From Campylobacterales bacterium (GTDB lineage: Bacteria > Campylobacterota > Campylobacteria > Campylobacterales > Sulfurimonadaceae), in contig JAPLGO010000001.1 of NCBI GenBank assembly GCA_026390115.1, positions 160,978 through 224,977 of the forward strand: a stretch of DNA of 64,000 nucleotides. The letters are read 5' to 3'. Shown piece after piece: positions 1 through 64,000 of this stretch (position 1 is its first letter; every line of letters begins with the position of its first letter). A program made the position numbers and the translations under genes. The notes beneath the pieces were generated by a model. It worked only from the letters and a program-made list of their open reading frames with translations. It did no database searches and was not told the DNA's origin.

Positions 1-67
1 TGCAAATGGACTTGGCGTTAGTCTTAACCCATCCCTAGGAACACCTCCACCACTTCCTGCTAGTTAA
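1..67 (+). CDS. 3' end of an unidentified gene (partial)
   Basis: A reading frame open from the window edge ends in TAA at 65-67 and gives a Pro/Leu-rich tail (SLNPSLGTPPPLPAS). It stops 23 bases before the next lipoprotein gene and is on the same strand, so it may be the upstream member of that operon. Twenty-one residues are too few to name it. The frame could be chance. Confidence 0.4.
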   Translation, partial: ANGLGVSLNPSLGTPPPLPAS

Positions 68-90
68 GGAAATAAGGTAAGAGGTATATG

Positions 91-768
91 ATGAAGTTAT
101 TAGTCTCAATTTTTGTAATTGTTTTTCTCTGTTCTTGCGGTGTGGATACATCATCAAATTCAGTGAACTCTTCAGCTACAACAAATAGTAATATTGGCAT
201 AGGTTTAGATTTAATAGACCCTAATCCGATACACTCAGATTCTAATACAACTGATACCAATTCGACAGATAACAATGGTACAAATGGCGGCGGTACAAAT
301 GGCGGCGGTTCAACTGTAACGCCTGAAAGTGACTTTGATACAGTCGGTGCAATTTATGATGCGAGTGCTTGTAATGCGAGTACATATCAAATAGCAAGGG
401 ATGCTTCATATAATGGCGTAAATGTCGGAGAGAATGGTTCTAGCTTTTTTAGCGTTAAAGATCAAGGCTTAGAGATTAGATCTGAACACTTAGAAGGTGA
501 CTCTGTAAATGCAGGTAAAACATGGGTGACTCTGTTTTATAAATCATTTCCGGATATAAAAAGCCTGAATTTGCAGGGATATACAAGCTATTTGATGGAA
601 GGCGTGTTTTTCCTAACATATGATATAGCATGGAGTGACAAGAGTATTCCAGGTATTAACAATACAGTGTATGTGCAGTCTAATATGACTACAAAACCTT
701 CATGCTACAGGTTGATTTTGAATAATGTTGTTGGTACACAAATCAGCATGAAAAAAGTATATAGATAG
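91..768 (+). CDS. Predicted lipoprotein with a shared C-terminal domain
   Basis: A 225-residue protein with a lipoprotein signal ending in a lipobox (FLCSCG). A low-complexity Asn/Thr/Asp/Gly linker (DTNSTD, GGGTNGGG) runs to about residue 85 and is followed by a compact C-terminal domain. I prefer the ATG at 91 over the ATG at 88 because GAGG at 81-84 is then 6 bases away. The C-terminal domain (DASAC...TY, a VTLFY-type strand, AW, then a final KVYR) reappears at the C-terminus of the large lipoprotein at 5330-7618. It is probably attached to the outer membrane. No function is recognised, and the neighbours suggest a surface role. Confidence 0.8.
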   Translation: MKLLVSIFVIVFLCSCGVDTSSNSVNSSATTNSNIGIGLDLIDPNPIHSDSNTTDTNSTDNNGTNGGGTNGGGSTVTPESDFDTVGAIYDASACNASTYQIARDASYNGVNVGENGSSFFSVKDQGLEIRSEHLEGDSVNAGKTWVTLFYKSFPDIKSLNLQGYTSYLMEGVFFLTYDIAWSDKSIPGINNTVYVQSNMTTKPSCYRLILNNVVGTQISMKKVYR

Positions 769-780
769 CACTCGTGCTAT
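765..780 (+). terminator. Small palindrome after the lipoprotein stop
   Basis: A perfect 7-bp inverted repeat, ATAGCAC-TC-GTGCTAT, overlaps the stop codon at 766-768 and is followed by an A/T-rich stretch ending in TTTT. It could be a weak terminator or processing hairpin before the next gene. The stem is short and the T-run is not immediate. Confidence 0.35.
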
Positions 781-806
781 AAATTAAATTTTAAAAAGGA
801 TAGTTT

Positions 807-3800
807 ATGAATTATAAAAAAAGTTTATTAAGTTTAGTGACTATTATGGCACTAAGCAATATGGCAGTGGCAGATGATGCTGCAACATACTTACCGTTGT
901 CCTCAAAGGTGACAGATAGCGTTTGGAATCTGTTTGGGGTGAATGGTTTCAGCAATGGCGTTCCTAGCGCTGTATCTTCCGGAACTTCTTCTTTTTCGGC
1001 TGGTCTTACATCACTTGCCGACATACCGACTACAGATGAATTGGCAACGCCAGGTCTATCGAATGGTGGAAATTTAGCATCGCTTCAAGCCCTGCTACCT
1101 GCTACTCCGGTTATAAATACACTTTCAGTCGGTGTTGATATATCTACAACAGCATACAATGCTACAGAACCGGTTCGCAGTATGTATATGAAAGTCGGTT
1201 CTACCAGTATACCTAACGTAAAGTTTAACTACAAAGCTTCTCTTGAGGGCAAAGCAATAGAGATTTTGTTTAATGGAACTCTTTATTCAGCAACAATTGC
1301 AGAATCTAGTACTTGGGCAAATGCTTTAACTGCTACTTTAGGAAGTGGTGCCGTAGTTGCTACAACAGACAAGATTAAAACAGTTACAGGCGTACTCGAT
1401 TTTAATACAACTGATAATCCGGTTGAAGCAAAATATTTTAATGCTTCTACTCAGCTTTTAGCTACTGGCGCAACAGCAAGTTTTTACCACTTCAATGCCA
1501 TAACGCAACAGTGGGAAGTAAATCAAAAAAATGCAACTGTTCAAGACTTCACTAGCTTTACTGCAGGTAAGGCATATTGGGGTAGAGCAGATAGATTAGA
1601 TGCTCTTGGAAGTTTAAATCCGGATCAAGATGGTGCGACTGGTCTAATTCTAGGTCAGGCAACTGCTCTTAGCGGTATTCCAGATCCTGCAATGTATCAA
1701 GATGAGAGCAATGCAAGCACGCTTACGGCGGGATGGAACATGTTGTCATTTGATGACCACCAACCATACATCCGTCATGCAGCGACCGGCTTAGTTCTTA
1801 CATCCGTTGCCAATGGAAGTCAGTTTGTAATTACGGACGATTCCGGAGTAAACTCTATAACAGCTTCTGCAATTGCCGGTGGTGGTAATAACGCTGATGC
1901 TATGACCATCAATGCGGCGATAGAGTCTGCCAAACTACTAGGTTCTCTACCTCAAACATTTAATATAAAAGCGTTTCAAGGTTCGGGTGCGGGAACTATG
2001 ATTTTTCTCTCAGACAGAAAGTTTACAATTGGTGATGCTAATGCGACAGCTACTAATGTACCGGTGGCAACATTGGATGGGGCACAACCATATGTTAATG
2101 GTGTTAGAACCACAGTTGCCGATATAAACAATTCCGCTACTACCAGTGCAACATCTGCCTATGGCGAATATACAACAATTGTGAATGTTTTAACGGGTGC
2201 GGGCACTTCTGATTCCATACTTACTGGTGGTGGTGCCGATGCTACTGGTGCTAAACTCACATTTACAAGCAGTGATACAACAACTGGTTCGGCTACGGCA
2301 AATATTACTGCAAGTTTGACTAATGCAGCAAATGCTATCCATGCTATTCTTGGTTCAACTCCTACAGCTACACAAATCGATACAAATTTTGATGGTACAG
2401 CTGACATGCTTATCGTGGCAAATACAACGCCATACACTCTTAAAGATGCTACTTATACTCGTGTTTTTGCAGACACAAATACGACGGCTGGAAATGTGAC
2501 AGTTTCTGGCACTGCAAATACAGTAGTTGCATCAGGTGCTACATTAGCCTCTTTGGTAACTAATATAAATGCTGTAGCGGCTACAACTTTGATTGATGCA
2601 AATGCTACTCTAGATACCGTACCAAAGCTTGTAGCTGTAACGAATGCTATCTCTACTTTCGATATCAAAGATGTTGCAAGCGGAACGGTAGATATATTGT
2701 CTGCTAGTTCAACAGCCGGAGATTTAGCAAAAGGTGCTGTTGCAGGAGTTTATTCTCTTGATAGCGTTGCAAGATTACCTCTTATTCAGCACTCGTTTGT
2801 GAGTCCTCTATTTGACCCTAATTTAGCTGTTGATACTAATGTCACTATTAATGCAACTACTGCAACTATAACGGCTCCGGCATTAGGTACTACTATACCG
2901 ACTAGGTTAGCATATTTTGATGCGTTAGTTGCCGGAATTAATAATATGATTCAAAATACTCTCGGTGTGCATGGCTCTGCAAGCCATAACTACAGTGCGG
3001 CTACAAACAATATAACGGATGTCAACATCACGGTTGCCGGTCTAGGTGTAACAATCTTTGATATTAATAATACTTCTGGCGCTGGAGCTACAAATGTTGT
3101 AGTTCCTGATACAAACGCAGCTACTGCAGGAAAATTAGGTTCGGGTATAACTACCGGTGATTTGGTAGCCGACCTTAAAACAAACCCTATAGCTTCACCT
3201 AACTACGCTACTTACGGTCCACTCTACACGCTTCGTAACGCCGGAACAGGTTATGATGTAAGAGCTATCTTAAAAGCTACTACTGAGTTAGATACCAATA
3301 CAACGAGTGCTATTGCTTGGGACAGTATAGATATTACGCGTAATGAAAGTGAGTGGTTCTTAAACAACGAATTTAACCTATTCAACATTAACCATAACGC
3401 CGGTTACTGGGTCTATTTAGAAAATAAAACGCCGGACGCAGTTTCGATAGTTTCGGCAACATTTACAAGCCCTGCTTATACATACTATTTCAGTAATGCA
3501 GCTGGTTTAGCGACAACAAACATTATGAACAGTGGTCAAATATCAGTAACTATCACTGGACTTAGTGATGCAGTAGCCAGTTCAGCATATCTTACTGTTG
3601 GCGGTGAAGATGTTCCATTAACAAGATCAAGTCCTTCATCAAATATCTTTACAGCCGATGTGTCAAGTTACGCATTAAGAAATTTTGCTCAAGACCAAAC
3701 GGGACCAATCTCTATTACAGTAAGAGCTGTAAACGGTAAAGGTCAGGCTGTTACGGCTAGCGGTGTTGTTAGTATTGACTATCAAGCTCCTGTTATGACT

Positions 3801-4502
3801 ACACCGACTGTTTCAGGTGGTACAAGTATAATTTTAGGTGCAACGGGGACTACATCGAACTTCTATGTATTTAACGGTTATGTTCCAGAAGTACAAGCAA
3901 CAAGAACTACTGCTGTAGTAAAAACACTTCCGGCTTCAGGAAATGCAGCGACATTTAACGCTTGTACAGAATTTGATTTTGGTGTGGATAATACTTTACG
4001 CATAGTTGCGGCGGATGGTGCAATGAATACTTCAAATGTTTCAGATGCTAAAGAGATTATCTACGCAAGCTTACTCAAAGGAGCTACAGTACTAACACAT
4101 ACGCAAGGTGTTGGTTTGAAATCTCAAATTGGTTCTGTTTACAACTCAGCATGTGTGAATACTGCTACGCAAACTCTTCCAAGTGAAAATGCCGGCGTAA
4201 GTTTGGCTACGCTTGCAAGTGGAGCGACTACTCGTCTCTCATTCGTACCGATAGCAAATGCAAACTTTACACAAGATGTTGCATGGACAGCTAACTATTC
4301 TATCGGCGGAACAAGAGTAGCTCAGATTCAGAATGTAGTTGCATATGCCAGTGCTGGTACTAGTCATACATTCTTCTTAGAGTATAACGGTCACATTTAC
4401 CGAGGTACATTCCCTACATCTCAAGCTATTGCAGATGCTAGTATTGCTACACCAATAGCTTTAACACAAATAAGTGCTGTAAACACATCGTTAGTTCCTT
4501 AA
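807..4502 (+). CDS. Large exported Ala/Thr-rich protein, function unknown
   Basis: A 1231-residue protein with a classical Sec signal peptide (cleavage near AVADDA) and AAGGA six bases before the ATG. The body is rich in Ala, Thr, Asn and Val, as in long beta-structured surface proteins. Aromatic modules recur: a GWNMLSF segment near residue 310 and a GYWVYLE segment near residue 870, followed by an Ig-like stretch to about residue 1000. The C-terminus has a FFLEYNGHIYRGTFPTSQ segment that resembles the end of the next protein (FYVYDF...FEGIFPSMQ). It has no retention module or type I secretion tail that I can recognise. It is probably a secreted or cell-surface protein. Confidence 0.8.
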   Translation: MNYKKSLLSLVTIMALSNMAVADDAATYLPLSSKVTDSVWNLFGVNGFSNGVPSAVSSGTSSFSAGLTSLADIPTTDELATPGLSNGGNLASLQALLPATPVINTLSVGVDISTTAYNATEPVRSMYMKVGSTSIPNVKFNYKASLEGKAIEILFNGTLYSATIAESSTWANALTATLGSGAVVATTDKIKTVTGVLDFNTTDNPVEAKYFNASTQLLATGATASFYHFNAITQQWEVNQKNATVQDFTSFTAGKAYWGRADRLDALGSLNPDQDGATGLILGQATALSGIPDPAMYQDESNASTLTAGWNMLSFDDHQPYIRHAATGLVLTSVANGSQFVITDDSGVNSITASAIAGGGNNADAMTINAAIESAKLLGSLPQTFNIKAFQGSGAGTMIFLSDRKFTIGDANATATNVPVATLDGAQPYVNGVRTTVADINNSATTSATSAYGEYTTIVNVLTGAGTSDSILTGGGADATGAKLTFTSSDTTTGSATANITASLTNAANAIHAILGSTPTATQIDTNFDGTADMLIVANTTPYTLKDATYTRVFADTNTTAGNVTVSGTANTVVASGATLASLVTNINAVAATTLIDANATLDTVPKLVAVTNAISTFDIKDVASGTVDILSASSTAGDLAKGAVAGVYSLDSVARLPLIQHSFVSPLFDPNLAVDTNVTINATTATITAPALGTTIPTRLAYFDALVAGINNMIQNTLGVHGSASHNYSAATNNITDVNITVAGLGVTIFDINNTSGAGATNVVVPDTNAATAGKLGSGITTGDLVADLKTNPIASPNYATYGPLYTLRNAGTGYDVRAILKATTELDTNTTSAIAWDSIDITRNESEWFLNNEFNLFNINHNAGYWVYLENKTPDAVSIVSATFTSPAYTYYFSNAAGLATTNIMNSGQISVTITGLSDAVASSAYLTVGGEDVPLTRSSPSSNIFTADVSSYALRNFAQDQTGPISITVRAVNGKGQAVTASGVVSIDYQAPVMTTPTVSGGTSIILGATGTTSNFYVFNGYVPEVQATRTTAVVKTLPASGNAATFNACTEFDFGVDNTLRIVAADGAMNTSNVSDAKEIIYASLLKGATVLTHTQGVGLKSQIGSVYNSACVNTATQTLPSENAGVSLATLASGATTRLSFVPIANANFTQDVAWTANYSIGGTRVAQIQNVVAYASAGTSHTFFLEYNGHIYRGTFPTSQAIADASIATPIALTQISAVNTSLVP

Positions 4503-4522
4503 GGAGCTAACGAGGTTATAAG

Positions 4523-5290
4523 ATGATGAAGCAGTTCTTTACTCTTTCACTGTTTTGTATAACACTTCTTGCAAACTCTTTGCAAGAAGCTTCTCCATCT
4601 TTCTCTCCTAAAGAGAGAGAGATTCTCTCAAAAGAGATTCCTAGTACTTCCCCTTTTTACAACTCAAAAACATACGACTTAAAAAAAGGTTGGAATTCCC
4701 TCACGACTCCTCAAGACGGCGTGGATGTTGTTAAAACTTTTGGCGAAGTTTCAGAACTGAAATATATAGTTGTTTATGACAGTGTAAGTAAGCTGTGGGC
4801 GGTATTTTCACATGAGAAATTAGAAGGAGAGCTGTTGCTCTTAAAATATTTGGAGCCAAATGTAACCTTTTTTGTACTGGCTTTGTCGGATACAAAAGTA
4901 GAGATAAAAAGCAATACTATAAATGTTGCATGTCAGAAAATTTTGGATGACAAACAGTATAACTTTTTACTTGATTCTGGAATAACACAAGAGTCTGCGG
5001 TGAGCAAAGATGAAACAATGAGTGCAAAATCTCGTTACTTTTCACACCATGAAAAGGGAATCTATAACGATACACGCATTGCGCTCATCTATCCAAAAAT
5101 AGAAGTAAAAACAAAAAGAAGTTACAAGTACGGTCCAGCTTTGCCAAAAACTTTTTTTGAATTCAGCAAAGAGTATGAAGCCAAAAAATTTTATGTTTAT
5201 GATTTTAAAGAGCAAAAGTGCTTTGAGGGCATTTTTCCATCCATGCAAATACCACCTTTTCCTACTTTAAAAGAGATAAAGACAAATTAA
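4523..5290 (+). CDS. Exported hypothetical protein, related in motifs to its upstream neighbour
   Basis: A 255-residue protein with an N-terminal signal peptide (MMKQFFTLSLFCITLLANS). It has a GWNSLTTPQDG segment near residue 56 and a YDSVSKLWAVF segment, the same Gly-Trp-Asn plus aromatic-strand pattern seen in the 1231-residue protein. Its C-terminus (FYVYDF...GIFPSMQIP) resembles the end of that protein. It lies 20 bases downstream and is very likely co-transcribed with it. The start could be either of two consecutive ATGs. Not otherwise recognised; it may be an accessory or processed partner. Confidence 0.75.
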   Translation: MMKQFFTLSLFCITLLANSLQEASPSFSPKEREILSKEIPSTSPFYNSKTYDLKKGWNSLTTPQDGVDVVKTFGEVSELKYIVVYDSVSKLWAVFSHEKLEGELLLLKYLEPNVTFFVLALSDTKVEIKSNTINVACQKILDDKQYNFLLDSGITQESAVSKDETMSAKSRYFSHHEKGIYNDTRIALIYPKIEVKTKRSYKYGPALPKTFFEFSKEYEAKKFYVYDFKEQKCFEGIFPSMQIPPFPTLKEIKTN

Positions 5291-5329
5291 GATAAAATGC
5301 ACCCCATCTATATGGTGGGGAGTATCTGC

Positions 5330-7618
5330 TTGAAATATTTGGTCTTTTTATTTTTTACTTATATATCTTTAATTCTTTTTACCGGCTGTGAGACAACAAG
5401 CAGCAGTACGGGAAACACAATAAAAAAAATAACTCTCAGCGGTGCTGTTATCGATGGCTACATAAAAAATTCAAGCGTCTGTTTAGACCTTAATATGAAC
5501 GGTTCATGTGATGTGAGCGAGCCATCTACCCTTACCTCAAACAGCGGAGCATTTAGCTTTGGAGACATAAATGTAACAGGTACGCTCTATATGCCGGTTA
5601 TAGCAAGCGGCGGAACAGACACGGCAACAAACAAAAGCTTTACAGGCAAATTCAAAAGTATTGTAGATACGGACAATGCCCCACAAGCTGGGCAACTTTT
5701 TGTAACACCGTTAACAGATATGATTGCAACTTCTTTTCTTAATTCGCCGGCACAAACTTACTCTTCACTACAAGCCTCTATCAAACAAATAGCAGTTGCT
5801 TATAAAATTTCGGAAGGGTATAGCAACAAAAGCCCTATGCAGTATGCCGGCGTATTTGCAATAACACAAGAGATTCAACAAACTTTGGCACTCATTGAGA
5901 CTGCTGCAACCAAAGCAAAAGGGATCTCATTAACATCCGTACAACTGCTTCAACTTCAAAGAGAGATAAAGAGTGCAATTATCACGCAAATTAGCGAAGA
6001 TGTAGATATAAACATAGAAAAAGTGCTTACAAAGCTTGAGACACTCTCTACTATTACCATTCCGGCAAATGAAAAGAGTTTTCTAACAGCGCAAGTAGCA
6101 GAACTTAAGGTGGCAATAGATTCTTTTGTTGCAAATAAAAATTTAACCGCCGCAAATCTCAACACTTATCAGGCAGCTTTAGAAACAGAGCAGGGAAAAG
6201 TAATTGCCGCACTTGAAAATGCGGCCAGCGGAGCTTCTCTAACACCTATAAAAATAAATATAGATATATTTGCCGTTCCAGATACAAATACAACCGATAC
6301 AAACACTACAGACACAAATACGACCGATACAAACTCGACTGTACCGGTAGAAAGTAATACAACAACACTCTCTTTTGGAGGTGTTATGGTGGATAGTTAT
6401 ATCAGCGGAGCAAAAATCTGCTTAGATTTAGACAGCAACGGCGTATGCGGCACAACAGAACCATCAACAACTACAGACGGCAATGGAACATTCAGTTTTA
6501 CTAATTTAAAAGTCAACAAAAACACAATGATTCCTCTTATAGGATTTGGCGGAACAGATATAGCAACAAATAAATCTTTTTCGGGTGAATTTCAGAGCAT
6601 ATTAGATGTAAACAGTACGCTCCCGACTACCAAAATTGCCTTAACTCCATTTACAGATTTGGCAAAAGTTCTCTTTTTTCAATCAACTATAAAAAACAAA
6701 GCAGCATTTGAAGCTTCTGCTACTAATCTTGGAAGTGCCTTTGGATTAAGCAGCAGCGATATAGTAAGTGATACCATGCAAAATATTCAACTCTTTGCTC
6801 TATCACAAGAGATACAAATTACAAAATCACTCATAGAATTCGTAGCAAAGAAAGTAATGTCCAAGACATTGACAGAAGTTCAAAAAAAAGATTTGCAGTA
6901 CAAAATAAAAAATGCACTGTTGACTCGAATTTTGGATAACGGATATCAAAATTTAAGCATATCGGAAGTTCTATCGGTACTTGAACTAGATATGAATATT
7001 ATAATTCCGGACAGCAATAGAACATTTGTAATATCACAAATAGCAGAAGTGAAAAGAGTATTTTCTCTGCTCTCTACAGATGCAAATATACATGAATGGG
7101 CACTTCCAAGACTTCAATCGGTTGTTGAAACTGCTTTAGAACCGGCATATACAAACTCTACTTATGTTGATATGAATGTTACAGCTGAGAGTGTAACGTA
7201 CAGCATATTTGACAAAACAGATGCCGTTTTTGATGCATCTGCATGTATTAAAGATACGTATTATAAAAATACTTTAATTGATAGTAACGCGACCGAAGCG
7301 ATAAGAGCAAGCGACTCCGTAAATGGTCTTACGCTTAATTTTAACAATAATTCAGGATTTGATTCAGCAAATAAAGTTGTACTCTACTACCCACTCTTAG
7401 GTGCAACGAAAACCAATGAAAGCGTAACTGTTTTTCAAAATAGCTACTATTTTGCCTTTGACAAAGCATGGGCAAACACAGGCAAGCAAATTTATATACA
7501 AACACCTAAAAATACCAATGGCTTGTACGGGTGCCAAAGAGCTAAATTAGACTCAAATATATCAAGCGAAATACAGTTTACTAAGGTATACAGATATACC
7601 GATACAAATGCATCATGA
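5330..7618 (+). CDS. Large lipoprotein with an internal duplication
   Basis: The protein has 762 residues from a TTG start preceded by GGGGAG at a 7-base spacing. This gives MKYLVFLFFTYISLILFTGC, a textbook lipoprotein signal. The ATG at 5297 has no ribosome-binding site. Two copies of one domain follow: about residues 40-290 (GAVIDGYIKNSSVCLDLNMNG, GGTDTATNKSFTG, VTPLTD) and about 345-600 (GVMVDSYISGAKICLDLDSNG, GGTDIATNKSFSG, LTPFTD). They are joined by a DTNTT repeat linker. The C-terminal 140 residues match the C-terminal domain of the 225-residue lipoprotein at the window start, including the final KVYR. The D-x-N-x-N/D-G sequences may bind calcium. Function is unknown; it is a probable outer-membrane surface protein. 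Confidence 0.8.
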   Translation: MKYLVFLFFTYISLILFTGCETTSSSTGNTIKKITLSGAVIDGYIKNSSVCLDLNMNGSCDVSEPSTLTSNSGAFSFGDINVTGTLYMPVIASGGTDTATNKSFTGKFKSIVDTDNAPQAGQLFVTPLTDMIATSFLNSPAQTYSSLQASIKQIAVAYKISEGYSNKSPMQYAGVFAITQEIQQTLALIETAATKAKGISLTSVQLLQLQREIKSAIITQISEDVDINIEKVLTKLETLSTITIPANEKSFLTAQVAELKVAIDSFVANKNLTAANLNTYQAALETEQGKVIAALENAASGASLTPIKINIDIFAVPDTNTTDTNTTDTNTTDTNSTVPVESNTTTLSFGGVMVDSYISGAKICLDLDSNGVCGTTEPSTTTDGNGTFSFTNLKVNKNTMIPLIGFGGTDIATNKSFSGEFQSILDVNSTLPTTKIALTPFTDLAKVLFFQSTIKNKAAFEASATNLGSAFGLSSSDIVSDTMQNIQLFALSQEIQITKSLIEFVAKKVMSKTLTEVQKKDLQYKIKNALLTRILDNGYQNLSISEVLSVLELDMNIIIPDSNRTFVISQIAEVKRVFSLLSTDANIHEWALPRLQSVVETALEPAYTNSTYVDMNVTAESVTYSIFDKTDAVFDASACIKDTYYKNTLIDSNATEAIRASDSVNGLTLNFNNNSGFDSANKVVLYYPLLGATKTNESVTVFQNSYYFAFDKAWANTGKQIYIQTPKNTNGLYGCQRAKLDSNISSEIQFTKVYRYTDTNAS
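6281..6340 (+). repeat. Four 15-bp tandem repeats encoding DTNTT
   Basis: Four consecutive, imperfect 15-base units (GATACAAATACAACC type) encode DTNTT three times and DTNST once, in the linker between the two duplicated domains of the large lipoprotein. Copy number could change by slippage and would alter linker length without shifting the frame. Confidence 0.85.
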
Positions 7619-7683
7619 GTTTCTGCGGTAATTTAAATATTATGTTAAAATACTTACAATTAAAAAGGTGAAAAGGGGTTTTT

Positions 7684-8514
7684 ATGTTGTTAAAGTTTTT
7701 TTTATTGTTTGTTATATTTGTATCTGCTTATTCGGGTGAATCGCTTCTTGCAAAAGATGCTCAGGTTGAGAATGGTTCTACATCCATAGAAAATACTGCT
7801 TGGTACACAAAAATCCATACAACAGTTGAAGCTGCAATATACATGTCAGATTTCCAAGGAACTCTATCAAATGCAACTCCCTCTGTTATCGACTTCGGAA
7901 AAGATTTTAAATATGCAAATTCAACATCATCATTTTTCTCGGTGGAAACACGATTTGATTACGATTATGTTCCAAATGTCTATATTAGCTACTTTAACAT
8001 GGTGCAAAAGAACGATGTTAATATCACTCGCGGTGTGACAATGGTAGATAAACCATTTACTAACGCAGCAACAAATATAGATTATAAAGTACTCAATGCT
8101 GTAGTTTTTCAAGATTTCAAAGCAAAAGGCGCAGTAAAAAAAGGGTTTTATATGGGTGACATAGAACTTGATATTGGAGCAAACCTAAAAGTTATCGATT
8201 ATCTTGTGCGGATGAAAGACAATGCAAATCCAAACGCAATCTATATGTATGACAAAGTAGATGCTCTTATCGTATTGCCATATGCGGGCTTTAAATATTA
8301 CCGATACGGCTTTGTTCTCTTTGGAAATATAAGCTCCCTCTCCTATTCAGAATCTAAATCTACAGGCTATCAGTTTGGAATAGAGTATCAAGTTGTTAAT
8401 AATATTTATTTAGGTTATAGCTATATGTATGAAGATTTTCAAGCTATCGAAAAAAAAGATCATATAGACTTTAAAACTGTCGGAAATAAGTTTAGCATTA
8501 AGTACACGTTTTAA
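7684..8514 (+). CDS. Predicted outer-membrane beta-barrel protein
   Basis: A 276-residue protein with a signal peptide and alternating aromatic/polar strands (FFSVETRFDYDYVPNVYISY, IYLGYSYMYEDF). It ends in a terminal aromatic residue (KYTF), as expected for barrel insertion by the Bam machinery. AAGGGG lies 5 bases before the ATG, and an AT-rich promoter-like stretch sits in the 65-base gap after the lipoprotein gene. It closes the surface-protein block and may be a channel or anchor for it. The family is not certain. Confidence 0.75.
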   Translation: MLLKFFLLFVIFVSAYSGESLLAKDAQVENGSTSIENTAWYTKIHTTVEAAIYMSDFQGTLSNATPSVIDFGKDFKYANSTSSFFSVETRFDYDYVPNVYISYFNMVQKNDVNITRGVTMVDKPFTNAATNIDYKVLNAVVFQDFKAKGAVKKGFYMGDIELDIGANLKVIDYLVRMKDNANPNAIYMYDKVDALIVLPYAGFKYYRYGFVLFGNISSLSYSESKSTGYQFGIEYQVVNNIYLGYSYMYEDFQAIEKKDHIDFKTVGNKFSIKYTF

Positions 8515-8530
8515 TTTATGTGCTTTTTGC

Positions 8531-8536
8531 TATAAT
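8531..8536 (+). promoter_or_regulatory. Sigma-70 -10 box before the LPP20-like gene
   Basis: TATAAT preceded by TTGC, in an A/T-rich spacer 30 bases before the start codon. This is the usual form of housekeeping promoters in Campylobacterota, where a good -10 and periodic AT tracts replace a conserved -35. Confidence 0.6.
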
Positions 8537-8565
8537 GCCTGTGAAAATTTAAGTTAGGAATTTTA

Positions 8566-8997
8566 ATGAAATATTTGATTTTATTTATATTATGTGTTGC
8601 CAACATATCTGCTGTTTATGCGGCTGACGGTTATCCATCCGGTAAACTCCAAGAAGTGAAAGATTTAGATAATGACCTTGTATTAAAACCTGAAAAAAAT
8701 GTAAGAATAACCGTATTCGGTCAAGGTGTTGCTCCTGCGTTTACAACTATGCCGGCTCAAGCTCAAGCCCTTGCAAAGCGTGCTGCTATGGTGGATGGAT
8801 ACAGACTTATAGCAGAGCGTATAAAAGGTGTGTCAGTTGAAGGTCAAGACACAATTAAAAATATGCAGGTTACTCGTTCGGAAGTAAGAGCGCATGTTCA
8901 AAATTTAATTAAAAATGCAACAATCGTAAACACAATTTTTAAAGATGGGTTGTGCGAAGTTGAAATGGAAGTTAATCTAAACTACTCAGACTTCTAG
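8566..8997 (+). CDS. LPP20-like exported protein
   Basis: A 143-residue protein with a signal peptide ending near VYAADG. Residues about 60-143 look like the LPP20 fold: AQALAKRAAMVDGYRLIAER, a central helix, then KDGLCEVEMEVNLN at the C-terminus. The LPP20 family is named for a Helicobacter pylori lipoprotein, and related domains occur in flagellum-associated envelope proteins. There is no lipobox Cys, so this is probably a soluble periplasmic protein. It converges with the barrel gene at 9005, with only 7 bases between the stops. Confidence 0.75.
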   Translation: MKYLILFILCVANISAVYAADGYPSGKLQEVKDLDNDLVLKPEKNVRITVFGQGVAPAFTTMPAQAQALAKRAAMVDGYRLIAERIKGVSVEGQDTIKNMQVTRSEVRAHVQNLIKNATIVNTIFKDGLCEVEMEVNLNYSDF

Positions 8998-9004
8998 TAA
9001 TTCT

Positions 9005-9850
9005 TTAAAATCTGTATTGAACTCCTAGATTTATCCCTTGTATTATGTTTTGAGTAAGGGTTGAAGAGGCCGTTATCGTATTTGTTGTATTTTTAATTGC
9101 CAGAGGCGTTTCATGATTCATAAAAGCGAACTGATAGTTTATAAAAAGTGCCAAATTGCTAAATCCCGTGTCGTAACTTAATCCTGTTTGAGCACCATAT
9201 AACAAAGCACTATCGGCTCCGCTTGTTGCATTTAACATTGGTGGCTTTGTCCAGCTAAGCGTACTTAATCCGCCCAATACGCCGATATAAGGCTCAAATT
9301 GACCCATTCTCATCTTATAATTGATTGTGCCGTAAAGATTTGAAATCGTATTTGTAGTTGAGGCTGCATTCAAATAACTTAAAGTCATAAAAATATTATT
9401 TTCAAAGTTATATCCCGCTTCAAAGATATATCCCATAGCACTTGTTCCAATTGAATTTGTCGTTATGTTTCCTTTTTGGACAGAATGGTCAAACGGAACT
9501 CCTAAAGATGCAAGTGAGCCATTTATAAAATAGTATCCTCCCTTTGAAATTCTTGTTTCTTCTTCGACTGCATGTGAGTCAAATGAAACTACAGCTGCTT
9601 CAGGAAAATAACTTTGAATACTTTGCAATGCAATAATTGCAGATTTGTAGTTTTTAAAAGCACCGGAATATACACTATATTCATCTCCGGATTTGTAAGT
9701 AACTATATTTAGTTCTAACTTTTTTAATTTAGCTTTTATGTATGGCAATTCAGCCTGACTTTTTGTTTTTGTAACTAATACATATTTTGAATCAGCAAAA
9801 ACCGAAGTTGAGAACAATAGAGATATAACAAAAAAATATAATAACTTCAC
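9005..9850 (-). CDS. Outer-membrane beta-barrel protein with N-terminal SPOR-like domain
   Basis: A 281-residue protein. I chose the GTG at 9850: AAAGGG precedes it by 6 bases, whereas the TTG at 9856 abuts the ribosome-binding site. After a signal peptide (LLFSTSVFADS), residues about 20-90 look like a SPOR domain (YVLVTKTKSQAELPYIKAKL, YSVYSGAFKNYKSAIIALQS), a fold that binds denuded peptidoglycan. The rest is a barrel ending in LGVQYRF. The gene is divergent from fliK and has its own sigma-54-like promoter, so it may be expressed with flagellar genes. The name OmpA-like would overreach. Confidence 0.75.
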   Translation of the reverse strand: MKLLYFFVISLLFSTSVFADSKYVLVTKTKSQAELPYIKAKLKKLELNIVTYKSGDEYSVYSGAFKNYKSAIIALQSIQSYFPEAAVVSFDSHAVEEETRISKGGYYFINGSLASLGVPFDHSVQKGNITTNSIGTSAMGYIFEAGYNFENNIFMTLSYLNAASTTNTISNLYGTINYKMRMGQFEPYIGVLGGLSTLSWTKPPMLNATSGADSALLYGAQTGLSYDTGFSNLALFINYQFAFMNHETPLAIKNTTNTITASSTLTQNIIQGINLGVQYRF

Positions 9851-9882
9851 GGGCAACCCTTTCTATGATATTTTGAATTAAT

Positions 9883-9898
9883 AGCACAATTTGTTCCA
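9883..9898 (-). promoter_or_regulatory. Sigma-54 promoter for the SPOR/barrel gene
   Basis: On the minus strand the sequence is TGGAACAAATTGTGCT, with GG and GC at the spacing of the -24/-12 consensus TGGCACGNNNNTTGCW. The predicted transcript start is near 9872, about 20 bases before the GTG start. It is back-to-back with the fliK promoter. Confidence 0.6.
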
Positions 9899-9904
9899 AT
9901 GTTT

Positions 9905-9920
9905 TGGAATAAAAAATGCT
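9905..9920 (+). promoter_or_regulatory. Sigma-54 promoter for the fliK operon
   Basis: TGGAATAAAAAATGCT has the -24 GG and -12 GC elements at the correct spacing for RpoN. It lies 37 bases before the fliK ATG at 9958. Hook genes in Campylobacter and Helicobacter are known to be RpoN-dependent, with FlgR as activator, which supports the call. Confidence 0.7.
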
Positions 9921-9957
9921 AATACAGATATATAACCTTTTGTCATATGGAGATAAA

Positions 9958-11676
9958 ATGATTTCATTAGATATAAAAACAAAAAATAGTTCATCATCAC
10001 CCATAAGTTTAGTGACAAAAGAAGATAAATCGAAGCTGTCGTTCTCTGAACTTTTAAAGGGGATAAGCACTAAGAAAGAGACTCAATCTATTCAAAACGG
10101 AGCTTTAGTTTTATCTCTATCGAGTGAAGAAAAAGATATAAATAGCACAAAATCATCCACAAAAACCGAAACATTGGCATCACTGCTTAAAAACAAAAAT
10201 GTACAAATGGCAGAATCGAAAGTAGAGTTAAAAGAAGCATCTGTGCCCTTTGAATTAAACCCAAAAATAACCTCAACACTAAGTAAAGAGGAGTTCAGAA
10301 TTTTGGTAAAAGATGCCAAAGAGTATCTGAAATCTAAAATTATAGAGAGTGACGATTATAAAAAATCCGAAATAAAAGAACTTCCAAAAACACTCAAAGG
10401 TCTGGCTGAAGTAGGCAAAAAGTTTGGTATAAATATTAGTAAAATAACAATTGAAGATGTTCGTCCGGAGGTAAAAACTAATAAACCGGATGCCACTTCC
10501 ATTCTCAGGACTGCAAAAGAGAGTCCGTCTCAAGAGATTCAGCCAGCCAAAGCAGTAATAAAAGAACCTTTAAAAGAGGCACTTAAGACAGAAACACTAA
10601 ATACCAAAACAGCCGTCAAAGAGAGTGCAACTGCAGAAGTTCCACTTCCAAAAACAGCCGTCAAAGAGAGTGCAACTGTAGAAATTCCACTTCCAAAGAC
10701 AGCCGTCAAAGAGACTCCAAAAGAGAGTACAGCTGCAGAAGTTCCACAAACTAAAGAGATAATAGCAGAAGCTTTTGATATTAAAGAAAAAAAAGTAAAA
10801 GCTCCGCAAACCAAAGAACTCAAAGCTGAAATTAAAAATGATAATGATGTGGCTCAATCTGACAAAATAGTAACCATAGAAGAGCCTAAGACAAAAGTTG
10901 CACCTCTTTTAAAAACCTTGGCACCGGCAGAACATACAACAGAGCAACTGGTTCAGGCTAAATCCGGCGGAACACTGAAAGTTGAAGAAAAAATCACTAA
11001 AAACAGAGCGGATGAGACTCTAAAATCACTTCTGAGTGGAGAAAAACCGACGCAAAGTTTATCTGCGCTTGCCGGTAATATCTCTGTTTCTGCTGCAAGA
11101 ATAGTAGAATCTAGCAATCCAACTGAATCTAAAAGTCAATCCGAAAACTCATTTGAAAAACTTTTAGTCGGCGACACAGAATCAAAAGTTGATAGCTCCC
11201 AAAACACAAAGCTGGATGGATTGAGCGTACATAAAGCCGATAGCCTTGAAGTAAAGATTAACGAAGCCAAGCAGATGATAAAATATCTCTCAGCAGATGT
11301 TAAAACTGTAATAGAGGATTACAAAGCGCCCTTCACAAGAGTTAAAGTGCAACTCAATCCGGAAAAATTCGGCGATGTAGAGTTGACGGTAGTGCAAAGA
11401 GGTAGCAATTTACATGTCAATATCAGCTCAAATTCAACCGCAATCAATACCCTCTCAGCGAATATAATGGAGTTAAAAACACAGTTAAATAATAGTGGAA
11501 TAAATAATGCTACATTAAATTTTAGTAACAGCTCTGACAACTCTGCTTCAAGCCAGCAGCAAGGGCAAAAACAACAGCAAAATGAGGCTCATAAAGAGTA
11601 TAACTATTTTGAGAATGATGAAAAAAATGAAGAGATTTTAAGCTCTTTAGAGATAATCGTTCCTAGATACATATAA
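9958..11676 (+). CDS. fliK: Flagellar hook-length control protein FliK
   Basis: The protein has 572 residues from the ATG at 9958, which has GGAG 5 bases upstream; the longer ORF start at 9916 lies inside the sigma-54 promoter. FliK measures hook length and switches the export apparatus from hook to filament substrates. The long N-terminal part is charged and low in complexity, with tandem KTAVKESATAEVPLP repeats near residues 218-255. The C-terminal flg_hook domain is clear (RVKVQLNPEKFGDVELTVVQ, then a LNNSGINNATLNFS segment), followed by a Gln-rich tail. It is first in fliK-flgD-flgE-flgE. Confidence 0.9.
   Translation: MISLDIKTKNSSSSPISLVTKEDKSKLSFSELLKGISTKKETQSIQNGALVLSLSSEEKDINSTKSSTKTETLASLLKNKNVQMAESKVELKEASVPFELNPKITSTLSKEEFRILVKDAKEYLKSKIIESDDYKKSEIKELPKTLKGLAEVGKKFGINISKITIEDVRPEVKTNKPDATSILRTAKESPSQEIQPAKAVIKEPLKEALKTETLNTKTAVKESATAEVPLPKTAVKESATVEIPLPKTAVKETPKESTAAEVPQTKEIIAEAFDIKEKKVKAPQTKELKAEIKNDNDVAQSDKIVTIEEPKTKVAPLLKTLAPAEHTTEQLVQAKSGGTLKVEEKITKNRADETLKSLLSGEKPTQSLSALAGNISVSAARIVESSNPTESKSQSENSFEKLLVGDTESKVDSSQNTKLDGLSVHKADSLEVKINEAKQMIKYLSADVKTVIEDYKAPFTRVKVQLNPEKFGDVELTVVQRGSNLHVNISSNSTAINTLSANIMELKTQLNNSGINNATLNFSNSSDNSASSQQQGQKQQQNEAHKEYNYFENDEKNEEILSSLEIIVPRYI
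10609..10715 (+). repeat. 45-bp tandem repeats inside fliK
   Basis: Two nearly identical 45-base units start at 10609 and 10654, each beginning ACAGCCGTCAAAGAGAGTGC, and a partial third begins at 10699. They encode TAVKESATAEVPLPK. They lie in the region that sets ruler length in FliK, so copy-number change could alter hook length. Confidence 0.85.
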
Positions 11677-11689
11677 AGGACATACTAGA

Positions 11690-12370
11690 ATGGCAATCAC
11701 ACCAACCGGACAAAATGCCGCAACAGTAGCTACCACAGCAGCAACATCTACTACCGCAGCAGCAATAGCAAAAGATCAAAGTGCTTTAGGAAAAGATGAT
11801 TTTATGAAACTTCTTTTAACAGAACTTCAATATCAAGATCCAACCGCACCTATGGATAGTGAGAAAATTTTAACTCAAACCTCTCAGCTGGCAACTTTAG
11901 AATCTTCTGATAAAACGAATACAGCTTTAACAAACTTAACAAAAGCACTAGGAAGTACTCAACAGTTCTCTACTATTGCAGCTATTGGAAAAACAGCTGA
12001 TTTAGGGAGTGATGCCATAACTTATGATAAGGGAACTGCTTCTAAATTTGAGGTCTATTTTCCGAATGCCGTTCAAAAAGGTACAGTAGATATTACGGAT
12101 GGGAGTGGCAATAAAGTTGGAGCACTCGATGTCGGTACTAATCCCGCCGGTGTTTATCAATTCACTTGGGATGGAAAAGATGTTGCAGGGAATGTTGCAG
12201 CCAGTGGCATCTATCATGTTAACGCAAGCTATAGTGACCCTGCTGGAAACCCTTTAACAACAAGGCTTGGTGCCTACCCTATAGAATCAGTTAAATTTGA
12301 TCAGGGGAATACTCTTCTGAAAGTTGGTTCAAATTATGTACCTCTTGCAAATGTTGTAGAAGTTTACTAA
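11690..12370 (+). CDS. flgD: Flagellar hook-capping protein FlgD
   Basis: A 226-residue scaffold protein that caps the growing hook and allows FlgE to polymerise. The N-terminal FlgD signature is clear (LGKDDFMKLLLTELQYQDPT, then a SQLATLES segment). It is followed by the FLG/Ig-like fold (GTVDITDGSGNKVG, YQFTWDGKDVAGN) and a C-terminal SH3-like strand. AAGGA precedes the ATG, 13 bases after fliK. The following gene starts 16 bases downstream, so the genes form one operon. Confidence 0.95.
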   Translation: MAITPTGQNAATVATTAATSTTAAAIAKDQSALGKDDFMKLLLTELQYQDPTAPMDSEKILTQTSQLATLESSDKTNTALTNLTKALGSTQQFSTIAAIGKTADLGSDAITYDKGTASKFEVYFPNAVQKGTVDITDGSGNKVGALDVGTNPAGVYQFTWDGKDVAGNVAASGIYHVNASYSDPAGNPLTTRLGAYPIESVKFDQGNTLLKVGSNYVPLANVVEVY

Positions 12371-12386
12371 ATAAGGGAATTTCACT

Positions 12387-13640
12387 ATGATGACGCAAGC
12401 CTTTTATACCGGAATCTCTTCTCTTCAAAGTAACCAAACAGCCATAGATGTAATATCTGATAATTTGGCGAATGTAAGTACAAATGGGTTTCGTGGATAT
12501 AGTGCAGAATTTTCATCACTCTTTGAAAATGCACTCAACTCTACATCTGCCAACTCAAATGATCAAGTTGGAGTTGGTACAAGAATATCAGCAACAACCA
12601 TGAATATGCAAAATGGTTCTGCGATACTCACAGAAAGAAATACAGATTTGGCAATTAGCGGGGATGGATGGTTTGGAGTGCAGTCGTCCGGTACACCTTT
12701 ATACACCCGTGACGGAAGTTTCTCTTTTGATGCCAATGATAATTTGGTAACGGGTGACGGTTTTCATGTTTTGGGAACTATGGGCGGAAATATCTCTAAC
12801 AACACGCTTACTAAAACACTAGGTGAAGTACCGCTAAATAGTGCAGCATCTCAAGAAAAACTCCAATTTCCAAAATATTTAACCTATCCTGCCCAACCGA
12901 CAACAAATGCAAAATTCTTTGCTAATCTGGGTCTCGGAACAGATATGATACCTGTTGGTGCCGGAATTGTTGATTCAAAAGGAAATAAAAACAATTTGCA
13001 ATTGGAGTTTACTAAAAGTGCTACACAAACTCCTCCGGGAAGTCAATGGGATGTAGTCGCAACTACAAAATCATCAGATGGGTTAACCACATTTGATACC
13101 AAAAAAGGAAGTGTAAGCTTTGGCGAAACTGGTGATTTACTCTCAACTACGCTTACAACTATTGATAACAACGGTACAAATGTTGCGATTGATTTGGGTA
13201 GTGGATATGGTGGGGTTGTTACAACGAACGGAATTTACAAGTCGGGCTCAAGTATTGTAGATGGAACAGTCGGCGGAGATCTTGAAGGTTATTCGATTAA
13301 CAAAAACGGAGAAGTTTTGGCTGCTTTTACAAACGGTCTGCAAAGCAGTGTCGGAAAAATTGCCGTCTATCATTTTCAAAATGATCAAGGCTTAGACAGA
13401 GTAAGCGGAACAAGATTTTCAGAATCTTCTAATAGCGGGAAAGCAATATTTTTTAAGGATGCAAACGGCAAAGACACTCTTGGCGCAAATATAATGAACT
13501 TTAAACTAGAGGGTTCAAATGTTCAAATGAGCACAGGGTTAACAGATTTAATAATACATCAAAAAGCGTATGACGCTAGTTCAAAATGTGTAACCACAGC
13601 AGACCAAATGATACAAAAAGCTTTAAGCATGCACAAATAA
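12387..13640 (+). CDS. Flagellar hook-basal body protein, shorter FlgE-type paralogue
   Basis: A 417-residue flagellar rod/hook family protein. The N-terminal motif (GISSLQSNQTAIDVISDNLA, NVSTNGF) and the C-terminal helix (DLIIHQKAYDASSKCVTTAD) are the D0 ends that build the axial structure. The middle carries FlgE-like D1 strands. Many Campylobacterota have two hook-type genes, and this is the smaller one next to flgD. It may form a hook-rod segment or an early hook section. The start may be either of two adjacent ATGs. Confidence 0.88.
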   Translation: MMTQAFYTGISSLQSNQTAIDVISDNLANVSTNGFRGYSAEFSSLFENALNSTSANSNDQVGVGTRISATTMNMQNGSAILTERNTDLAISGDGWFGVQSSGTPLYTRDGSFSFDANDNLVTGDGFHVLGTMGGNISNNTLTKTLGEVPLNSAASQEKLQFPKYLTYPAQPTTNAKFFANLGLGTDMIPVGAGIVDSKGNKNNLQLEFTKSATQTPPGSQWDVVATTKSSDGLTTFDTKKGSVSFGETGDLLSTTLTTIDNNGTNVAIDLGSGYGGVVTTNGIYKSGSSIVDGTVGGDLEGYSINKNGEVLAAFTNGLQSSVGKIAVYHFQNDQGLDRVSGTRFSESSNSGKAIFFKDANGKDTLGANIMNFKLEGSNVQMSTGLTDLIIHQKAYDASSKCVTTADQMIQKALSMHK

Positions 13641-13650
13641 ATAGATAACT

Positions 13651-13666
13651 TGGAACGCTAAATGCT
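13651..13666 (+). promoter_or_regulatory. Sigma-54 promoter for the large flgE
   Basis: TGGAACGCTAAATGCT keeps GG and GC at the -24/-12 spacing and also the G at position 7. It begins 11 bases after the upstream stop codon and implies an untranslated leader of about 110 bases before flgE. Confidence 0.7.
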
Positions 13667-13725
13667 CAATACATATACCATAAAATAAAAATTCTAAAAG
13701 CTTAGCTTCAGTCGTATCAGCGGCC

Positions 13726-13759
13726 CTAGCAAAATAAAAGGGACTGGTTCCTTTTACTT
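13726..13759 (+). promoter_or_regulatory. Leader hairpin upstream of flgE
   Basis: Within the flgE leader, AAAAGGGA and TTCCTTTT can pair (8 bp with one G-U) around a CTGG loop, just before an AT-rich spacer and the AAGGA ribosome-binding site. It could stabilise the mRNA or modulate hook translation. No T-run directly follows it, so a terminator is less likely. Confidence 0.35.
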
Positions 13760-13786
13760 ATTAAATAAAAATGAAAAGGATTTAAA

Positions 13787-15922
13787 ATGTTAAAATCACT
13801 TTATTCTGGCATCTCAGGGCTGCAATCACATCAAGTTGCAATGGATGTTGAATCAAATAATATTGCCAATGTAAACACAACAGGTTTTAAATACTCTCGT
13901 GCTAACTTTTCAGATCTGTTGGCTCAGACTCAAGCAATCGCTACAGCTCCTCAGGGTTCATTAGGCGGTAAAAATTCCGTACAGATAGGGCTAGGCTCTA
14001 CTATAAGCTCTATGACACGCATATTCTCTCAAGGTTCAATTCAAAATTCTGACAAAAATACGGATGTTGCTATTCAAGGGGATGGATTTTTTATAATCTC
14101 TCCTGATAACGGCAGCACATACAAATATACCAGAGCGGGCGACTTTAAATTTGACGCCGGCGGAAATTTTGTTGATAATAACGGTTTTATCGCGCAAGGT
14201 TGGCTTAGAGATAGTGCAACCGGCAAAGTGGATTCAACCAATCCTATTAAAAGCATAAATATAGCACCTGGACTCACAACCCCTGCCAGTCCTAGCCATG
14301 AAGTTGTACTAAAAGCAAACCTTGACTCAGGAACACAAGTTGAGACTTTTTCTCCGGCCTATGAAGTTGCTTCAGGTACTCCGCCCAGCATAACGACTCC
14401 TGGTTCCAGTGACGGAATAGATGCGGCAGGAAATCCTGTACCATCAGGCGATGTAGGAGTTATGTTTAATGAATCCGGAGCAGCTTTCAGTCTTCAAAAA
14501 GATCAAGGTGTCTGGGCTTCATTTTTAAGTTCTCAAAAAAATGGTGTCGGTGTAGTTCAAGGCGGTGCCGGAGAGCTGAATTTAACATTTACACTTGATG
14601 ACGGGACAACTAAACTGATTACAACAACCGGTGGGGACCCGTTAAACACAGCAGCAGTAAATGGAAATAGATTCACAGCAGCAATTAATGCCCAAACTTC
14701 TGTAACCGGAGTAACAGCTACATACGATATAGCCAATAATAAAATTAATTTAACAAATACTAACAGTAGCGATTCAACATCGCATAATATAAATGTAACT
14801 GCCGGTAATGCAAACAGCGGTGTTACATCCGGTTCAGTTATAACTGCTTATAAATACCAGTATGACCCAGCGGTTGTCTCAACGGCAACAGGGATTGATA
14901 AAAAATTTACTACCCTCTCTGATTTACGATATGCGATGGAGAAGCAGGCACGTGCTGATGGCGGTGGCGTTGCCGGTGCCGGTAATAACATAGAGATTAA
15001 AGTAAATGCGCAAGGGAAGTTTGAGATAACAAATCCTGGCGGTGGTGCTAATGATTATGATATGAATCTAAAGGTTACGGCATACTCTGCTGTGGGTATT
15101 ACCGATAATACGCGTTTCAGTAGAAATATGGAAGCAATGAATGCTGTTTTACCGGCTGGAAGTGGCGGTAAAGCGTATTCTCAAGGTTTTAATGCTGCAA
15201 CACACTCTAGCAGTATAGATGTTTATGATTCGCTTGGCTCTAAGCATACACTACGAATGGAGTTTAGAAAGACAGCAGTTGATGTAGCAACAGGCAGTAC
15301 ATGGGACATGAAAATTACTGTTCCGGAACCGGCTACCATTAATACAATTGCACCCTACAATGAAAAAACCGGTTCAATTCGTTTTAATAATGATGGTTCA
15401 TTATCAACCTATAATCCGCCAAATGTTTCATTTTCAGGAAATAACGGTTCAGCACCAAACCAGCAGGTAAGTCTCAGTTTCGGTACTCCCAATTCATTTG
15501 ACGGTATGACAAGTTTTGACTCTACATCGTCAACATCGGGTATATCTCAAGATGGTTATACAGGTGGGGATTTAGTAGGAATTAGAATAGATCAAAGCGG
15601 TACTTTAATTGGTTCATTTTCAAATGGTCGCTCATTTGGTCTTGCTCAGATTGCCATGGCCAAATTTACAAATAATGAAGGGCTTGGAACTGAAGGGGGA
15701 AATGTATTTACCCAGTCTGCAAACTCCGGTGAACCGATTATCGGTACAGCGGCAACTGCAGGGCGTGGATTTATCCAATCTTCCGCATTGGAAGCTTCCA
15801 ATGTGGATTTATCTCGTGCCTTGACACAGCTTATTATAATTCAAAGAGGATATCAGGCAAACGGTAAAACAATTACCACTGCGGATCAGCTTCTTCAAAC
15901 TTTAATCGGATTGAAAAACTAG
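13787..15922 (+). CDS. flgE: Flagellar hook protein FlgE (large form)
   Basis: A 711-residue main hook subunit; Campylobacterota hook proteins are unusually long. The D0/D1 signature is present at both ends (GISGLQSHQVAMDVESNNIA, NVNTTGF; C-terminal LTQLIIIQRGYQANGKTITT). The centre (about residues 190-480) is an expanded Ser/Thr/Gly-rich region that would form the exposed D2-D4 domains. It is preceded by AAGGA and its own sigma-54-like promoter, so it can be transcribed separately from fliK-flgD. Confidence 0.94.
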   Translation: MLKSLYSGISGLQSHQVAMDVESNNIANVNTTGFKYSRANFSDLLAQTQAIATAPQGSLGGKNSVQIGLGSTISSMTRIFSQGSIQNSDKNTDVAIQGDGFFIISPDNGSTYKYTRAGDFKFDAGGNFVDNNGFIAQGWLRDSATGKVDSTNPIKSINIAPGLTTPASPSHEVVLKANLDSGTQVETFSPAYEVASGTPPSITTPGSSDGIDAAGNPVPSGDVGVMFNESGAAFSLQKDQGVWASFLSSQKNGVGVVQGGAGELNLTFTLDDGTTKLITTTGGDPLNTAAVNGNRFTAAINAQTSVTGVTATYDIANNKINLTNTNSSDSTSHNINVTAGNANSGVTSGSVITAYKYQYDPAVVSTATGIDKKFTTLSDLRYAMEKQARADGGGVAGAGNNIEIKVNAQGKFEITNPGGGANDYDMNLKVTAYSAVGITDNTRFSRNMEAMNAVLPAGSGGKAYSQGFNAATHSSSIDVYDSLGSKHTLRMEFRKTAVDVATGSTWDMKITVPEPATINTIAPYNEKTGSIRFNNDGSLSTYNPPNVSFSGNNGSAPNQQVSLSFGTPNSFDGMTSFDSTSSTSGISQDGYTGGDLVGIRIDQSGTLIGSFSNGRSFGLAQIAMAKFTNNEGLGTEGGNVFTQSANSGEPIIGTAATAGRGFIQSSALEASNVDLSRALTQLIIIQRGYQANGKTITTADQLLQTLIGLKN

Positions 15923-15949
15923 AACTTTAATAGTTTAATCCATTTTTGC

Positions 15950-15955
15950 TATAAT
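15950..15955 (+). promoter_or_regulatory. Sigma-70 -10 box before purT
   Basis: TATAAT after TTTTTGC, 28 bases before the purT start codon, in the same context as the -10 at 8531. It separates the flagellar operon from the metabolic genes. Confidence 0.6.
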
Positions 15956-15982
15956 TCCTTCATTATTTATGAAGGAATTTTT

Positions 15983-17146
15983 ATGCAATTCTCTGCTCCC
16001 CTCAAATCAAATTCAAAAAAAATTATGTTACTTGGCTCTGGCGAGTTAGGCAAAGAAGTCGTTATCGAGGCTCAAAGATTGGGGCTTGAAGTTATCGCAG
16101 TGGACAGATACCAAAATGCTCCTGCGCACCATGTGGCACACCGCTCTTATGTCATAAACATGCAAGATAAAGATGCTCTCTTAGAGATTATCCGTCGTGA
16201 AAAACCTGACTATATTTTGCCAGAGATTGAAGCTATCAGCATTGCCGCTCTCTTTGAAGCAGAAGCGGAGGGATTTAATGTTATTCCAAATGCCGAAGCA
16301 GTCAATAAGACCATGAACCGTAAAAATATCCGCCGTTTTGCAGCAGAAGAGCTGGGGCTGAAAACAGGTGCGTATGAGTTTGTAAAGACTCTTGATCAGC
16401 TAAAAGCCGCTGCCCAGCGAATGGGCTTTCCTTGTGTTATAAAACCTGTTATGAGCAGCTCAGGACATGGACAGAGTGTGGCAAAAAGTGCTGCCGATAT
16501 AGAAAAATCATGGGAAATGGCAAAAGAGGCAAGAGGCGATTCAAGTGAACTTATCGTGGAAGCCTTTGTTGATTTTGACTATGAAATTGCACTTTTAACA
16601 GCCAGAAACGGAAAAGAGACAGTTTTTTGCGAACCTATAGGGCATGAGCAAAGAGACGGCGATTATGTCTTCTCATGGCAGCCGATGGCGATGAGTGAAG
16701 TTGCAAAACAAAAAGCGCAAGAGATGGCTAAAAAAATCACCGACGGGCTTGGCGGTCAAGGTCTTTTTGGTGTTGAACTTTTTATTAAAGGGGATGAGGT
16801 CTATTTCTCAGAAGTTTCACCTCGCCCACATGACACGGGAATGGTTACGCTTATCACACAATCTCAGAGTGAATTCGCACTTCATTTGAGAGCAGTTTTG
16901 GGACTTCCATTAGGATTCACTTTTTACGGAGACGGTGCAAGTGCCGCTTTTAAATCTGAAACACACAACTTTGCTCCTGTTGTTGAAGTGGATGATTCTC
17001 TTTTTAGCGAAAACAGTTTTGTAAGAATTTTCTCAAAACCAGAAGCACACAAAGGCAGAAGACTGGCCGTTGCACTTGTTTTTGATAAAGTTGACAACGC
17101 ACTTGCCAAAGCAAGAGAACTCATCAAAAAAGTTAAAGACGCGTAG
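15983..17146 (+). CDS. purT: Formate-dependent GAR transformylase PurT
   Basis: A 387-residue ATP-grasp enzyme that uses formate and ATP to formylate glycinamide ribonucleotide in purine synthesis. The N-terminal pre-ATP-grasp fold ([40 protein letters not shown]) is followed by the ATP-grasp domain ([18 protein letters not shown], then [26 protein letters not shown]). Length is normal for PurT, and AAGGA precedes the ATG. It is the first gene of a short run with the YqaA-like membrane protein. Confidence 0.95.
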
Positions 17147-17161
17147 AATTAATAACTCCAC

Positions 17162-17566
17162 ATGCAAGAATTAGCACTCTTTCTCTCCGCATTTCTTGCA
17201 GCAACTATCTTTCCACTCAGTTCTGAAGCCACTTTTGTGTTGGCCCTCTCGGAGGGTATGAGTATTTCATATGCTCTTACTTTTGCCTCTTTGGGAAATA
17301 TTTTAGCCATAATCCTCAACTACTGGTTTGGTTACTGGCTTAGCGAGAAAACGCAAACTAAACTTGCAAAATCAAAAATCGGTTCTAAAAGCTTAGCTTA
17401 TGGAAGCAAATATGGTTACTTTATTCTACCCTTCACATGGCTTCCGCTTATCGGCGATCCACTCACTCTTGTTGCAGGTGTTATAAGACTCAGATTTGTT
17501 TGGTTTGTTATAATTGCAGGAAGCTTAAGGGTTTTAAGATACTTTTTTTTAGCTCAAATTTTTTAA
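17162..17566 (+). CDS. yqaA: YqaA-family (DedA-like) inner-membrane protein
   Basis: A 134-residue integral membrane protein of the SNARE-associated/VTT (DedA) superfamily. It shows an N-terminal re-entrant segment (FPLSSEATFVLAL), a GNxxG-like helix (LGNILAIILNYWFGYWLSEK), and the F-LPLIGDPLTLVAG motif before the last helices. Family members act as lipid scramblases or transporters, but the substrate here is unknown. It lies 15 bases after purT and 10 before the flavoprotein gene. Confidence 0.8.
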   Translation: MQELALFLSAFLAATIFPLSSEATFVLALSEGMSISYALTFASLGNILAIILNYWFGYWLSEKTQTKLAKSKIGSKSLAYGSKYGYFILPFTWLPLIGDPLTLVAGVIRLRFVWFVIIAGSLRVLRYFFLAQIF

Positions 17567-17576
17567 AGGTTAGTGT

Positions 17577-19196
17577 ATGAGAAGTGATGTTTTAATTATA
17601 GGAGCGGGCGGTGCAGGTTTGGTTGCTGCCATACATGCTCATTCTGCCGGTGCAAAAGTGCGAATCCTAACCAAAGATTACCCTACCAGAAGCCAGACAA
17701 CAATGGCTCAGGGCGGAATTAATGCAGCACTGGGAAATGTGAGCGAAGATAGCATTGAGGCACATGTTCAAAACACTCTCAAATCTGCGCACGGCTTAGC
17801 AAATGAAGAATCAGTCAGATTTATGTGCGAACAAGCACCGACAGCTGTACATTGGCTCGATAGCATCGGCGTATGCTTCAGCAGAACCAAAGATGCAAAA
17901 ATCGCTCAGAGAACTCTTGGCGGTGCCTCTGCTCCTCGTGCTTGTTACGCTCAAGATTACACTGGACTTAAAATTCTTCACACATTATATGATAGAGTTC
18001 TCGCAGCCGGCATTGAAATTTTAAACGAAAGATACCTTCTCAATTTTATAACAAACAAAGATGAAACTAACAAATCTTATGCATGCGGAGCAACTGTTTT
18101 AAACATTCGCACAGGCGAAATAGAGAACTATGAAAGTGCCTCAGTTATTGTCGCAACCGGAGGATACAGCAGAATCTATCACAAACACTCTACCAATGCC
18201 ATCGGCTCAACAGGCGATGGCATTGCCGCTGCAATTCGTGCAGGGGCAAGACTCAGAGACATGGAGTTTATTCAGTTTCATCCTACTGCTCTTAAAAACT
18301 CTTCAATCCTTATTTCAGAGAGTGCCAGAGGCGCCGGCGGACATCTTTTAAACTCTAAGGGTGAAAGATTTACGAACGAGTTGGCTCCGCGTGATGAAGT
18401 AGCCCGTGCAATTCACAACGAGATAGAAAGAGGCGAAGATGTATTTTTGGATATTCGTCATTTAGGCGAAGCGTTTATAGACGAGGAGCTTCCTCAAGAG
18501 AGAAAATTGGCAAAACTTTATGAAAATGTTGACCCTATTTATGAACTAATTCCCATAAAACCGGTCGCGCACTACACCATGGGCGGTATCGAGGTGGATA
18601 AAAACTCCCAAACCAAACTGGAAGGACTTTTTGCCGTGGGCGAGTGTGCAAGCCACAAAGTGCATGGAGCAAACCGTCTTGGCGGAAACTCTCTCTTAGA
18701 GCTTGTAGTTTTTGGAAAACAAGCGGGAGAGAGCGCAGCAAAGCATGCAAAAAAGTTTGATAAAAAAATTGATACAACAATACAAACAAACACTACTAAC
18801 AATTTTATAACTGATGTAAAACAGTTTACAAACCAAATAGATTTTTATCAAAAGCGAAAGATAATAGGCAATATTTTTTATGACAATGTTGGAATAAGCA
18901 GAAATGAGATGGGCTTAAAGGCAGCTCTTAAAGCTATTCGTCAAATTCAAAAAGAGATTCCTTTTATGGGTCCAAGAGATAAGTCAAAACTCTATAATAC
19001 AAACCTTGTCGAGTTTATTGAGTTTGTAAACATGGTGGAGCTTTGCGAAATAATTTTGGTTTGTGCGATAAGTAGAAATGAGAGCCGCGGTGCGCACTTT
19101 AGAGCAGATATACCAAACGAAAACGACATGGTATACAAGGCGCATACGATAACTTGGAAAGAAAATGATGTACTTTATGCAGACTTTATGGAGTAG
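17577..19196 (+). CDS. Fumarate reductase/succinate dehydrogenase-family flavoprotein
   Basis: A 539-residue FAD enzyme. The N-terminus is directly the dinucleotide-binding motif (DVLIIGAGGAGLVAAIHAHS) with no Tat signal. Fumarate-site motifs are present: RDMEFIQFHPTAL, NELAPRDEVARA and KPVAHYTMGGI. The residue after TRS, usually His and covalently attached to FAD in classical SdhA/FrdA, is Gln (TRSQTTMAQGG), so FAD is probably non-covalent. The C-terminal domain has ISRNESRGAHFR. It pairs with an iron-sulfur subunit 3 bases downstream, but no membrane anchor gene follows. It could be a TfrAB- or MfrAB-like enzyme without its membrane partner nearby. Confidence 0.85.
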   Translation: MRSDVLIIGAGGAGLVAAIHAHSAGAKVRILTKDYPTRSQTTMAQGGINAALGNVSEDSIEAHVQNTLKSAHGLANEESVRFMCEQAPTAVHWLDSIGVCFSRTKDAKIAQRTLGGASAPRACYAQDYTGLKILHTLYDRVLAAGIEILNERYLLNFITNKDETNKSYACGATVLNIRTGEIENYESASVIVATGGYSRIYHKHSTNAIGSTGDGIAAAIRAGARLRDMEFIQFHPTALKNSSILISESARGAGGHLLNSKGERFTNELAPRDEVARAIHNEIERGEDVFLDIRHLGEAFIDEELPQERKLAKLYENVDPIYELIPIKPVAHYTMGGIEVDKNSQTKLEGLFAVGECASHKVHGANRLGGNSLLELVVFGKQAGESAAKHAKKFDKKIDTTIQTNTTNNFITDVKQFTNQIDFYQKRKIIGNIFYDNVGISRNEMGLKAALKAIRQIQKEIPFMGPRDKSKLYNTNLVEFIEFVNMVELCEIILVCAISRNESRGAHFRADIPNENDMVYKAHTITWKENDVLYADFME

Positions 19197-19199
19197 TTT

Positions 19200-19901
19200 A
19201 TGAAGATAAAAATCAAAAGGGAAGAGGTTGCAGAGTATGAAGTTGAGATGCAGAATGCAACACTCTTAGAAGTTTTAAATGAGATAAAAACAAAGCAGGA
19301 TTCAACCCTTACCTACTCCAGCGGATGCAGAAGCAGTGTCTGCGGCAGTTGTTCAGTGCGTGTCAACGGCAAAGAAGTCTTGGCATGCGGATATAAGGTA
19401 CAAAATGAGGATTTAGTTGAGCCTCTTAGAAATGTAACTGTACTTCGTGATTTGGTTGTAGACATGGAAAGGGCTTACTCTTTCAATACAAAAGCAAAAG
19501 CTTGGCAAATTTTCCAAAGCAAAAATATTTCATTAACTATGGAGGATGAGAAGCGAAATGAAGTGCAAAGCGACTGTATTCTTTGCGGCTCATGTTACAG
19601 CGCTTGTCCTGTTTATGCAGTAAACGAGGAGTTTCTTGGTCCATTCTCACTCACAAGAGTTTGGAGATATGTGAGCGATGCGAGAGAGGATGGCGTACAT
19701 GCAAAAATTGACAACATTCAGACCAACGGCGTTTGGGATTGTACTCTTTGCAATGAGTGTACAATGGTTTGCCCACAGGAAATTTCTAGCAAAGCGGATA
19801 TAGAAAAACTTCGCTCAAAATCTGCGATGCTTGGGTTTACAGACCCCAATTTTAGTAATTTTGGCGGCGATTTTAGTTTCGATGGGAGTCCTAGTTTTTA
19901 A
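19200..19901 (+). CDS. Fumarate reductase/succinate dehydrogenase iron-sulfur subunit
   Basis: A 233-residue electron-transfer subunit. The N-terminal ferredoxin fold has the [2Fe-2S] motif CRSSVCGSC with a later Cys (VLACGY). The C-terminal half has CILCGSCYSACP and CTLCNECTMVCP. The second motif keeps a Cys at the position that is normally non-Cys in the classical [3Fe-4S] site, so a second [4Fe-4S] cluster is possible. It starts 3 bases after the flavoprotein gene, with GGAG inside the upstream coding end. It lacks the extra CCG domain of longer MfrB/TfrB proteins. Confidence 0.88.
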   Translation: MKIKIKREEVAEYEVEMQNATLLEVLNEIKTKQDSTLTYSSGCRSSVCGSCSVRVNGKEVLACGYKVQNEDLVEPLRNVTVLRDLVVDMERAYSFNTKAKAWQIFQSKNISLTMEDEKRNEVQSDCILCGSCYSACPVYAVNEEFLGPFSLTRVWRYVSDAREDGVHAKIDNIQTNGVWDCTLCNECTMVCPQEISSKADIEKLRSKSAMLGFTDPNFSNFGGDFSFDGSPSF

Positions 19902-19933
19902 AACAACTAACAGTACTAACAATTGAAATGTGT

Positions 19934-19939
19934 TATAAT
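19934..19939 (+). promoter_or_regulatory. Sigma-70 -10 box before yajQ
   Basis: TATAAT preceded by TGT, 29 bases before the yajQ ATG in the only sizeable gap of this region. It marks a new transcription unit after the iron-sulfur gene. Confidence 0.6.
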
Positions 19940-19968
19940 AATTCTCAATTAATGTAAAAGGGTTTAAT

Positions 19969-20466
19969 ATGGCAAAAGAGTATTCATTTGATATTAGTGC
20001 AAAAATAAACATGCAGAGTTTTAAAGATGCGATAAATCTTGTTGACAGAGAGGTTGCAAACCGTTATGACTTCAAGGGTACAAATTATGAAGTCGCCTAT
20101 AAAGAAAAGGACAAACTTCTTGTTTTGGTAGCTTCAAGCGATAATAAACTTGACGCTCTCAAAGATGTGGTAATCGCAAAACTTCTAAAACAGGGTTTGT
20201 CATCTAAAGTTTTAGATGAGCAAAAAGTGGAAGATGCAAGCGGCGGAACAAGAAAAGCGACTTTTAAGATTGTTGATTATATAGAGTCCAAAGAAGCAAA
20301 AAAAATAACTGCTGAGATAAAAAACCTAAAACTCAAAGTAAATGCCCAGATAGAGGGAGATTCTATAAGAGTAAAGGGTGCAAAACTTGATGATTTGCAA
20401 GCTGTAATCGCTGCAATTCGCGGAATGGAGTGGGAAGCTCCACTTGTGTTTGAGAACATGAGATAA
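19969..20466 (+). CDS. yajQ: YajQ-family nucleotide-binding protein
   Basis: A 165-residue protein matching YajQ/DUF520 across its length: SFDISAKINMQSFKDAINLV, NRYDFKG and a C-terminal VKGAKLDDLQAVIAAIRGME. The family has two RRM-like domains that bind nucleic acid or nucleotides; a Xanthomonas member binds c-di-GMP. That role is not proven here but suits the c-di-GMP-rich window. It is cytoplasmic and heads a run reaching cobC. Confidence 0.92.
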   Translation: MAKEYSFDISAKINMQSFKDAINLVDREVANRYDFKGTNYEVAYKEKDKLLVLVASSDNKLDALKDVVIAKLLKQGLSSKVLDEQKVEDASGGTRKATFKIVDYIESKEAKKITAEIKNLKLKVNAQIEGDSIRVKGAKLDDLQAVIAAIRGMEWEAPLVFENMR

Positions 20467-20471
20467 TCCAC

Positions 20472-21116
20472 ATGTCAAAAATGAGCATTGAAGATGCAGC
20501 TACCCATTTTGGGGTTTCAAAAGAGGCTATCCATAACAGAATCAGAAGAGGCTCATTGCAAAGCGTTGTAGAAAGTGGTGTAAAGCTTGTTGAAATAGAT
20601 GGGGCTGTTTCACAAGCAACTAACAGAACACAAACGAAAAAAAGTGACAAAAATCAGGATGATAAATACTATAAATTTTTAGAAGAGCAGAATGTAAAAC
20701 TTCAGGAGAAAGTTGAAAAACTTGAAGGTGAGACAAGAACCCTCCGAGACCAAAAAGAGCGGATGCTCATAGAAGAGCGAATAAAAATAGAACAAATTTA
20801 TAGAGATAAAGACGAGCAGTTAAAAAATATCCTCAACACTATCTCTTCACAATTTATGCTCAACACTCCGATGTATGAGAGCATAAAAGAGCCGCATGTG
20901 GAGGCTGATATTGAAGATATTGAAGATGAGCCAAAAGAAAAGAGCCAACGCTTATCTCTAAAAAAATATCTCAAACAGAGCGGTTTTTCGGAGCAGATGC
21001 AAGAAAAAATTAAAAAGAGATTTAAAAAAATAAAAGATGATAAAAGAGTTGTTGCTGTTGGCAAAAAAATGTATATTGATTTGAGTAAATATGACTACAG
21101 CGATATAGTACGGTAG
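20472..21116 (+). CDS. HTH and coiled-coil DNA-binding protein
   Basis: A 214-residue protein. Residues about 4-40 look like a MerR/excisionase-type helix-turn-helix (IEDAATHFGVSKEAIHNRIR, RGSL). A long charged coiled coil follows (about 65-125), then an acidic linker and a basic C-terminal region (KKRFKKIKDDKRVVAVGKKM). Translation may start at 20472 or at the ATG at 20481. It is probably a transcription or nucleoid regulator; targets are unknown. Its stop directly abuts the cobU start, so the two are translationally linked. Confidence 0.7.
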   Translation: MSKMSIEDAATHFGVSKEAIHNRIRRGSLQSVVESGVKLVEIDGAVSQATNRTQTKKSDKNQDDKYYKFLEEQNVKLQEKVEKLEGETRTLRDQKERMLIEERIKIEQIYRDKDEQLKNILNTISSQFMLNTPMYESIKEPHVEADIEDIEDEPKEKSQRLSLKKYLKQSGFSEQMQEKIKKRFKKIKDDKRVVAVGKKMYIDLSKYDYSDIVR

Positions 21117-21614
21117 ATGAAAGCACTCTTTATCGGCGGTATAAAAAGCGGTAAATCTTTGCATGCAGAAAATTTTATATTAAAAAACTCATTAACAAAA
21201 CCTTACTATTTGGCTACTACTGAGTTTATTGATGATGAGATGCAGATAAGAATTAATGAGCATAAAAAACAGCGAAAAGATAATTTTATAACTATTGAAG
21301 AGCCGTTAAAACTTTACGAAAAAATACTACTGGGGTGTCACGATAGCGTTTTGGTTGAGTGTCTGAGTATATGGATTAATAATATGCTTTATCACGGATT
21401 TGATTTTTTTGCTATGAAAGAAGAACTAACTAACATTCTAAAACTCAAACAAAACATAGTGTTTGTTATAAATGATGTTGGCTGCGGTGTTATTCCTGAA
21501 AATAAATTAGCAAGAGAGTTTATTGACATCAGCGGAAAATTATCACAACTTATAGCATCGCACTGTGATGAAGTTTATCATACGGTTGCCGGCATAGCAA
21601 CTAGGATAAAATGA
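21117..21614 (+). CDS. cobU: Adenosylcobinamide kinase / phosphate guanylyltransferase
   Basis: A 165-residue enzyme that phosphorylates adenosylcobinamide and then attaches GMP, in the nucleotide-loop assembly of vitamin B12. The P-loop is at the N-terminus (FIGGIKSGKSLHAE). Conserved segments follow: YLATTEFIDDEMQIRINEHK, a LVECLSIWINNML strand and the VVP-type NDVGCGVIPENKLAREF motif. It overlaps cobS by 4 bases. With cobS and cobC it forms a salvage/late-step module. Confidence 0.9.
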   Translation: MKALFIGGIKSGKSLHAENFILKNSLTKPYYLATTEFIDDEMQIRINEHKKQRKDNFITIEEPLKLYEKILLGCHDSVLVECLSIWINNMLYHGFDFFAMKEELTNILKLKQNIVFVINDVGCGVIPENKLAREFIDISGKLSQLIASHCDEVYHTVAGIATRIK

Positions 21615-22348
21615 GAGATATTTTTAAAGGTTTCGCCCTTGCCGTCTCTATGCTTACTACGCTTCCTTTTTTTAGAGTGCATGATTTCAGCAAAGGAATA
21701 AACGGCTATGCGGTCATGTTTTACCCTTTGGTTGGATTCATTCTTGGCACAATATTGTGGGGCATGCATGAACTCTTAAATCCCTATATTTCACATGCGC
21801 ACCTAGGGGTTATCATCTTTGGCATGTGGATATTTCTCACAGGTGCCCTGCATCTTGATGGTCTGAGTGATACTATTGATGGAATTTACGCTCCAAAAGA
21901 GAGAGCCTTACAAGTCATGAAAGAGCCCCATATCGGAGCAATGGGAATGATATTTACCGCTACTTTTTTAATTGTAAAAGCTTCTACTTTGTGGGTGTTT
22001 GACGTTTTCTATCTACTTCCTCTGGTTTTGATGCTCTCTCGTTTTAATACAGTTTTGGCAATCTACCTCTATCCCTATGTAAGCCCCAACGGCATGAGCA
22101 GTTTTGCAAAAAATGAGCTAAGAAAGGTTCAGGTTTTAGCAGCAACTTTTTATGTCATTATATTTGGCATGTGGGCGCTCGGCTCATGGAGCTTTGTTTT
22201 GATGTTTGCGAATGTGTTAGTTTTGTTTGTTATAAAGCTCTATTTTGTGAAAAGATATGGTGGTTTTACAGGAGATATTTACGGTTTTACTATTGAGATA
22301 ACAGAGTTGATTCTGTTAAACAGCATACTGATTATCGGCATTTCATGA
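21611..22348 (+). CDS. cobS: Adenosylcobinamide-GDP ribazoletransferase (cobalamin synthase)
   Basis: A 245-residue polytopic inner-membrane enzyme that joins adenosylcobinamide-GDP to alpha-ribazole. The signature GALHLDGLSDTIDGIYAPKE, with its metal-binding acidic residues, lies near residue 80. It is followed by KEPHIGAMGM and several hydrophobic helices. The last segment (GFTGDIYGFTIEITELIL) is typical. It overlaps both neighbours by 4 bases, showing tight translational coupling. Confidence 0.93.
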   Translation: MRDIFKGFALAVSMLTTLPFFRVHDFSKGINGYAVMFYPLVGFILGTILWGMHELLNPYISHAHLGVIIFGMWIFLTGALHLDGLSDTIDGIYAPKERALQVMKEPHIGAMGMIFTATFLIVKASTLWVFDVFYLLPLVLMLSRFNTVLAIYLYPYVSPNGMSSFAKNELRKVQVLAATFYVIIFGMWALGSWSFVLMFANVLVLFVIKLYFVKRYGGFTGDIYGFTIEITELILLNSILIIGIS

Positions 22349-22914
22349 AAATCACTCTCATTCGCCATGCAGAAGTTGAAGAAGCGTATCATAAAAAATA
22401 TAATGGGCATCTGGATATTGGACTCTCAAAAAAAGGATACGAATCAGCCAAAAAATTAGCCAAACATTTTAACAACATAAACTTTGAGAGTGTTTTTTGC
22501 TCAGACCTTATTCGTGCAAAAGAGACTATTAAATACTTTGGGCATACCAAAGATGCAATCTACACACAGAGGCTGAGAGAGAAGTCATGGGGACGGCATG
22601 AAGGGCTTAGTTTTGATGAAATAACTGCGCAAGGCGAGATAGAGTATAAAGATTTTTCGCAGTGGATAAATGCACTTGACGGCGAAGATTATAAGAGTTA
22701 TACAAAAAGAGTAGAAGAGTTTTTTTTAGAGTTCCTGCCATCACTAAAACAAAAAAATGTTTTAGTAGTTACACATGCCGGAGTAATAAGAGTTTTTATA
22801 GGCATAGTCCTAAATCTTAGCCTTGAAGAAGCATTTAGCATATCATTCCCCTATGCAGCATATGTAATTTACGATAGCCAAAATAAAAGTTTTAGCGAAA
22901 CAAAAAATTTATAA
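22345..22914 (+). CDS. cobC: Histidine phosphatase, probable alpha-ribazole phosphatase CobC
   Basis: A 189-residue phosphoglycerate mutase-like enzyme with the catalytic LIRHAEVEE motif at the N-terminus, RAKETIKYF, REKSWGRHEG and the second catalytic His in VVTHAGVIRV. Its position after cobU-cobS, with a 4-base overlap, points to dephosphorylation of alpha-ribazole phosphate or adenosylcobalamin phosphate. The fold alone does not fix the substrate. Confidence 0.85.
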   Translation: MKITLIRHAEVEEAYHKKYNGHLDIGLSKKGYESAKKLAKHFNNINFESVFCSDLIRAKETIKYFGHTKDAIYTQRLREKSWGRHEGLSFDEITAQGEIEYKDFSQWINALDGEDYKSYTKRVEEFFLEFLPSLKQKNVLVVTHAGVIRVFIGIVLNLSLEEAFSISFPYAAYVIYDSQNKSFSETKNL

Positions 22915-22950
22915 ATCGGCAATATTACTAAAAATTAAGAACGAACTCGG

Positions 22951-22956
22951 TAAAAT
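22951..22956 (+). promoter_or_regulatory. -10 box of the tRNA-Ser gene
   Basis: TAAAAT lies 17 bases before the first tRNA base, after CTCGG. Spacing fits a start a few bases upstream of the mature 5' end. Confidence 0.5.
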
Positions 22957-22972
22957 TCAACTTCTCATACAA

Positions 22973-23060
22973 GGACAGTTGGGAGAGCGGTTGAATCTAC
23001 TACCTTGGAAAGGTAGCGTAGGGAAACCTACCGAGGGTTCGAACCCCTCACTGTCCACCA
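22973..23060 (+). tRNA. tRNA-Ser (anticodon GGA)
   Basis: An 88-base gene with a 7-bp acceptor stem (GGACAGT/ACTGTCC), the anticodon arm CTACC-TTGGAAA-GGTAG giving GGA, and a long variable arm (CGTAGGGAAACCTACC) as expected for a class II serine tRNA. The T arm is GAGGGTTCGAACCCCTC, and CCA is encoded. The last 17 bases form part of the left attachment repeat of the downstream island, so the integrated element keeps the tRNA intact. Confidence 0.96.
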
Positions 23061-23063
23061 GAA
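23044..23063. repeat. Left attachment repeat (in tRNA-Ser 3' end)
   Basis: The 20-base sequence CCCCTCACTGTCCACCAGAA covers the end of the T arm, the acceptor stem, CCA and three following bases. An exact copy occurs at 28138-28157. The pair is the signature of site-specific integration by a tyrosine recombinase at a tRNA 3' end. Confidence 0.88.
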
Positions 23064-23163
23064 GAACAAAAATGACTTCAAACACCCTAAAATAGGGACT
23101 AACACCAGCACAAAACATATAAAGAATCAACTGTATGACACTTCTAACAAAAACTATGCACCT

Positions 23164-24338
23164 TTGAGAATTTACAAAGTTCAAGATATTTACTATTACA
23201 GAAGAAAGATTAATAAAAAACAGTATAGAATTAGTTTGAAAACAAAGGATTTAAAGATTGCTTTAAATCGTAGAAAACTTTTGAACCTGCTCAATGATGG
23301 AGAATTTATGTATACATTTTCAAAAGGTGATTTTAAAATCATTTTTGAATACGACACTATGGAAGAATATAGAGAAATGTATAAAGATGCAGAAGAAGCT
23401 TATAAAAACGCAATGCTCTATAATTATGAAAGAGTTCAAACAGCTTTATCACAAGTTGATACTTCTCCTCAATCTGCTGAACACTCTATAACTTTTGAAG
23501 AATTAAAGAGTAAATTTCTTGTTATGAAAAATAAGTCAAATAAAGTTGGGGACAGTAGCTATAAGCAATATTATTCTATTTTTACCAAATTAATTAAATA
23601 TTTCAAAGACAGAAATATACATTCTCTTAACATAGAAGATTTTGAAGGATTTAGAGACTATTTAATCAGCTCTGGTCTGGTTGCCAAAACTATCAATGGA
23701 ATAATGCGAAATGTAAATCAATTTATAAAATTTGGTGTTAATTATAAATATCTCAAAGAAAATAATATTGAGGGCTTAGAGACATTAAAAGAAATAACAG
23801 TAAAAAAAGAAAATTTCACTGACGAAGAAATAAACGCTGTTCTAAATTATGAAGATATAGAACCAAATTATAAAATGGCGTTTAAAATAGCGATTTACAC
23901 AGGTATGAGAGTATCAGAAATTATCAATATTGAAAATGAAAACATAAGAGAAAAAGATAGCATTACATACATAGATTTACCTAAATCAAAGACAGATGCA
24001 GGGATTAGAGATATTCCTATTTGTGACAAACTTTTAAGCGATATAAAAAATACAAAATTTCCACTATTTCCAGAAAAACTCAAAGCGCTGTTCAAAAAGC
24101 AATATTGCGAAAACTTTATAAAATTCTTGATGTTGAAGGCGAAAAAGTATTTCACACATTTAGAGCCACTTTCATAGGCAAGGCTGTAAATACTTTCCCT
24201 GAAAAACTTCCCATTATTCAAGAAATAGTTGGACATAGCAAAAGTGATAATAGTTCTTTGACGATTGATACATACGCAAAAGGTTTTAACTTAAAGCTAA
24301 AAAAAGAAATTGTTGACGCGATAGAATATACTTCATAA
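23164..24338 (+). pseudogene. Tyrosine recombinase (integrase), frameshifted
   Basis: The first frame (23164-24177, TTG start) gives an N-terminal Arm-type region, a core-binding domain (residues about 115-215) and the catalytic TGMRVSEI arginine. The remainder, with HTFRATF, IVGHSK and the nucleophile region TIDTYAKGF, lies in another frame (24105-24338). A -1 shift in the five-A run at 24094-24098 joins them as ALFKK-AILRKLYKILDVEG, a natural-looking recombinase. The frame upstream of 23164 stays open towards the tRNA but has no ATG. It is an inactivated integrase unless the shift is a sequencing error or recoding. Confidence 0.8.
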
Positions 24339-24384
24339 TATTATTCGCTTATCTCTAAGGATGAACAAGTTCAAAATATCAGTG

Positions 24385-24427
24385 ATTGATTGATTTACAA
24401 TAGCTACGCTAGGCTAAATCAATCAAT
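24385..24427. terminator. Bidirectional hairpin between integrase and minus-strand operon
   Basis: A perfect 13-bp inverted repeat, ATTGATTGATTTA and TAAATCAATCAAT, encloses 17 bases that themselves hold TAGC/GCTA. It sits in the 96-base gap where the integrase and the 24435-25301 gene converge. That is the right place for a shared terminator, although strong T-runs are lacking. Confidence 0.5.
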
Positions 24428-24434
24428 TGCCAAT

Positions 24435-25301
24435 CTATATATCAATATCAAAGCTACTTTTTCTCTTAGTGCTTAAAATAACATCTTTGATATTTTTATT
24501 TACAAGCTCCATATTCTTATCAAACTTCTCCTGATTGTTCTCTTCAAGAGCTTTATCCATGCGATTTAGATAGATTAATACTCTTTTTTCAACCTTCTCT
24601 TCAAGGTCTTCTAAAATAGTGTCAATACTGCTTTTATACTCATTTAGTGCATCTCTTTGCTTGTCTAATTTAGATTTATTAATTGGTATTTTTTTCTTTG
24701 CCGTTGGTTTATTGGTTTTTATAACATATTCATTTATATCATAGCCTTTTGCTCTTGCTACTTCAATTGCGATATTTTTCAATAAAAATGAGTATTTCTT
24801 TTTAGACAAATCAAGTTTGACATCTTTGATATACTCTGACAGCACAAAATTAAACTGCATCATACTACCTTGCTCTTGCTTGTGTATGTTGTAGAAATTA
24901 TTGTCCTGTATATGGTTAATTATGTCTTCTCTTTTCATATCAAGATTATTAGCATCGATTAGGTTAGTAAAGAACTTTAACAATATAGACTGAATGGCGC
25001 TTTTCTCTTTTTTGTCGTCTTTGAAAGAAAAAGGAAAGTTTATTGTGAAAGAATGCCCATATTTGTTTGGTGGTTTCCCACCAACACCTTTTAATAGTTG
25101 TTTAGTATGTGCAACTTCAAGAGGAATGCACATATTTAAAAATACCTTTTGCATAGATTGAAAGTTTCTTATTGAATGACCATCTTTTATGTGATTTTTG
25201 TGATTATTATTGGTTAAATACCTTAAATAAGTCAATAACCCATTCTTGCCAGATTTAATCGTCTTTGCGATGGTTATCCAGTTTTTTAGCTTCCTGCTCA
25301 T
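24435..25301 (-). CDS. Unrecognised island protein, possibly mobilisation-related
   Basis: A 288-residue, very Lys/Asn-rich protein. Visible parts: an N-terminal GKNGLLTYLRYLTNN segment, GHSFTINFPFSF near residue 85, a helical middle with HKQEQGSMMQFNFVLSEYI (about 145-165), a basic stretch (TAKKKIPINKSKLDKQ) and a C-terminal coiled coil. The LLTYLRYLT plus beta-strand order faintly recalls small relaxases, but I see no HxH or HUH-type metal triad and do not assign it. It overlaps the upstream 94-residue gene by 4 bases (ATGA), so they form an operon transcribed toward the integrase. Confidence 0.65.
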   Translation of the reverse strand: MSRKLKNWITIAKTIKSGKNGLLTYLRYLTNNNHKNHIKDGHSIRNFQSMQKVFLNMCIPLEVAHTKQLLKGVGGKPPNKYGHSFTINFPFSFKDDKKEKSAIQSILLKFFTNLIDANNLDMKREDIINHIQDNNFYNIHKQEQGSMMQFNFVLSEYIKDVKLDLSKKKYSFLLKNIAIEVARAKGYDINEYVIKTNKPTAKKKIPINKSKLDKQRDALNEYKSSIDTILEDLEEKVEKRVLIYLNRMDKALEENNQEKFDKNMELVNKNIKDVILSTKRKSSFDIDI

Positions 25302-25582
25302 TTGTTGAAGTCTTTTAGCTCTTGTTCAAGCTGTTTTAACTCTAATTTTTTTTGTTTAATCAAATCTTTAAAATATACAATTTTATTATCTTTGATTTTT
25401 ACAAATATTTTAAGCATATGTATATTTGTTAATGTATGACTAATTTTTTCTATGCATTTGATGCTTTCACACTCTTGCATTTGCTCAATCAATTCAGCAA
25501 GCTCTTTTAGCTCCTCTTTATTAATACTATCAATACTACTCGTTAATCCGTCAATCTCTTCTTTTATATTTTCATATTTCAT
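25298..25582 (-). CDS. Small coiled-coil island protein
   Basis: A 94-residue acidic/basic helical protein with two heptad-like stretches (EELKELAELIEQMQECESIK and LIKQKKLELKQLEQELKDF) around a short beta segment (LKIFVKIKDNKIVYF). It is the first gene of a two-gene operon, with a 4-base overlap with the 288-residue protein. Size and position are compatible with an accessory or partner protein, such as a relaxosome or toxin-antitoxin type partner. Nothing specific identifies it. Confidence 0.55.
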   Translation of the reverse strand: MKYENIKEEIDGLTSSIDSINKEELKELAELIEQMQECESIKCIEKISHTLTNIHMLKIFVKIKDNKIVYFKDLIKQKKLELKQLEQELKDFNK

Positions 25583-25845
25583 TTTTTACACCTTTAAAAG
25601 TTTTATAACTCTTAATTATGCAAATGAAAAAAAATAATAGGAATAGATATGACTTTTAAAAAGGCTTATTCAAGATAGGAGAACCGTTGGTTATCTCTTC
25701 TTGCAAAGGGAAAACCCTTTTGAAACCCTTTTTTATACATATTTCTTAAAACATTAAATTTAATAAAATGTTGTTTTCACTTCTTTAAATATAATAAAAA
25801 ATGATTATTTAGGCGCTCATTTTTTCATTACGTCCCAAATAAGCA
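25583..25845. other. Short island gap with no gene seen
   Basis: An AT-rich 263-base gap between the end of the VirK-like gene and the start of the 94-residue gene, both minus-strand. It should hold the promoter of the two-gene operon. A hairpin AAAGGG-AAAA-CCCTTT at 25705-25720 could terminate transcripts leaving the VirK-like gene. Nothing else is evident. Confidence 0.45.
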
Positions 25846-26793
25846 TTAATCGCCATATGTTGTGGCATTTAAAATATTTTCAATATCTATAGAGAATTTA
25901 TCTAGCATTAAAAAGCGTTTAGTGTACATAGAGCGCTTGTTTGATTTAATTTCATCAAAACTTTTACGATTTTCGACAATCGGTAAACTGAAAAAATATC
26001 CATTAAAAATACCACCTGATTCAATCCAGTATATATCATAATCTGCTTTGAACTTTTCAGCATGTCTTGGCTTACGTGAGTGTCCAGCATGATATTTTGT
26101 TGAAATCGCATTAAGGTAATCAACTTTGAGTGTTTTGCATATTTGCCTAGTAATAAATATCATGAAATCTCGTGGTCGTACACCGTGCATAGCTTTTGTA
26201 ATGTTCCTAACCACTCTCTGTGAATATTCACTTGGACTTGGTCCTTGCATTCCGCCTATTATTGCATGCAACTTACCCTCTATTTCTGCAAACAAAAAAG
26301 TAACCGAATAAATTCTTTGGTTCTGGGCATCCAAAAAAGATAGTATAAGCTCACCTTCTTTCTCGAAAGAACCATCATAAAATAGCTTAACAATGAATTT
26401 ATCGTCTCCAAACTCAATATCTAGTAAATTAATACCTGATCTACTATACATAGCGTCTATAGACTCTTCTTTGAATTTATTTGCTATAAATCGATAATGA
26501 GATGTAATATAGTTTATTTTCTCGTAAATGCTAAATTCATATACAAGATAAGGATGGAATGGCTTACTGTATATTCTTGGGTGAGTTGAAATAATAAGAT
26601 CATAAACGGGGTGGGTATGGGTATCAAAAAAATCAAATAATTTTGTTATGAATTTTTTGTAAATTATAGATCTAGCGATAAACTTTATTTTTCTCTTAAA
26701 AGAATATTCGCAACTATTTGCTATTTGGTTTGCTTTGTATATAATCAACTGCTTTAAGCTCAACTTTTCGTTAAATCTATTAAAAATCGCCAA
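25846..26793 (-). CDS. VirK/YbjX family (DUF535) protein
   Basis: A 315-residue protein with the family hallmarks: YDGSFEKEGELILSFLD, RIYSVTFLF, IGGMQGP, TKAMHGVRPRDFMIFI, a HAGHSRKPRHAEK segment, YDIYWIESGG and KRSMYTKRFLMLD. In Shigella and Salmonella, VirK relatives affect surface proteins and resistance to host peptides; the biochemical activity is unknown. Here it is island cargo on the minus strand, 264 bases downstream of the promoter end of the two-gene operon. Length is normal for the family and the gene looks intact. Confidence 0.85.
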   Translation of the reverse strand: MAIFNRFNEKLSLKQLIIYKANQIANSCEYSFKRKIKFIARSIIYKKFITKLFDFFDTHTHPVYDLIISTHPRIYSKPFHPYLVYEFSIYEKINYITSHYRFIANKFKEESIDAMYSRSGINLLDIEFGDDKFIVKLFYDGSFEKEGELILSFLDAQNQRIYSVTFLFAEIEGKLHAIIGGMQGPSPSEYSQRVVRNITKAMHGVRPRDFMIFITRQICKTLKVDYLNAISTKYHAGHSRKPRHAEKFKADYDIYWIESGGIFNGYFFSLPIVENRKSFDEIKSNKRSMYTKRFLMLDKFSIDIENILNATTYGD

Positions 26794-27089
26794 TTTTTAA
26801 AATCTTTGAAGTATAACCACATTGAGCCAAAATTTAAATCTGATGTCTAACGAACTCTAAAATTTGGCAGTTAAATTAAAAAAAGTTACATTCTGAAACT
26901 TAAACCACCTCTTGTTTTTTTACTGTTTTATTTGAAAATTTCACCCCAAACTTATAAATATCTGAATTGATTATTCTTGATTCTTTTTTCTATAAATATT
27001 GTATATATACGAACTGCCTCCCAAATGTTTTAAAACTTTTTCGCAAAAAAAATAGCAAAAAACAAAAAAACAAAATTTTATTTCTATAA

Positions 27090-27135
27090 TTATTTAGTAA
27101 GTGAAAGATAAATATATCTTTCACTTACTAAATAA
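27090..27135. repeat. Perfect 21-bp inverted repeat with 4-base loop
   Basis: Arms at 27090-27110 and 27115-27135 are exact reverse complements (core AGTAAGTGAAAGAT/ATCTTTCACTTACT) around an AATA loop, followed by CCTTTTTGTGTTTTTT. As RNA it would be a very stable hairpin and possible terminator on the plus strand. As DNA it could be a cruciform or a protein-binding palindrome at an origin. Confidence 0.85.
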
Positions 27136-27166
27136 CCTTTTTGTGTTTTTTCTACAGCTGGAAGTT

Positions 27167-27255
27167 TGAGATTTTACAACCCATGAATTATTATTAAAGG
27201 ACGTCAGAAGCGTTTTAATAATAATTTCCCTTATTATTGTCAATGTAAAATCTCA
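27167..27255 (+). ncRNA. Nested stem-loop with mutually exclusive pairings
   Basis: An outer perfect 12-bp stem (TGAGATTTTACA at 27167-27178 with TGTAAAATCTCA at 27244-27255) encloses an inner perfect 13-bp stem (27186-27198 with 27214-27226) around a GGACGTCAGAAGCG-type loop. The 3' arm of the inner stem can instead pair with TTATTATT at about 27231-27238, so two alternative folds compete. That architecture fits a regulatory RNA or an origin element. Transcription is not shown; the strand is assumed. Confidence 0.4.
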
Positions 27256-27295
27256 CAATAAACTAAAAAAAACACCTTCTACGAAAGTATGAGCG

Positions 27296-27352
27296 TCTAA
27301 ACCTTATCTAAGTTGATTTATCAATATGATAAGAGCAAACTAATAGTTTAGA
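27296..27352 (+). ncRNA. Second nested hairpin
   Basis: TCTAAAC (27296-27302) pairs with GTTTAGA (27346-27352). Inside it CTTATC (27303-27308) pairs with GATAAG (27328-27333), and a TTGAT/ATCAA hairpin caps it. It directly follows the 27167-27255 structure, and both could belong to one RNA. No transcript evidence. Confidence 0.35.
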
Positions 27353-27385
27353 AAAAAGACTTAGCAAGGACAAGAGACCCTTAGT

Positions 27386-27428
27386 TAAGCCCCCTGCTTC
27401 TGACCTCATTTTTAATGAGAGGGGTTTA
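27386..27428 (+). ncRNA. GC-richer two-part hairpin
   Basis: TAAGCCCC (27386-27393) pairs with GGGGTTTA (27421-27428) with one G-U. CTCATT-TTT-AATGAG (27405-27419) is the apical hairpin, with an internal loop TGCTTCTGAC on one side. It is the most GC-rich spot in an otherwise very AT-rich segment, which favours a selected structure. Confidence 0.4.
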
Positions 27429-27595
27429 GGCTATCTTGTTTGAGTTAGAAATAATACAAAAATCGGCGAAAGACTATCCGCAGATAAAAATCCAAAAATC
27501 AACATTTTAAGATTACTCAAATATTATTCTTGTATTTTATATTTTTATGTATAAAATACACGCTTGAAAAAAAAGAATATATGTGACGGACACTC

Positions 27596-27734
27596 AATGA
27601 TACAATATCATTTAGTATAATATAGATACCATCTTACAACAATTTAAGAAATTGTTGTAGGGCTATTTATGCTCAAAAGCCTAAATCCACAATATTGTTA
27701 TATTATATTTCCATTTTTATTAAATTGTATCATT
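27596..27734 (+). ncRNA. Candidate multi-branched structured RNA
   Basis: An outer perfect 11-bp stem (AATGATACAAT 27596-27606 / ATTGTATCATT 27724-27734) and a second 9-bp stem (27616-27624 / 27699-27707) enclose two side-by-side hairpins: a perfect 11-bp TACAACAATTT-AAG-AAATTGTTGTA (27635-27659) and a TAGGGCT/AGCCTA hairpin (about 27658-27684). This is junction-like RNA architecture. A TATAAAAT element at about 27549-27556 lies upstream, and a hairpin plus T5 at 27776-27822 lies downstream, giving a possible RNA of about 260 bases. No known family is recognised. Confidence 0.45.
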
Positions 27735-27775
27735 ATGTCAAATAACCCATTAAAGAAAAAAAGAAATTATGAGAG

Positions 27776-27822
27776 TTTGTAAAAAAGTTAGAACGTAAGT
27801 TATTACTTTTTTACAAATTTTT
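27776..27822 (+). terminator. Intrinsic terminator at the end of the structured segment
   Basis: A perfect 13-bp inverted repeat, TTTGTAAAAAAGT (27776-27788) and ACTTTTTTACAAA (27805-27817), is followed directly by TTTTT. The stem is AT-rich but long. It is well placed to end a plus-strand RNA covering the multi-branched structure at 27596-27734. Confidence 0.55.
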
Positions 27823-28065
27823 AGTTTAAAATTACGCAGTAATTGAAAAATAAAAACCCAACAAAAAAAATCAAGCCAACGGCGAATTCAAAAAATAAAA
27901 AAATAATTTTAAAATTAAAAAAGCCAAGAGGCTATTTTATGCCTGCCGGAAGCTATTGAATAAAATAAATATTTAAATAGTCAATCATACAGTTTAGCCA
28001 CAAATTAAGTTAAATCGTTTTAAGATGATGCTAGAAAAGAACTATGATACTAAGGACATAAAACT

Positions 28066-28287
28066 ATGACACTTTCACTGTCTGACGATGATATAAAATC
28101 CCTAATTTCAGGGGTTATAGAGGGTTTAGTCAATGTCCCCCTCACTGTCCACCAGAAACGCAATAAATCCCAAAAAAATCGTACTTTCAAGGGTATCAAT
28201 AGAACATTTTTGAAACAAAATGCAAAATATTTGTTTAAAATCAAAAATTCCTTTTACATCTCTTTAAGATATAAAAAAAGGTGCTAA
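28066..28287 (+). CDS. Small ORF running across the right attachment repeat
   Basis: A 73-residue frame with AAGGA about 9 bases before the ATG. The first 24 residues (SLSDDDIKSLISGVIEGLVN) look like a genuine amphipathic helix pair. The rest is read through the attachment repeat into flanking DNA and is basic and low in complexity. It may be a small island gene, a truncated gene whose 3' end was replaced by integration, or chance. No homology is recognised. Confidence 0.35.
   Translation: MTLSLSDDDIKSLISGVIEGLVNVPLTVHQKRNKSQKNRTFKGINRTFLKQNAKYLFKIKNSFYISLRYKKRC
28138..28157. repeat. Right attachment repeat
   Basis: An exact 20-base copy of the tRNA-Ser 3' end (CCCCTCACTGTCCACCAGAA), flanked by different bases on both sides (C before; ACG after, versus GAAC after the left copy). 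It marks the distal end of the island. Confidence 0.88.
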
Positions 28288-28540
28288 AATATTTCCTCAA
28301 AACAGATAATATCGTTGTTTATATAGTTGATGAAAATTTGCAAATTATTACAATCGTTGGCATTAAAAAATGCCAAGATGATTTATAAAAAATAGTTACA
28401 CTTTGATTTTGAAGGGCTTATACTCAAGACACAGAATCTTGAACAGTCCCAAGATATTTCAAAAAATCTTCTTACATGTGTAATCAGCGTGATGAGAGTT
28501 TGATGAGCCTGTCAAACAGTTATATTTGGCAGGTTCCTTG
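28158..28540. other. Island-flanking gap with decayed sequence
   Basis: A 383-base stretch beyond the right attachment repeat, before the lipoprotein gene on the opposite strand. It contains a short toxin-like fragment (listed separately). Near 28510-28540 there is a hairpin CCTGCCAAA...TTTGACAGG (one mismatch) that may terminate the minus-strand lipoprotein transcript. No intact gene is evident apart from the ORF that crosses in from the island. Confidence 0.5.
28281..28388 (+). pseudogene. Possible C-terminal remnant of a RelE/ParE-like toxin
   Basis: From a GTG, the frame reads VLKYFLKTDNIVVYIVDE then NLQIITIVGIKKCQDDL and stops. A stop at 28272 closes the frame upstream. The VVYIVDE-x-IITIVG-K pattern resembles the last two strands of RelE/ParE-type toxins (Y-x-V/I-D followed by a V/I-x-G strand and a terminal basic/acidic helix). 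Only about 35 residues remain. The assignment is a weak pattern match. Confidence 0.3.
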
Positions 28541-29335
28541 TCATCTATGTGCTGTTCCTGAATCAGAAGTTTCACCATTTATCTTTTGTTTTAAAGGTTT
28601 TTTAGCTTTAATTTTTTCTATTTCATCAAAATTTAATGTTTGTATCAAACCTTGCGCTTCAAGATTAAACATTGTTTGTTCTTCAACAGCAAGTGCCATC
28701 TTCAAAGATGTAGCATTATAATCCAGATTGCTGTTATTCTCAAGTTCACTAAATCTTTTTAAAATAGCTTCAATTGCAATTGGTGCATTCGAATGTGAAT
28801 TATTTTTTTCAATTAATTTCTCATAAACAGCATTAAGAACAATAATGGACTTCTTTGTTGCCTTAGACGGAACTTTTAACAACTCTTCTTCTGTTGTATT
28901 TGTTTCTTGCGCTAACACAAATAATTTTTGCTCACGGATTGTTTCATTTTCATCAGCAATATATGTAGTAGTAGGAGTAATTACGTTACTGTAAGATGTA
29001 AGATTAATGTCAAGGGCAACATCCGCAGCTGTTAAATTTCCATCACCGTCAACATCAATCCAGCCACCTACAGCTGTAACAGGAAAAACAGGCTCATTTA
29101 CGAATATATATGTATTATTTGTATCACTTACCTGTACTGCAACACTGCCATTTGCATCTGTAACATTAGAATCATAAACGGCACCTCTTTCAACTACTAC
29201 ACTGTATCCTGAAATTACAGTTTGTACGGAAGCAGAAGCATCGCTTAATGAACTAGAGCTAGTTCCAGAACCACAGCCATAAAACGATAGTGTCACAATT
29301 ACCGACAATGAATGAATAAATTTTTGTTTTTTCAT
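28541..29335 (-). CDS. Lipoprotein under a c-di-GMP riboswitch
   Basis: A 264-residue protein with a lipoprotein signal (lipobox SFYGCG) and a Ser-rich tether. A beta domain follows (VVERGAVYDSNVTDANGSVA, VFPVTAVGGWIDVDGDGNLT) with a dockerin-like calcium loop (DVDGDGNLTAADVAL), then VITPTTTYIAD and a helical C-terminal half. The order GAVYD / GG / TP-T-IA resembles the duplicated domain of the large lipoprotein at 5330-7618. A GEMM-I riboswitch lies in its leader, so expression should respond to c-di-GMP, which suggests a biofilm or adhesion role. Confidence 0.8.
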   Translation of the reverse strand: MKKQKFIHSLSVIVTLSFYGCGSGTSSSSLSDASASVQTVISGYSVVVERGAVYDSNVTDANGSVAVQVSDTNNTYIFVNEPVFPVTAVGGWIDVDGDGNLTAADVALDINLTSYSNVITPTTTYIADENETIREQKLFVLAQETNTTEEELLKVPSKATKKSIIVLNAVYEKLIEKNNSHSNAPIAIEAILKRFSELENNSNLDYNATSLKMALAVEEQTMFNLEAQGLIQTLNFDEIEKIKAKKPLKQKINGETSDSGTAHR

Positions 29336-29402
29336 AATAAATCCTTTAAATTTAATGAGTTTTATGCAGATAAAAAATCTAGGAATACAAATTAGAAGAA
29401 TA

Positions 29403-29482
29403 TTGCAACCTGGCGATCTCTTATCAAAGACCCATAGCTTTCCGTCCTTGCTTCACAACAAGTTTGGCACGTTTTAACAGGT
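29403..29482 (-). promoter_or_regulatory. Cyclic-di-GMP-I (GEMM) riboswitch
   Basis: On the minus strand the sequence runs GCCAAAC, then CTTGTT-GTGA-AGCAAG (a 6-bp stem closed by a GNRA tetraloop), then GGACGGAAAGCTATGGG, then a second stem GGTCTTT-GATA-AGAGATC, then GCCAGGTTGC. These are the conserved elements of GEMM-I: the CAAAC segment, GNRA-capped stem, GGACGnAAAGC junction, second stem and GGTTGC closing strand. It lies about 70 bases upstream of the lipoprotein ATG, with AAAGGA before that start. A TGTAAAAT -10-like element is just upstream. The GEMM-Ib (cGAMP) variant cannot be excluded by eye. Confidence 0.85.
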
Positions 29483-29639
29483 GAAATTTTACATTTATTA
29501 TGATTTTAATCACATTAAAAAATTTTGCTAGTTATGTGATGATTTTTTCTAATCTATAGATAAACTTTTTTATAACGTTATTTTGTAACAGTTGTTATAA
29601 TATATGTGGTTATACGATGCAGATATTTTACAATTAGTG

Positions 29640-29645
29640 TATAAT
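29640..29645 (+). promoter_or_regulatory. Sigma-70 -10 box before the heme chemoreceptor gene
   Basis: TATAAT preceded by GTG, 38 bases before the preferred ATG at 29684. It is divergent from the riboswitch transcript. Confidence 0.55.
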
Positions 29646-29683
29646 CAACACTTATTTATAAAAACTATATGATGGAAGCAGCG

Positions 29684-31303
29684 ATGCCAAAATATTTTCA
29701 AAATCTTAGTATAAGTACAAAACTGCAAATTGCAATCTTTGTTATCTTATCTGTTATGCTTAGCAGTGTTATCTTTTGGCTTCAAGATAAAAATCGTGCC
29801 AACTTAATAGAGATTATTGAGGGAAAAGGCGTTGCGATAGCTCAAAGCACCATTAATGGGCTAAACATGATGATGCTTACCGGCACTATATCGGATGTAG
29901 AAAATAGAAAACTTTTTTATGAAAAAACCGCTTCAACAGATGAGGTAAAAGGTTTTTATGCTTTCAGAACAAGCAATTTAACCCCAGATTACGGTGAAGG
30001 TTTGGAAATTGAGCATTCAAGAGATGCGCTTGACAAAAAGAGCATAGAAACGAAAACAATTGTTACAGATTTTGATGAAAATAATAATAAAACGTTAAGA
30101 ATTACCATGCCGTTTATTGCGATTTCAAACTACAAGGGAACCAATTGTCTTGCATGTCATAATGTTCCTGAAGGAACGGTTCTTGGCGGTGCTACCGTTT
30201 ATATTGACATAGTCTCGGAGATAGAAAAAATTAGGAGTCAAACACTGTTTATGTGGATTGGAGTGATTACTCTTCAGCTAGTTATTCAGCTCGCTGTATA
30301 TTTTGGCATGAAGGTACTCGTCGGATCTCAGGTAGAGAGGATAGTGAATGAACTTTCCTTGATGAAAGGTGATTTTTCAAAGCAACTTACTATCAAATAT
30401 AATGATGAGATTGGTCTTATCGCAAAATACATAAATGAGTTTATAGAGGACTCCGCAAGTTTTATTCGTGATACAAAACATGCCGTTGCGACCAATAAGG
30501 ATGTAGCACTTCGTATAAATAAAATGACTGTTTCACAAAAAAATGAGATATCTAAGGGATGTACTCTTCTCCGTGACATGATGAACAATTCTACAAAAAT
30601 AGAAAATATTATGAAAGAGTCGAATCAAATCAATAATGAATCAGTTAATAGAATAAATGAAGCAGATAGTTCCCTGAGTAATGCACAAGATAAAATTGAA
30701 AGTATGATTTCTGGCATTAAGATGAATGTTGAAAAAGGAGGAGAAACCGTTGAGCAGATAAGTAACCTTAATCAGACAATAGGAGATGTTCAACATATTC
30801 TGACAATCATATCTGATATTGCGCAGCAGACAAATCTTTTAGCCCTTAATGCTGCGATTGAAGCCGCCCGTGCAGGTGAACATGGAAGAGGCTTTGCAGT
30901 TGTTGCCGATGAAGTCAGAAAACTAGCCGAAAAAACTCAGAAGTCTCTGACAGAGAGCGATGCAACATTTAAAGTGCTCTCACAAATAGCTGTTGAGGCG
31001 GTTGACAGTATCAAAGAACAATCTTACTCTTTAAATGAGTTGAATGAGCATAGCGATGAAGTAAAATTACTCATTACAGAGGCTGCTAAAAAACTTCAAA
31101 CAACGAAAGAGTACACAAATATATTGTTAGAAAAAAATTCTAAAATATGTTTGGATATAGAAGATATTAATGAAAGTACTTCAGATGTTCAGTGTGTGGT
31201 TGAGGGTAGTTCAAAAACTATTGATGAGTTAATGGATTTAGCAGATTCTCTTAGTGAAGATGCCCAAATATTGAGTGAAAAAATTGGTAGATTCAATGTA
31301 TAG
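29684..31303 (+). CDS. Methyl-accepting chemotaxis protein with a heme-c sensor domain
   Basis: The protein has 539 residues from ATG 29684 (GGAAG 5 bases upstream; 29669 is an alternative). An N-terminal membrane helix (about residues 10-30) is followed by a periplasmic domain of about 155 residues carrying one CLACH motif (CxxCH) near residue 161. A second helix (about 188-215), HAMP and the cytoplasmic signalling domain follow, with the conserved hairpin [20 protein letters not shown] and [14 protein letters not shown]. Covalent heme in a periplasmic sensor suggests detection of redox state, oxygen or NO. Confidence 0.9.
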
Positions 31304-31312
31304 GAAAAAATT

Positions 31313-31741
31313 ATGGATATTGTCTTTCTTTTAGAAGTAGGTTTTGGTTTAACGGTTATTTTAGGTTTATTAATTTTTTTGCTTGTATCAATTAGGAATA
31401 AGAGAGTGCAGATTAATAATGAAGCAGAAAAAAAAGAACCGATATTAGATTTACAATCTTTACAAGCAATTATAGAAGATGAAAAAACAACTTCTAAAGA
31501 ACTCAAAGAGGCTCTTGATTCAGTTATAAAAAATTATGGAGTAATTGATGAAAAGGGAGGAGTTAAAACTTATCGTCATTTTGATACATATTTGGAGATA
31601 ATTTTCAGTATCTGTCTTCATCCAAATACAAATAAAGATTTAATTATAAATTTTGAGAGAGAACTGAGAAAATTAAATCCTGATTATACAACTGAAATTG
31701 AAGGTGCTCTGATAAAAGGTCTAAACTCCAGGGGAGTTTAG
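31313..31741 (+). CDS. Single-pass membrane protein of unknown function
   Basis: A 142-residue protein with one N-terminal transmembrane helix (LLEVGFGLTVILGLLIFLLV), a charged linker and a soluble helical domain (about 45-142: LQSLQAIIEDEKTTSKELKE, YRHFDTYLEIIFSICLHPNT, a C-terminal GALIKGLNSRGV). It lies 9 bases after the chemoreceptor gene and is probably co-transcribed with it, so a role near the receptor is possible. Not otherwise recognised. It converges with the CZB chemoreceptor gene, 3 bases between the stops. Confidence 0.7.
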   Translation: MDIVFLLEVGFGLTVILGLLIFLLVSIRNKRVQINNEAEKKEPILDLQSLQAIIEDEKTTSKELKEALDSVIKNYGVIDEKGGVKTYRHFDTYLEIIFSICLHPNTNKDLIINFERELRKLNPDYTTEIEGALIKGLNSRGV

Positions 31742-31744
31742 TTA

Positions 31745-32863
31745 TTAATGATTGTGTCTATATCTTTTCTCTTCTTCTAGTATAGTACCTAAAAGTTCTA
31801 CAACTTTTTTGCTGCCGTTCTCTGCAGCATTGAAGTAGGTCATAACATTTTTAGATTCTATTGTGCATGTGCCATTTTTTACGCACTCAACAACTTTCTT
31901 GATGCTGTCATGTACCTCTTTATGCGGTTCAACCATTTTAGAAAAGCTTGCACATTTTCCAAACTTCTCTTTTCCTGTACCTTCAAAATACCATTTTCCG
32001 AGTCTGCACTCTGTGTCTGATGCAAAAGAGCCTGTGATTTCCCCGCTAAATACAGTTTTGTATCCGTTTGCTTTAAAGAGCAGGTGGTCGAGTTTACTTA
32101 AAACCATAAAAATAGCATAAGTGATATCTTTATTCTCCATAGCAATTATCTCTGTATTGGATGATAACTTATTCATTCTCTCTTGGAATATATCCATTTT
32201 GGTATTTGAGCTTTGAGACAACTCTTCCATGGCTTTTGAGTGCGCATGAACTTCTTGTGTATTTTGCTTTAGACCCTGAACTGTGATTTCAACTTCACTT
32301 GTAGCTTTTTGCGTTCTCTCAGCCAGTTTTCTGACCTCATCCGCTACGACCGCAAATCCCCTGCCATGCTCGCCAGCTCTTGCGGCTTCAATCGCAGCAT
32401 TAAGGGCTAAAAGATTTGTTTGATCAGAGATATCTTTAATAAGATTTATAACACTAGAGATGCTCTCAACATTAGAATTCAGAGTATTTACTTGCTCATA
32501 GGTGCTTGTAATATGTTCGAGTAAGGCGTCCATATCACTCGCTAAATCGTTCACATCTGCTTGCGTTTGTTGCGTATATTCACCATTTGTTTGGTTTCTG
32601 CTATCAACATCTTCAAGACTTTTTAGATTACTGCCTAGGTCACCTTGAATTATTTTCAAATCTCTTTCACAGCCATCCGTAAGACTTTTTGTTAATGCAT
32701 TTGTAAGCTCATTCATAACATGCGCAGAGTCATTAACTCTTGCCGCCTCTTCCAATCTCAAAATTCTTGCGTTTGCATTTTCAATCTCATTTTTAAGTGA
32801 GTGAATCTCTTCCTCTTTTTTCTTTATAGACGCCTCTAACTCACGATTATTTCCAAAAAACAT
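31745..32863 (-). CDS. Soluble chemoreceptor with CZB zinc-binding domain
   Basis: A 372-residue cytoplasmic chemoreceptor without transmembrane helices. An N-terminal coiled coil leads into the signalling hairpin ([34 protein letters not shown]). The C-terminal CZB domain has the zinc ligands in [19 protein letters not shown] and [10 protein letters not shown] (three His, one Cys). This is the architecture of Helicobacter TlpD, which senses oxidants and zinc in the cytoplasm. Monocistronic as far as seen. Confidence 0.92.
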
Positions 32864-32940
32864 ATATACCCTTTTTTTGCATATTGGTTACAATTCACTG
32901 ATATATAGTATATAAAAAACTATATTAAAGTATAATTTTT

Positions 32941-34866
32941 TTACTTTAGCTCAATCATCTCCGTAGCTCGACCCTGAATAATAAATATATCTTTTGCTTC
33001 AAGCTTGCCAAGTGTCTCTAAATCCATAACTCCTGTTGCGACAAGTGAGATACCTACCGTATCTGTTATAAGTCTAAGAGCCGATAAAGCTTGCTCACTT
33101 TGACCTAAGAAGTAGCTTGTTTCACCTTTTATGTAAGCAGGTCTTAAATCTTGCAGATATTGATAATCCGAACTTTCACCGATAAACTCATAAATTCCCA
33201 TTTCAATATTATATTTCTCAAAAAGAGCTTTATACTGCTTAATCTGTTCAGAATTCTTGCGAACCAATTTATCCGGTATCTCAATTACTAACTTAAAAGG
33301 AAGATATTTTGCATACTCTTTAAATAGATTGCTAAGCTCATGATAAGTCTCTTTCATATCTAAAAACTCAAAAGAGAGTCTAAGTGAGCAAGTTGAACCT
33401 TTGAGATTACTGTCTGGTTTTTTAAACATCATATTGATAACGTTTTTGTAAATTTGTGAGCTAAGACCTACTTGATTTGCAGAGGCCATAAATTGACCGT
33501 AAGAGTACACAGTACCATCATCTATTTTCATTGATAAACTAAGAACATTGTGTGCAATTGTTTTACTCTTTAAATCTACAGCTGTCCATGAAACAAAAGA
33601 GAAGTTATTAAACTCTAGAGCTTGATTTATAATCAGCCTCCAAGCATCCTTACCCATAACTTCTATTGCTGTTTCAGCTTTATCTAGATGTATATGCATA
33701 TCTTTAACTTTTGCTTTAGCAAGGGCATTATCGGATAATGAAAGGAGCTGTCCTATATTTTGTTTGTAATTATATTCATAAAGACCTATAGAAATAAACG
33801 TCTCATTAAGATCCAAATTATATTCTTTTATGGCTCTGTTTGCCCTATCATAAATATTTTCAGCTATAAATAACGAATGCATATTTGAACAATCAGGCAG
33901 TAAAATTGAGAACTCCGTACCATTTATTCTAGATATTATTGCATGTTCACATTCATCTACATTATTCTTAAATATATCAGCTAGTTCAATAAAAAGCTTA
34001 TCAACATCTTTGTGTCCTATACGCTCATTAGCTTCTATCACACCACTCAATGCTATGATTATATTGATACCACCTTTTGAAAAGGCATCAATTTTAAGAT
34101 ACTCCGGCAGTTTATCTATGAGGTATTTGCGGTTTCTAAGTTTTGTTGTCGGGTCTATATATTCTAGCTCTTTTTGTCGTTTGAGTTCCTCATTCCCTTT
34201 GTCAAACAGTGCTTTTACTTTTGAAACCATGTTATTCATGCCAAGAACAACATCTTTGAACTCTTTTGTATTTGGAATGCTTCCCTGCATAATGAACTCA
34301 TTTCTTCCAACCGCTTCTGCCTGTCTTTGAACCTCTTTAAGTGGCTTGAGAATTGCAGCAAGTATCAAGTTTAAAATTGTAAGTGCAATAATAGCAATGA
34401 TGCCAAACGATACGAAAAGACCCGTAAAAATTGTATATAACTGCTTGTAGGCGTAACTGACATCACTCTGAACATTCAATATACCTACCTGACTCCAACC
34501 GGCCGATACATTTGCAGATGCAACCGGTGCATGAATTTTTACCACTTTTAAAAACCATTCAGGCACTGTTATTTGCTGATTTTCTGATTTTCTCTCATAC
34601 AAAATTACATTATCAACATCCACAAGCGAAATGTAGAGATAGTTTCCGCTATCAAAGTTGGCATTTATCATGGTTGTCATAACTGAAGTGTCGCCGACAG
34701 CGGTTCCAAGAGAGAGACTAAGAGAAGTTGCAGTATTTTTAGCATCCTCATAAAGCCTCTCCTGAACCGAAGTGTTGGCACTCTTAAAATTGAGCGTCAA
34801 AACAGTTCCAAATATAATGAGTAAAAATATAGATAATATAAGGGCTATCTGCTTGAAGAGAGTCAT
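32941..34866 (-). CDS. lapD: LapD-like c-di-GMP receptor (degenerate GGDEF-EAL)
   Basis: A 641-residue inner-membrane protein. An N-terminal helix, a periplasmic LapD/MoxY-type domain (about 30-145), a second helix (about 148-175) and HAMP lead to GGDEF and EAL domains. Both catalytic motifs are lost: RINGTEFSILLPD instead of GGDEF, and no EAL motif (SLRLSFEFLD region). That is the LapD pattern, in which c-di-GMP binding to the EAL domain makes the periplasmic domain sequester LapG. It overlaps lapG by 4 bases, which strongly supports the assignment. Confidence 0.9.
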   Translation of the reverse strand: MTLFKQIALILSIFLLIIFGTVLTLNFKSANTSVQERLYEDAKNTATSLSLSLGTAVGDTSVMTTMINANFDSGNYLYISLVDVDNVILYERKSENQQITVPEWFLKVVKIHAPVASANVSAGWSQVGILNVQSDVSYAYKQLYTIFTGLFVSFGIIAIIALTILNLILAAILKPLKEVQRQAEAVGRNEFIMQGSIPNTKEFKDVVLGMNNMVSKVKALFDKGNEELKRQKELEYIDPTTKLRNRKYLIDKLPEYLKIDAFSKGGINIIIALSGVIEANERIGHKDVDKLFIELADIFKNNVDECEHAIISRINGTEFSILLPDCSNMHSLFIAENIYDRANRAIKEYNLDLNETFISIGLYEYNYKQNIGQLLSLSDNALAKAKVKDMHIHLDKAETAIEVMGKDAWRLIINQALEFNNFSFVSWTAVDLKSKTIAHNVLSLSMKIDDGTVYSYGQFMASANQVGLSSQIYKNVINMMFKKPDSNLKGSTCSLRLSFEFLDMKETYHELSNLFKEYAKYLPFKLVIEIPDKLVRKNSEQIKQYKALFEKYNIEMGIYEFIGESSDYQYLQDLRPAYIKGETSYFLGQSEQALSALRLITDTVGISLVATGVMDLETLGKLEAKDIFIIQGRATEMIELK

Positions 34867-35504
34867 ATTTTTTTCCTTTGTATGTTGAGGTTTAATTCAT
34901 CCCAGTTTTTGTGGATTTTTTCATTTTCTATCTTTTCTCCGGCATCATTTCCGGAAGCCTTGTAAAGGGAGGTTCCGCTAAAATTATAAATAGGGGTAAG
35001 GTCTGTTCTTTTTGAGGCAGGGAGAACTTTGTGGTTGTTGTTATCCATAACAAGAGGCTCACTTCTGGCGGTTGCAAAGTATGTTAAAACCATGTGCGCT
35101 TCTTTAAACTGTGTAGAACGGACATAAGTAAAAAACAGCTTTTTAGGATCAATCCCAAGATAAACCAGAGCGAAGTATTTGGCTATTACATAATCTTCGC
35201 AATCGCCCATATCTTTAGCCAAAAATTCCGAAGGAGTAGCCCAATAATCGCTTACTCCATACACCTTCATGTCAGCTGCATATTTAACCTCATTATAGAA
35301 GGTATTTATCTCTTCCAACTTCTCCGCGTCAGTTTTCCCGGCGAGAGCATCCAAACTTTGCTGAAGATAGACAAATCTTTTTTTTGCAAACTCATCATAC
35401 TTTTGTCCGACTTGTACAATCAAAGCTGCATCAACGTAAGGCTGCCCTGCATAAACAAAATCCGATGCTAGTAAAATGAATAATAATATTTTAAGAAAAA
35501 TCAT
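34863..35504 (-). CDS. lapG: LapG-type periplasmic cysteine protease
   Basis: A 213-residue transglutaminase-like cysteine protease (BTLCP) with a signal peptide (cleavage near FVYAGQ). The catalytic triad is visible: Cys102 in KDMGDCEDYV, His137 in FKEAHMVLTY, Asp154 in LVMDNNN. LapG releases large RTX-type adhesins from the outer membrane when c-di-GMP is low and LapD does not hold it. No LapA-type adhesin with a type I secretion system is in this window, so the substrate must lie elsewhere. First gene of the lapG-lapD operon. Confidence 0.92.
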   Translation of the reverse strand: MIFLKILLFILLASDFVYAGQPYVDAALIVQVGQKYDEFAKKRFVYLQQSLDALAGKTDAEKLEEINTFYNEVKYAADMKVYGVSDYWATPSEFLAKDMGDCEDYVIAKYFALVYLGIDPKKLFFTYVRSTQFKEAHMVLTYFATARSEPLVMDNNNHKVLPASKRTDLTPIYNFSGTSLYKASGNDAGEKIENEKIHKNWDELNLNIQRKKI

Positions 35505-35521
35505 TTTTTATTATACATTAA

Positions 35522-37024
35522 TTAGATTTGTCTTTTATTAAAACCTGCTGTTCCCTCTTTTGCATCTGTGATATACTCTTTGGCATATGCTTTTAAGTAA
35601 CTAGGAATTGCTCTGCCTCTGACTTTCATCATGTCTTCGAGCATCTCTTTTGCGACTATTTCCGGTGAGAGTTTTTTAATTTGTGTTAGGTATATAAAGA
35701 GCAGTTCGCCAAGCCTTTGAAGAGAAATTTGCCATGTGGAGTCGGTCTGTTTGTATATCCACATCCCAAATGCATAAAAGTTTTCGTAAACACTCTCATC
35801 TTGCCAGATAAGTTTAACACTCTTTTTGAAATTTCCGCTGTTATAAGTTAAATCCCAAAATCTCGCAAACCTTTTCATAATTTGTATATCATTAAAGCTA
35901 AGCTGAGAGTTTTGCAAAATATCATAAGGTGGAATATCACTATAAACCATGCTGTGTTCAATATCATGGCGGTTTATAAATGTTCCTGAGAGTTTTTTAA
36001 GTATTCCTATCTGTATCTCACAACTGCTGAGTTTTACTAATTCATCAAGATTCCTGCCAAAACTCTCTAGCGATTCATTGGGAAGCCCGACTATCAAATC
36101 AAGATGTATATGGGCTTCGGTTTCATGTTCTAAAAAGCTTATATTTTCTCTAATCTTTTCTAGGTTGAGTTGTCTAGATATATTGTTGGCAATTTCTAAA
36201 TTAAGCGTCTGTATCCCTATTTCAAACTGTAGCGCACCATGTGGAAACTTTGCAATTTTTTCTTTGATTGAGGCTGGGAAATGGTCTGGGATTACTTCAA
36301 AGTGAGCAAAATAAGAAGATTCTTTTGCCAAAAAGAAATCTAATATTCTGTTAGCTGTTTTTATATTTAGGTTAAAAGTTCTATCAATAAATTTGAAATT
36401 TCTAGCTCCTCTTTGCCATAAAAGCTCAAATTCTCCCAAAACTGCGTCCAAATCAAATGCTCTGACCCGTTCATCCATGGAAGAGAGACAAAATTCACAG
36501 TGAAATGGGCAGCCTCTCGATATTTCTACATAAATGTAGCGGTTTTTTATATCATCGTCTGTGTAGTATCTGTATGGAAGCTCTACTGTTTTAAGTTCTG
36601 GAGTGTTCATTTTAATGATTTTTTCTATTGGCAAATTTTTATCAAAAATATTTTTACAAAGCTCATAAAAAGCCAGATCACCTTCACCCTGAATAATAAA
36701 ATCAGCTTCATCAAAATTGACACGAAATGGTGTGTGAGTCACTTCAGGACCGCCTAAGATTATTGTTGTAGATGGTGAAACTTTTTTTAAAATGTGAACA
36801 AGTTCTTGCACCTCTTTTGCATTCCAGATATAAACACCGATACCTACAATATTAGGCATACAAAAGAGCACTTTTTCTACTACCGTTTGAAGAGCATCGT
36901 TGATGCTGAATTCTAGAATCTCAGCTTCTTCTCGCAACTCTTTTAAATTGGCATACAAATATCTAAGACCTATAGAGCTGTGGGTGTATCTTGAATTTAA
37001 GGTAGTTAGGATGATTTTTTTCAT
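35522..37024 (-). CDS. B12-binding radical SAM protein (DUF4080 type)
   Basis: A 500-residue protein. The N-terminal cobalamin-binding domain (residues about 1-140, with VGIGVYIWNAKEVQELVHIL and ILGGPEVTHTP) precedes a radical SAM barrel with the CxxxCxxC motif (RGCPFHCEFCLSS, near 175). It also has FIDRTFNLN and HLDLIVGLPNES. The C-terminal 150 residues form the DUF4080 region. Members are probably methyltransferases or ring-modifying enzymes; the substrate is not known. Cobalamin dependence fits the cobU-cobS-cobC genes at 21-23 kb. Confidence 0.85.
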   Translation of the reverse strand: MKKIILTTLNSRYTHSSIGLRYLYANLKELREEAEILEFSINDALQTVVEKVLFCMPNIVGIGVYIWNAKEVQELVHILKKVSPSTTIILGGPEVTHTPFRVNFDEADFIIQGEGDLAFYELCKNIFDKNLPIEKIIKMNTPELKTVELPYRYYTDDDIKNRYIYVEISRGCPFHCEFCLSSMDERVRAFDLDAVLGEFELLWQRGARNFKFIDRTFNLNIKTANRILDFFLAKESSYFAHFEVIPDHFPASIKEKIAKFPHGALQFEIGIQTLNLEIANNISRQLNLEKIRENISFLEHETEAHIHLDLIVGLPNESLESFGRNLDELVKLSSCEIQIGILKKLSGTFINRHDIEHSMVYSDIPPYDILQNSQLSFNDIQIMKRFARFWDLTYNSGNFKKSVKLIWQDESVYENFYAFGMWIYKQTDSTWQISLQRLGELLFIYLTQIKKLSPEIVAKEMLEDMMKVRGRAIPSYLKAYAKEYITDAKEGTAGFNKRQI

Positions 37025-37045
37025 AGCGTGATTTTAGCATAAAAG

Positions 37046-37080
37046 TCTCAAGCTCTGTAAAGGGGGTTAAGAGCTTGAGA
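37046..37080. terminator. Inverted repeat upstream of the radical SAM gene
   Basis: A perfect 11-bp inverted repeat, TCTCAAGCTCT (37046-37056) and AGAGCTTGAGA (37070-37080), with a 13-base loop holding GGGGG. It lies between the radical SAM start and the 37241-38677 gene end, where it could terminate the minus-strand chemoreceptor transcript. No clear T-run follows on that strand. Confidence 0.45.
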
Positions 37081-37240
37081 AGGTTTCTAGAAAATTTATA
37101 GGAGTTTATCTTTATCTCTATATGAAAGGGGGAAAACATATTTGAGATGCGTAATTATATTTATTATAAATAAATAGCAAGTTAACCATATTTTATTCCT
37201 ATTTATTTAAGCTATCCTTAATAGTTCTCTTTTTGAGAAA

Positions 37241-38677
37241 CTATTTTGATAGTTCATACTCCTCTATCATAGCATCGAGTTTAGTAAAGAGTTCGGCAGA
37301 TGCCTCTTCCATTAAAGTAAAATTTACTACTATATGTTTCGGATTATCAAATTTTAATGTTGTGCCATGTTTTACAAATTCAAAGTTTTTAAATACTGAA
37401 TTATGAACTACGGCATGTGGAGCATCCATCTGAGCAAAAGCTTTTGTATTGCCAAATCTCTCTTGACCAATCCCAAGATACCATTTACCCATACGACAAT
37501 TTTTGTGATCAGCAAAAACAGCAGATGAATCAGCTTCTAAAATAGAAGAATACGCTTTAGATTTAAAAATAATGTGATCAACCTTCACAAGTGTCGTAAA
37601 GAGACGATTTTGAACTTTTATAGCTGAATGAGATGCACTGTTTGCGAGAGAGTTGAGTTCTTTAAATGTATCTTCAAACGCATGTATAACTGTATTTGAA
37701 GTATCTGCAATCTCTGAAATATTGTCAGAATTTGTTCTTATGTCATTTGTCTCTTGTTGCAATGCTTTGATAGTGATTTCTATCTGATTTGTTGCCTTTT
37801 GTGTTCTTTCGGCAAGTTTACGAACCTCATCTGCTACGACTGCAAATCCTCGCCCATGCTCACCTGCACGTGCGGCTTCAATTGCAGCGTTAAGAGCTAA
37901 AAGATTTGTTTGATCTGCTATATCTTTAATGAGTCCGACAACTTCTGAAATCTCTGCTGAGCGTTGTTCCAAGTTTATTATACCGCCATGAGAAGAGGCT
38001 ATAAGCTCAACAAGTTCGCTTAATCTTTGACTTATTTCAACAACTGTATCCAAACTTTTTGACGACTCTTCAGCAGTTTTATTAGCAACACCGACAATTT
38101 CATGCGAATCTTCAGAACATAAATTTATATCTTTTTGAATAACCGTAAGACCTTGACTCACTCCACCGCCTAAATTGCCTAATTCATGTGAAAGTTCTCC
38201 TCTCAATTTTGTTTCATTACCCCTTGCTATAGATGAGATTGCCTCATTGAGTGTTTTTGCAGTTGTATAAAAAACCCCATGAAGACCTTCCGGATAAGTT
38301 CTTCTATATGTTTGACCTGCAGAAGCCTTTTCTATAGTAGTTACAGTATCTCTCATAAAAGCTTCTAGTTGGTCAAGAACATCATTAAGGCTCCATGCAA
38401 AATCTGACTCGGCAGAGTTGTCATCCGGTATATGTGTAACACGATCTTCTAGCTTACCATTTGCTGCATTCTTTAAAACCCTTTGCATTGCAAGACGTAA
38501 TGCTGAAGATGATTCAGAGCTAGAACCCGCTGGAACAAAGAGAGACAGCAGTAAAACAAAAAACAAAACTAAAGCTAAAATATAGCCTCCTGTAACCAAA
38601 GCAAATATCATTACACCTACAAGTGCAACTAAAAGCAATAGAGTTTGGTTACTCTTGAATAGAGATGATAAATTCAT
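37241..38677 (-). CDS. Membrane chemoreceptor with CZB domain (CetA-like partner)
   Basis: A 478-residue protein with two adjacent N-terminal membrane helices (about 12-50) and almost no periplasmic loop. A HAMP-like linker ([20 protein letters not shown]), the signalling hairpin ([20 protein letters not shown]) and a C-terminal CZB domain ([29 protein letters not shown]) follow. The upstream PAS gene overlaps it by 29 bases. A PAS protein plus a loop-less receptor is the split energy-taxis layout of Campylobacter CetB/CetA. The CZB tail is additional to that layout. Confidence 0.88.
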
Positions 38678-39134
38678 CGTAGCTCACTCCTTTTTCTGTT
38701 AATATATCTGTTAATATTTTAGTTGAAGCTTCTACACCGCTTCTCTTCTCGGCTTCAAGCATTTTTGCATAAAGAGGTTTTATAATCCCGATAGCTTTTG
38801 CACTTGGCTTTCGTCTGACTGAGTAGTAGCCGACTAAATTTCCTTTTTCATCCAATGAAGCTGTAACATATGCAAATACCCAATAATCATTCCCATTTTT
38901 TGTTTTATTGATTACATAAGCAAATATTTCCTCTTTTTTACTCACTCTTTCCCACAAAAGTTTGAAGACAGCTTTTGGCATATCCGGATGGCGAATTATA
39001 CTATGAGGCTTACCAAGTAACTCCTCCTCTTTGTACTCTGCCATCTGCATAAAAATTTTATTTGTATAGGTTATGCGACCTTTCAGGTCAGTTTTTGAAA
39101 CAATAAAATCATTTTGTTGCATCTCTTTAAGCAT
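38649..39134 (-). CDS. PAS-domain redox sensor (CetB/Aer-like)
   Basis: A 161-residue cytoplasmic PAS protein: [60 protein letters not shown] and [10 protein letters not shown] are typical of the FAD-binding Aer/CetB PAS. It would pass a redox signal to the receptor encoded by the overlapping downstream gene. No other output domain is present, so it must work in trans. FAD binding is inferred from the family. Confidence 0.88.
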
Positions 39135-39221
39135 ACAAAATCCCCTTTTTTAAAATTTTGTCAAAAATATATTACAAATGTACTTAAATAACACCCTTTA
39201 AGATAGAACGAAAATTCTAAA

Positions 39222-40319
39222 CTACAACTTCCCGTACATTTCATTATAAAACGAGATAGCATGCCTGTCACTCATATTGGCGATATAGTCGGCTACCACT
39301 CTGTGCTTATTTCTAACATGTAACTGCTTATAATAAAACTCCGGCAACATCTTCTCTTCTTGCATAAGCCCTTTATATAACCCTTTTATAGCTTGTTTTC
39401 CTGCAAACATTTTTATCATAATATTTTTATGTTGATAAAGTTTATTGAAAAGCAGTTTTTTCAGTTTTTTCAGTTTTTTCTCCAGTTTCGGATCAAAACC
39501 GATAGGAATATCATTGTTGCTGTCAATTGTTGCACTCAATATTTCGCCTCTTGTGATTTTATCTTTGGAGAATTCTAAGAGTGAATAAATAAGATGGTTT
39601 ATAAGATGGGAACTAAAACGGTATCGAAACATCTCATCGTTCTCAAATCCGACTCCCTCATGAGCAACTTTTTCCAAAATCTCACAAATCAACTCGCTCT
39701 CTCTTAAATCATCAAAACTGATAAGTCCTGAATTGACTCCATCGTCTATATCATGGCTTATATAGGCTATCTCATCGGCACGGTCAACAACCATGGCTTC
39801 TATAGAAGGGTGTGTTTCAAGGTTAAACTGTTCATGGATAATTGCAGGCAGAAAGCTTTTTTTGTAGGGATAGGAGTGTTTCAGAATGCCCTCAAGTGTG
39901 GCGAAAGAGAGGTTTAGACCATTGTAGCTATTGTATCTTTTCTCCAAGAGTGAGACAACTCTAAAACTTTGAAAGTTATGCTCAAACCCGCTTGTAAAGC
40001 CATCTTCTTTCAGGCACTCATCCAGAGAATCTCCGCCGATGTGACCAAAAGGAGTGTGACCTAAATCATGCGCAAGTGCAATAGCCTCTGCCAACGCTTC
40101 ACTTAATCTTAGGGTAGAGGTTATGGAGCGGGCAATTTGTGAAACTTCTATGGAGTGGGTAAGACGGGTGCGAAAAAAATCACCCTCTTGATTTAAAAAA
40201 ACCTGAGTTTTATACTCAAGCTTTCTAAAACTATCAGAGTGGATAATCCTATCTCTGTCTCTAGCATAGGGCGAGCGGAAGTCGTCTTCTATCTTGTAAA
40301 ATCTTTCGTGCGGTTTCAT
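39222..40319 (-). CDS. dgt: dGTPase-like HD-domain triphosphohydrolase
   Basis: A 365-residue protein of the Dgt family, which splits dNTPs to nucleosides and triphosphate. Visible signatures: an N-terminal SPYARDRDRIIHSDSFRKLE, FRTRLTHSIEVSQIARSI, the HD motif ALAHDLGHTPFGHIG and DRADEIAYISHDIDDG. Its ATG overlaps the phnA stop (TAATG), so it is translated from the same operon. Shorter Dgt forms like this are common outside Enterobacteria. Confidence 0.9.
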   Translation of the reverse strand: MKPHERFYKIEDDFRSPYARDRDRIIHSDSFRKLEYKTQVFLNQEGDFFRTRLTHSIEVSQIARSITSTLRLSEALAEAIALAHDLGHTPFGHIGGDSLDECLKEDGFTSGFEHNFQSFRVVSLLEKRYNSYNGLNLSFATLEGILKHSYPYKKSFLPAIIHEQFNLETHPSIEAMVVDRADEIAYISHDIDDGVNSGLISFDDLRESELICEILEKVAHEGVGFENDEMFRYRFSSHLINHLIYSLLEFSKDKITRGEILSATIDSNNDIPIGFDPKLEKKLKKLKKLLFNKLYQHKNIMIKMFAGKQAIKGLYKGLMQEEKMLPEFYYKQLHVRNKHRVVADYIANMSDRHAISFYNEMYGKL

Positions 40320-40873
40320 TATACTTTTTTCAAAAATTCAGTTTTTAGGAAGATTTTCGTACCGTTTACTCTTCCTTCAATATGGTCGTCGATATCGGCG
40401 GGAAGAGCAATACGAGTAACAGTTGTGCCCCTTTTTGCAGTAAAGCCTGCACCTTTAACCTCTAAATCTTTTAATATAACCACGCTGTCTCCGGCTTGAA
40501 GGATTACACCATTTGCATCTTTATGAACTAATTTATTTGTAGAGGCATTGAGAGCCGAATCTGCCCATTTTTTTTCATCCTCTTCCAGATACATCATCTC
40601 AACCAAATCTTGGCGACCTAACTTGTTTAGTAAAATATAGGACATAACTTTAACAGCAGGAACTTCACTCCACATGCTTTCGTTTAAACAGTTAAAGTGG
40701 TTTTCATCCAATGTTTCGGAGCTAATCTGCTTTTTACATGTTGCGCATGCATATATGGACTGCTCACTGCTTCCGTCTGTTACGCCAACTTCCAAAACAC
40801 CCAAATCTTCACTGCTTCCGCAAAGTTCACAAACCCCGCCACTTCTTGCTATTAACTCTTTTTCCGTATTCAT
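40319..40873 (-). CDS. phnA: PhnA/YjdM-family zinc-ribbon protein
   Basis: A 184-residue protein with an N-terminal zinc ribbon (CELCG and CATCKK), a middle helical part and the C-terminal PhnA SH3-like domain (LQAGDSVVILKDLEVKGAGF, DIDDHIEGRVNGTKIFLKTE). The name comes from the E. coli phosphonate region, but the protein is not a phosphonate hydrolase and its role is uncertain. A TATAAT on the minus strand (about 40963-40968) is the probable operon promoter. Confidence 0.9.
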   Translation of the reverse strand: MNTEKELIARSGGVCELCGSSEDLGVLEVGVTDGSSEQSIYACATCKKQISSETLDENHFNCLNESMWSEVPAVKVMSYILLNKLGRQDLVEMMYLEEDEKKWADSALNASTNKLVHKDANGVILQAGDSVVILKDLEVKGAGFTAKRGTTVTRIALPADIDDHIEGRVNGTKIFLKTEFLKKV

Positions 40874-40979
40874 ACATTCTACCTTTTTTCATTTTATTTA
40901 GAGCTCTTGCAGAACTCATTGTTGTTACGCTAGCCGCATTATGGCGCTAAAGTGATAGAATTATACCAAAAAGCCTCTA

Positions 40980-42143
40980 TCAACCTTTTATTACCTGATT
41001 TCTTCCGGCTTCTTTAGCTTTATAAAGTGCGTTATCTGCTCTTTTCATGGCTGCAAATGGATCTTTATCTTTTTGAGAATTTTGGACTATTCCTGAAGAG
41101 ATATTAATATAGATGGTTTTAGAGCTTTTTTTGTTTCTTACAATAAAGGGAGATGTAGCTATTTTTTGTCTTAGAGCATCTACATGTACAAACGATTCAT
41201 CCACCTCTTTGGATGGAAATAGAATCACAAACTCCTCTCCGCCGTATCTATACGCTTTACCGTCTCCACCGACACCAACAAGCTTTGAAGCGACCATTTT
41301 TAAAACTTCATCGCCCGTATCATGCCCGTAGGTATCATTAAATTTTTTAAAAAAATCTATATCTATCATGGCAAGTGAGTACTTTCTTCCAAGTTTTGCC
41401 ATATCTTCTACTAGAGCACGCCTGCCAGGCATAGAGGTCAGCTCATCATAAAAGGCTAATCTGTACGACTCTCGAATAAGCAGGGCAAAAATAATAACAC
41501 TTATTGCAAGCAAAGATATTTCATTAGCATGTGGAGTTTTAAGAAAAAATAGGCCCATATAAAATGTGATTATGATGACTAAGAATGTACTGTTATACAT
41601 CAAATATCTGTTGAAAACGACTACTGCACCCATGATTAAAACAGTGAGTATTCCAATAACGGCCGTAACATCTTTGAGTGGATAAAAAGATATTGCAAAT
41701 ATTTTTACCTCCAGCAACTCTTTGAGTGTGGCATTCGGATAAAATACAAAATATAGTACAGTCGCTATTTCAAAGACAAAAAACACTATCTTGAATATGC
41801 CCCAAATAGAAAAAAGCCCTCGTTCTTTTAAAAATAAAAATAAAATGATATGCAAGGGATATAATAGAGAGCTATACAAAAATAGGTCAGTAGCTCTTTG
41901 TGCGCTTAGATATTGAAATCCAATATGCATAATTATGAGAGGTATGATAATAAATATAAATCTGTTACGATTAAACTCCCATGAGACCCATAAAATCATG
42001 GCGCTCACTGCATAAAATATATAGGGAGTCAGACTAAATATGATGCTCGGTATTTTTGTGCCGTTCGCAATCAATAGTAAAAAAACCAGAGATATGAGTA
42101 GTGGCATCAACAAATTGAGTGTTATTGATTTTAAAGAGTTCAT
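40980..42143 (-). CDS. Membrane-bound diguanylate cyclase
   Basis: A 387-residue protein with seven or eight N-terminal hydrophobic helices (residues about 8-225), followed by a GGDEF domain with an intact active site (YRYGGEEFVILF), the metal-binding LAMIDIDFFKKFND and the substrate loop GHDTGDEVL. It should make c-di-GMP. I see no RxxD inhibitory site at the usual place before GGEEF. The signal sensed by the membrane domain is unknown. It ends 8 bases downstream of rhlE and is probably read from that operon. Confidence 0.9.
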   Translation of the reverse strand: MNSLKSITLNLLMPLLISLVFLLLIANGTKIPSIIFSLTPYIFYAVSAMILWVSWEFNRNRFIFIIIPLIIMHIGFQYLSAQRATDLFLYSSLLYPLHIILFLFLKERGLFSIWGIFKIVFFVFEIATVLYFVFYPNATLKELLEVKIFAISFYPLKDVTAVIGILTVLIMGAVVVFNRYLMYNSTFLVIIITFYMGLFFLKTPHANEISLLAISVIIFALLIRESYRLAFYDELTSMPGRRALVEDMAKLGRKYSLAMIDIDFFKKFNDTYGHDTGDEVLKMVASKLVGVGGDGKAYRYGGEEFVILFPSKEVDESFVHVDALRQKIATSPFIVRNKKSSKTIYINISSGIVQNSQKDKDPFAAMKRADNALYKAKEAGRNQVIKG

Positions 42144-42151
42144 GGCAACTA

Positions 42152-43390
42152 CTATTTTCTACCTTTTGGAGATGGACGAGTTCTGTTGCTAGGACGAGAC
42201 CTATTGTTTGAACCTGAACCTCTTTTTTGCACAATAGGCTCAGCTTTTATAGACGGGTCCGGAGCAAAACCTTTTACTACAAATCGGTGAATATCTTTTT
42301 TAATCAGTTTCTCTATATTTTCAAGAAACTCTTTTTCGTCTATACAAACAAGCGAGAGTGCCTCTCCGATATTGCCTGCACGACCGGTTCGCCCAATGCG
42401 GTGAACATAATCTTCGGGAACATTAGGGAGCTCAAAATTGACCACATGCGGAAGCTGATCGATGTCTATACCGCGCGCTGCAATATCGGTTGCTACTAAA
42501 ACTCTTACCTCCCCTGCTTTAAAGTCGGACAAAGCCTTAGTTCGTGCATTTTGACTCTTGTTTCCATGGATTGCCGTAGCTGTTATACCCTCTTTTTCAA
42601 GATATTCACTTAGCTTATTTGCACCATGTTTTGTTCTTGTAAAAACAAGTACCTGCTTCCAGTCACCCTCTTTTATAAGGTGTGAAAGCAACTCTTTTTT
42701 TCTCTCTTTATCTACCGGATGGATAACCTGCTTCACCTGCTCAGATGACATATTTGCACGAGCCACTTCTATAAGCGTCGGAGCATTTAAGAGATTATCT
42801 GCGAGTCTTTTTATATCATCAGAAAAAGTAGCAGAGAAGAGAAGATTTTGTCTGTTTTTTGGCAAAATTGCTAAGATTTTTCTAATATCGTTGATAAATC
42901 CCATATCCAGCATTCTATCCGCTTCATCCAAAATCAAAAAATCAACTTTTGATAGGTCAATAGTTTTTTGAGAAATATGGTCTAAAAGTCGTCCAGGAGT
43001 AGCGATAACAATATCAACACCTTTTCTAAGTGCTACAAGCTGAGGATTAATTTTTACTCCTCCAAATATAACAGTCGATTTAAAAGGAAGATGTTTTCCA
43101 TAAATATCTACACTTTCGGCAACTTGAGATGCAAGCTCTCTTGTTGGGGTTAGAATAAGTGCACGAATCTCCGGTTTGTTGTGTGCTCGCTTATGCTGAC
43201 TTAAAAGTTGAAGCATCGGGAGCGTAAAACCTGCTGTTTTTCCTGTTCCGGTTTGTGCACCTGCAAGAATATCTTTTTTGGCTAAAATAACAGGGATTGC
43301 CTGCTTTTGAACGGGAGTAGGTTCTGTGTAGCCCTGCTCTTGTATGGCTTTTAGAAGTGGCTCAATGAGCCCGAGTTGTTTAAATGACAT
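42152..43390 (-). CDS. rhlE: DEAD-box RNA helicase RhlE
   Basis: A 412-residue ATP-dependent RNA helicase with all core motifs: Q motif ([14 protein letters not shown]), [48 protein letters not shown] and [11 protein letters not shown] short basic tail ([20 protein letters not shown]) follows, as in RhlE proteins of ribosome assembly and RNA decay. A TATAAT on the minus strand (43433-43438) lies 43 bases upstream. It is divergent from a helicase-like protein gene. Confidence 0.94.
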
Positions 43391-43432
43391 TAACTACCTT
43401 TTACATTAGCTTAAATAGGCTAAATTTGGGGC

Positions 43433-43438
43433 ATTATA
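43433..43438 (-). promoter_or_regulatory. -10 box for rhlE
   Basis: The minus strand reads CTGCTATAATGCCCC, a strong -10 (TATAAT with upstream TGC), about 40 bases before the rhlE ATG. Confidence 0.6.
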
Positions 43439-43481
43439 GCAGATTTTGCGTAAGAATGAAACTCTCTAGCCACATTTACGC

Positions 43482-43487
43482 TATAAT
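43482..43487 (+). promoter_or_regulatory. -10 box for the helicase-like gene
   Basis: ACGCTATAATCATG holds a perfect TATAAT 59 bases before the ATG at 43546. It is divergent from the rhlE promoter 45 bases away, so both may respond to one regulator. Confidence 0.55.
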
Positions 43488-43545
43488 CATGCAACAATTT
43501 TGCAGCGTACAACTTTCTACAGCTGCAAACCACTCAAGGATTTCT

Positions 43546-44562
43546 ATGCCATCTTCTACTCCAACTTTAAAACGCCACAATCACCGTGTTCACCCATGTC
43601 AATCAGAGAAAAAACAGGAGCTTTTAAAGCTGCTTCTCATGAGAAATGAGGGAAAAAATATTATTGTTGTCACTTGTGAAACAATTGAAAAGGGTGAAAA
43701 TTCAAAAAATATCACTTTTATAAACGATGATGAATTACTAAAAGCACCGGGACTTAAAGCTGAACTTCTCATTAGTTACAATTTACCCGACAAAGCCATT
43801 GCTTACATGGCTAGAATTGCTCACGCAACCTCACATGCACTGATTTTACTCGACCAAGAAGAGGAAAAACTTCTCTACCCGATAGAGACGCTCATCGGGC
43901 GAACTATTATGCAAGAGCCAATTGAAGGCTTCGGACCGGCTATTGTTGTAAAGCAGGAAGTTGTAAAAAAAGAGTACGCACCAAGAGAAGAGAGAAAAGA
44001 TTTCAGACCAAGAAACAGCGACTTCAAAGGTGAGAAGAAAAAATTTGGCGATAGACCGCCAAGAGATGACAAACCTCGTTCTGCAAAACCTTATGACAGG
44101 GATAAAAAGGATGAAAAGTCTGATTTTAAAAAGCCGTTTGATAAAGACAAATCCGGTTTCAAAAAGCCTTATGATAAGGACAAAAAAGATGATAAGTTTG
44201 GTGCAAAGAAGCCTTGGGACAAAGATAAAAAAGATGATAACAAGCCTAGCTTCAAGAAACCATGGGATAAAGATGACAAATCTGCTGCTAAAAAACCTTG
44301 GGATAAAGATAAGAAAGATGATAAGTCCGGCTTTAAGAAGTCTTTTGACAAAGATGGAAAATCCGGATTTAAAAAGCCTTATGACAAAGATAAAAAAAGT
44401 TCGACATTTTTAGGGAAAGATGAAAATGGAAAAGCTATATTTTCTGGCAAATCAGGCGATAGAAATCATCGTCATGACGGCTCTAAAAGAGAGTCCGCTC
44501 CAGTGCTTACAGGCAAAAAGATAAATATAAAATCTCTTAAAAAACCAGCAGACAAAGAGTAA
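43546..44562 (+). CDS. Helicase-C-like protein with a Lys/Asp-rich repeat tail
   Basis: The protein has 338 residues from ATG 43546 (AAGGA 5 bases upstream); the longer ORF start at 43384 overlaps rhlE and its promoter. Residues about 10-130 resemble the second RecA domain of a DEAD-box helicase without its motifs (LKAELLISYNLPDKAIAYMA, HALILLDQEEEKLLYPIETL), so it probably cannot hydrolyse ATP. The remaining 200 residues are a disordered tail of KKPWDKDKKDDK/FKKPYDKDK units. It is divergent from rhlE, and an RNA-binding partner or condensate-forming role is plausible but unproven. Confidence 0.75.
   Translation: MPSSTPTLKRHNHRVHPCQSEKKQELLKLLLMRNEGKNIIVVTCETIEKGENSKNITFINDDELLKAPGLKAELLISYNLPDKAIAYMARIAHATSHALILLDQEEEKLLYPIETLIGRTIMQEPIEGFGPAIVVKQEVVKKEYAPREERKDFRPRNSDFKGEKKKFGDRPPRDDKPRSAKPYDRDKKDEKSDFKKPFDKDKSGFKKPYDKDKKDDKFGAKKPWDKDKKDDNKPSFKKPWDKDDKSAAKKPWDKDKKDDKSGFKKSFDKDGKSGFKKPYDKDKKSSTFLGKDENGKAIFSGKSGDRNHRHDGSKRESAPVLTGKKINIKSLKKPADKE
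44096..44400 (+). repeat. Imperfect repeats encoding KKPWDKDKKDDK units
   Basis: About ten degenerate units (roughly 24-36 bases) encode alternating Lys/Asp with Phe, Trp or Tyr in fixed places (FKKPFDKDK, AKKPWDKDKKDDK). They form the tail of the helicase-like protein. Unit boundaries are approximate. Confidence 0.75.
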
Positions 44563-44580
44563 AAATTTTTTACTCTTTGT
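44552..44580. terminator. Bidirectional terminator overlapping two stop regions
   Basis: ACAAAGAGTAAAAA pairs exactly with TTTTTACTCTTTGT around a single T. A-tracts and T-tracts flank the centre for both directions. It spans the last codons and stop of the helicase-like gene and the last codons of the minus-strand lipoprotein gene, which converge here. Confidence 0.7.
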
Positions 44581-44800
44581 TAACCTCTAAACTTTCTTTT
44601 GACTGAATTTTTTCGGATGGCTTGATAGACGCTTTTGCAGCCTCTTCTTCGCTATATTTTATACACTCCTGAGGCATAGTCGCCTGAGGGTCTAATCTTA
44701 TATTTTGACACATCTGAGCATTAAATGTCATATTTGCACATCCGCCAAAAACAACTACTGACGCTAAGCACAATTTCCAAAACACTGTTTCTTTAGACAT
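44570..44800 (-). CDS. Small lipoprotein
   Basis: The protein has 76 residues from ATG 44800, which has AAGGA 6 bases upstream; the longer ORF start lies inside thyX. A lipoprotein signal (lipobox VFGGCA) is followed by a short Cys-containing domain (MCQNIRLDPQATMPQECIKY) and a charged tail. It lies just downstream of thyX. Function unknown. Confidence 0.75.
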   Translation of the reverse strand: MSKETVFWKLCLASVVVFGGCANMTFNAQMCQNIRLDPQATMPQECIKYSEEEAAKASIKPSEKIQSKESLEVNKE

Positions 44801-44814
44801 GTAAATCCTTTTTT

Positions 44815-45648
44815 TTATAATCTTTTTTTGATAATTAAGTCTAAATATTTCGATGGCGTTACCCGCATCATCTCTTGAGCTAGCCAACGAATTTGAAAGT
44901 ATGCCGCACCACTATCTCTCAATGTAAAATAGTTTTTTAAACTTCTAAGATTAAATGTTACAACCATGTCAACTTTTACATTGTCTGTAATGACGTGCTT
45001 AAAAGCGTCGCCTACATTCTTTTTCTTTTTGCCAGCCTCTAATGCTTCAAAAAGCGCTTGTGCATTGCCAGAAAGCTCTTCTACAAATGAAAGAGAACTT
45101 TTTGCGACAGCCATATCAAGAAAATCTTCCACTCTTTGCGACTGAAATTCTAGTTTATCATAAATTGCACCTATTTCGATTTTGTTGTACTCTCTATCTA
45201 TCGTTACAAACATATCAAAATCTGAAATCTTATCTATAAAAAATTCTCTGTCCCCTCCATGTTTTGATGCGACAAAAGCGTTGATAACAGAACTCATAGT
45301 ATAGCGAGTGCTTCGCACTGATATAGCCTGAATGCGATGTCTTGCATGCTCTTGAAGTACACCTCTTGAAGTACCGCGAATCAGAAAACTGAGATTTGCA
45401 TGCTCTAAAATAGAGTGATGAAAATAGGTCCAAGCCAAGTCACTTAAAAGAGTTGAATCTTCTATAGAGTTTATCGCACTGCATTCGTCCGCCTCAGGCA
45501 TGCTGCTTTCAATCTGTTTGATTACCTCATTTTCACTATTTTCAAACGAGTCATAACATGTTCGTGCAGCTGCCTCTGCTACGCCAATACCTGTGTCTTG
45601 TAGTAGAACTACTTTTGGTTGTGAATAAGTTATGCCGTACATCTCCAT
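44815..45648 (-). CDS. thyX: Flavin-dependent thymidylate synthase ThyX
   Basis: The protein has 277 residues from the ATG at 45648, which has GGAGG 5 bases upstream. ThyX methylates dUMP using FAD and methylene-THF. The ThyX motif is present (HARHRIQAISVRSTRYTMSS), with conserved SLLSDLAWTYFHHSILEHAN upstream and NLRSLKNYFTLRDSGAAYFQ IRW downstream. It overlaps neither neighbour after start correction and follows pcm by 11 bases. Confidence 0.93.
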   Translation of the reverse strand: MEMYGITYSQPKVVLLQDTGIGVAEAAARTCYDSFENSENEVIKQIESSMPEADECSAINSIEDSTLLSDLAWTYFHHSILEHANLSFLIRGTSRGVLQEHARHRIQAISVRSTRYTMSSVINAFVASKHGGDREFFIDKISDFDMFVTIDREYNKIEIGAIYDKLEFQSQRVEDFLDMAVAKSSLSFVEELSGNAQALFEALEAGKKKKNVGDAFKHVITDNVKVDMVVTFNLRSLKNYFTLRDSGAAYFQIRWLAQEMMRVTPSKYLDLIIKKRL

Positions 45649-45659
45649 AGATACCTCCA

Positions 45660-46298
45660 TTATTTCTGTATGCCGTCTAAAATAGGAACAAAATCGCATG
45701 CTTCTAATTCGGTCTGCTCAATATTTGAACCGTTCTTTTTAAAGCGGGTTATTATTTGCTTGCCGGCTTTTTCTATAGGTGCTACTAAAATCCCGCCATC
45801 AGTCAGTTGCTCAAAAAGTTTTTGCGGTATCACTTTTGTCGAGGCTGAGAATAGTATTCTATCGTAAGGAGCGTACTGCTTCCAGCCGTTTTGTCCATCA
45901 TCTATTTTTGTATGAATATTATTAAGGTTGAGCTCTTTAAAGCGGGCTTTTGCTTCAAACATTAGCGACTCAATTCTCTCTATAGTAAAAACTCCGCGAA
46001 ACATGTGCGAGAGCACTGCTGCTTGATAGCCACTTCCACACCCAACCTCCAGAACTTTATAGCCACCTTTGGGCTCTAAATATTGGCTCATTTTAGCAAC
46101 AGTTAAAGGAGAACTTATCCACTGGGCATACCCCATAGGCAGGGCATCCAATTTGTAGGCATTATGCTTAAGCCCCATTGGAACAAAAGCTTCCCTATTT
46201 GTATTTGCAATAGCGTTTCTAACTTCAGGGCTGAGAGCAAATTTTTGGTGGCAATCCTCTGCTAATCTGGTTGTTTTTGTAGCTGTTATTCTATCCAT
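45660..46298 (-). CDS. pcm: Protein-L-isoaspartate O-methyltransferase
   Basis: A 212-residue SAM-dependent repair enzyme that methylates isoaspartyl residues in damaged proteins. The family signatures are clear: REAFVPMGLKHNAYKLDALP, ISSPLTVAKMSQYLEP, the SAM motif KVLEVGCGSGYQAAVLSHM and YDRILFSAS. It overlaps the upstream nitrilase-family gene by 13 bases, so the two are translated together. Confidence 0.93.
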   Translation of the reverse strand: MDRITATKTTRLAEDCHQKFALSPEVRNAIANTNREAFVPMGLKHNAYKLDALPMGYAQWISSPLTVAKMSQYLEPKGGYKVLEVGCGSGYQAAVLSHMFRGVFTIERIESLMFEAKARFKELNLNNIHTKIDDGQNGWKQYAPYDRILFSASTKVIPQKLFEQLTDGGILVAPIEKAGKQIITRFKKNGSNIEQTELEACDFVPILDGIQK

Positions 46299-47014
46299 TC
46301 TATGCCAACATCCATGTATCTTCTCATTAAGGTTATCTCTTTTTCAATATAATTTACTTCTAAGCAAGCTTTATTCCCATTACGACGCACTTTACCGTTT
46401 GGAGCTATGATACCACTCATTTTTGTGCAATCTTCATTCAAACTATCGCTTGCAACTACATAGCACTGATTCATTATTGCTAATGCTCTTGTAAGCGTTT
46501 TGAAGTGTTCTGTTCGCAAAACTCCCCACCAAGAGGGTGTAGCGATGATATCGCATCCCTCTAATTTTTTCCATAACTCTTTAAAACGAAGTTCAAAACA
46601 GATAATTACTCCTATCTTCATCCCCTCTATTTCAATAATCTTAATAGCATCATCGCCACCCTCAGAAAAATAGTTATCCTCTCCACCAAAACGGAATAAC
46701 CTTGCCTTTGCTCTCTCATAAATAACTTCACCGTTATGAAAAATTTTTGCAAAGTTGAAAACTTCATCTCCTCTTTTTTCGATGATAGTTAGTATGATAA
46801 TCTTATCTGTTGAGGCTTTTTTTATCTCTTCTACAGCAATCGGTGCGAAAGAGCAGACATTATCAAAGTTATCATAATCAAAACCGCTCAAACACACCTC
46901 TGGGGCTACAATGAGTGAGTTTTTTGAAGTTTGATTTATAAGTGTTAGGAGTGTTTGTAAGTTAGTGTTATAGTTGTTAGTTGTTATAAATGAGAGTGAG
47001 CATAGTTTGTACAT
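46286..47014 (-). CDS. Carbon-nitrogen hydrolase (nitrilase superfamily)
   Basis: A 242-residue amidase-type enzyme with the Glu-Lys-Cys triad: Glu in VAPEVCLSG, Lys in YERAKARLF, Cys in GVIICFELRF. The length and the ATPSWWG segment fit omega-amidase/YafV-like branches. The substrate is not set by the sequence. It lies 9 bases after nrdB and overlaps pcm. Confidence 0.85.
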   Translation of the reverse strand: MYKLCSLSFITTNNYNTNLQTLLTLINQTSKNSLIVAPEVCLSGFDYDNFDNVCSFAPIAVEEIKKASTDKIIILTIIEKRGDEVFNFAKIFHNGEVIYERAKARLFRFGGEDNYFSEGGDDAIKIIEIEGMKIGVIICFELRFKELWKKLEGCDIIATPSWWGVLRTEHFKTLTRALAIMNQCYVVASDSLNEDCTKMSGIIAPNGKVRRNGNKACLEVNYIEKEITLMRRYMDVGIEWIE

Positions 47015-47023
47015 GCTTACTCG

Positions 47024-48046
47024 CTAAAAGTCATCATCAAATGATAAGCTGCCTTTTGAGTAATTTGTTACAGTTCCCTCAAAGAAGTTAGTTTTTTGAT
47101 CATTAAATTTTGCAAAATCATTCACCCATTTAATCGGATTTGTAACATTGTAAATCTTCTCAAATCCAACTGCATTGAGCCTCTCATCCGCTAAGAATTG
47201 AATATATTGCTCAACAATATCATCTGTCAAACCCAAAATCTGACCTTGAGTGATGTATCTTCCCCAGTCTGCTTCGAGCTTTGCAGCTTCTTTGAACATC
47301 TCAATTACTTCTGCTCTTAGTTTATCGCTAAAGAGATCTGCTCTTTCTTTGCGAAGTGTATTTATTAGATTCTGAAAAAGAACAAGATGTGTAACTTCAT
47401 CTCTTTGAATAAACCGAATCATCTGCGCGGAGCCCAACATTTTTCCTGATCTTGCAAGAGTATAGATATATGCAAAACCGCTGTAAAAATAGATTCCCTC
47501 TAAGATTTGATTTGCGAAACATGCTTTTACAAAATTATATTCTGATGGATTTTTTGCAAGTTCTTGATAGACTCTTGCAATTGCATCATTTTTACCCTTC
47601 AGCATCATATCGCGACGCCATAAATCATAAATTTCAGCCGAATTTTGTGAGATACTATCAACCATAACCGCATAACTTTGTGAGTGAAGCGCCTCTTCAA
47701 AGGATTGACGAACCAAAATAAGGTTAATCTCTGGCGCAGTGACATAGGGATTTATATTATCAATTAAATTGTTTGTTTGAAGTGAATCCATAAATATCAA
47801 TTGAGAAAGTGCCTTATCATACGCTGTTTTTTCGGCATCTGTTAGTTGTTTATAGTCATTTACATCCCTTGTCATATCAACTTCTTTTGGGAACCATGTG
47901 TTATTAAGCATAACTTCCCAAAGATTGTATGCCCACTGATATTTTATATTATTTAACTCAAAAATACCCGTTGGATTTCCACCAAAAACTCTTCTGTCAT
48001 TTACATTTTCAGTTGAATTCGGATTATATATCTCTTTTCTATTCAC
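47024..48046 (-). CDS. nrdB: Ribonucleotide reductase class I, beta subunit
   Basis: A 340-residue di-iron subunit that generates the radical for dNTP synthesis. Metal ligands appear in [14 protein letters not shown], which also holds the radical Tyr at the expected spacing (E-x-x-H-x-x-x-Y), and in [13 protein letters not shown] and [10 protein letters not shown]. The C-terminus (GSLSFDDDF) is the flexible tail that docks on the alpha subunit. The alpha gene is not adjacent. First gene of nrdB-nitrilase-pcm-thyX, a nucleotide/repair operon. Confidence 0.95.
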
Positions 48047-48148
48047 TTTCTTGCTCTCTCTTATTTATTTATTCACTGACATAAAAATTTATAATCTATG
48101 ATTATAGCATCGGAAGTTTTTGTTTAATTGAAACCAATAAAAGCTTTT

Positions 48149-48412
48149 TTATTTTTGTGACTCTTTTTTTACTTTTTCTGCATCTTTAATATCACTATCA
48201 TATCTATCGACAAATTTCTCAGCGGATTTATCAACAGATTTTATCATTTTATCTTTAAATTCTGTAGCGGAGTGACCTGTTTCATGGGAATATACAATAT
48301 AAGCACCTACAGCAACTGCCAAAAACATCAACTTTGTATAGTTAGCTCTGTTGAATGTAAAAGTAAGCAAAGCCAATAAAATTAATGAGCCAATATATAT
48401 TAAATTATCCAT
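48149..48412 (-). CDS. Small membrane protein
   Basis: An 87-residue protein with two N-terminal hydrophobic helices (about 4-20 and 26-43) and an amphipathic charged tail (FKDKMIKSVDKSAEKFVDRY). AAGGA precedes the ATG. It stands alone between nrdB and typA. Function unknown. Confidence 0.7.
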   Translation of the reverse strand: MDNLIYIGSLILLALLTFTFNRANYTKLMFLAVAVGAYIVYSHETGHSATEFKDKMIKSVDKSAEKFVDRYDSDIKDAEKVKKESQK

Positions 48413-48503
48413 TTTTTTATCCTTCTTTAGTGGGTAAGTATATCGACATTAAAATAATAAAAAGTAGTTTGATAATTTCAAAGATTTGATAGTATAGATA
48501 AGA

Positions 48504-48527
48504 TTCCACAGACAATAGCCTGTGGAA
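48504..48527 (-). terminator. Hairpin downstream of typA
   Basis: TTCCACAG (48504-48511) and CTGTGGAA (48520-48527) form a perfect 8-bp stem with an 8-base loop, 18 bases beyond the typA stop on the minus strand. It is followed by TCTTATCT rather than a pure T-run, so a terminator is likely but not perfect. Confidence 0.5.
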
Positions 48528-48544
48528 ATATAAAGAGCGGTAAA

Positions 48545-50347
48545 CTATTTACGAGAGTATCTTTTTCTTTCTGCTTCTGTTAAATATCTTTTACGAATAC
48601 GGATAGATTTTGGAGTAACTTCAAGAAGTTCATCATCTTCAATCCACTCCAATGCACGTTCAAGTGACATATCACGAGGTGGAATAAGTTTTATAGCTTC
48701 ATCAGCACCGGATGAACGAACATTTGATTGCGCTTTACCTTTGATAGCATTTACCACTAAATCATTAGAGCGAGAGTGTTCACCAACAATCATTCCTTCA
48801 TATATTTTAGTTTGTGGCCCTATAAAAAGAACACCACGGTCTTGAATGTTAAAGAGTGAATACGCTAATGTTTCACCATTTTCCATAGATACAAGTGCAC
48901 CGTAAGTTCTTGACTCAACTGTACCACTATAAGGACGGAACTCTAAGAAAGAGTGATTCATAATTCCCTCTCCCTTTGTGTCTGTTAAGAATTGTCCACG
49001 GAATCCGATAAGTGCACGGGCTGGTATTTCAAACTCAATTCTTTGAAAGCCTTGACCCATTGGAACCATTGCTTTCATTTCTGCTTTTCTTTTACCAAGT
49101 TTTTCAATAACTGAACCGCTGAACTCTTCTGGAACATCTACAACTAAATGCTCAAATGGTTCACACTTAACACCTTCGATTTCTCTAACGATAACTTCCG
49201 GACGGCTAACACCAAATTCAAAGTTTTCACGACGCATATTTTCAGCAAGAATAGTTATTTGTAACTCTCCACGACCTGAAACTTTAAATTTACCCTCTCC
49301 AACAATTTCTAACTTCATAGCAACATTTGTTGTCATTTCAGCTTCAAGACGGTCTTTTAGCTTATTTGAAGTAACATGTTTACCCTCTTGACCAGCAAGT
49401 GGAGAATCATTTACAGAAAATATAACCGTTAAAGTTGGCTCTTCAATATGCATTGGATCAAGCGGCATAGGATTCTTAGGATCACAAATAGTATCACCGA
49501 CATCCACTGTTTCTAAACCGGCAAATGCAACGATATCGCCCGCTTCAGCTTCTTGAATTTCCATACGGTTAAGACCATGAAAACCAATAAGTTTAGTGAT
49601 TTTACCTTTTACTAATTCACCGTCAGCTTTTGCCAACATAACATTATCGCCTTTTCTGATAACACCGTTGAAAATACGGGAAATACCTATTTTACCGACA
49701 TAGTTATCATAATCAAGTGTAAATACTTGTGCTTGAGTATGATTTTCTCTATCACCCTGTGGCTCAGGAATATGCTTTAGAATAGTTTCAAAAATACATT
49801 GAAAATCTCCACCCTCTTCATCCATATCTAACTTTGCAATACCATCACGAGCAGCAGCATAAATAATTGGAAAATCTTGCTGATCATCCGTTGCACCCAT
49901 AGCTGCAAAAAGGTCAAACATCTCATCCACAACACGCTCAGGATCTGCCGAAGGTTTGTCTATTTTGTTGATTACAACAATTGGTTTTTTACCAAGTGCT
50001 AGCATCTTTTTAACAACAAATTTTGTTTGAGGCATAACACCTTCATACGCATCTACAAGTACCAAAACACCATCAACCATTTTAAGAACGCGTTCAACTT
50101 CTCCACCAAAATCCGCGTGACCAGGAGTGTCGATAATGTTAATTTTATAATCTTTATAACGGATAGCCGTATTTTTAGAAAGAATTGTAATACCTCTTTC
50201 TTTTTCTAAATCATTGCTATCCATAGCTCTTTCATCATGTTGCTCATGAGCACCATATGTTCCTGATTGCTCTAACAATCCATCAACTAATGTAGTTTTG
50301 CCGTGGTCAACGTGTGCAATAACTGCAATATTTCTAATCTTTTGCAT
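48545..50347 (-). CDS. typA: Ribosome-associated GTPase TypA/BipA
   Basis: A 600-residue translational GTPase. G motifs: [12 protein letters not shown], the switch region [18 protein letters not shown] and [10 protein letters not shown]. Domains II, III and V follow, and the BipA-specific C-terminal region ([40 protein letters not shown]) ends in a basic helix. It assists ribosome assembly and stress growth. The gene stands alone; its promoter should lie in the 151-base gap before cca. Confidence 0.95.
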
Positions 50348-50498
50348 GGGGGTTCCTTGAGTATTCGTTTCTTTAAAGCTTTAATGAAACAAAGGGTAAA
50401 AATTTTCGCGATTGTATCCAAAAAATCGTTATATATTCATAAAAGTAGTGATATACTTGACAATCTGAATCAAAAAAATTCACACTATTGAGATATAA

Positions 50499-51761
50499 AT
50501 GATTAAATATCCTGATTATTTAAAAAAAATATTTGATAAATTACACATGAGCGGTGCGTCATGTGTAATTGTCGGCGGTTATGTTCGTGATAGCTTTTTA
50601 AATATTACATCTAAGGATATAGATATTGAGGTTTATAATATATCTTCATTTAATGAACTTGAAGGGCTTTTAACAGAGTTTGGCAGTGTAAACAGTTTTG
50701 GCAAAAGCTTTGGTGTCTGCAAATTACGAATAAAAGATTTAGATATAGACTTCACCCTCCCCAGAACAGATAGTAAAATTTCCTCCGGTCATGCAGGTTT
50801 TGATATAAAAATTCAATCAAACCTAAATTTCATTACCGCAGCAAACCGACGTGATTTTACTGTAAATGCAATCGGATATGATGTTCTTAACAATAAAATA
50901 TTAGATCCATTTAATGGCATAAATGATTTAAAAAATAAAATTCTAAGAGCAGTGGATAAAAATAAATTTTCAGACGACCCGCTTAGAGTTTTGAGAGCCG
51001 TGCAGTTTTGTGCAAGATTTGATTTGACAATAGATGATGAACTTTTTAAGCTTTGCAAAGAGATGATAACTCATAACATACTCTATGAACTTCCCAAGGA
51101 AAGAGTATTTGAGGAGATTAAAAAGCTTTTATTAAAATCATCTAAACCTTCCCTTGGGTTAGAACTTTTAAAAGAGCTTGGTGCAATAAAATATTTTTCT
51201 GAACTTGGTACATTAAATAATAACGACTGGATACATACTTTGCAAACAGTAGATGAAATTGCAAAACAAGAAATTATAAATAAAAGTACAAAAACTGTTT
51301 TGATGTTAGCAGGAGTTTGTTATAAGTTTGATGATATGCTGACTATCAGTTTTGTATCCAAACTAACAAATGAGAAAAAGTTGCTAAAAAAAATTTTACC
51401 TTTAATTCATAATCATATAAAAATTAAACAGAGCAATTCGGAACTATTTAGACTTGCTACAAAAGTAAATATAGAAAATTTTCTAATTTTAAAAAAGGCA
51501 ATATACAAAAACTCAAATCATGGGCTCTACATGGCTTGTGATGAGATAAATGAACAGGCAAAAAAATTAAATATTTCAAATAAGAAAGCTGTTCCATTTT
51601 TAAGAGGAAGAGATATATTGGCATGTGGAAACGTAGCATCCAAAGAGTTTTCAGAAATTTTAGAAGATGCCTATGAAGCCCAAATGAATGAGGAATTCAG
51701 CTCTTATGATGAAGCTAATGAGTGGTTAAAGAATCATTTAGCACATTTTCTTTTCTGCTAA
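50499..51761 (+). CDS. cca: CCA tRNA nucleotidyltransferase / poly(A) polymerase family protein
   Basis: A 420-residue class II nucleotidyltransferase: CVIVGGYVRDSFLNI and SKDIDIEVYN (metal-binding DxD), RTDSKISSGHAGFDIKI, NRRDFTVNAIGYDV, LDPFNGINDLKNKILRAVDK and RVLRAVQFCARF. A C-terminal helical/HD-like part follows. It adds or repairs tRNA CCA ends. It is divergent from typA. The last 47 bases overlap the converging gene at 51715. Confidence 0.9.
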   Translation: MIKYPDYLKKIFDKLHMSGASCVIVGGYVRDSFLNITSKDIDIEVYNISSFNELEGLLTEFGSVNSFGKSFGVCKLRIKDLDIDFTLPRTDSKISSGHAGFDIKIQSNLNFITAANRRDFTVNAIGYDVLNNKILDPFNGINDLKNKILRAVDKNKFSDDPLRVLRAVQFCARFDLTIDDELFKLCKEMITHNILYELPKERVFEEIKKLLLKSSKPSLGLELLKELGAIKYFSELGTLNNNDWIHTLQTVDEIAKQEIINKSTKTVLMLAGVCYKFDDMLTISFVSKLTNEKKLLKKILPLIHNHIKIKQSNSELFRLATKVNIENFLILKKAIYKNSNHGLYMACDEINEQAKKLNISNKKAVPFLRGRDILACGNVASKEFSEILEDAYEAQMNEEFSSYDEANEWLKNHLAHFLFC

Positions 51762-52203
51762 AATCGGTTTTAGTATTTACGATTCGAATCGCATTTTTTA
51801 TAGAATTTTTTAATTTTAAACCATATATCTGCTTATACTTTGTATCATAATCAGCAATTATGTCGGCGTACACATTTATAAACTCCTGAATGAGTTCTAT
51901 CGCATCAATAGTGATTCTAATATCCGATGCAATAACCAAAACTAATTCGAAGCAATTTTTAATTTTACTATCCATGTCGTCATTTGCTAAATATCTCTCA
52001 GAAGTTTCTTCATTAACTGTTGTTAATTTTTTTAAAATTTCTATAACACCTTCTTCTGAGGGCTCAAAACCTTGCATACTGCTTTTCATATATGCTCTCA
52101 TATCGGTCAAATTCATTTTAGATATTTTATCTATCATTTCTAACTTTTTTTTGTCGGAGCCACTATCACTATTTTTCAGTATATTAATAATGTTTTCAAA
52201 CAT
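51715..52203 (-). CDS. Hypothetical protein converging with cca
   Basis: A 162-residue soluble, mostly helical protein (MIDKISKMNLTDMRAYMKSS, SKIKNCFELVLVIASDIRIT, IDAIELIQEFINVYADIIAD). It overlaps the 3' end of cca by 47 bases on the opposite strand. It lies 28 bases after queF and probably belongs to the minus-strand gyrB-GGDEF-queF run. Not recognised. Confidence 0.65.
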   Translation of the reverse strand: MFENIINILKNSDSGSDKKKLEMIDKISKMNLTDMRAYMKSSMQGFEPSEEGVIEILKKLTTVNEETSERYLANDDMDSKIKNCFELVLVIASDIRITIDAIELIQEFINVYADIIADYDTKYKQIYGLKLKNSIKNAIRIVNTKTDFSRKENVLNDSLTTH

Positions 52204-52231
52204 GCCAACTCCTTATTTCATAACATAAAAA

Positions 52232-52615
52232 TTAAACCCTTGCGCTATCTACCTCAATTACCGTATGTACATTTCCTCTTGGATTATAATCTGCTACTAT
52301 TTTCATATATTTTGGTTTTAATTTTTTTTCAAGAACCTCATATATTTCATTTGCAGAGTTCTCATGCGAAATGTGTCTATCTCTAAAACTGTTGATATAA
52401 AGCTTTATCGCTTTTAGCTCTACAACCCACTCATCAGGCGTATATTCAAGATAAATCGTAGCAAAATCCGGATATCCGCTTCTAGGACAGAGACAAGAAA
52501 ATTCAGGCAGAGTCATCTTTATAAGATAGTTTCTTTTGTGTTCATTTGGCCAAATTTCTAAATCTTTTTCAACATCAAATTCATTAACTATTTTTTCACC
52601 GTACTTCATCTTCAT
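52232..52615 (-). CDS. queF: NADPH-dependent preQ0 reductase QueF
   Basis: A 127-residue short-form QueF (YkvM type) that reduces 7-cyano-7-deazaguanine to preQ1 in queuosine synthesis. Visible: the catalytic Cys in FSCLCPRSGYPDFATIYLEY, VELKAIKLYINSFRDRHISH and YNPRGNVHTVIE. It overlaps nothing, sits 2 bases after the GGDEF-EAL gene, and follows gyrB in the usual Sulfurimonas-like order. Confidence 0.93.
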   Translation of the reverse strand: MKMKYGEKIVNEFDVEKDLEIWPNEHKRNYLIKMTLPEFSCLCPRSGYPDFATIYLEYTPDEWVVELKAIKLYINSFRDRHISHENSANEIYEVLEKKLKPKYMKIVADYNPRGNVHTVIEVDSARV

Positions 52616-52617
52616 CC

Positions 52618-54012
52618 TTACTTTTCATAAATTTTTTCTAGCTCACTGAGATATTTCCCTTGGAAATAGTCAACTTGAAGCTTTGCAGCTTCCATTTTTG
52701 TATCTTCCGATTCAATCATCTTCATCCATATCTTAATACCTCTGGCTTGTGCCATTGCGACAAAACCAATTATTATACTATTATAGTTTCTCTTTCTTAT
52801 CTCTTTTGTTAATTGAGCATCTAACCGAACCGCATCTATTTCTAAATCTCTCATGTATAAAAAACTCGTGTGCATTGAACCGAGCCTGTCAATGGCAATT
52901 AATATCCCCATTTCTCTTAATGATTTTAAAGTATTATTAAATTTTTCAATATATGAATAGTACTCTTGTTCACTTATTATAAACATAATTTTATTTTTAT
53001 TTTTAATAAGCTCTTTTATTTTCATTAAAAAGATTGGATTTCTAAGCGAAGTTGGTGCTATTGTAAGAGCAAAAATTTCACTCTCTTTATCATTTATGCA
53101 TGCAATTGTTTTTTCTAAAACCATTAAATCAAAATCAACCATAAGCCCAAGTCTATTGATTACATTCATATAACTTTTTTGATGAAGAAGTTTAGCGTTT
53201 GGTGTTTTTAGCTTTACAAAACACTCTTTTATAACGCTTTTACTATTTTCAAAAACATTTTGTGTCAATAAAATAAAAGTTCTGTTTTTAATTGCACTTA
53301 TGACGAAAGATTCTAACTCACTTGGGTTTATCTTCTCATCACTAAAAGTATGCTTCTGATATTTAATTTGCTCTTGAATTTCAAAAAGATTTTCTATCAT
53401 ATAATCTAAATTATTTGAAAAAGATGTGTCAACAATCGCACCCGATATTTTAACCTCTATATCATCTACTTTATACTCACTGCTTTTTAAGCAAAAAAGT
53501 TCCAAAATAGTATTGTACTGATTTTTATTACCTTTTAGTCCGATGACAAAATCACCACCTTTTACATGCCCAATCGCAAAATTATAAATATTTTTACTCT
53601 CCAAATATTCACTCACATCTTTGGCAACTTGATAAAGAGTTTTATCTCCATTTTTTATGCCATAGCGCGCATTTATATCATTTAAATTATCTATACTTAT
53701 AAGAATTAATGTATATTCTTTCTCTTTTTTTAGTTCTTTATTTAGATACTTATAGAGGTACTCTCTTGTAAATGTTTTTGAAACAACTTCTGTTATTTTC
53801 TCATCAAACCCACGATATATAAGATAAAAAATAAAATAGATACTAAATGCTAAAAGCAGAATAGATTCAATATAAAAAGTTACTTGCAGACTATCATAAG
53901 TCGTAATAAGCGTGTTTGATACGAGGGCTAAGATAAGGGCAAAAATAGGGAGCCCCATTCTAAGTGCTAACTTAAAACGGTATTCTCTCTCTTTTGTTTG
54001 CGGGAGGAACAT
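52618..54012 (-). CDS. Membrane protein with degenerate GGDEF and EAL domains
   Basis: A 464-residue protein with two N-terminal helices (about 15-65), a GGDEF-type domain with a broken active site (GHVKGGDFVIGL) and an EAL-type domain with no EAL motif (ECFVKLKTPNAKLL in that position) and few metal ligands. Fold landmarks remain: LILISIDNLNDINARYG and IAIDRLGSMHTSFLYMRDLE. It probably neither makes nor cleaves c-di-GMP, and may bind it as a receptor. Position between gyrB and queF is unusual for such a gene. Confidence 0.8.
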   Translation of the reverse strand: MFLPQTKEREYRFKLALRMGLPIFALILALVSNTLITTYDSLQVTFYIESILLLAFSIYFIFYLIYRGFDEKITEVVSKTFTREYLYKYLNKELKKEKEYTLILISIDNLNDINARYGIKNGDKTLYQVAKDVSEYLESKNIYNFAIGHVKGGDFVIGLKGNKNQYNTILELFCLKSSEYKVDDIEVKISGAIVDTSFSNNLDYMIENLFEIQEQIKYQKHTFSDEKINPSELESFVISAIKNRTFILLTQNVFENSKSVIKECFVKLKTPNAKLLHQKSYMNVINRLGLMVDFDLMVLEKTIACINDKESEIFALTIAPTSLRNPIFLMKIKELIKNKNKIMFIISEQEYYSYIEKFNNTLKSLREMGILIAIDRLGSMHTSFLYMRDLEIDAVRLDAQLTKEIRKRNYNSIIIGFVAMAQARGIKIWMKMIESEDTKMEAAKLQVDYFQGKYLSELEKIYEK

Positions 54013-54018
54013 GTGGGG

Positions 54019-56367
<2,349 letters not shown>

Positions 56368-56461
56368 TTATCAAAATTTTACTAAAAGGAAGTTTTACGC
56401 TTTGTAGATTGGTTTTAAGATGCAGAAAAATTACCCTTTATAATAAGGATAATTTATAAAT

Positions 56462-57529
56462 TTATATAACTATTGGCATTACAACTGTTTTAAAGTTTTC
56501 ATCACTTAATACAAAAGGTAAATTTCCTTCGTTTAAACCTAAACTAAATTCTGAAGAATTAATAGCATTTAAAAAGTCGAGTAAATATCTACTGTTGATA
56601 GCAATCGTAAATGGTATTACAAATCCTGTAGAAAAACTTATTTCTGTTTTTGCTTCTATGTTATCATCACTAAGGGATTCAAAAGTAATTAAATCATTAA
56701 AAAATGTTATTTTGACATCTGTTGAAATAGTAGTAATCTGCTTAATAGATTCTATCATTACTGATTTTGGTAAAACAAGAGTATTTGCTATTTCTTTTGG
56801 AATAATTCTGGAATATTCTGGAAATTTTCCATTGATAAGTTTTGTAAAAAATGTATATTGATCAGAATGAATTATTAAATTTGTTTGATCATAATAAAGT
56901 TCAATATTATCAAAAAACAATTTTTGTATTTCTATAATAGCTTTTCTTGGAAGTATTATAGAAAGTTCTGTAGAACTATCTTTAGCAATAGTAACAACGG
57001 CTAATCTTCGAGTGTCAGTTGATGCAAAATTGAGATTTTCATGTTTTATATCTATTAAGGCGCCATTGAGTTCAAATTTTGGATTATTAATATCAATTGC
57101 CGGAGTTATTTTTTTGAGTGAATCTATAAGAAAATGTGAATCTATAGAAATTTGAGATTTTCCTTTATAATTTGGAAATTCAGGAAAATCGTTATGAGAG
57201 AAAGTAGGTAATTTAAATTTTGAGTGTGATTGAGAAATGTATAAAATATCATTTTTTACTTCTAAACTTATTTCACCATCTTTTAAAATTCTAATAATAT
57301 CTATGAATTTTTTGCCGTTTGCTGTCGTGCTTCCTTCTGATATTACATTTACTTTGTCAGTTGTTACTAAATATCCTATTTCATAATCTGTAGCTTTGAG
57401 AGTTAATATGGATTTAGAAACATTTAAATATACATGCGATGTAATTTGTGAAGTATCTTTTTTTTCTAAAAAAGGTTGAGCATGGTTTAAAATATTTTCG
57501 ATAATTGATTTTGAAACCGTAATTTTCAT
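56462..57529 (-). CDS. dnaN: DNA polymerase III sliding clamp
   Basis: A 355-residue beta clamp with three repeated folds. The start ATG has AGGA 6 bases upstream. Recognisable segments: SHVYLNVSKSILTLKATDYE, EFPNYKGKSQISIDSHFLID, FELNGALIDIKHENLNFAST DTRRLAVV and a C-terminal VLSDENFKTVVMPIVI. It rings DNA and holds the polymerase. It lies between dnaA and gyrB, with 167 bases holding DnaA boxes before dnaA. Confidence 0.96.
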   Translation of the reverse strand: MKITVSKSIIENILNHAQPFLEKKDTSQITSHVYLNVSKSILTLKATDYEIGYLVTTDKVNVISEGSTTANGKKFIDIIRILKDGEISLEVKNDILYISQSHSKFKLPTFSHNDFPEFPNYKGKSQISIDSHFLIDSLKKITPAIDINNPKFELNGALIDIKHENLNFASTDTRRLAVVTIAKDSSTELSIILPRKAIIEIQKLFFDNIELYYDQTNLIIHSDQYTFFTKLINGKFPEYSRIIPKEIANTLVLPKSVMIESIKQITTISTDVKITFFNDLITFESLSDDNIEAKTEISFSTGFVIPFTIAINSRYLLDFLNAINSSEFSLGLNEGNLPFVLSDENFKTVVMPIVI

Positions 57530-57578
57530 ATTAAATCCTATATATTTATTATAATTTTAGTATGTAGTAGTAGGTGTT

Positions 57579-57665
57579 TGTGAAAATGTGAATAACACTA
57601 ATTCACTCCTATTTCAAGGGTTACAACTGTAACTTTAATACAAGTCTCTTTTTTCACACTTACTC
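57579..57665. other. DnaA-box cluster between dnaA and dnaN (part of oriC)
   Basis: TGTGAATAA at 57587-57595 is an exact inverse of the TTATTCACA box, next to TGTGAAAAT at 57579-57587. Further TTCAC cores follow in AATTCACTCC and TTTTTTCACA. The gap is AT-rich. Together with the cluster upstream of dnaA it fits the bipartite origins reported in Helicobacter and relatives, whose DnaA boxes share a TTCAC core. Confidence 0.6.
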
Positions 57666-57696
57666 ACTTTATGAATTATATCTTTTTTTTTATATT

Positions 57697-59004
57697 TTAT
57701 GAAGATGATGTTATTTTATTTGTTAATTCTTCAATTTTCACTTTAAAATCTTCATCATTTTTCATAAGTTCACTTATTTTTTTAAGTGTGTGGCTAATAG
57801 CCGTATGGTCTTGCATGCCAAAGTATTGGGCAAGCTGAGGCATTGTATTTTGCGTGAGTTCACGACAAAGATATATTGCAATTCTTCTGGCATAAACGAG
57901 ATTTTTACTTCTGCCTTTTGAGCGAATTTCACTTGGTTTTATATTTAAATCTTTTGATACACTCTGCACAATTAAGTCAAGTGTTATATTTGCGCGATTT
58001 TCTTGAAGTTGGTCTTTTAATACATTTTTAGTAAAAGCTAAATCAATATCTACATTTATTAGCTGAGAGTAAGCATGAAGTTTAGATAAAATACCTTCTA
58101 TTTCACGTACATTGCTGTCGATTACGGTTGCTATATAATTGATAATATCTTTAGAAAGTTTTACTTTATTTAATCTGCATTTATTTTCTATAATTGCGAT
58201 TTTTGTTTCAAGTTCCGGTGGATGAATATCTGCAACTAACCCATGTTCAAAACGGCTTCTCAGTCTCTCTTCCAAACCTGCAATTTTTTTAGGGTGTTTA
58301 TCAGCTGTTAAAATTATTTGTTTGCCTGCACCTTTAAGAGCTTCAAAAGTGTGAAAAAATTCCTCTTGTATCCCCTCTTTGTTGCTTAAAAATTGAATAT
58401 CATCTATAAGAAGTACATCACATTTACGGTACTTTTCTTGAAATCTCTCCATTGTTTTATTTCTTAAATGTCTTATAAAATCGTTTAAAAATTGTTCAAC
58501 AGTGGTGTAGATAACAACTTTCCCCTGGTTTTGTAGTACATTGCCAGCAGCCTGCATAAGGTGAGTTTTACCAAGTCCTACTCCGCCATATATAAAAACA
58601 GGATTATAAAGAGTTCCCGGTTTTTCACTTACACTTTTAACAGTCGCATAGGCAAATTGGTTTGAACCGCCAACCATAAAATTATCAAAGGAGTGTGATG
58701 GATTTAAAAGTGAGTGTTGCGTTTTTTCTTCGGTAGATTTTTTACTTTTTTTACTGTCTATTTGATTTTTCAGTGTTATCATAATACTAACTTTTGAGCC
58801 TGTTTTGACCTCAAAAAGATGTGCTATTTTTTCTGTATATTTACTTTTTATCCAATTAGAAACAAGGGCATTTTGAGCATAAAATATTGCAAGATCACTT
58901 GTTGATTTTTTTGCATCATAAGTTAAAAACTTAATATATCTGTTATATTCAACCTCTGTAATCTCTTCTTTAAGTGATTTTAAAACTTCTTGACCGATAT
59001 CCAT
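57697..59004 (-). CDS. dnaA: Chromosomal replication initiator DnaA
   Basis: A 435-residue initiator. Domain I (about 1-85) has YNRYIKFLTYDAKKS; domain III has the AAA+ Walker A GGVGLGKTHLMQA and Walker B VLLIDDIQFLSNKEG; domain IV has the DNA-binding helix (KGRSKNLVYARRIAIYLCRE, MPQLAQYFGMQDHTAISHTL). It binds DnaA boxes and melts oriC. AAGG lies 6 bases before the ATG. Flanked on both sides by box clusters, as an origin-linked and autoregulated gene should be. Confidence 0.97.
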   Translation of the reverse strand: MDIGQEVLKSLKEEITEVEYNRYIKFLTYDAKKSTSDLAIFYAQNALVSNWIKSKYTEKIAHLFEVKTGSKVSIMITLKNQIDSKKSKKSTEEKTQHSLLNPSHSFDNFMVGGSNQFAYATVKSVSEKPGTLYNPVFIYGGVGLGKTHLMQAAGNVLQNQGKVVIYTTVEQFLNDFIRHLRNKTMERFQEKYRKCDVLLIDDIQFLSNKEGIQEEFFHTFEALKGAGKQIILTADKHPKKIAGLEERLRSRFEHGLVADIHPPELETKIAIIENKCRLNKVKLSKDIINYIATVIDSNVREIEGILSKLHAYSQLINVDIDLAFTKNVLKDQLQENRANITLDLIVQSVSKDLNIKPSEIRSKGRSKNLVYARRIAIYLCRELTQNTMPQLAQYFGMQDHTAISHTLKKISELMKNDEDFKVKIEELTNKITSSS

Positions 59005-59029
59005 TGCATGCCTTAATTATTTTTTTGTA

Positions 59030-59151
59030 TGTGAATAATATCTATTTTTCGCATAAACAGAGTTAAAAAAGATGTGAATAGCTAATATGTGAATAGTGTG
59101 AATAACAGCATGTAATACTATTTTTGTATATAATTTGTAATTAACTTCACA
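59030..59151. other. oriC: DnaA-box cluster upstream of dnaA (probable oriC core)
   Basis: Four same-orientation boxes: TGTGAATAA at 59030-59038, TGTGAATAG at 59073-59081 and 59088-59096, and TGTGAATAA at 59097-59105; the last two are directly adjacent. One opposite TTCACA occurs at 59146-59151. AT-rich stretches separate them. They lie in the 163-base gap between dnaA and the divergent ruvC, so the dnaA promoter is also here. This is the densest box group in the window. Confidence 0.75.
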
Positions 59152-59167
59152 TGCTGAGCAGGAAAAG

Positions 59168-59650
59168 ATGATAATACTAGGAATTGATCCGGGAACAAGA
59201 AACATGGGTTATGCTCTTATCTCTTTAGAAATTGGTAAGATTTCGCTTGTTGAGGCAGGGCTTATAAAAATGAAGGCAGAGGATTTGCAGTTTCAGATAC
59301 CTCAGATGGTGGAGGGATTAACGACGATATTTGAAAATCATAAAATTGATGAAGTGGCCATGGAAGATATTTTTTATGCTCATAATCCTGCCACCACAAT
59401 AAAACTGGCGCAATTTCGCGGTGCAATCATGTTAAAACTTCTTCAAGAGTTCGGGCAGTTTCATGAATATACGGCTTTGCAGGTAAAAAAAGCTCTTACA
59501 GGAAAAGCAAAAGCAGGTAAAGAGCAGGTTGCATTTATGGTAAAGAAACTTTTAAATATAAAGAAAGAAATAAAACCCCTCGATATTACCGATGCGATGG
59601 CGGTTGCCATAACGCATTCTCAAAGAGTTAGGTTAAAAAAACAATTCTAA
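59168..59650 (+). CDS. ruvC: Holliday junction resolvase RuvC
   Basis: A 160-residue endonuclease that cuts four-way junctions during recombination. The catalytic acidic residues appear in [37 protein letters not shown] and [14 protein letters not shown]. Length is normal. It is divergent from dnaA across the probable origin. A response regulator gene follows after 9 bases. Confidence 0.95.
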
Positions 59651-59659
59651 GGAGTTTTT

Positions 59660-60331
59660 TTGAATGTTTTAATTATAGAAGATGATGCACCCAGTGCAAA
59701 GCAGCTCCTGCAACTTTTAAAAAATGAAAAGTATAGTTGCGATGTGGCATGCGGATATTTTGATGCAAAAGAGTATCTTGATAGAAACAGTTACTCTATA
59801 ATACTGCTTGATTGGAATTTAGGCGATGGAGATGGACTTTTCCTTCTAAAAGAGATAAGAAGCCATGGTTTTATAACTACACCTATACTTATGCTTTCCG
59901 CAAACTCTGAGATTGATGACAGGGTCAAAGTACTTGATTCCGGTGCCGATGATTATTTATGTAAACCCTATTCCAATATTGAATTACTGGCAAGAATGAG
60001 AGTTTTGCTGAGAAAAGGTTCAAAAGAAAAATCTTCTATGATTAGTGTTGACGATGTAGTGCTAAATATTTTAACACATGAAGTTTTTGTAAACGGTGCG
60101 CTTGTTGATTTGACAACAGCGGAGTTTGATTTATTAGAACTATTTATGAGAAATCAAAATATTGTTCTTACAAAGTATCAGTTGAGCGAACATTTAAACA
60201 AAGATAACTACTCAATAAAGCATAGCAACATCGTAGAAGTACATATAAAAAATATAAGAAAAAAGTTAAATAGAAAAGATTTTATAGTTAATATTAGAGC
60301 TGTCGGATATAAAGTAAATAAATCTTCATAA
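59660..60331 (+). CDS. OmpR/PhoB-family response regulator
   Basis: The protein has 223 residues from a TTG start (AAGGAG upstream). The receiver domain has the acidic pocket (IIEDDAPSAK), phosphoacceptor Asp in IILLDWNLGDGDG and Lys in LCKPYSNIE. The C-terminal winged helix has TTAEFDLLELFMRNQNIVLT and VEVHIKNIRKKLNR. No kinase gene is adjacent. It probably controls the cytochrome and barrel genes that follow, by position only. Confidence 0.9.
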   Translation: MNVLIIEDDAPSAKQLLQLLKNEKYSCDVACGYFDAKEYLDRNSYSIILLDWNLGDGDGLFLLKEIRSHGFITTPILMLSANSEIDDRVKVLDSGADDYLCKPYSNIELLARMRVLLRKGSKEKSSMISVDDVVLNILTHEVFVNGALVDLTTAEFDLLELFMRNQNIVLTKYQLSEHLNKDNYSIKHSNIVEVHIKNIRKKLNRKDFIVNIRAVGYKVNKSS

Positions 60332-60387
60332 TCTCTTCATTTTTTTATTATAAAGTTTCATAAAATTTAGTAATAAAGGGGGATTTT

Positions 60388-62169
60388 ATGAAATCTTTTA
60401 TTTTTTTTGTTATGGTGTTTTTGCTAGGAGGATGTAATGTCGGCAGCAGTAGCAGTACCTCAACAGATGGAGTAGTTACAATAAACTCAAAAGAAAGTAG
60501 TGGTGAGAGTTCAAGCTCTGAGAGTAACAATAGTCATGAGGAGGGTTTGACGACCGCCGGTACAACATCTGCATCAAATTCAACAACTACTGCTACCTCG
60601 ACAGTTAGCGCAACATATATACTCCTCGCATGGAATGATTTAGGTATGCACTGTTTTGATGGGAGTGATTTTTCTATTTTTTCAATACTTCCGCCTTACA
60701 ACAATCTAAACGCACATCTCATCTATAAAGCAGGAACTTCAAATAAACATGTAACCACAAATGTAACACTTACTTATGAGTCACTTACTTATAACGGGCA
60801 TACAAATACAAAAAGCAGTACAAAAACGAATTTCTGGAGCTATTTAACATCTCTTTTTCCCGGTTCATCTAGTGTAAGCGATATAGGTTTAACAGGCAAT
60901 GCTACTCCTTCAACAGTTCCGCATGCCATGGCCTATAGTGCAAGTGGTGGCAAGTGGGAGGCAAGCGGAATTCCGATTGTGAATCGTGATGATAATAACG
61001 CAACAAACTACTATCCAATGGTAAGGGTTGTAGCAAAAAATACAGCCGGAACAACCTTGGCAACGGCGGATGTAGTACTTCCGGTGAGTGATGAGATGGA
61101 TTGTGAAAAGTGTCATGCAAGCACAGTAAGTTCAACCGCAGCAAAACCGATAGCCGGCTGGGAAAACTCTGTGGATACTTTGAAAGATTATAAACTTAAT
61201 ATTTTAAAACTTCATGATGAGAAGCACCCTATAAATGCAGCCGATTTGAGTGCAGTAAAAGCGAAGGGATATACAAACTATCAGGCAAGTCTATATGCAA
61301 CAGCAAAAGCAGGCACACCGATTTTATGTGCATCATGCCACAGCTCAAATGCATTAGCCACGACCAATATTGGAAATGCTAAAGCACTTACTACATCTTT
61401 GCATTCAAAACATGCAAGCGTTATAGACCCTAACAACAGTCTCAGGTTAAGTGATTCTACAAATCGTTCAGCTTGTTATAATTGCCATCCCGGGGCTGCT
61501 ACAGAGTGTTTAAGAGGCGCCATGGGAAGTGCAAAAAATGCAGACGGTACGCAAATGATGCAGTGTCAAAGTTGCCATGGGACGATGAATGATGTCGGAA
61601 ACTCAAATCGAATGGGATGGATGGATGAGCCGAATTGTCAAGTTTGTCATCAAGGCGGACAGAGACATACTAATGCAATGGTAGGTGGAAGCATGAGAGC
61701 TGTTGTAGATACAAGGTTTGCAACAAATCCAAATACCCCCTCTGTCGGAGCAAGTTTATACAAACTCAGCACGGGACATGGAGATTTACAATGTTCATCA
61801 TGTCATGGTTCCACACATGCTATATTTCCAAGCAGCCATGCTGAAGATAATGTAATAAGCAACCAGATTCAAGGTCATAGCGGTACAATTGCAGAGTGTA
61901 CGGCATGCCATACAACTGTGCCATCAACAACAACCGGTGGTCCACACGGCATGCATAGTGTTGATCAAGGATGGGTAAGCTCGCATCAAAATGTTGCAGA
62001 GCGTAATGCTGCGCAATGTACTTCATGCCATGGGTCTGATTACAGAGGTTCTGATTTATCTAAAACATTTAGTGCAAGAACACTGAGCGTAGAGGGCAGA
62101 ACTAAAACATTTGTTAAAGGTGCTAAAGTCGGCTGTTATGATTGTCATAATGGTCCAAGTGGCGATTAG
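60388..62169 (+). CDS. Nine-heme cytochrome c lipoprotein
   Basis: A 593-residue protein with a lipoprotein signal (lipobox LLGGCN), a Ser/Thr-rich tether (about 20-75) and a beta domain (AWNDLGMHCFDGSDFSIFSI). Nine CxxCH motifs follow: CEKCH, CASCH, CYNCH, CQSCH, CQVCH, CSSCH, CTACH, CTSCH and CYDCH. Many His residues nearby (GGPHGMHS, STHAIFPSSHAED) could be distal ligands. It is probably anchored to the outer membrane and moves electrons in or across the envelope. AAGGGGG precedes the ATG. A barrel gene follows after about 46 bases. Confidence 0.92.
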   Translation: MKSFIFFVMVFLLGGCNVGSSSSTSTDGVVTINSKESSGESSSSESNNSHEEGLTTAGTTSASNSTTTATSTVSATYILLAWNDLGMHCFDGSDFSIFSILPPYNNLNAHLIYKAGTSNKHVTTNVTLTYESLTYNGHTNTKSSTKTNFWSYLTSLFPGSSSVSDIGLTGNATPSTVPHAMAYSASGGKWEASGIPIVNRDDNNATNYYPMVRVVAKNTAGTTLATADVVLPVSDEMDCEKCHASTVSSTAAKPIAGWENSVDTLKDYKLNILKLHDEKHPINAADLSAVKAKGYTNYQASLYATAKAGTPILCASCHSSNALATTNIGNAKALTTSLHSKHASVIDPNNSLRLSDSTNRSACYNCHPGAATECLRGAMGSAKNADGTQMMQCQSCHGTMNDVGNSNRMGWMDEPNCQVCHQGGQRHTNAMVGGSMRAVVDTRFATNPNTPSVGASLYKLSTGHGDLQCSSCHGSTHAIFPSSHAEDNVISNQIQGHSGTIAECTACHTTVPSTTTGGPHGMHSVDQGWVSSHQNVAERNAAQCTSCHGSDYRGSDLSKTFSARTLSVEGRTKTFVKGAKVGCYDCHNGPSGD

Positions 62170-62215
62170 TTTTAAGAGAACATGTTAACATACTAAAAAA
62201 TTAGAGGGGTTGTTT

Positions 62216-63208
62216 TTGCTTAAAATTATTGTAATTTTAGCTTTAGTACTGTCTTTGTACGCAGAAGAGGAATATCAGCTAGGTGAAGGGATTCAAGTTG
62301 CATCTCTTCCGTTTTTCGTTGGCGGTTATGTTTCATCAGATTATAGAAATATGAACAACGAAAATAGATACAGACTTGATGACATAGCTGTTATAGGTTA
62401 TGGAAGTTATGATAAATTCTCCTACATGGCTGAGGTTGAGTACAAGGGATTTTATACAGAGACGTATAAAGATGATGCAAAAGATGTTAATAAAAATAAC
62501 AGATTGAACACGGAGAGAATCTATCTGGATTACAACTATAATGAAAGCTACATGTTTCGAGTAGGTAAATATAACTCTCCTATAGGTTTTTGGAATCTGT
62601 TGCCGGTAAATGTATTAAGAGATACTTCATCAAACCCGATTACCTCTGAAATTATCTTTCCAAAGTTTACAACCGGCGCAGGTGCCACGTACTCCTCCTA
62701 TAATGAAGCTGAATTAAAAGTAAATTTAATGCTTCAGAATAATGAAGATATAGACAATAACTATAACAATTATAAAATAGATAAACATTATGGTATTGGT
62801 CTTTTGTATGGGAAAGATGACTATGCAATAAAGATAAACGGCGGTCATTTTAATAGACTTGACAGTTCTTTAGCCACACCAGATGAACTTTACTATTTTC
62901 TTCTCTCCGGCAAATATGATAGAGATAAGTATCAGTTTCAAAGTGAAATCGGCTCGCAAAAATCTAAAAGAGAGTTTACTACCAACTATGCAGCCTATAT
63001 TCAAGGGCTATACCGCTTTACCGAGCAGCATATCGGAATTCTGAGATTTGAATCCTATGATGACAAGCTTAACAATAAAAAAGATGATATCGCGATAGTC
63101 GCACACACTTACAGACCAATATATCCGGTAGCAATAAAGTCTGAATATCAGTTTCATTCTCTGCATTTGGAGAATCAATTTTTATTCTCATTGTCAGTGA
63201 TGTTCTAA
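62216..63208 (+). CDS. Outer-membrane porin-like beta-barrel protein
   Basis: The protein has 330 residues from the TTG at 62216, placed 6 bases after GAGGGG; the TTG at 62210 abuts that site. A signal peptide (LVLSLYAEEE) is followed by strand-turn repeats rich in Tyr and Asp/Asn (YGSYDKFSYMAEVEYKGFYT, RIYLDYNYNESYMFRVGKYN, SPIGFWNLLPVNVLRDTSSN), and the protein ends in an aromatic residue (LFSLSVMF). The layout resembles phosphate-selective-type porins and barrels paired with multiheme cytochromes. It overlaps the next gene by one base. Confidence 0.85.
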   Translation: MLKIIVILALVLSLYAEEEYQLGEGIQVASLPFFVGGYVSSDYRNMNNENRYRLDDIAVIGYGSYDKFSYMAEVEYKGFYTETYKDDAKDVNKNNRLNTERIYLDYNYNESYMFRVGKYNSPIGFWNLLPVNVLRDTSSNPITSEIIFPKFTTGAGATYSSYNEAELKVNLMLQNNEDIDNNYNNYKIDKHYGIGLLYGKDDYAIKINGGHFNRLDSSLATPDELYYFLLSGKYDRDKYQFQSEIGSQKSKREFTTNYAAYIQGLYRFTEQHIGILRFESYDDKLNNKKDDIAIVAHTYRPIYPVAIKSEYQFHSLHLENQFLFSLSVMF

Positions 63209-63621
63209 TGAAAAAGATTGCTATAGCTTCGATCATGCTAGTATTTGTGCCACTTTTATCTTTAGCAAACGAGTATGCTGTTATTTCAAATAAAAATATA
63301 AAAGAACTCTCAGAGAGTGAAATAAAAGCAATATTCTTGAAAAAACTTACATTCATTGATAATTTTGCGGCAGTTCCTGTAAATCTGGAAGCGGGAGATT
63401 CATTAAGAGTGAAGTTTGAAGAGAAGCTTTTGGATATGAGTTTTGAGAGACTGAAATCCTACTGGACAAAAGAGCATTATTTGGGGCATAGACCTCCTGT
63501 AAATATGAAATCGGAGGAGAGCGTAAAGGCTTTTGTTAAAAAAGTGGATGGTGCTATTGGGTATATAAATGCAAATAGCGTTGATGATAGTGTAAAAGTT
63601 TTATATAAGTGGAGCGATTGA
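63208..63621 (+). CDS. PstS-like periplasmic binding-fold protein
   Basis: A 137-residue protein with a signal peptide (cleavage near LLSLANEY). It carries the short PstS-like phosphate-binding fold: AVISNKNIKELSESEIKAIF, LKKLTFIDNFAAVPVNLEAG, FERLKSYWTKEHYLGHRPP and a VKKVDGAIGYINANSV end. Such small proteins often sit next to porins and sensor genes; the ligand is uncertain. Both ends overlap neighbours (TAATG and TGATG), indicating one operon. Confidence 0.82.
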   Translation: MKKIAIASIMLVFVPLLSLANEYAVISNKNIKELSESEIKAIFLKKLTFIDNFAAVPVNLEAGDSLRVKFEEKLLDMSFERLKSYWTKEHYLGHRPPVNMKSEESVKAFVKKVDGAIGYINANSVDDSVKVLYKWSD

Positions 63622-64000
63622 TGGCTAGAGTACTTTTGTGTGATGATGAGTTAATGAATAGAAAAGTCGCCTCAAAGATATTGGAAAAAGAGGGTTTTAG
63701 TGTTGTCGAAGCGATAAATGGAAAAGAGGCATTAGAAATTTTAAACACTACAAAAATAGATCTGATTTTAATGGATTTGATGATGCCTGTTATGAATGGG
63801 TACGAAGCTACAAAAATTATAAAAGAGGATGATGAATTCTCTACCATTCCTCTTATAATTATTTCTGCACTTTCAGACAAAGATGCAATAACAAAGGGTT
63901 TAGAGTTAGGTGCGGATGAGTATCTGACAAAGCCTTTTGATATAGTCGAGTTTAGACTCCGAGTAAAAAATGCAATAAAAATCGGAATCTATCAAAACAT
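63621..64000 (+). CDS. Response regulator receiver protein (partial, cut by window end)
   Basis: The frame opens with ATG overlapping the previous stop (TGATG) and runs off the window after about 126 codons without a stop, so it is missing from the ORF track. It is a receiver domain: VLLCDDELMNRKVASKILEK, phosphoacceptor Asp in DLILMDLMMPVMNGYEA, and Lys in YLTKPFDIVEF. The output domain is not visible; it could be a GGDEF, HD-GYP or kinase. It completes a cytochrome-barrel-PstS-regulator operon. Confidence 0.9.
   Translation, partial: MARVLLCDDELMNRKVASKILEKEGFSVVEAINGKEALEILNTTKIDLILMDLMMPVMNGYEATKIIKEDDEFSTIPLIIISALSDKDAITKGLELGADEYLTKPFDIVEFRLRVKNAIKIGIYQN

Follow-up and report, generated by a model that had tools for sequence, protein, structure and literature searches.

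A candidate large structured RNA carried by integrative elements in a Campylobacterales bacterium

The integrative element and its integrase

The window (the whole stretch of 64,000 nucleotides analysed here, from assembly GCA_026390115.1) contains an integrative element inserted at a tRNA-Ser gene, with the following features:

23044-28157: integrative element of ~5.1 kb, flanked by 20-bp direct repeats CCCCTCACTGTCCACCAGAA
22973-23060, plus strand: tRNA-Ser(GGA), the target gene, left intact (ARAGORN, Rfam)
23065-24338, plus strand: body of a tyrosine integrase, with an open part at 23065-24174, a frame change near 24120 and a C-terminal part in another frame up to 24338
24435-25301, minus strand: element gene of an unnamed family, present also on other islands of the genus
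25298-25582, minus strand: small element gene overlapping the preceding one, of no family
25846-26793, minus strand: DUF535 gene, cargo (Pfam PF04393, 3.4e-67)
27096-27945, plus strand: proposed structured RNA transcript of ~850 nt, suggested by a second copy, folding energy and kept pairs
28066-28157, plus strand: 5' end of the integrase (MTLSLSDDDIKSLISGVIEGLVNVPLTVHQK) on the attR side, whose junction translation runs in frame across att into the body

The length of the element follows from its att repeats, at 23044-23063 (the 3' end of the tRNA-Ser gene) and at 28138-28157. The integrase body matches Pfam Phage_integrase (3.9e-7) and Phage_int_SAM_5 (6.4e-7) as well as a PHROG integrase (2.9e-36). 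Since the attR-side reading frame continues in frame into the integrase across att, integration appears to part the start of the gene from its body. The same position of attP within the integrase ORF, with both parts in frame, was found in L075, a complete element at a tRNA-Asn gene of another species (L075 5973 and 10721). A further tRNA-Asn att repeat at L075 3943-5973 suggests a second, tandem element at that locus.

The protein encoded at 24435-25301 has no match in Pfam, NCBIfam or PHROG. Its relatives of 288-315 aa adjoin integrases on islands in several genomes of the genus (L042-L050), and a third island in this genome (C33:198675-199250) has a fragment of the gene with 84% identity. 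At L053 7310-13073 a member of the same family adjoins four genes that read by eye as a Tn7-type tnsA/B/C/tniQ set. Outside the element, a c-di-GMP-I riboswitch (Rfam RF01051, 55.9 bits) is located at 29401-29478 on the minus strand, upstream of a 264-aa gene (28541-29335).

A conserved block with a second copy in the same genome

Between the DUF535 gene and position 28066 there is no large ORF. The original prediction placed in this interval a stand-alone RNA gene of about 260 bases, with two closing stems around two hairpins and a further hairpin downstream, and all of these parts are present in the sequence. The 11-bp closing stem pairs 27596-27606 with 27724-27734; the second closing stem pairs TATAATATA (27616-27624) with TATATTATA (27699-27707) in 9 perfect bp, or 12 with G-U; the main hairpin (27633-27645/27649-27661) has 13 bp and the 3-base loop AAG; and the downstream 13-bp hairpin (27776-27788/27805-27817) is followed by T5 at 27818-27822. 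The region 27596-27744 folds with -30.1 kcal/mol (z -3.9, one of 200 shuffles being as good), and 27550-27880 reaches z -5.8 against shuffled sequence. Thus, the reported hairpins are real and their folding goes beyond chance.

A DNA search of the organism's own genome revealed a second copy on contig C33 (L004:9675-10560, minus strand), where its neighbours are a gene for a MobV-like relaxase and a tyrosine integrase that is broken, in the same layout as the window element, with a tRNA-Asn-type core. Beside this copy and a repressor gene there is a 260-bp direct repeat, 97% identical (L004 8811-9330). In a full alignment of the two copies, identity per 50 bases is 0.70-0.98 across most of 27150-27950, with exceptions of 0.64 in one window containing an insertion and 0.52 at the 5' hairpin, and it falls to ~0.5 or less outside 27050-27950. 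The conserved block (~27085-27945) begins with a shared TATAAT at 27085-27090 and ends with a terminator-like hairpin at 27917-27938. Both the candidate promoter and the candidate terminator were read by eye, and the TATAAT is absent from the output of the promoter scan, as it lacks a fitting -35 element. With these two signals bracketing the conservation, we infer a single transcription unit of ~850 bases. A minus-strand terminator-like site (27481-27466) is also identical in both copies. Since structure and conservation span ~27085 to 27945, the boundaries given originally were too narrow: an RNA gene on the island is favoured by the second copy and the compensatory changes described below, but not one that is self-contained in ~260 bases from near 27560. 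On the best reading, the reported hairpins would account for no more than the 3' third of a bigger structured unit.

Between the two RNA-bearing islands, integrase identity is only ~43-47%, and the RNA blocks are far closer to each other. This closeness would reflect either strong constraint or a recent exchange of the module, two explanations that are inseparable because both copies come from one genome; gene conversion or recent duplication could account for part of the identity. It might be argued on these grounds that the block is a non-functional repeat, recently copied or converted, that folds just because it contains A+T-rich inverted repeats, and it fits such a view that the only two copies share one genome and that both integrases look damaged. 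We regard it as very improbable, as the differences between the copies cluster with compensation, the edges of conservation match the transcription unit, and the folding z is below -7 (27096-27945, z -7.7; second copy, z -9.6; 20 shuffles each).

The position of the block suggests another role: in the circular form the RNA would lie directly upstream of the integrase start and could serve the integrase as 5' leader or as regulator. The distance from the end of the RNA to the attR-side start of the integrase is ~100 bases in either copy. Yet a terminator-like hairpin separates the RNA from the integrase, and L075, a related element that is complete, shares the integrase start and its leader, with a Sel1-like gene in the place of the RNA. 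The conserved integrase leader (TATGATAC..AAGGA) is thus found also where the RNA is absent, which makes the RNA an accessory module that integrase expression does not need. The integrase would be served by its own promoter-like and ribosome-site sequences further downstream, and a leader function of the RNA has little to recommend it.

Predicted structure, strand and coding potential of the block

The predicted parts of the RNA, all on the plus strand, are:

27085-27090: candidate -10 box TATAAT, within a short stretch identical in both copies
27090-27135: 5' hairpin of 21 perfect bp, replaced in the second copy by a differently sequenced hairpin at the same place
27143-27275: long 5' arm with helices GTGTTTTTT/AAAAAACAC, GAGATTTTACA/TGTAAAATCTC and AATTATTATTAAA/TTTAATAATAATT
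27276-27293: hairpin CUUCUAC-GAAA-GUAUGAG with a conserved GAAA tetraloop
27295-27360: three-way junction, with four compensatory pair changes in hairpins 27303-27333 and 27337-27349
27361-27440: nearly invariant core with UUAGC/GUUAA and AAGG/CCUU
27525-27585: conserved hairpin UGUAUUUUAUA/UAUAAAAUACA, whose 3' arm is TATAAAAT
27596-27734: revised form of the reported element, in which 11 bp close off a rod that carries the 13-bp hairpin 27633-27661 at its tip
27669-27782: ORF of 37 codons, MLKSLNPQYCYIIFPFLLNCIIMSNNPLKKKRNYESL, with AGGG ~6 nt upstream and the ribosome site within the rod (rival reading)
27776-27822: 13-bp hairpin with an inner GUAA loop and U5, the second copy differing by one compensatory change and one involving G-U
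27917-27938: terminator-like hairpin AAAAAAGCC-AAGA-GGCTATTTT, stronger in the second copy

To score pairing, one copy was folded alone and the other was scored on the predicted pairs, with the same substitutions dealt at random in 2000 simulations as the control. On the plus strand 22 predicted pairs were kept and 25 broken, against 18 and 41 expected (a result reached in 0 of 2000 simulations), and 6 changes were both-sided against 1.9 expected (P 0.012); with the other copy folded, the P values are 0.010 for kept pairs and 0.021 for both-sided changes. Kept pairs on the minus strand are not significant in either direction (P 0.21 and 0.18), while both-sided changes there also exceed simulation in one direction (P 0.006). 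The region 27273-27365 has four compensatory pairs, against zero in any slid control, and the rod 27614-27673 adds a further one. Compensatory changes in homologues had been proposed originally as a check on the RNA; they are indeed seen in the second copy, in a comparison of two sequences only, and they support the block as a putative plus-strand structured RNA. The GAAA and GUAA loops are kept across the copies, and the plus strand shows G-U at several of the kept pairs; in the helix AATTATTATTAAA/TTTAATAATAATT several pairs become G-U in the second copy. A possible pseudoknot would join the core loop ACAAGA to UCUUGU near 27434, and the long-range pairing predicted for the 850 nt is tentative.

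Hairpins of this kind could also act as single-stranded DNA, for instance at an origin of transfer or replication, and both the MobV-like relaxase on the second island and the many near-palindromic stems that fold on both strands are in line with such a role. The kept-pair signal, significant on the plus strand only, argues against it, and so do the G-U pairs and GNRA-type loops, which suit a plus-strand RNA, and the edges of the conserved block, which coincide with promoter- and terminator-like ends. A function as DNA therefore seems highly unlikely.

Comparison of the copies also changes the fold within the reported element. In the second copy two pairs of its second closing stem and one pair of its second hairpin are broken, the kind of stem-breaking change that the original prediction had named as counting against it. 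The first closing stem and the main hairpin show no differences between the copies, and covariation therefore neither supports nor refutes these two. In the revised model a predicted rod (AGUAUAA.AUAG/CUAU.UUAUGCU), in which 27614-27625 pairs with 27663-27673 and which the second copy forms when folded alone, would replace the second closing stem. The TATAAAAT element noted upstream in the original prediction is present at 27550-27557, but it forms the 3' side of the conserved hairpin 27531-27560.

The plus strand of the block contains one ATG ORF of at least 12 codons, plus its nested start. The main rival to a stand-alone RNA is accordingly that the reported part serves as messenger for a small membrane peptide of 37-38 aa, silenced by structure like a type I toxin mRNA: the perfect hairpin would sequester AGGG in its 3' arm, the rod beneath it would cover the AUG, and the 11-bp closing stem would act as a long-range lock; such a peptide system would help to retain the element in the cell. 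Type I toxins have fewer than 60 aa and are hydrophobic, with a C-terminus that is usually positive (PMC8309996), and in the AapA3 mRNA the ribosome site is hidden and a long-distance interaction is used (PMC6733600). The ORF is the only ATG frame of the block with a ribosome site (37-38 codons, AGGG spacing ~6), and it ends in the same S-L-stop in both copies despite a net 3-base insertion; an ATG ORF of at least 36 codons with such a ribosome site arises in 1.75% of shuffles. The peptide has a hydrophobic stretch followed by KKKR, and its ribosome site is buried. A minus-strand promoter-like site (27741-27713; TTGACA-17-AAAAAT) overlaps the ORF in both copies, the number of such sites being within chance.

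Against the messenger, 4 of the 5 codon changes in 31 aligned codons alter the residue, two of them putting Ser in place of Ile or Cys, and the hydrophobicity maximum falls between the copies from 2.06 to 1.44, with no sign of selection on the peptide. The peptide has neither relatives nor a Pfam match, and the two-copy codon comparison and the relative searches revealed neither peptide selection nor a related toxin family. The best candidate relative (G082, E 4e-5) was rejected, as it is antisense within a long coding frame. A messenger would also leave the other 500 conserved bases unexplained, and we consider it unlikely. The AapA/IsoA type I toxin-antitoxin systems of Helicobacter and relatives, presumably from the same phylum as the host, resemble the block in having a short ORF whose ribosome site is masked by folding, together with a long-range helix that closes the fold. 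They differ in that no sequence relation was found, the unit is here ~three times longer, its peptide lacks selection, and the counterpart of their antisense RNA is a candidate promoter-like site only.

Relatives and proposed role of the RNA

The block RNA matches no known Rfam family: there is no gathering-score match inside 26900-28300, where an E-value scan gave only sub-threshold matches to eukaryotic or unrelated families, and in scans of both copies to E<=10 no family passed its curated score. Beyond the second copy, DNA searches of phages, plasmids, the own genome and 99 relatives, and of 135 genus, 399 order and 397 phylum genomes, returned only short A+T-rich matches; two possible further copies (L020, L023) proved to be coding or unrelated. 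Two covariance models run against 399 order and 228 family genomes found the own genome only, with weak matches elsewhere (E 0.02-0.09). Motif scans of IMG/VR and GTDB gave no third copy, the sole match falling inside a G+C-rich gene and being rejected as chance. None of the related islands reached through integrase and 288-aa protein searches carries the RNA.

The best reading of these data is a new stand-alone structured RNA that would be carried by integrative elements. Specifically, we propose, with a probability of about one half, that the reported feature is the 3' domain of one ~850 nt structured plus-strand RNA with its own promoter and terminator, carried on a small integrative element and acting mainly as RNA. 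It would be transcribed from its own promoter (TATAAT 27085-27090) and end near 27940, the exact ends being approximate, and related tRNA-targeting elements may carry it as an accessory module, which would travel with them or pass from one to another. Its most likely action would be that of a folded scaffold or regulator serving the element; the analysis gave no specific support to the copy-number or defence role suggested originally.

Closest in kind are GOLLD and ROOL, large (hundreds of nt), highly folded bacterial RNAs of unknown function found on mobile elements, often near tRNA genes (PMC12286853). The block RNA is likewise large, folded and on a mobile element at a tRNA gene, but it has no covariance-model match, GOLLD and ROOL being absent at gathering score in the window and from the E<=10 matches of either copy, and it is located on integrative elements rather than recognised phages; membership of either family would further imply a homo-oligomeric RNA cage. 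More tentatively, it may represent a class of large ornate RNAs not described before, with no sequence relationship to GOLLD, ROOL or OLE, on bacterial elements with an integration-split tyrosine integrase, where it would aid the persistence or spread of the element.

In the SSV-type suicidal integrases of archaea, attP is inside the integrase gene and integration splits the gene, an arrangement that a 2021 review describes as exclusive to archaea (PMC8371274). The window element also has its attP inside the integrase ORF; it differs in its bacterial host and in that only ~30 N-terminal codons are separated from the body, and the likeness meant here is one of layout. A bacterial element seems to part the start of its integrase from the body on integration. 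Bacteria have few large structured RNAs, most of them without an assigned function, and two natural variants of one such RNA on small, defined elements would offer a simple test bed.
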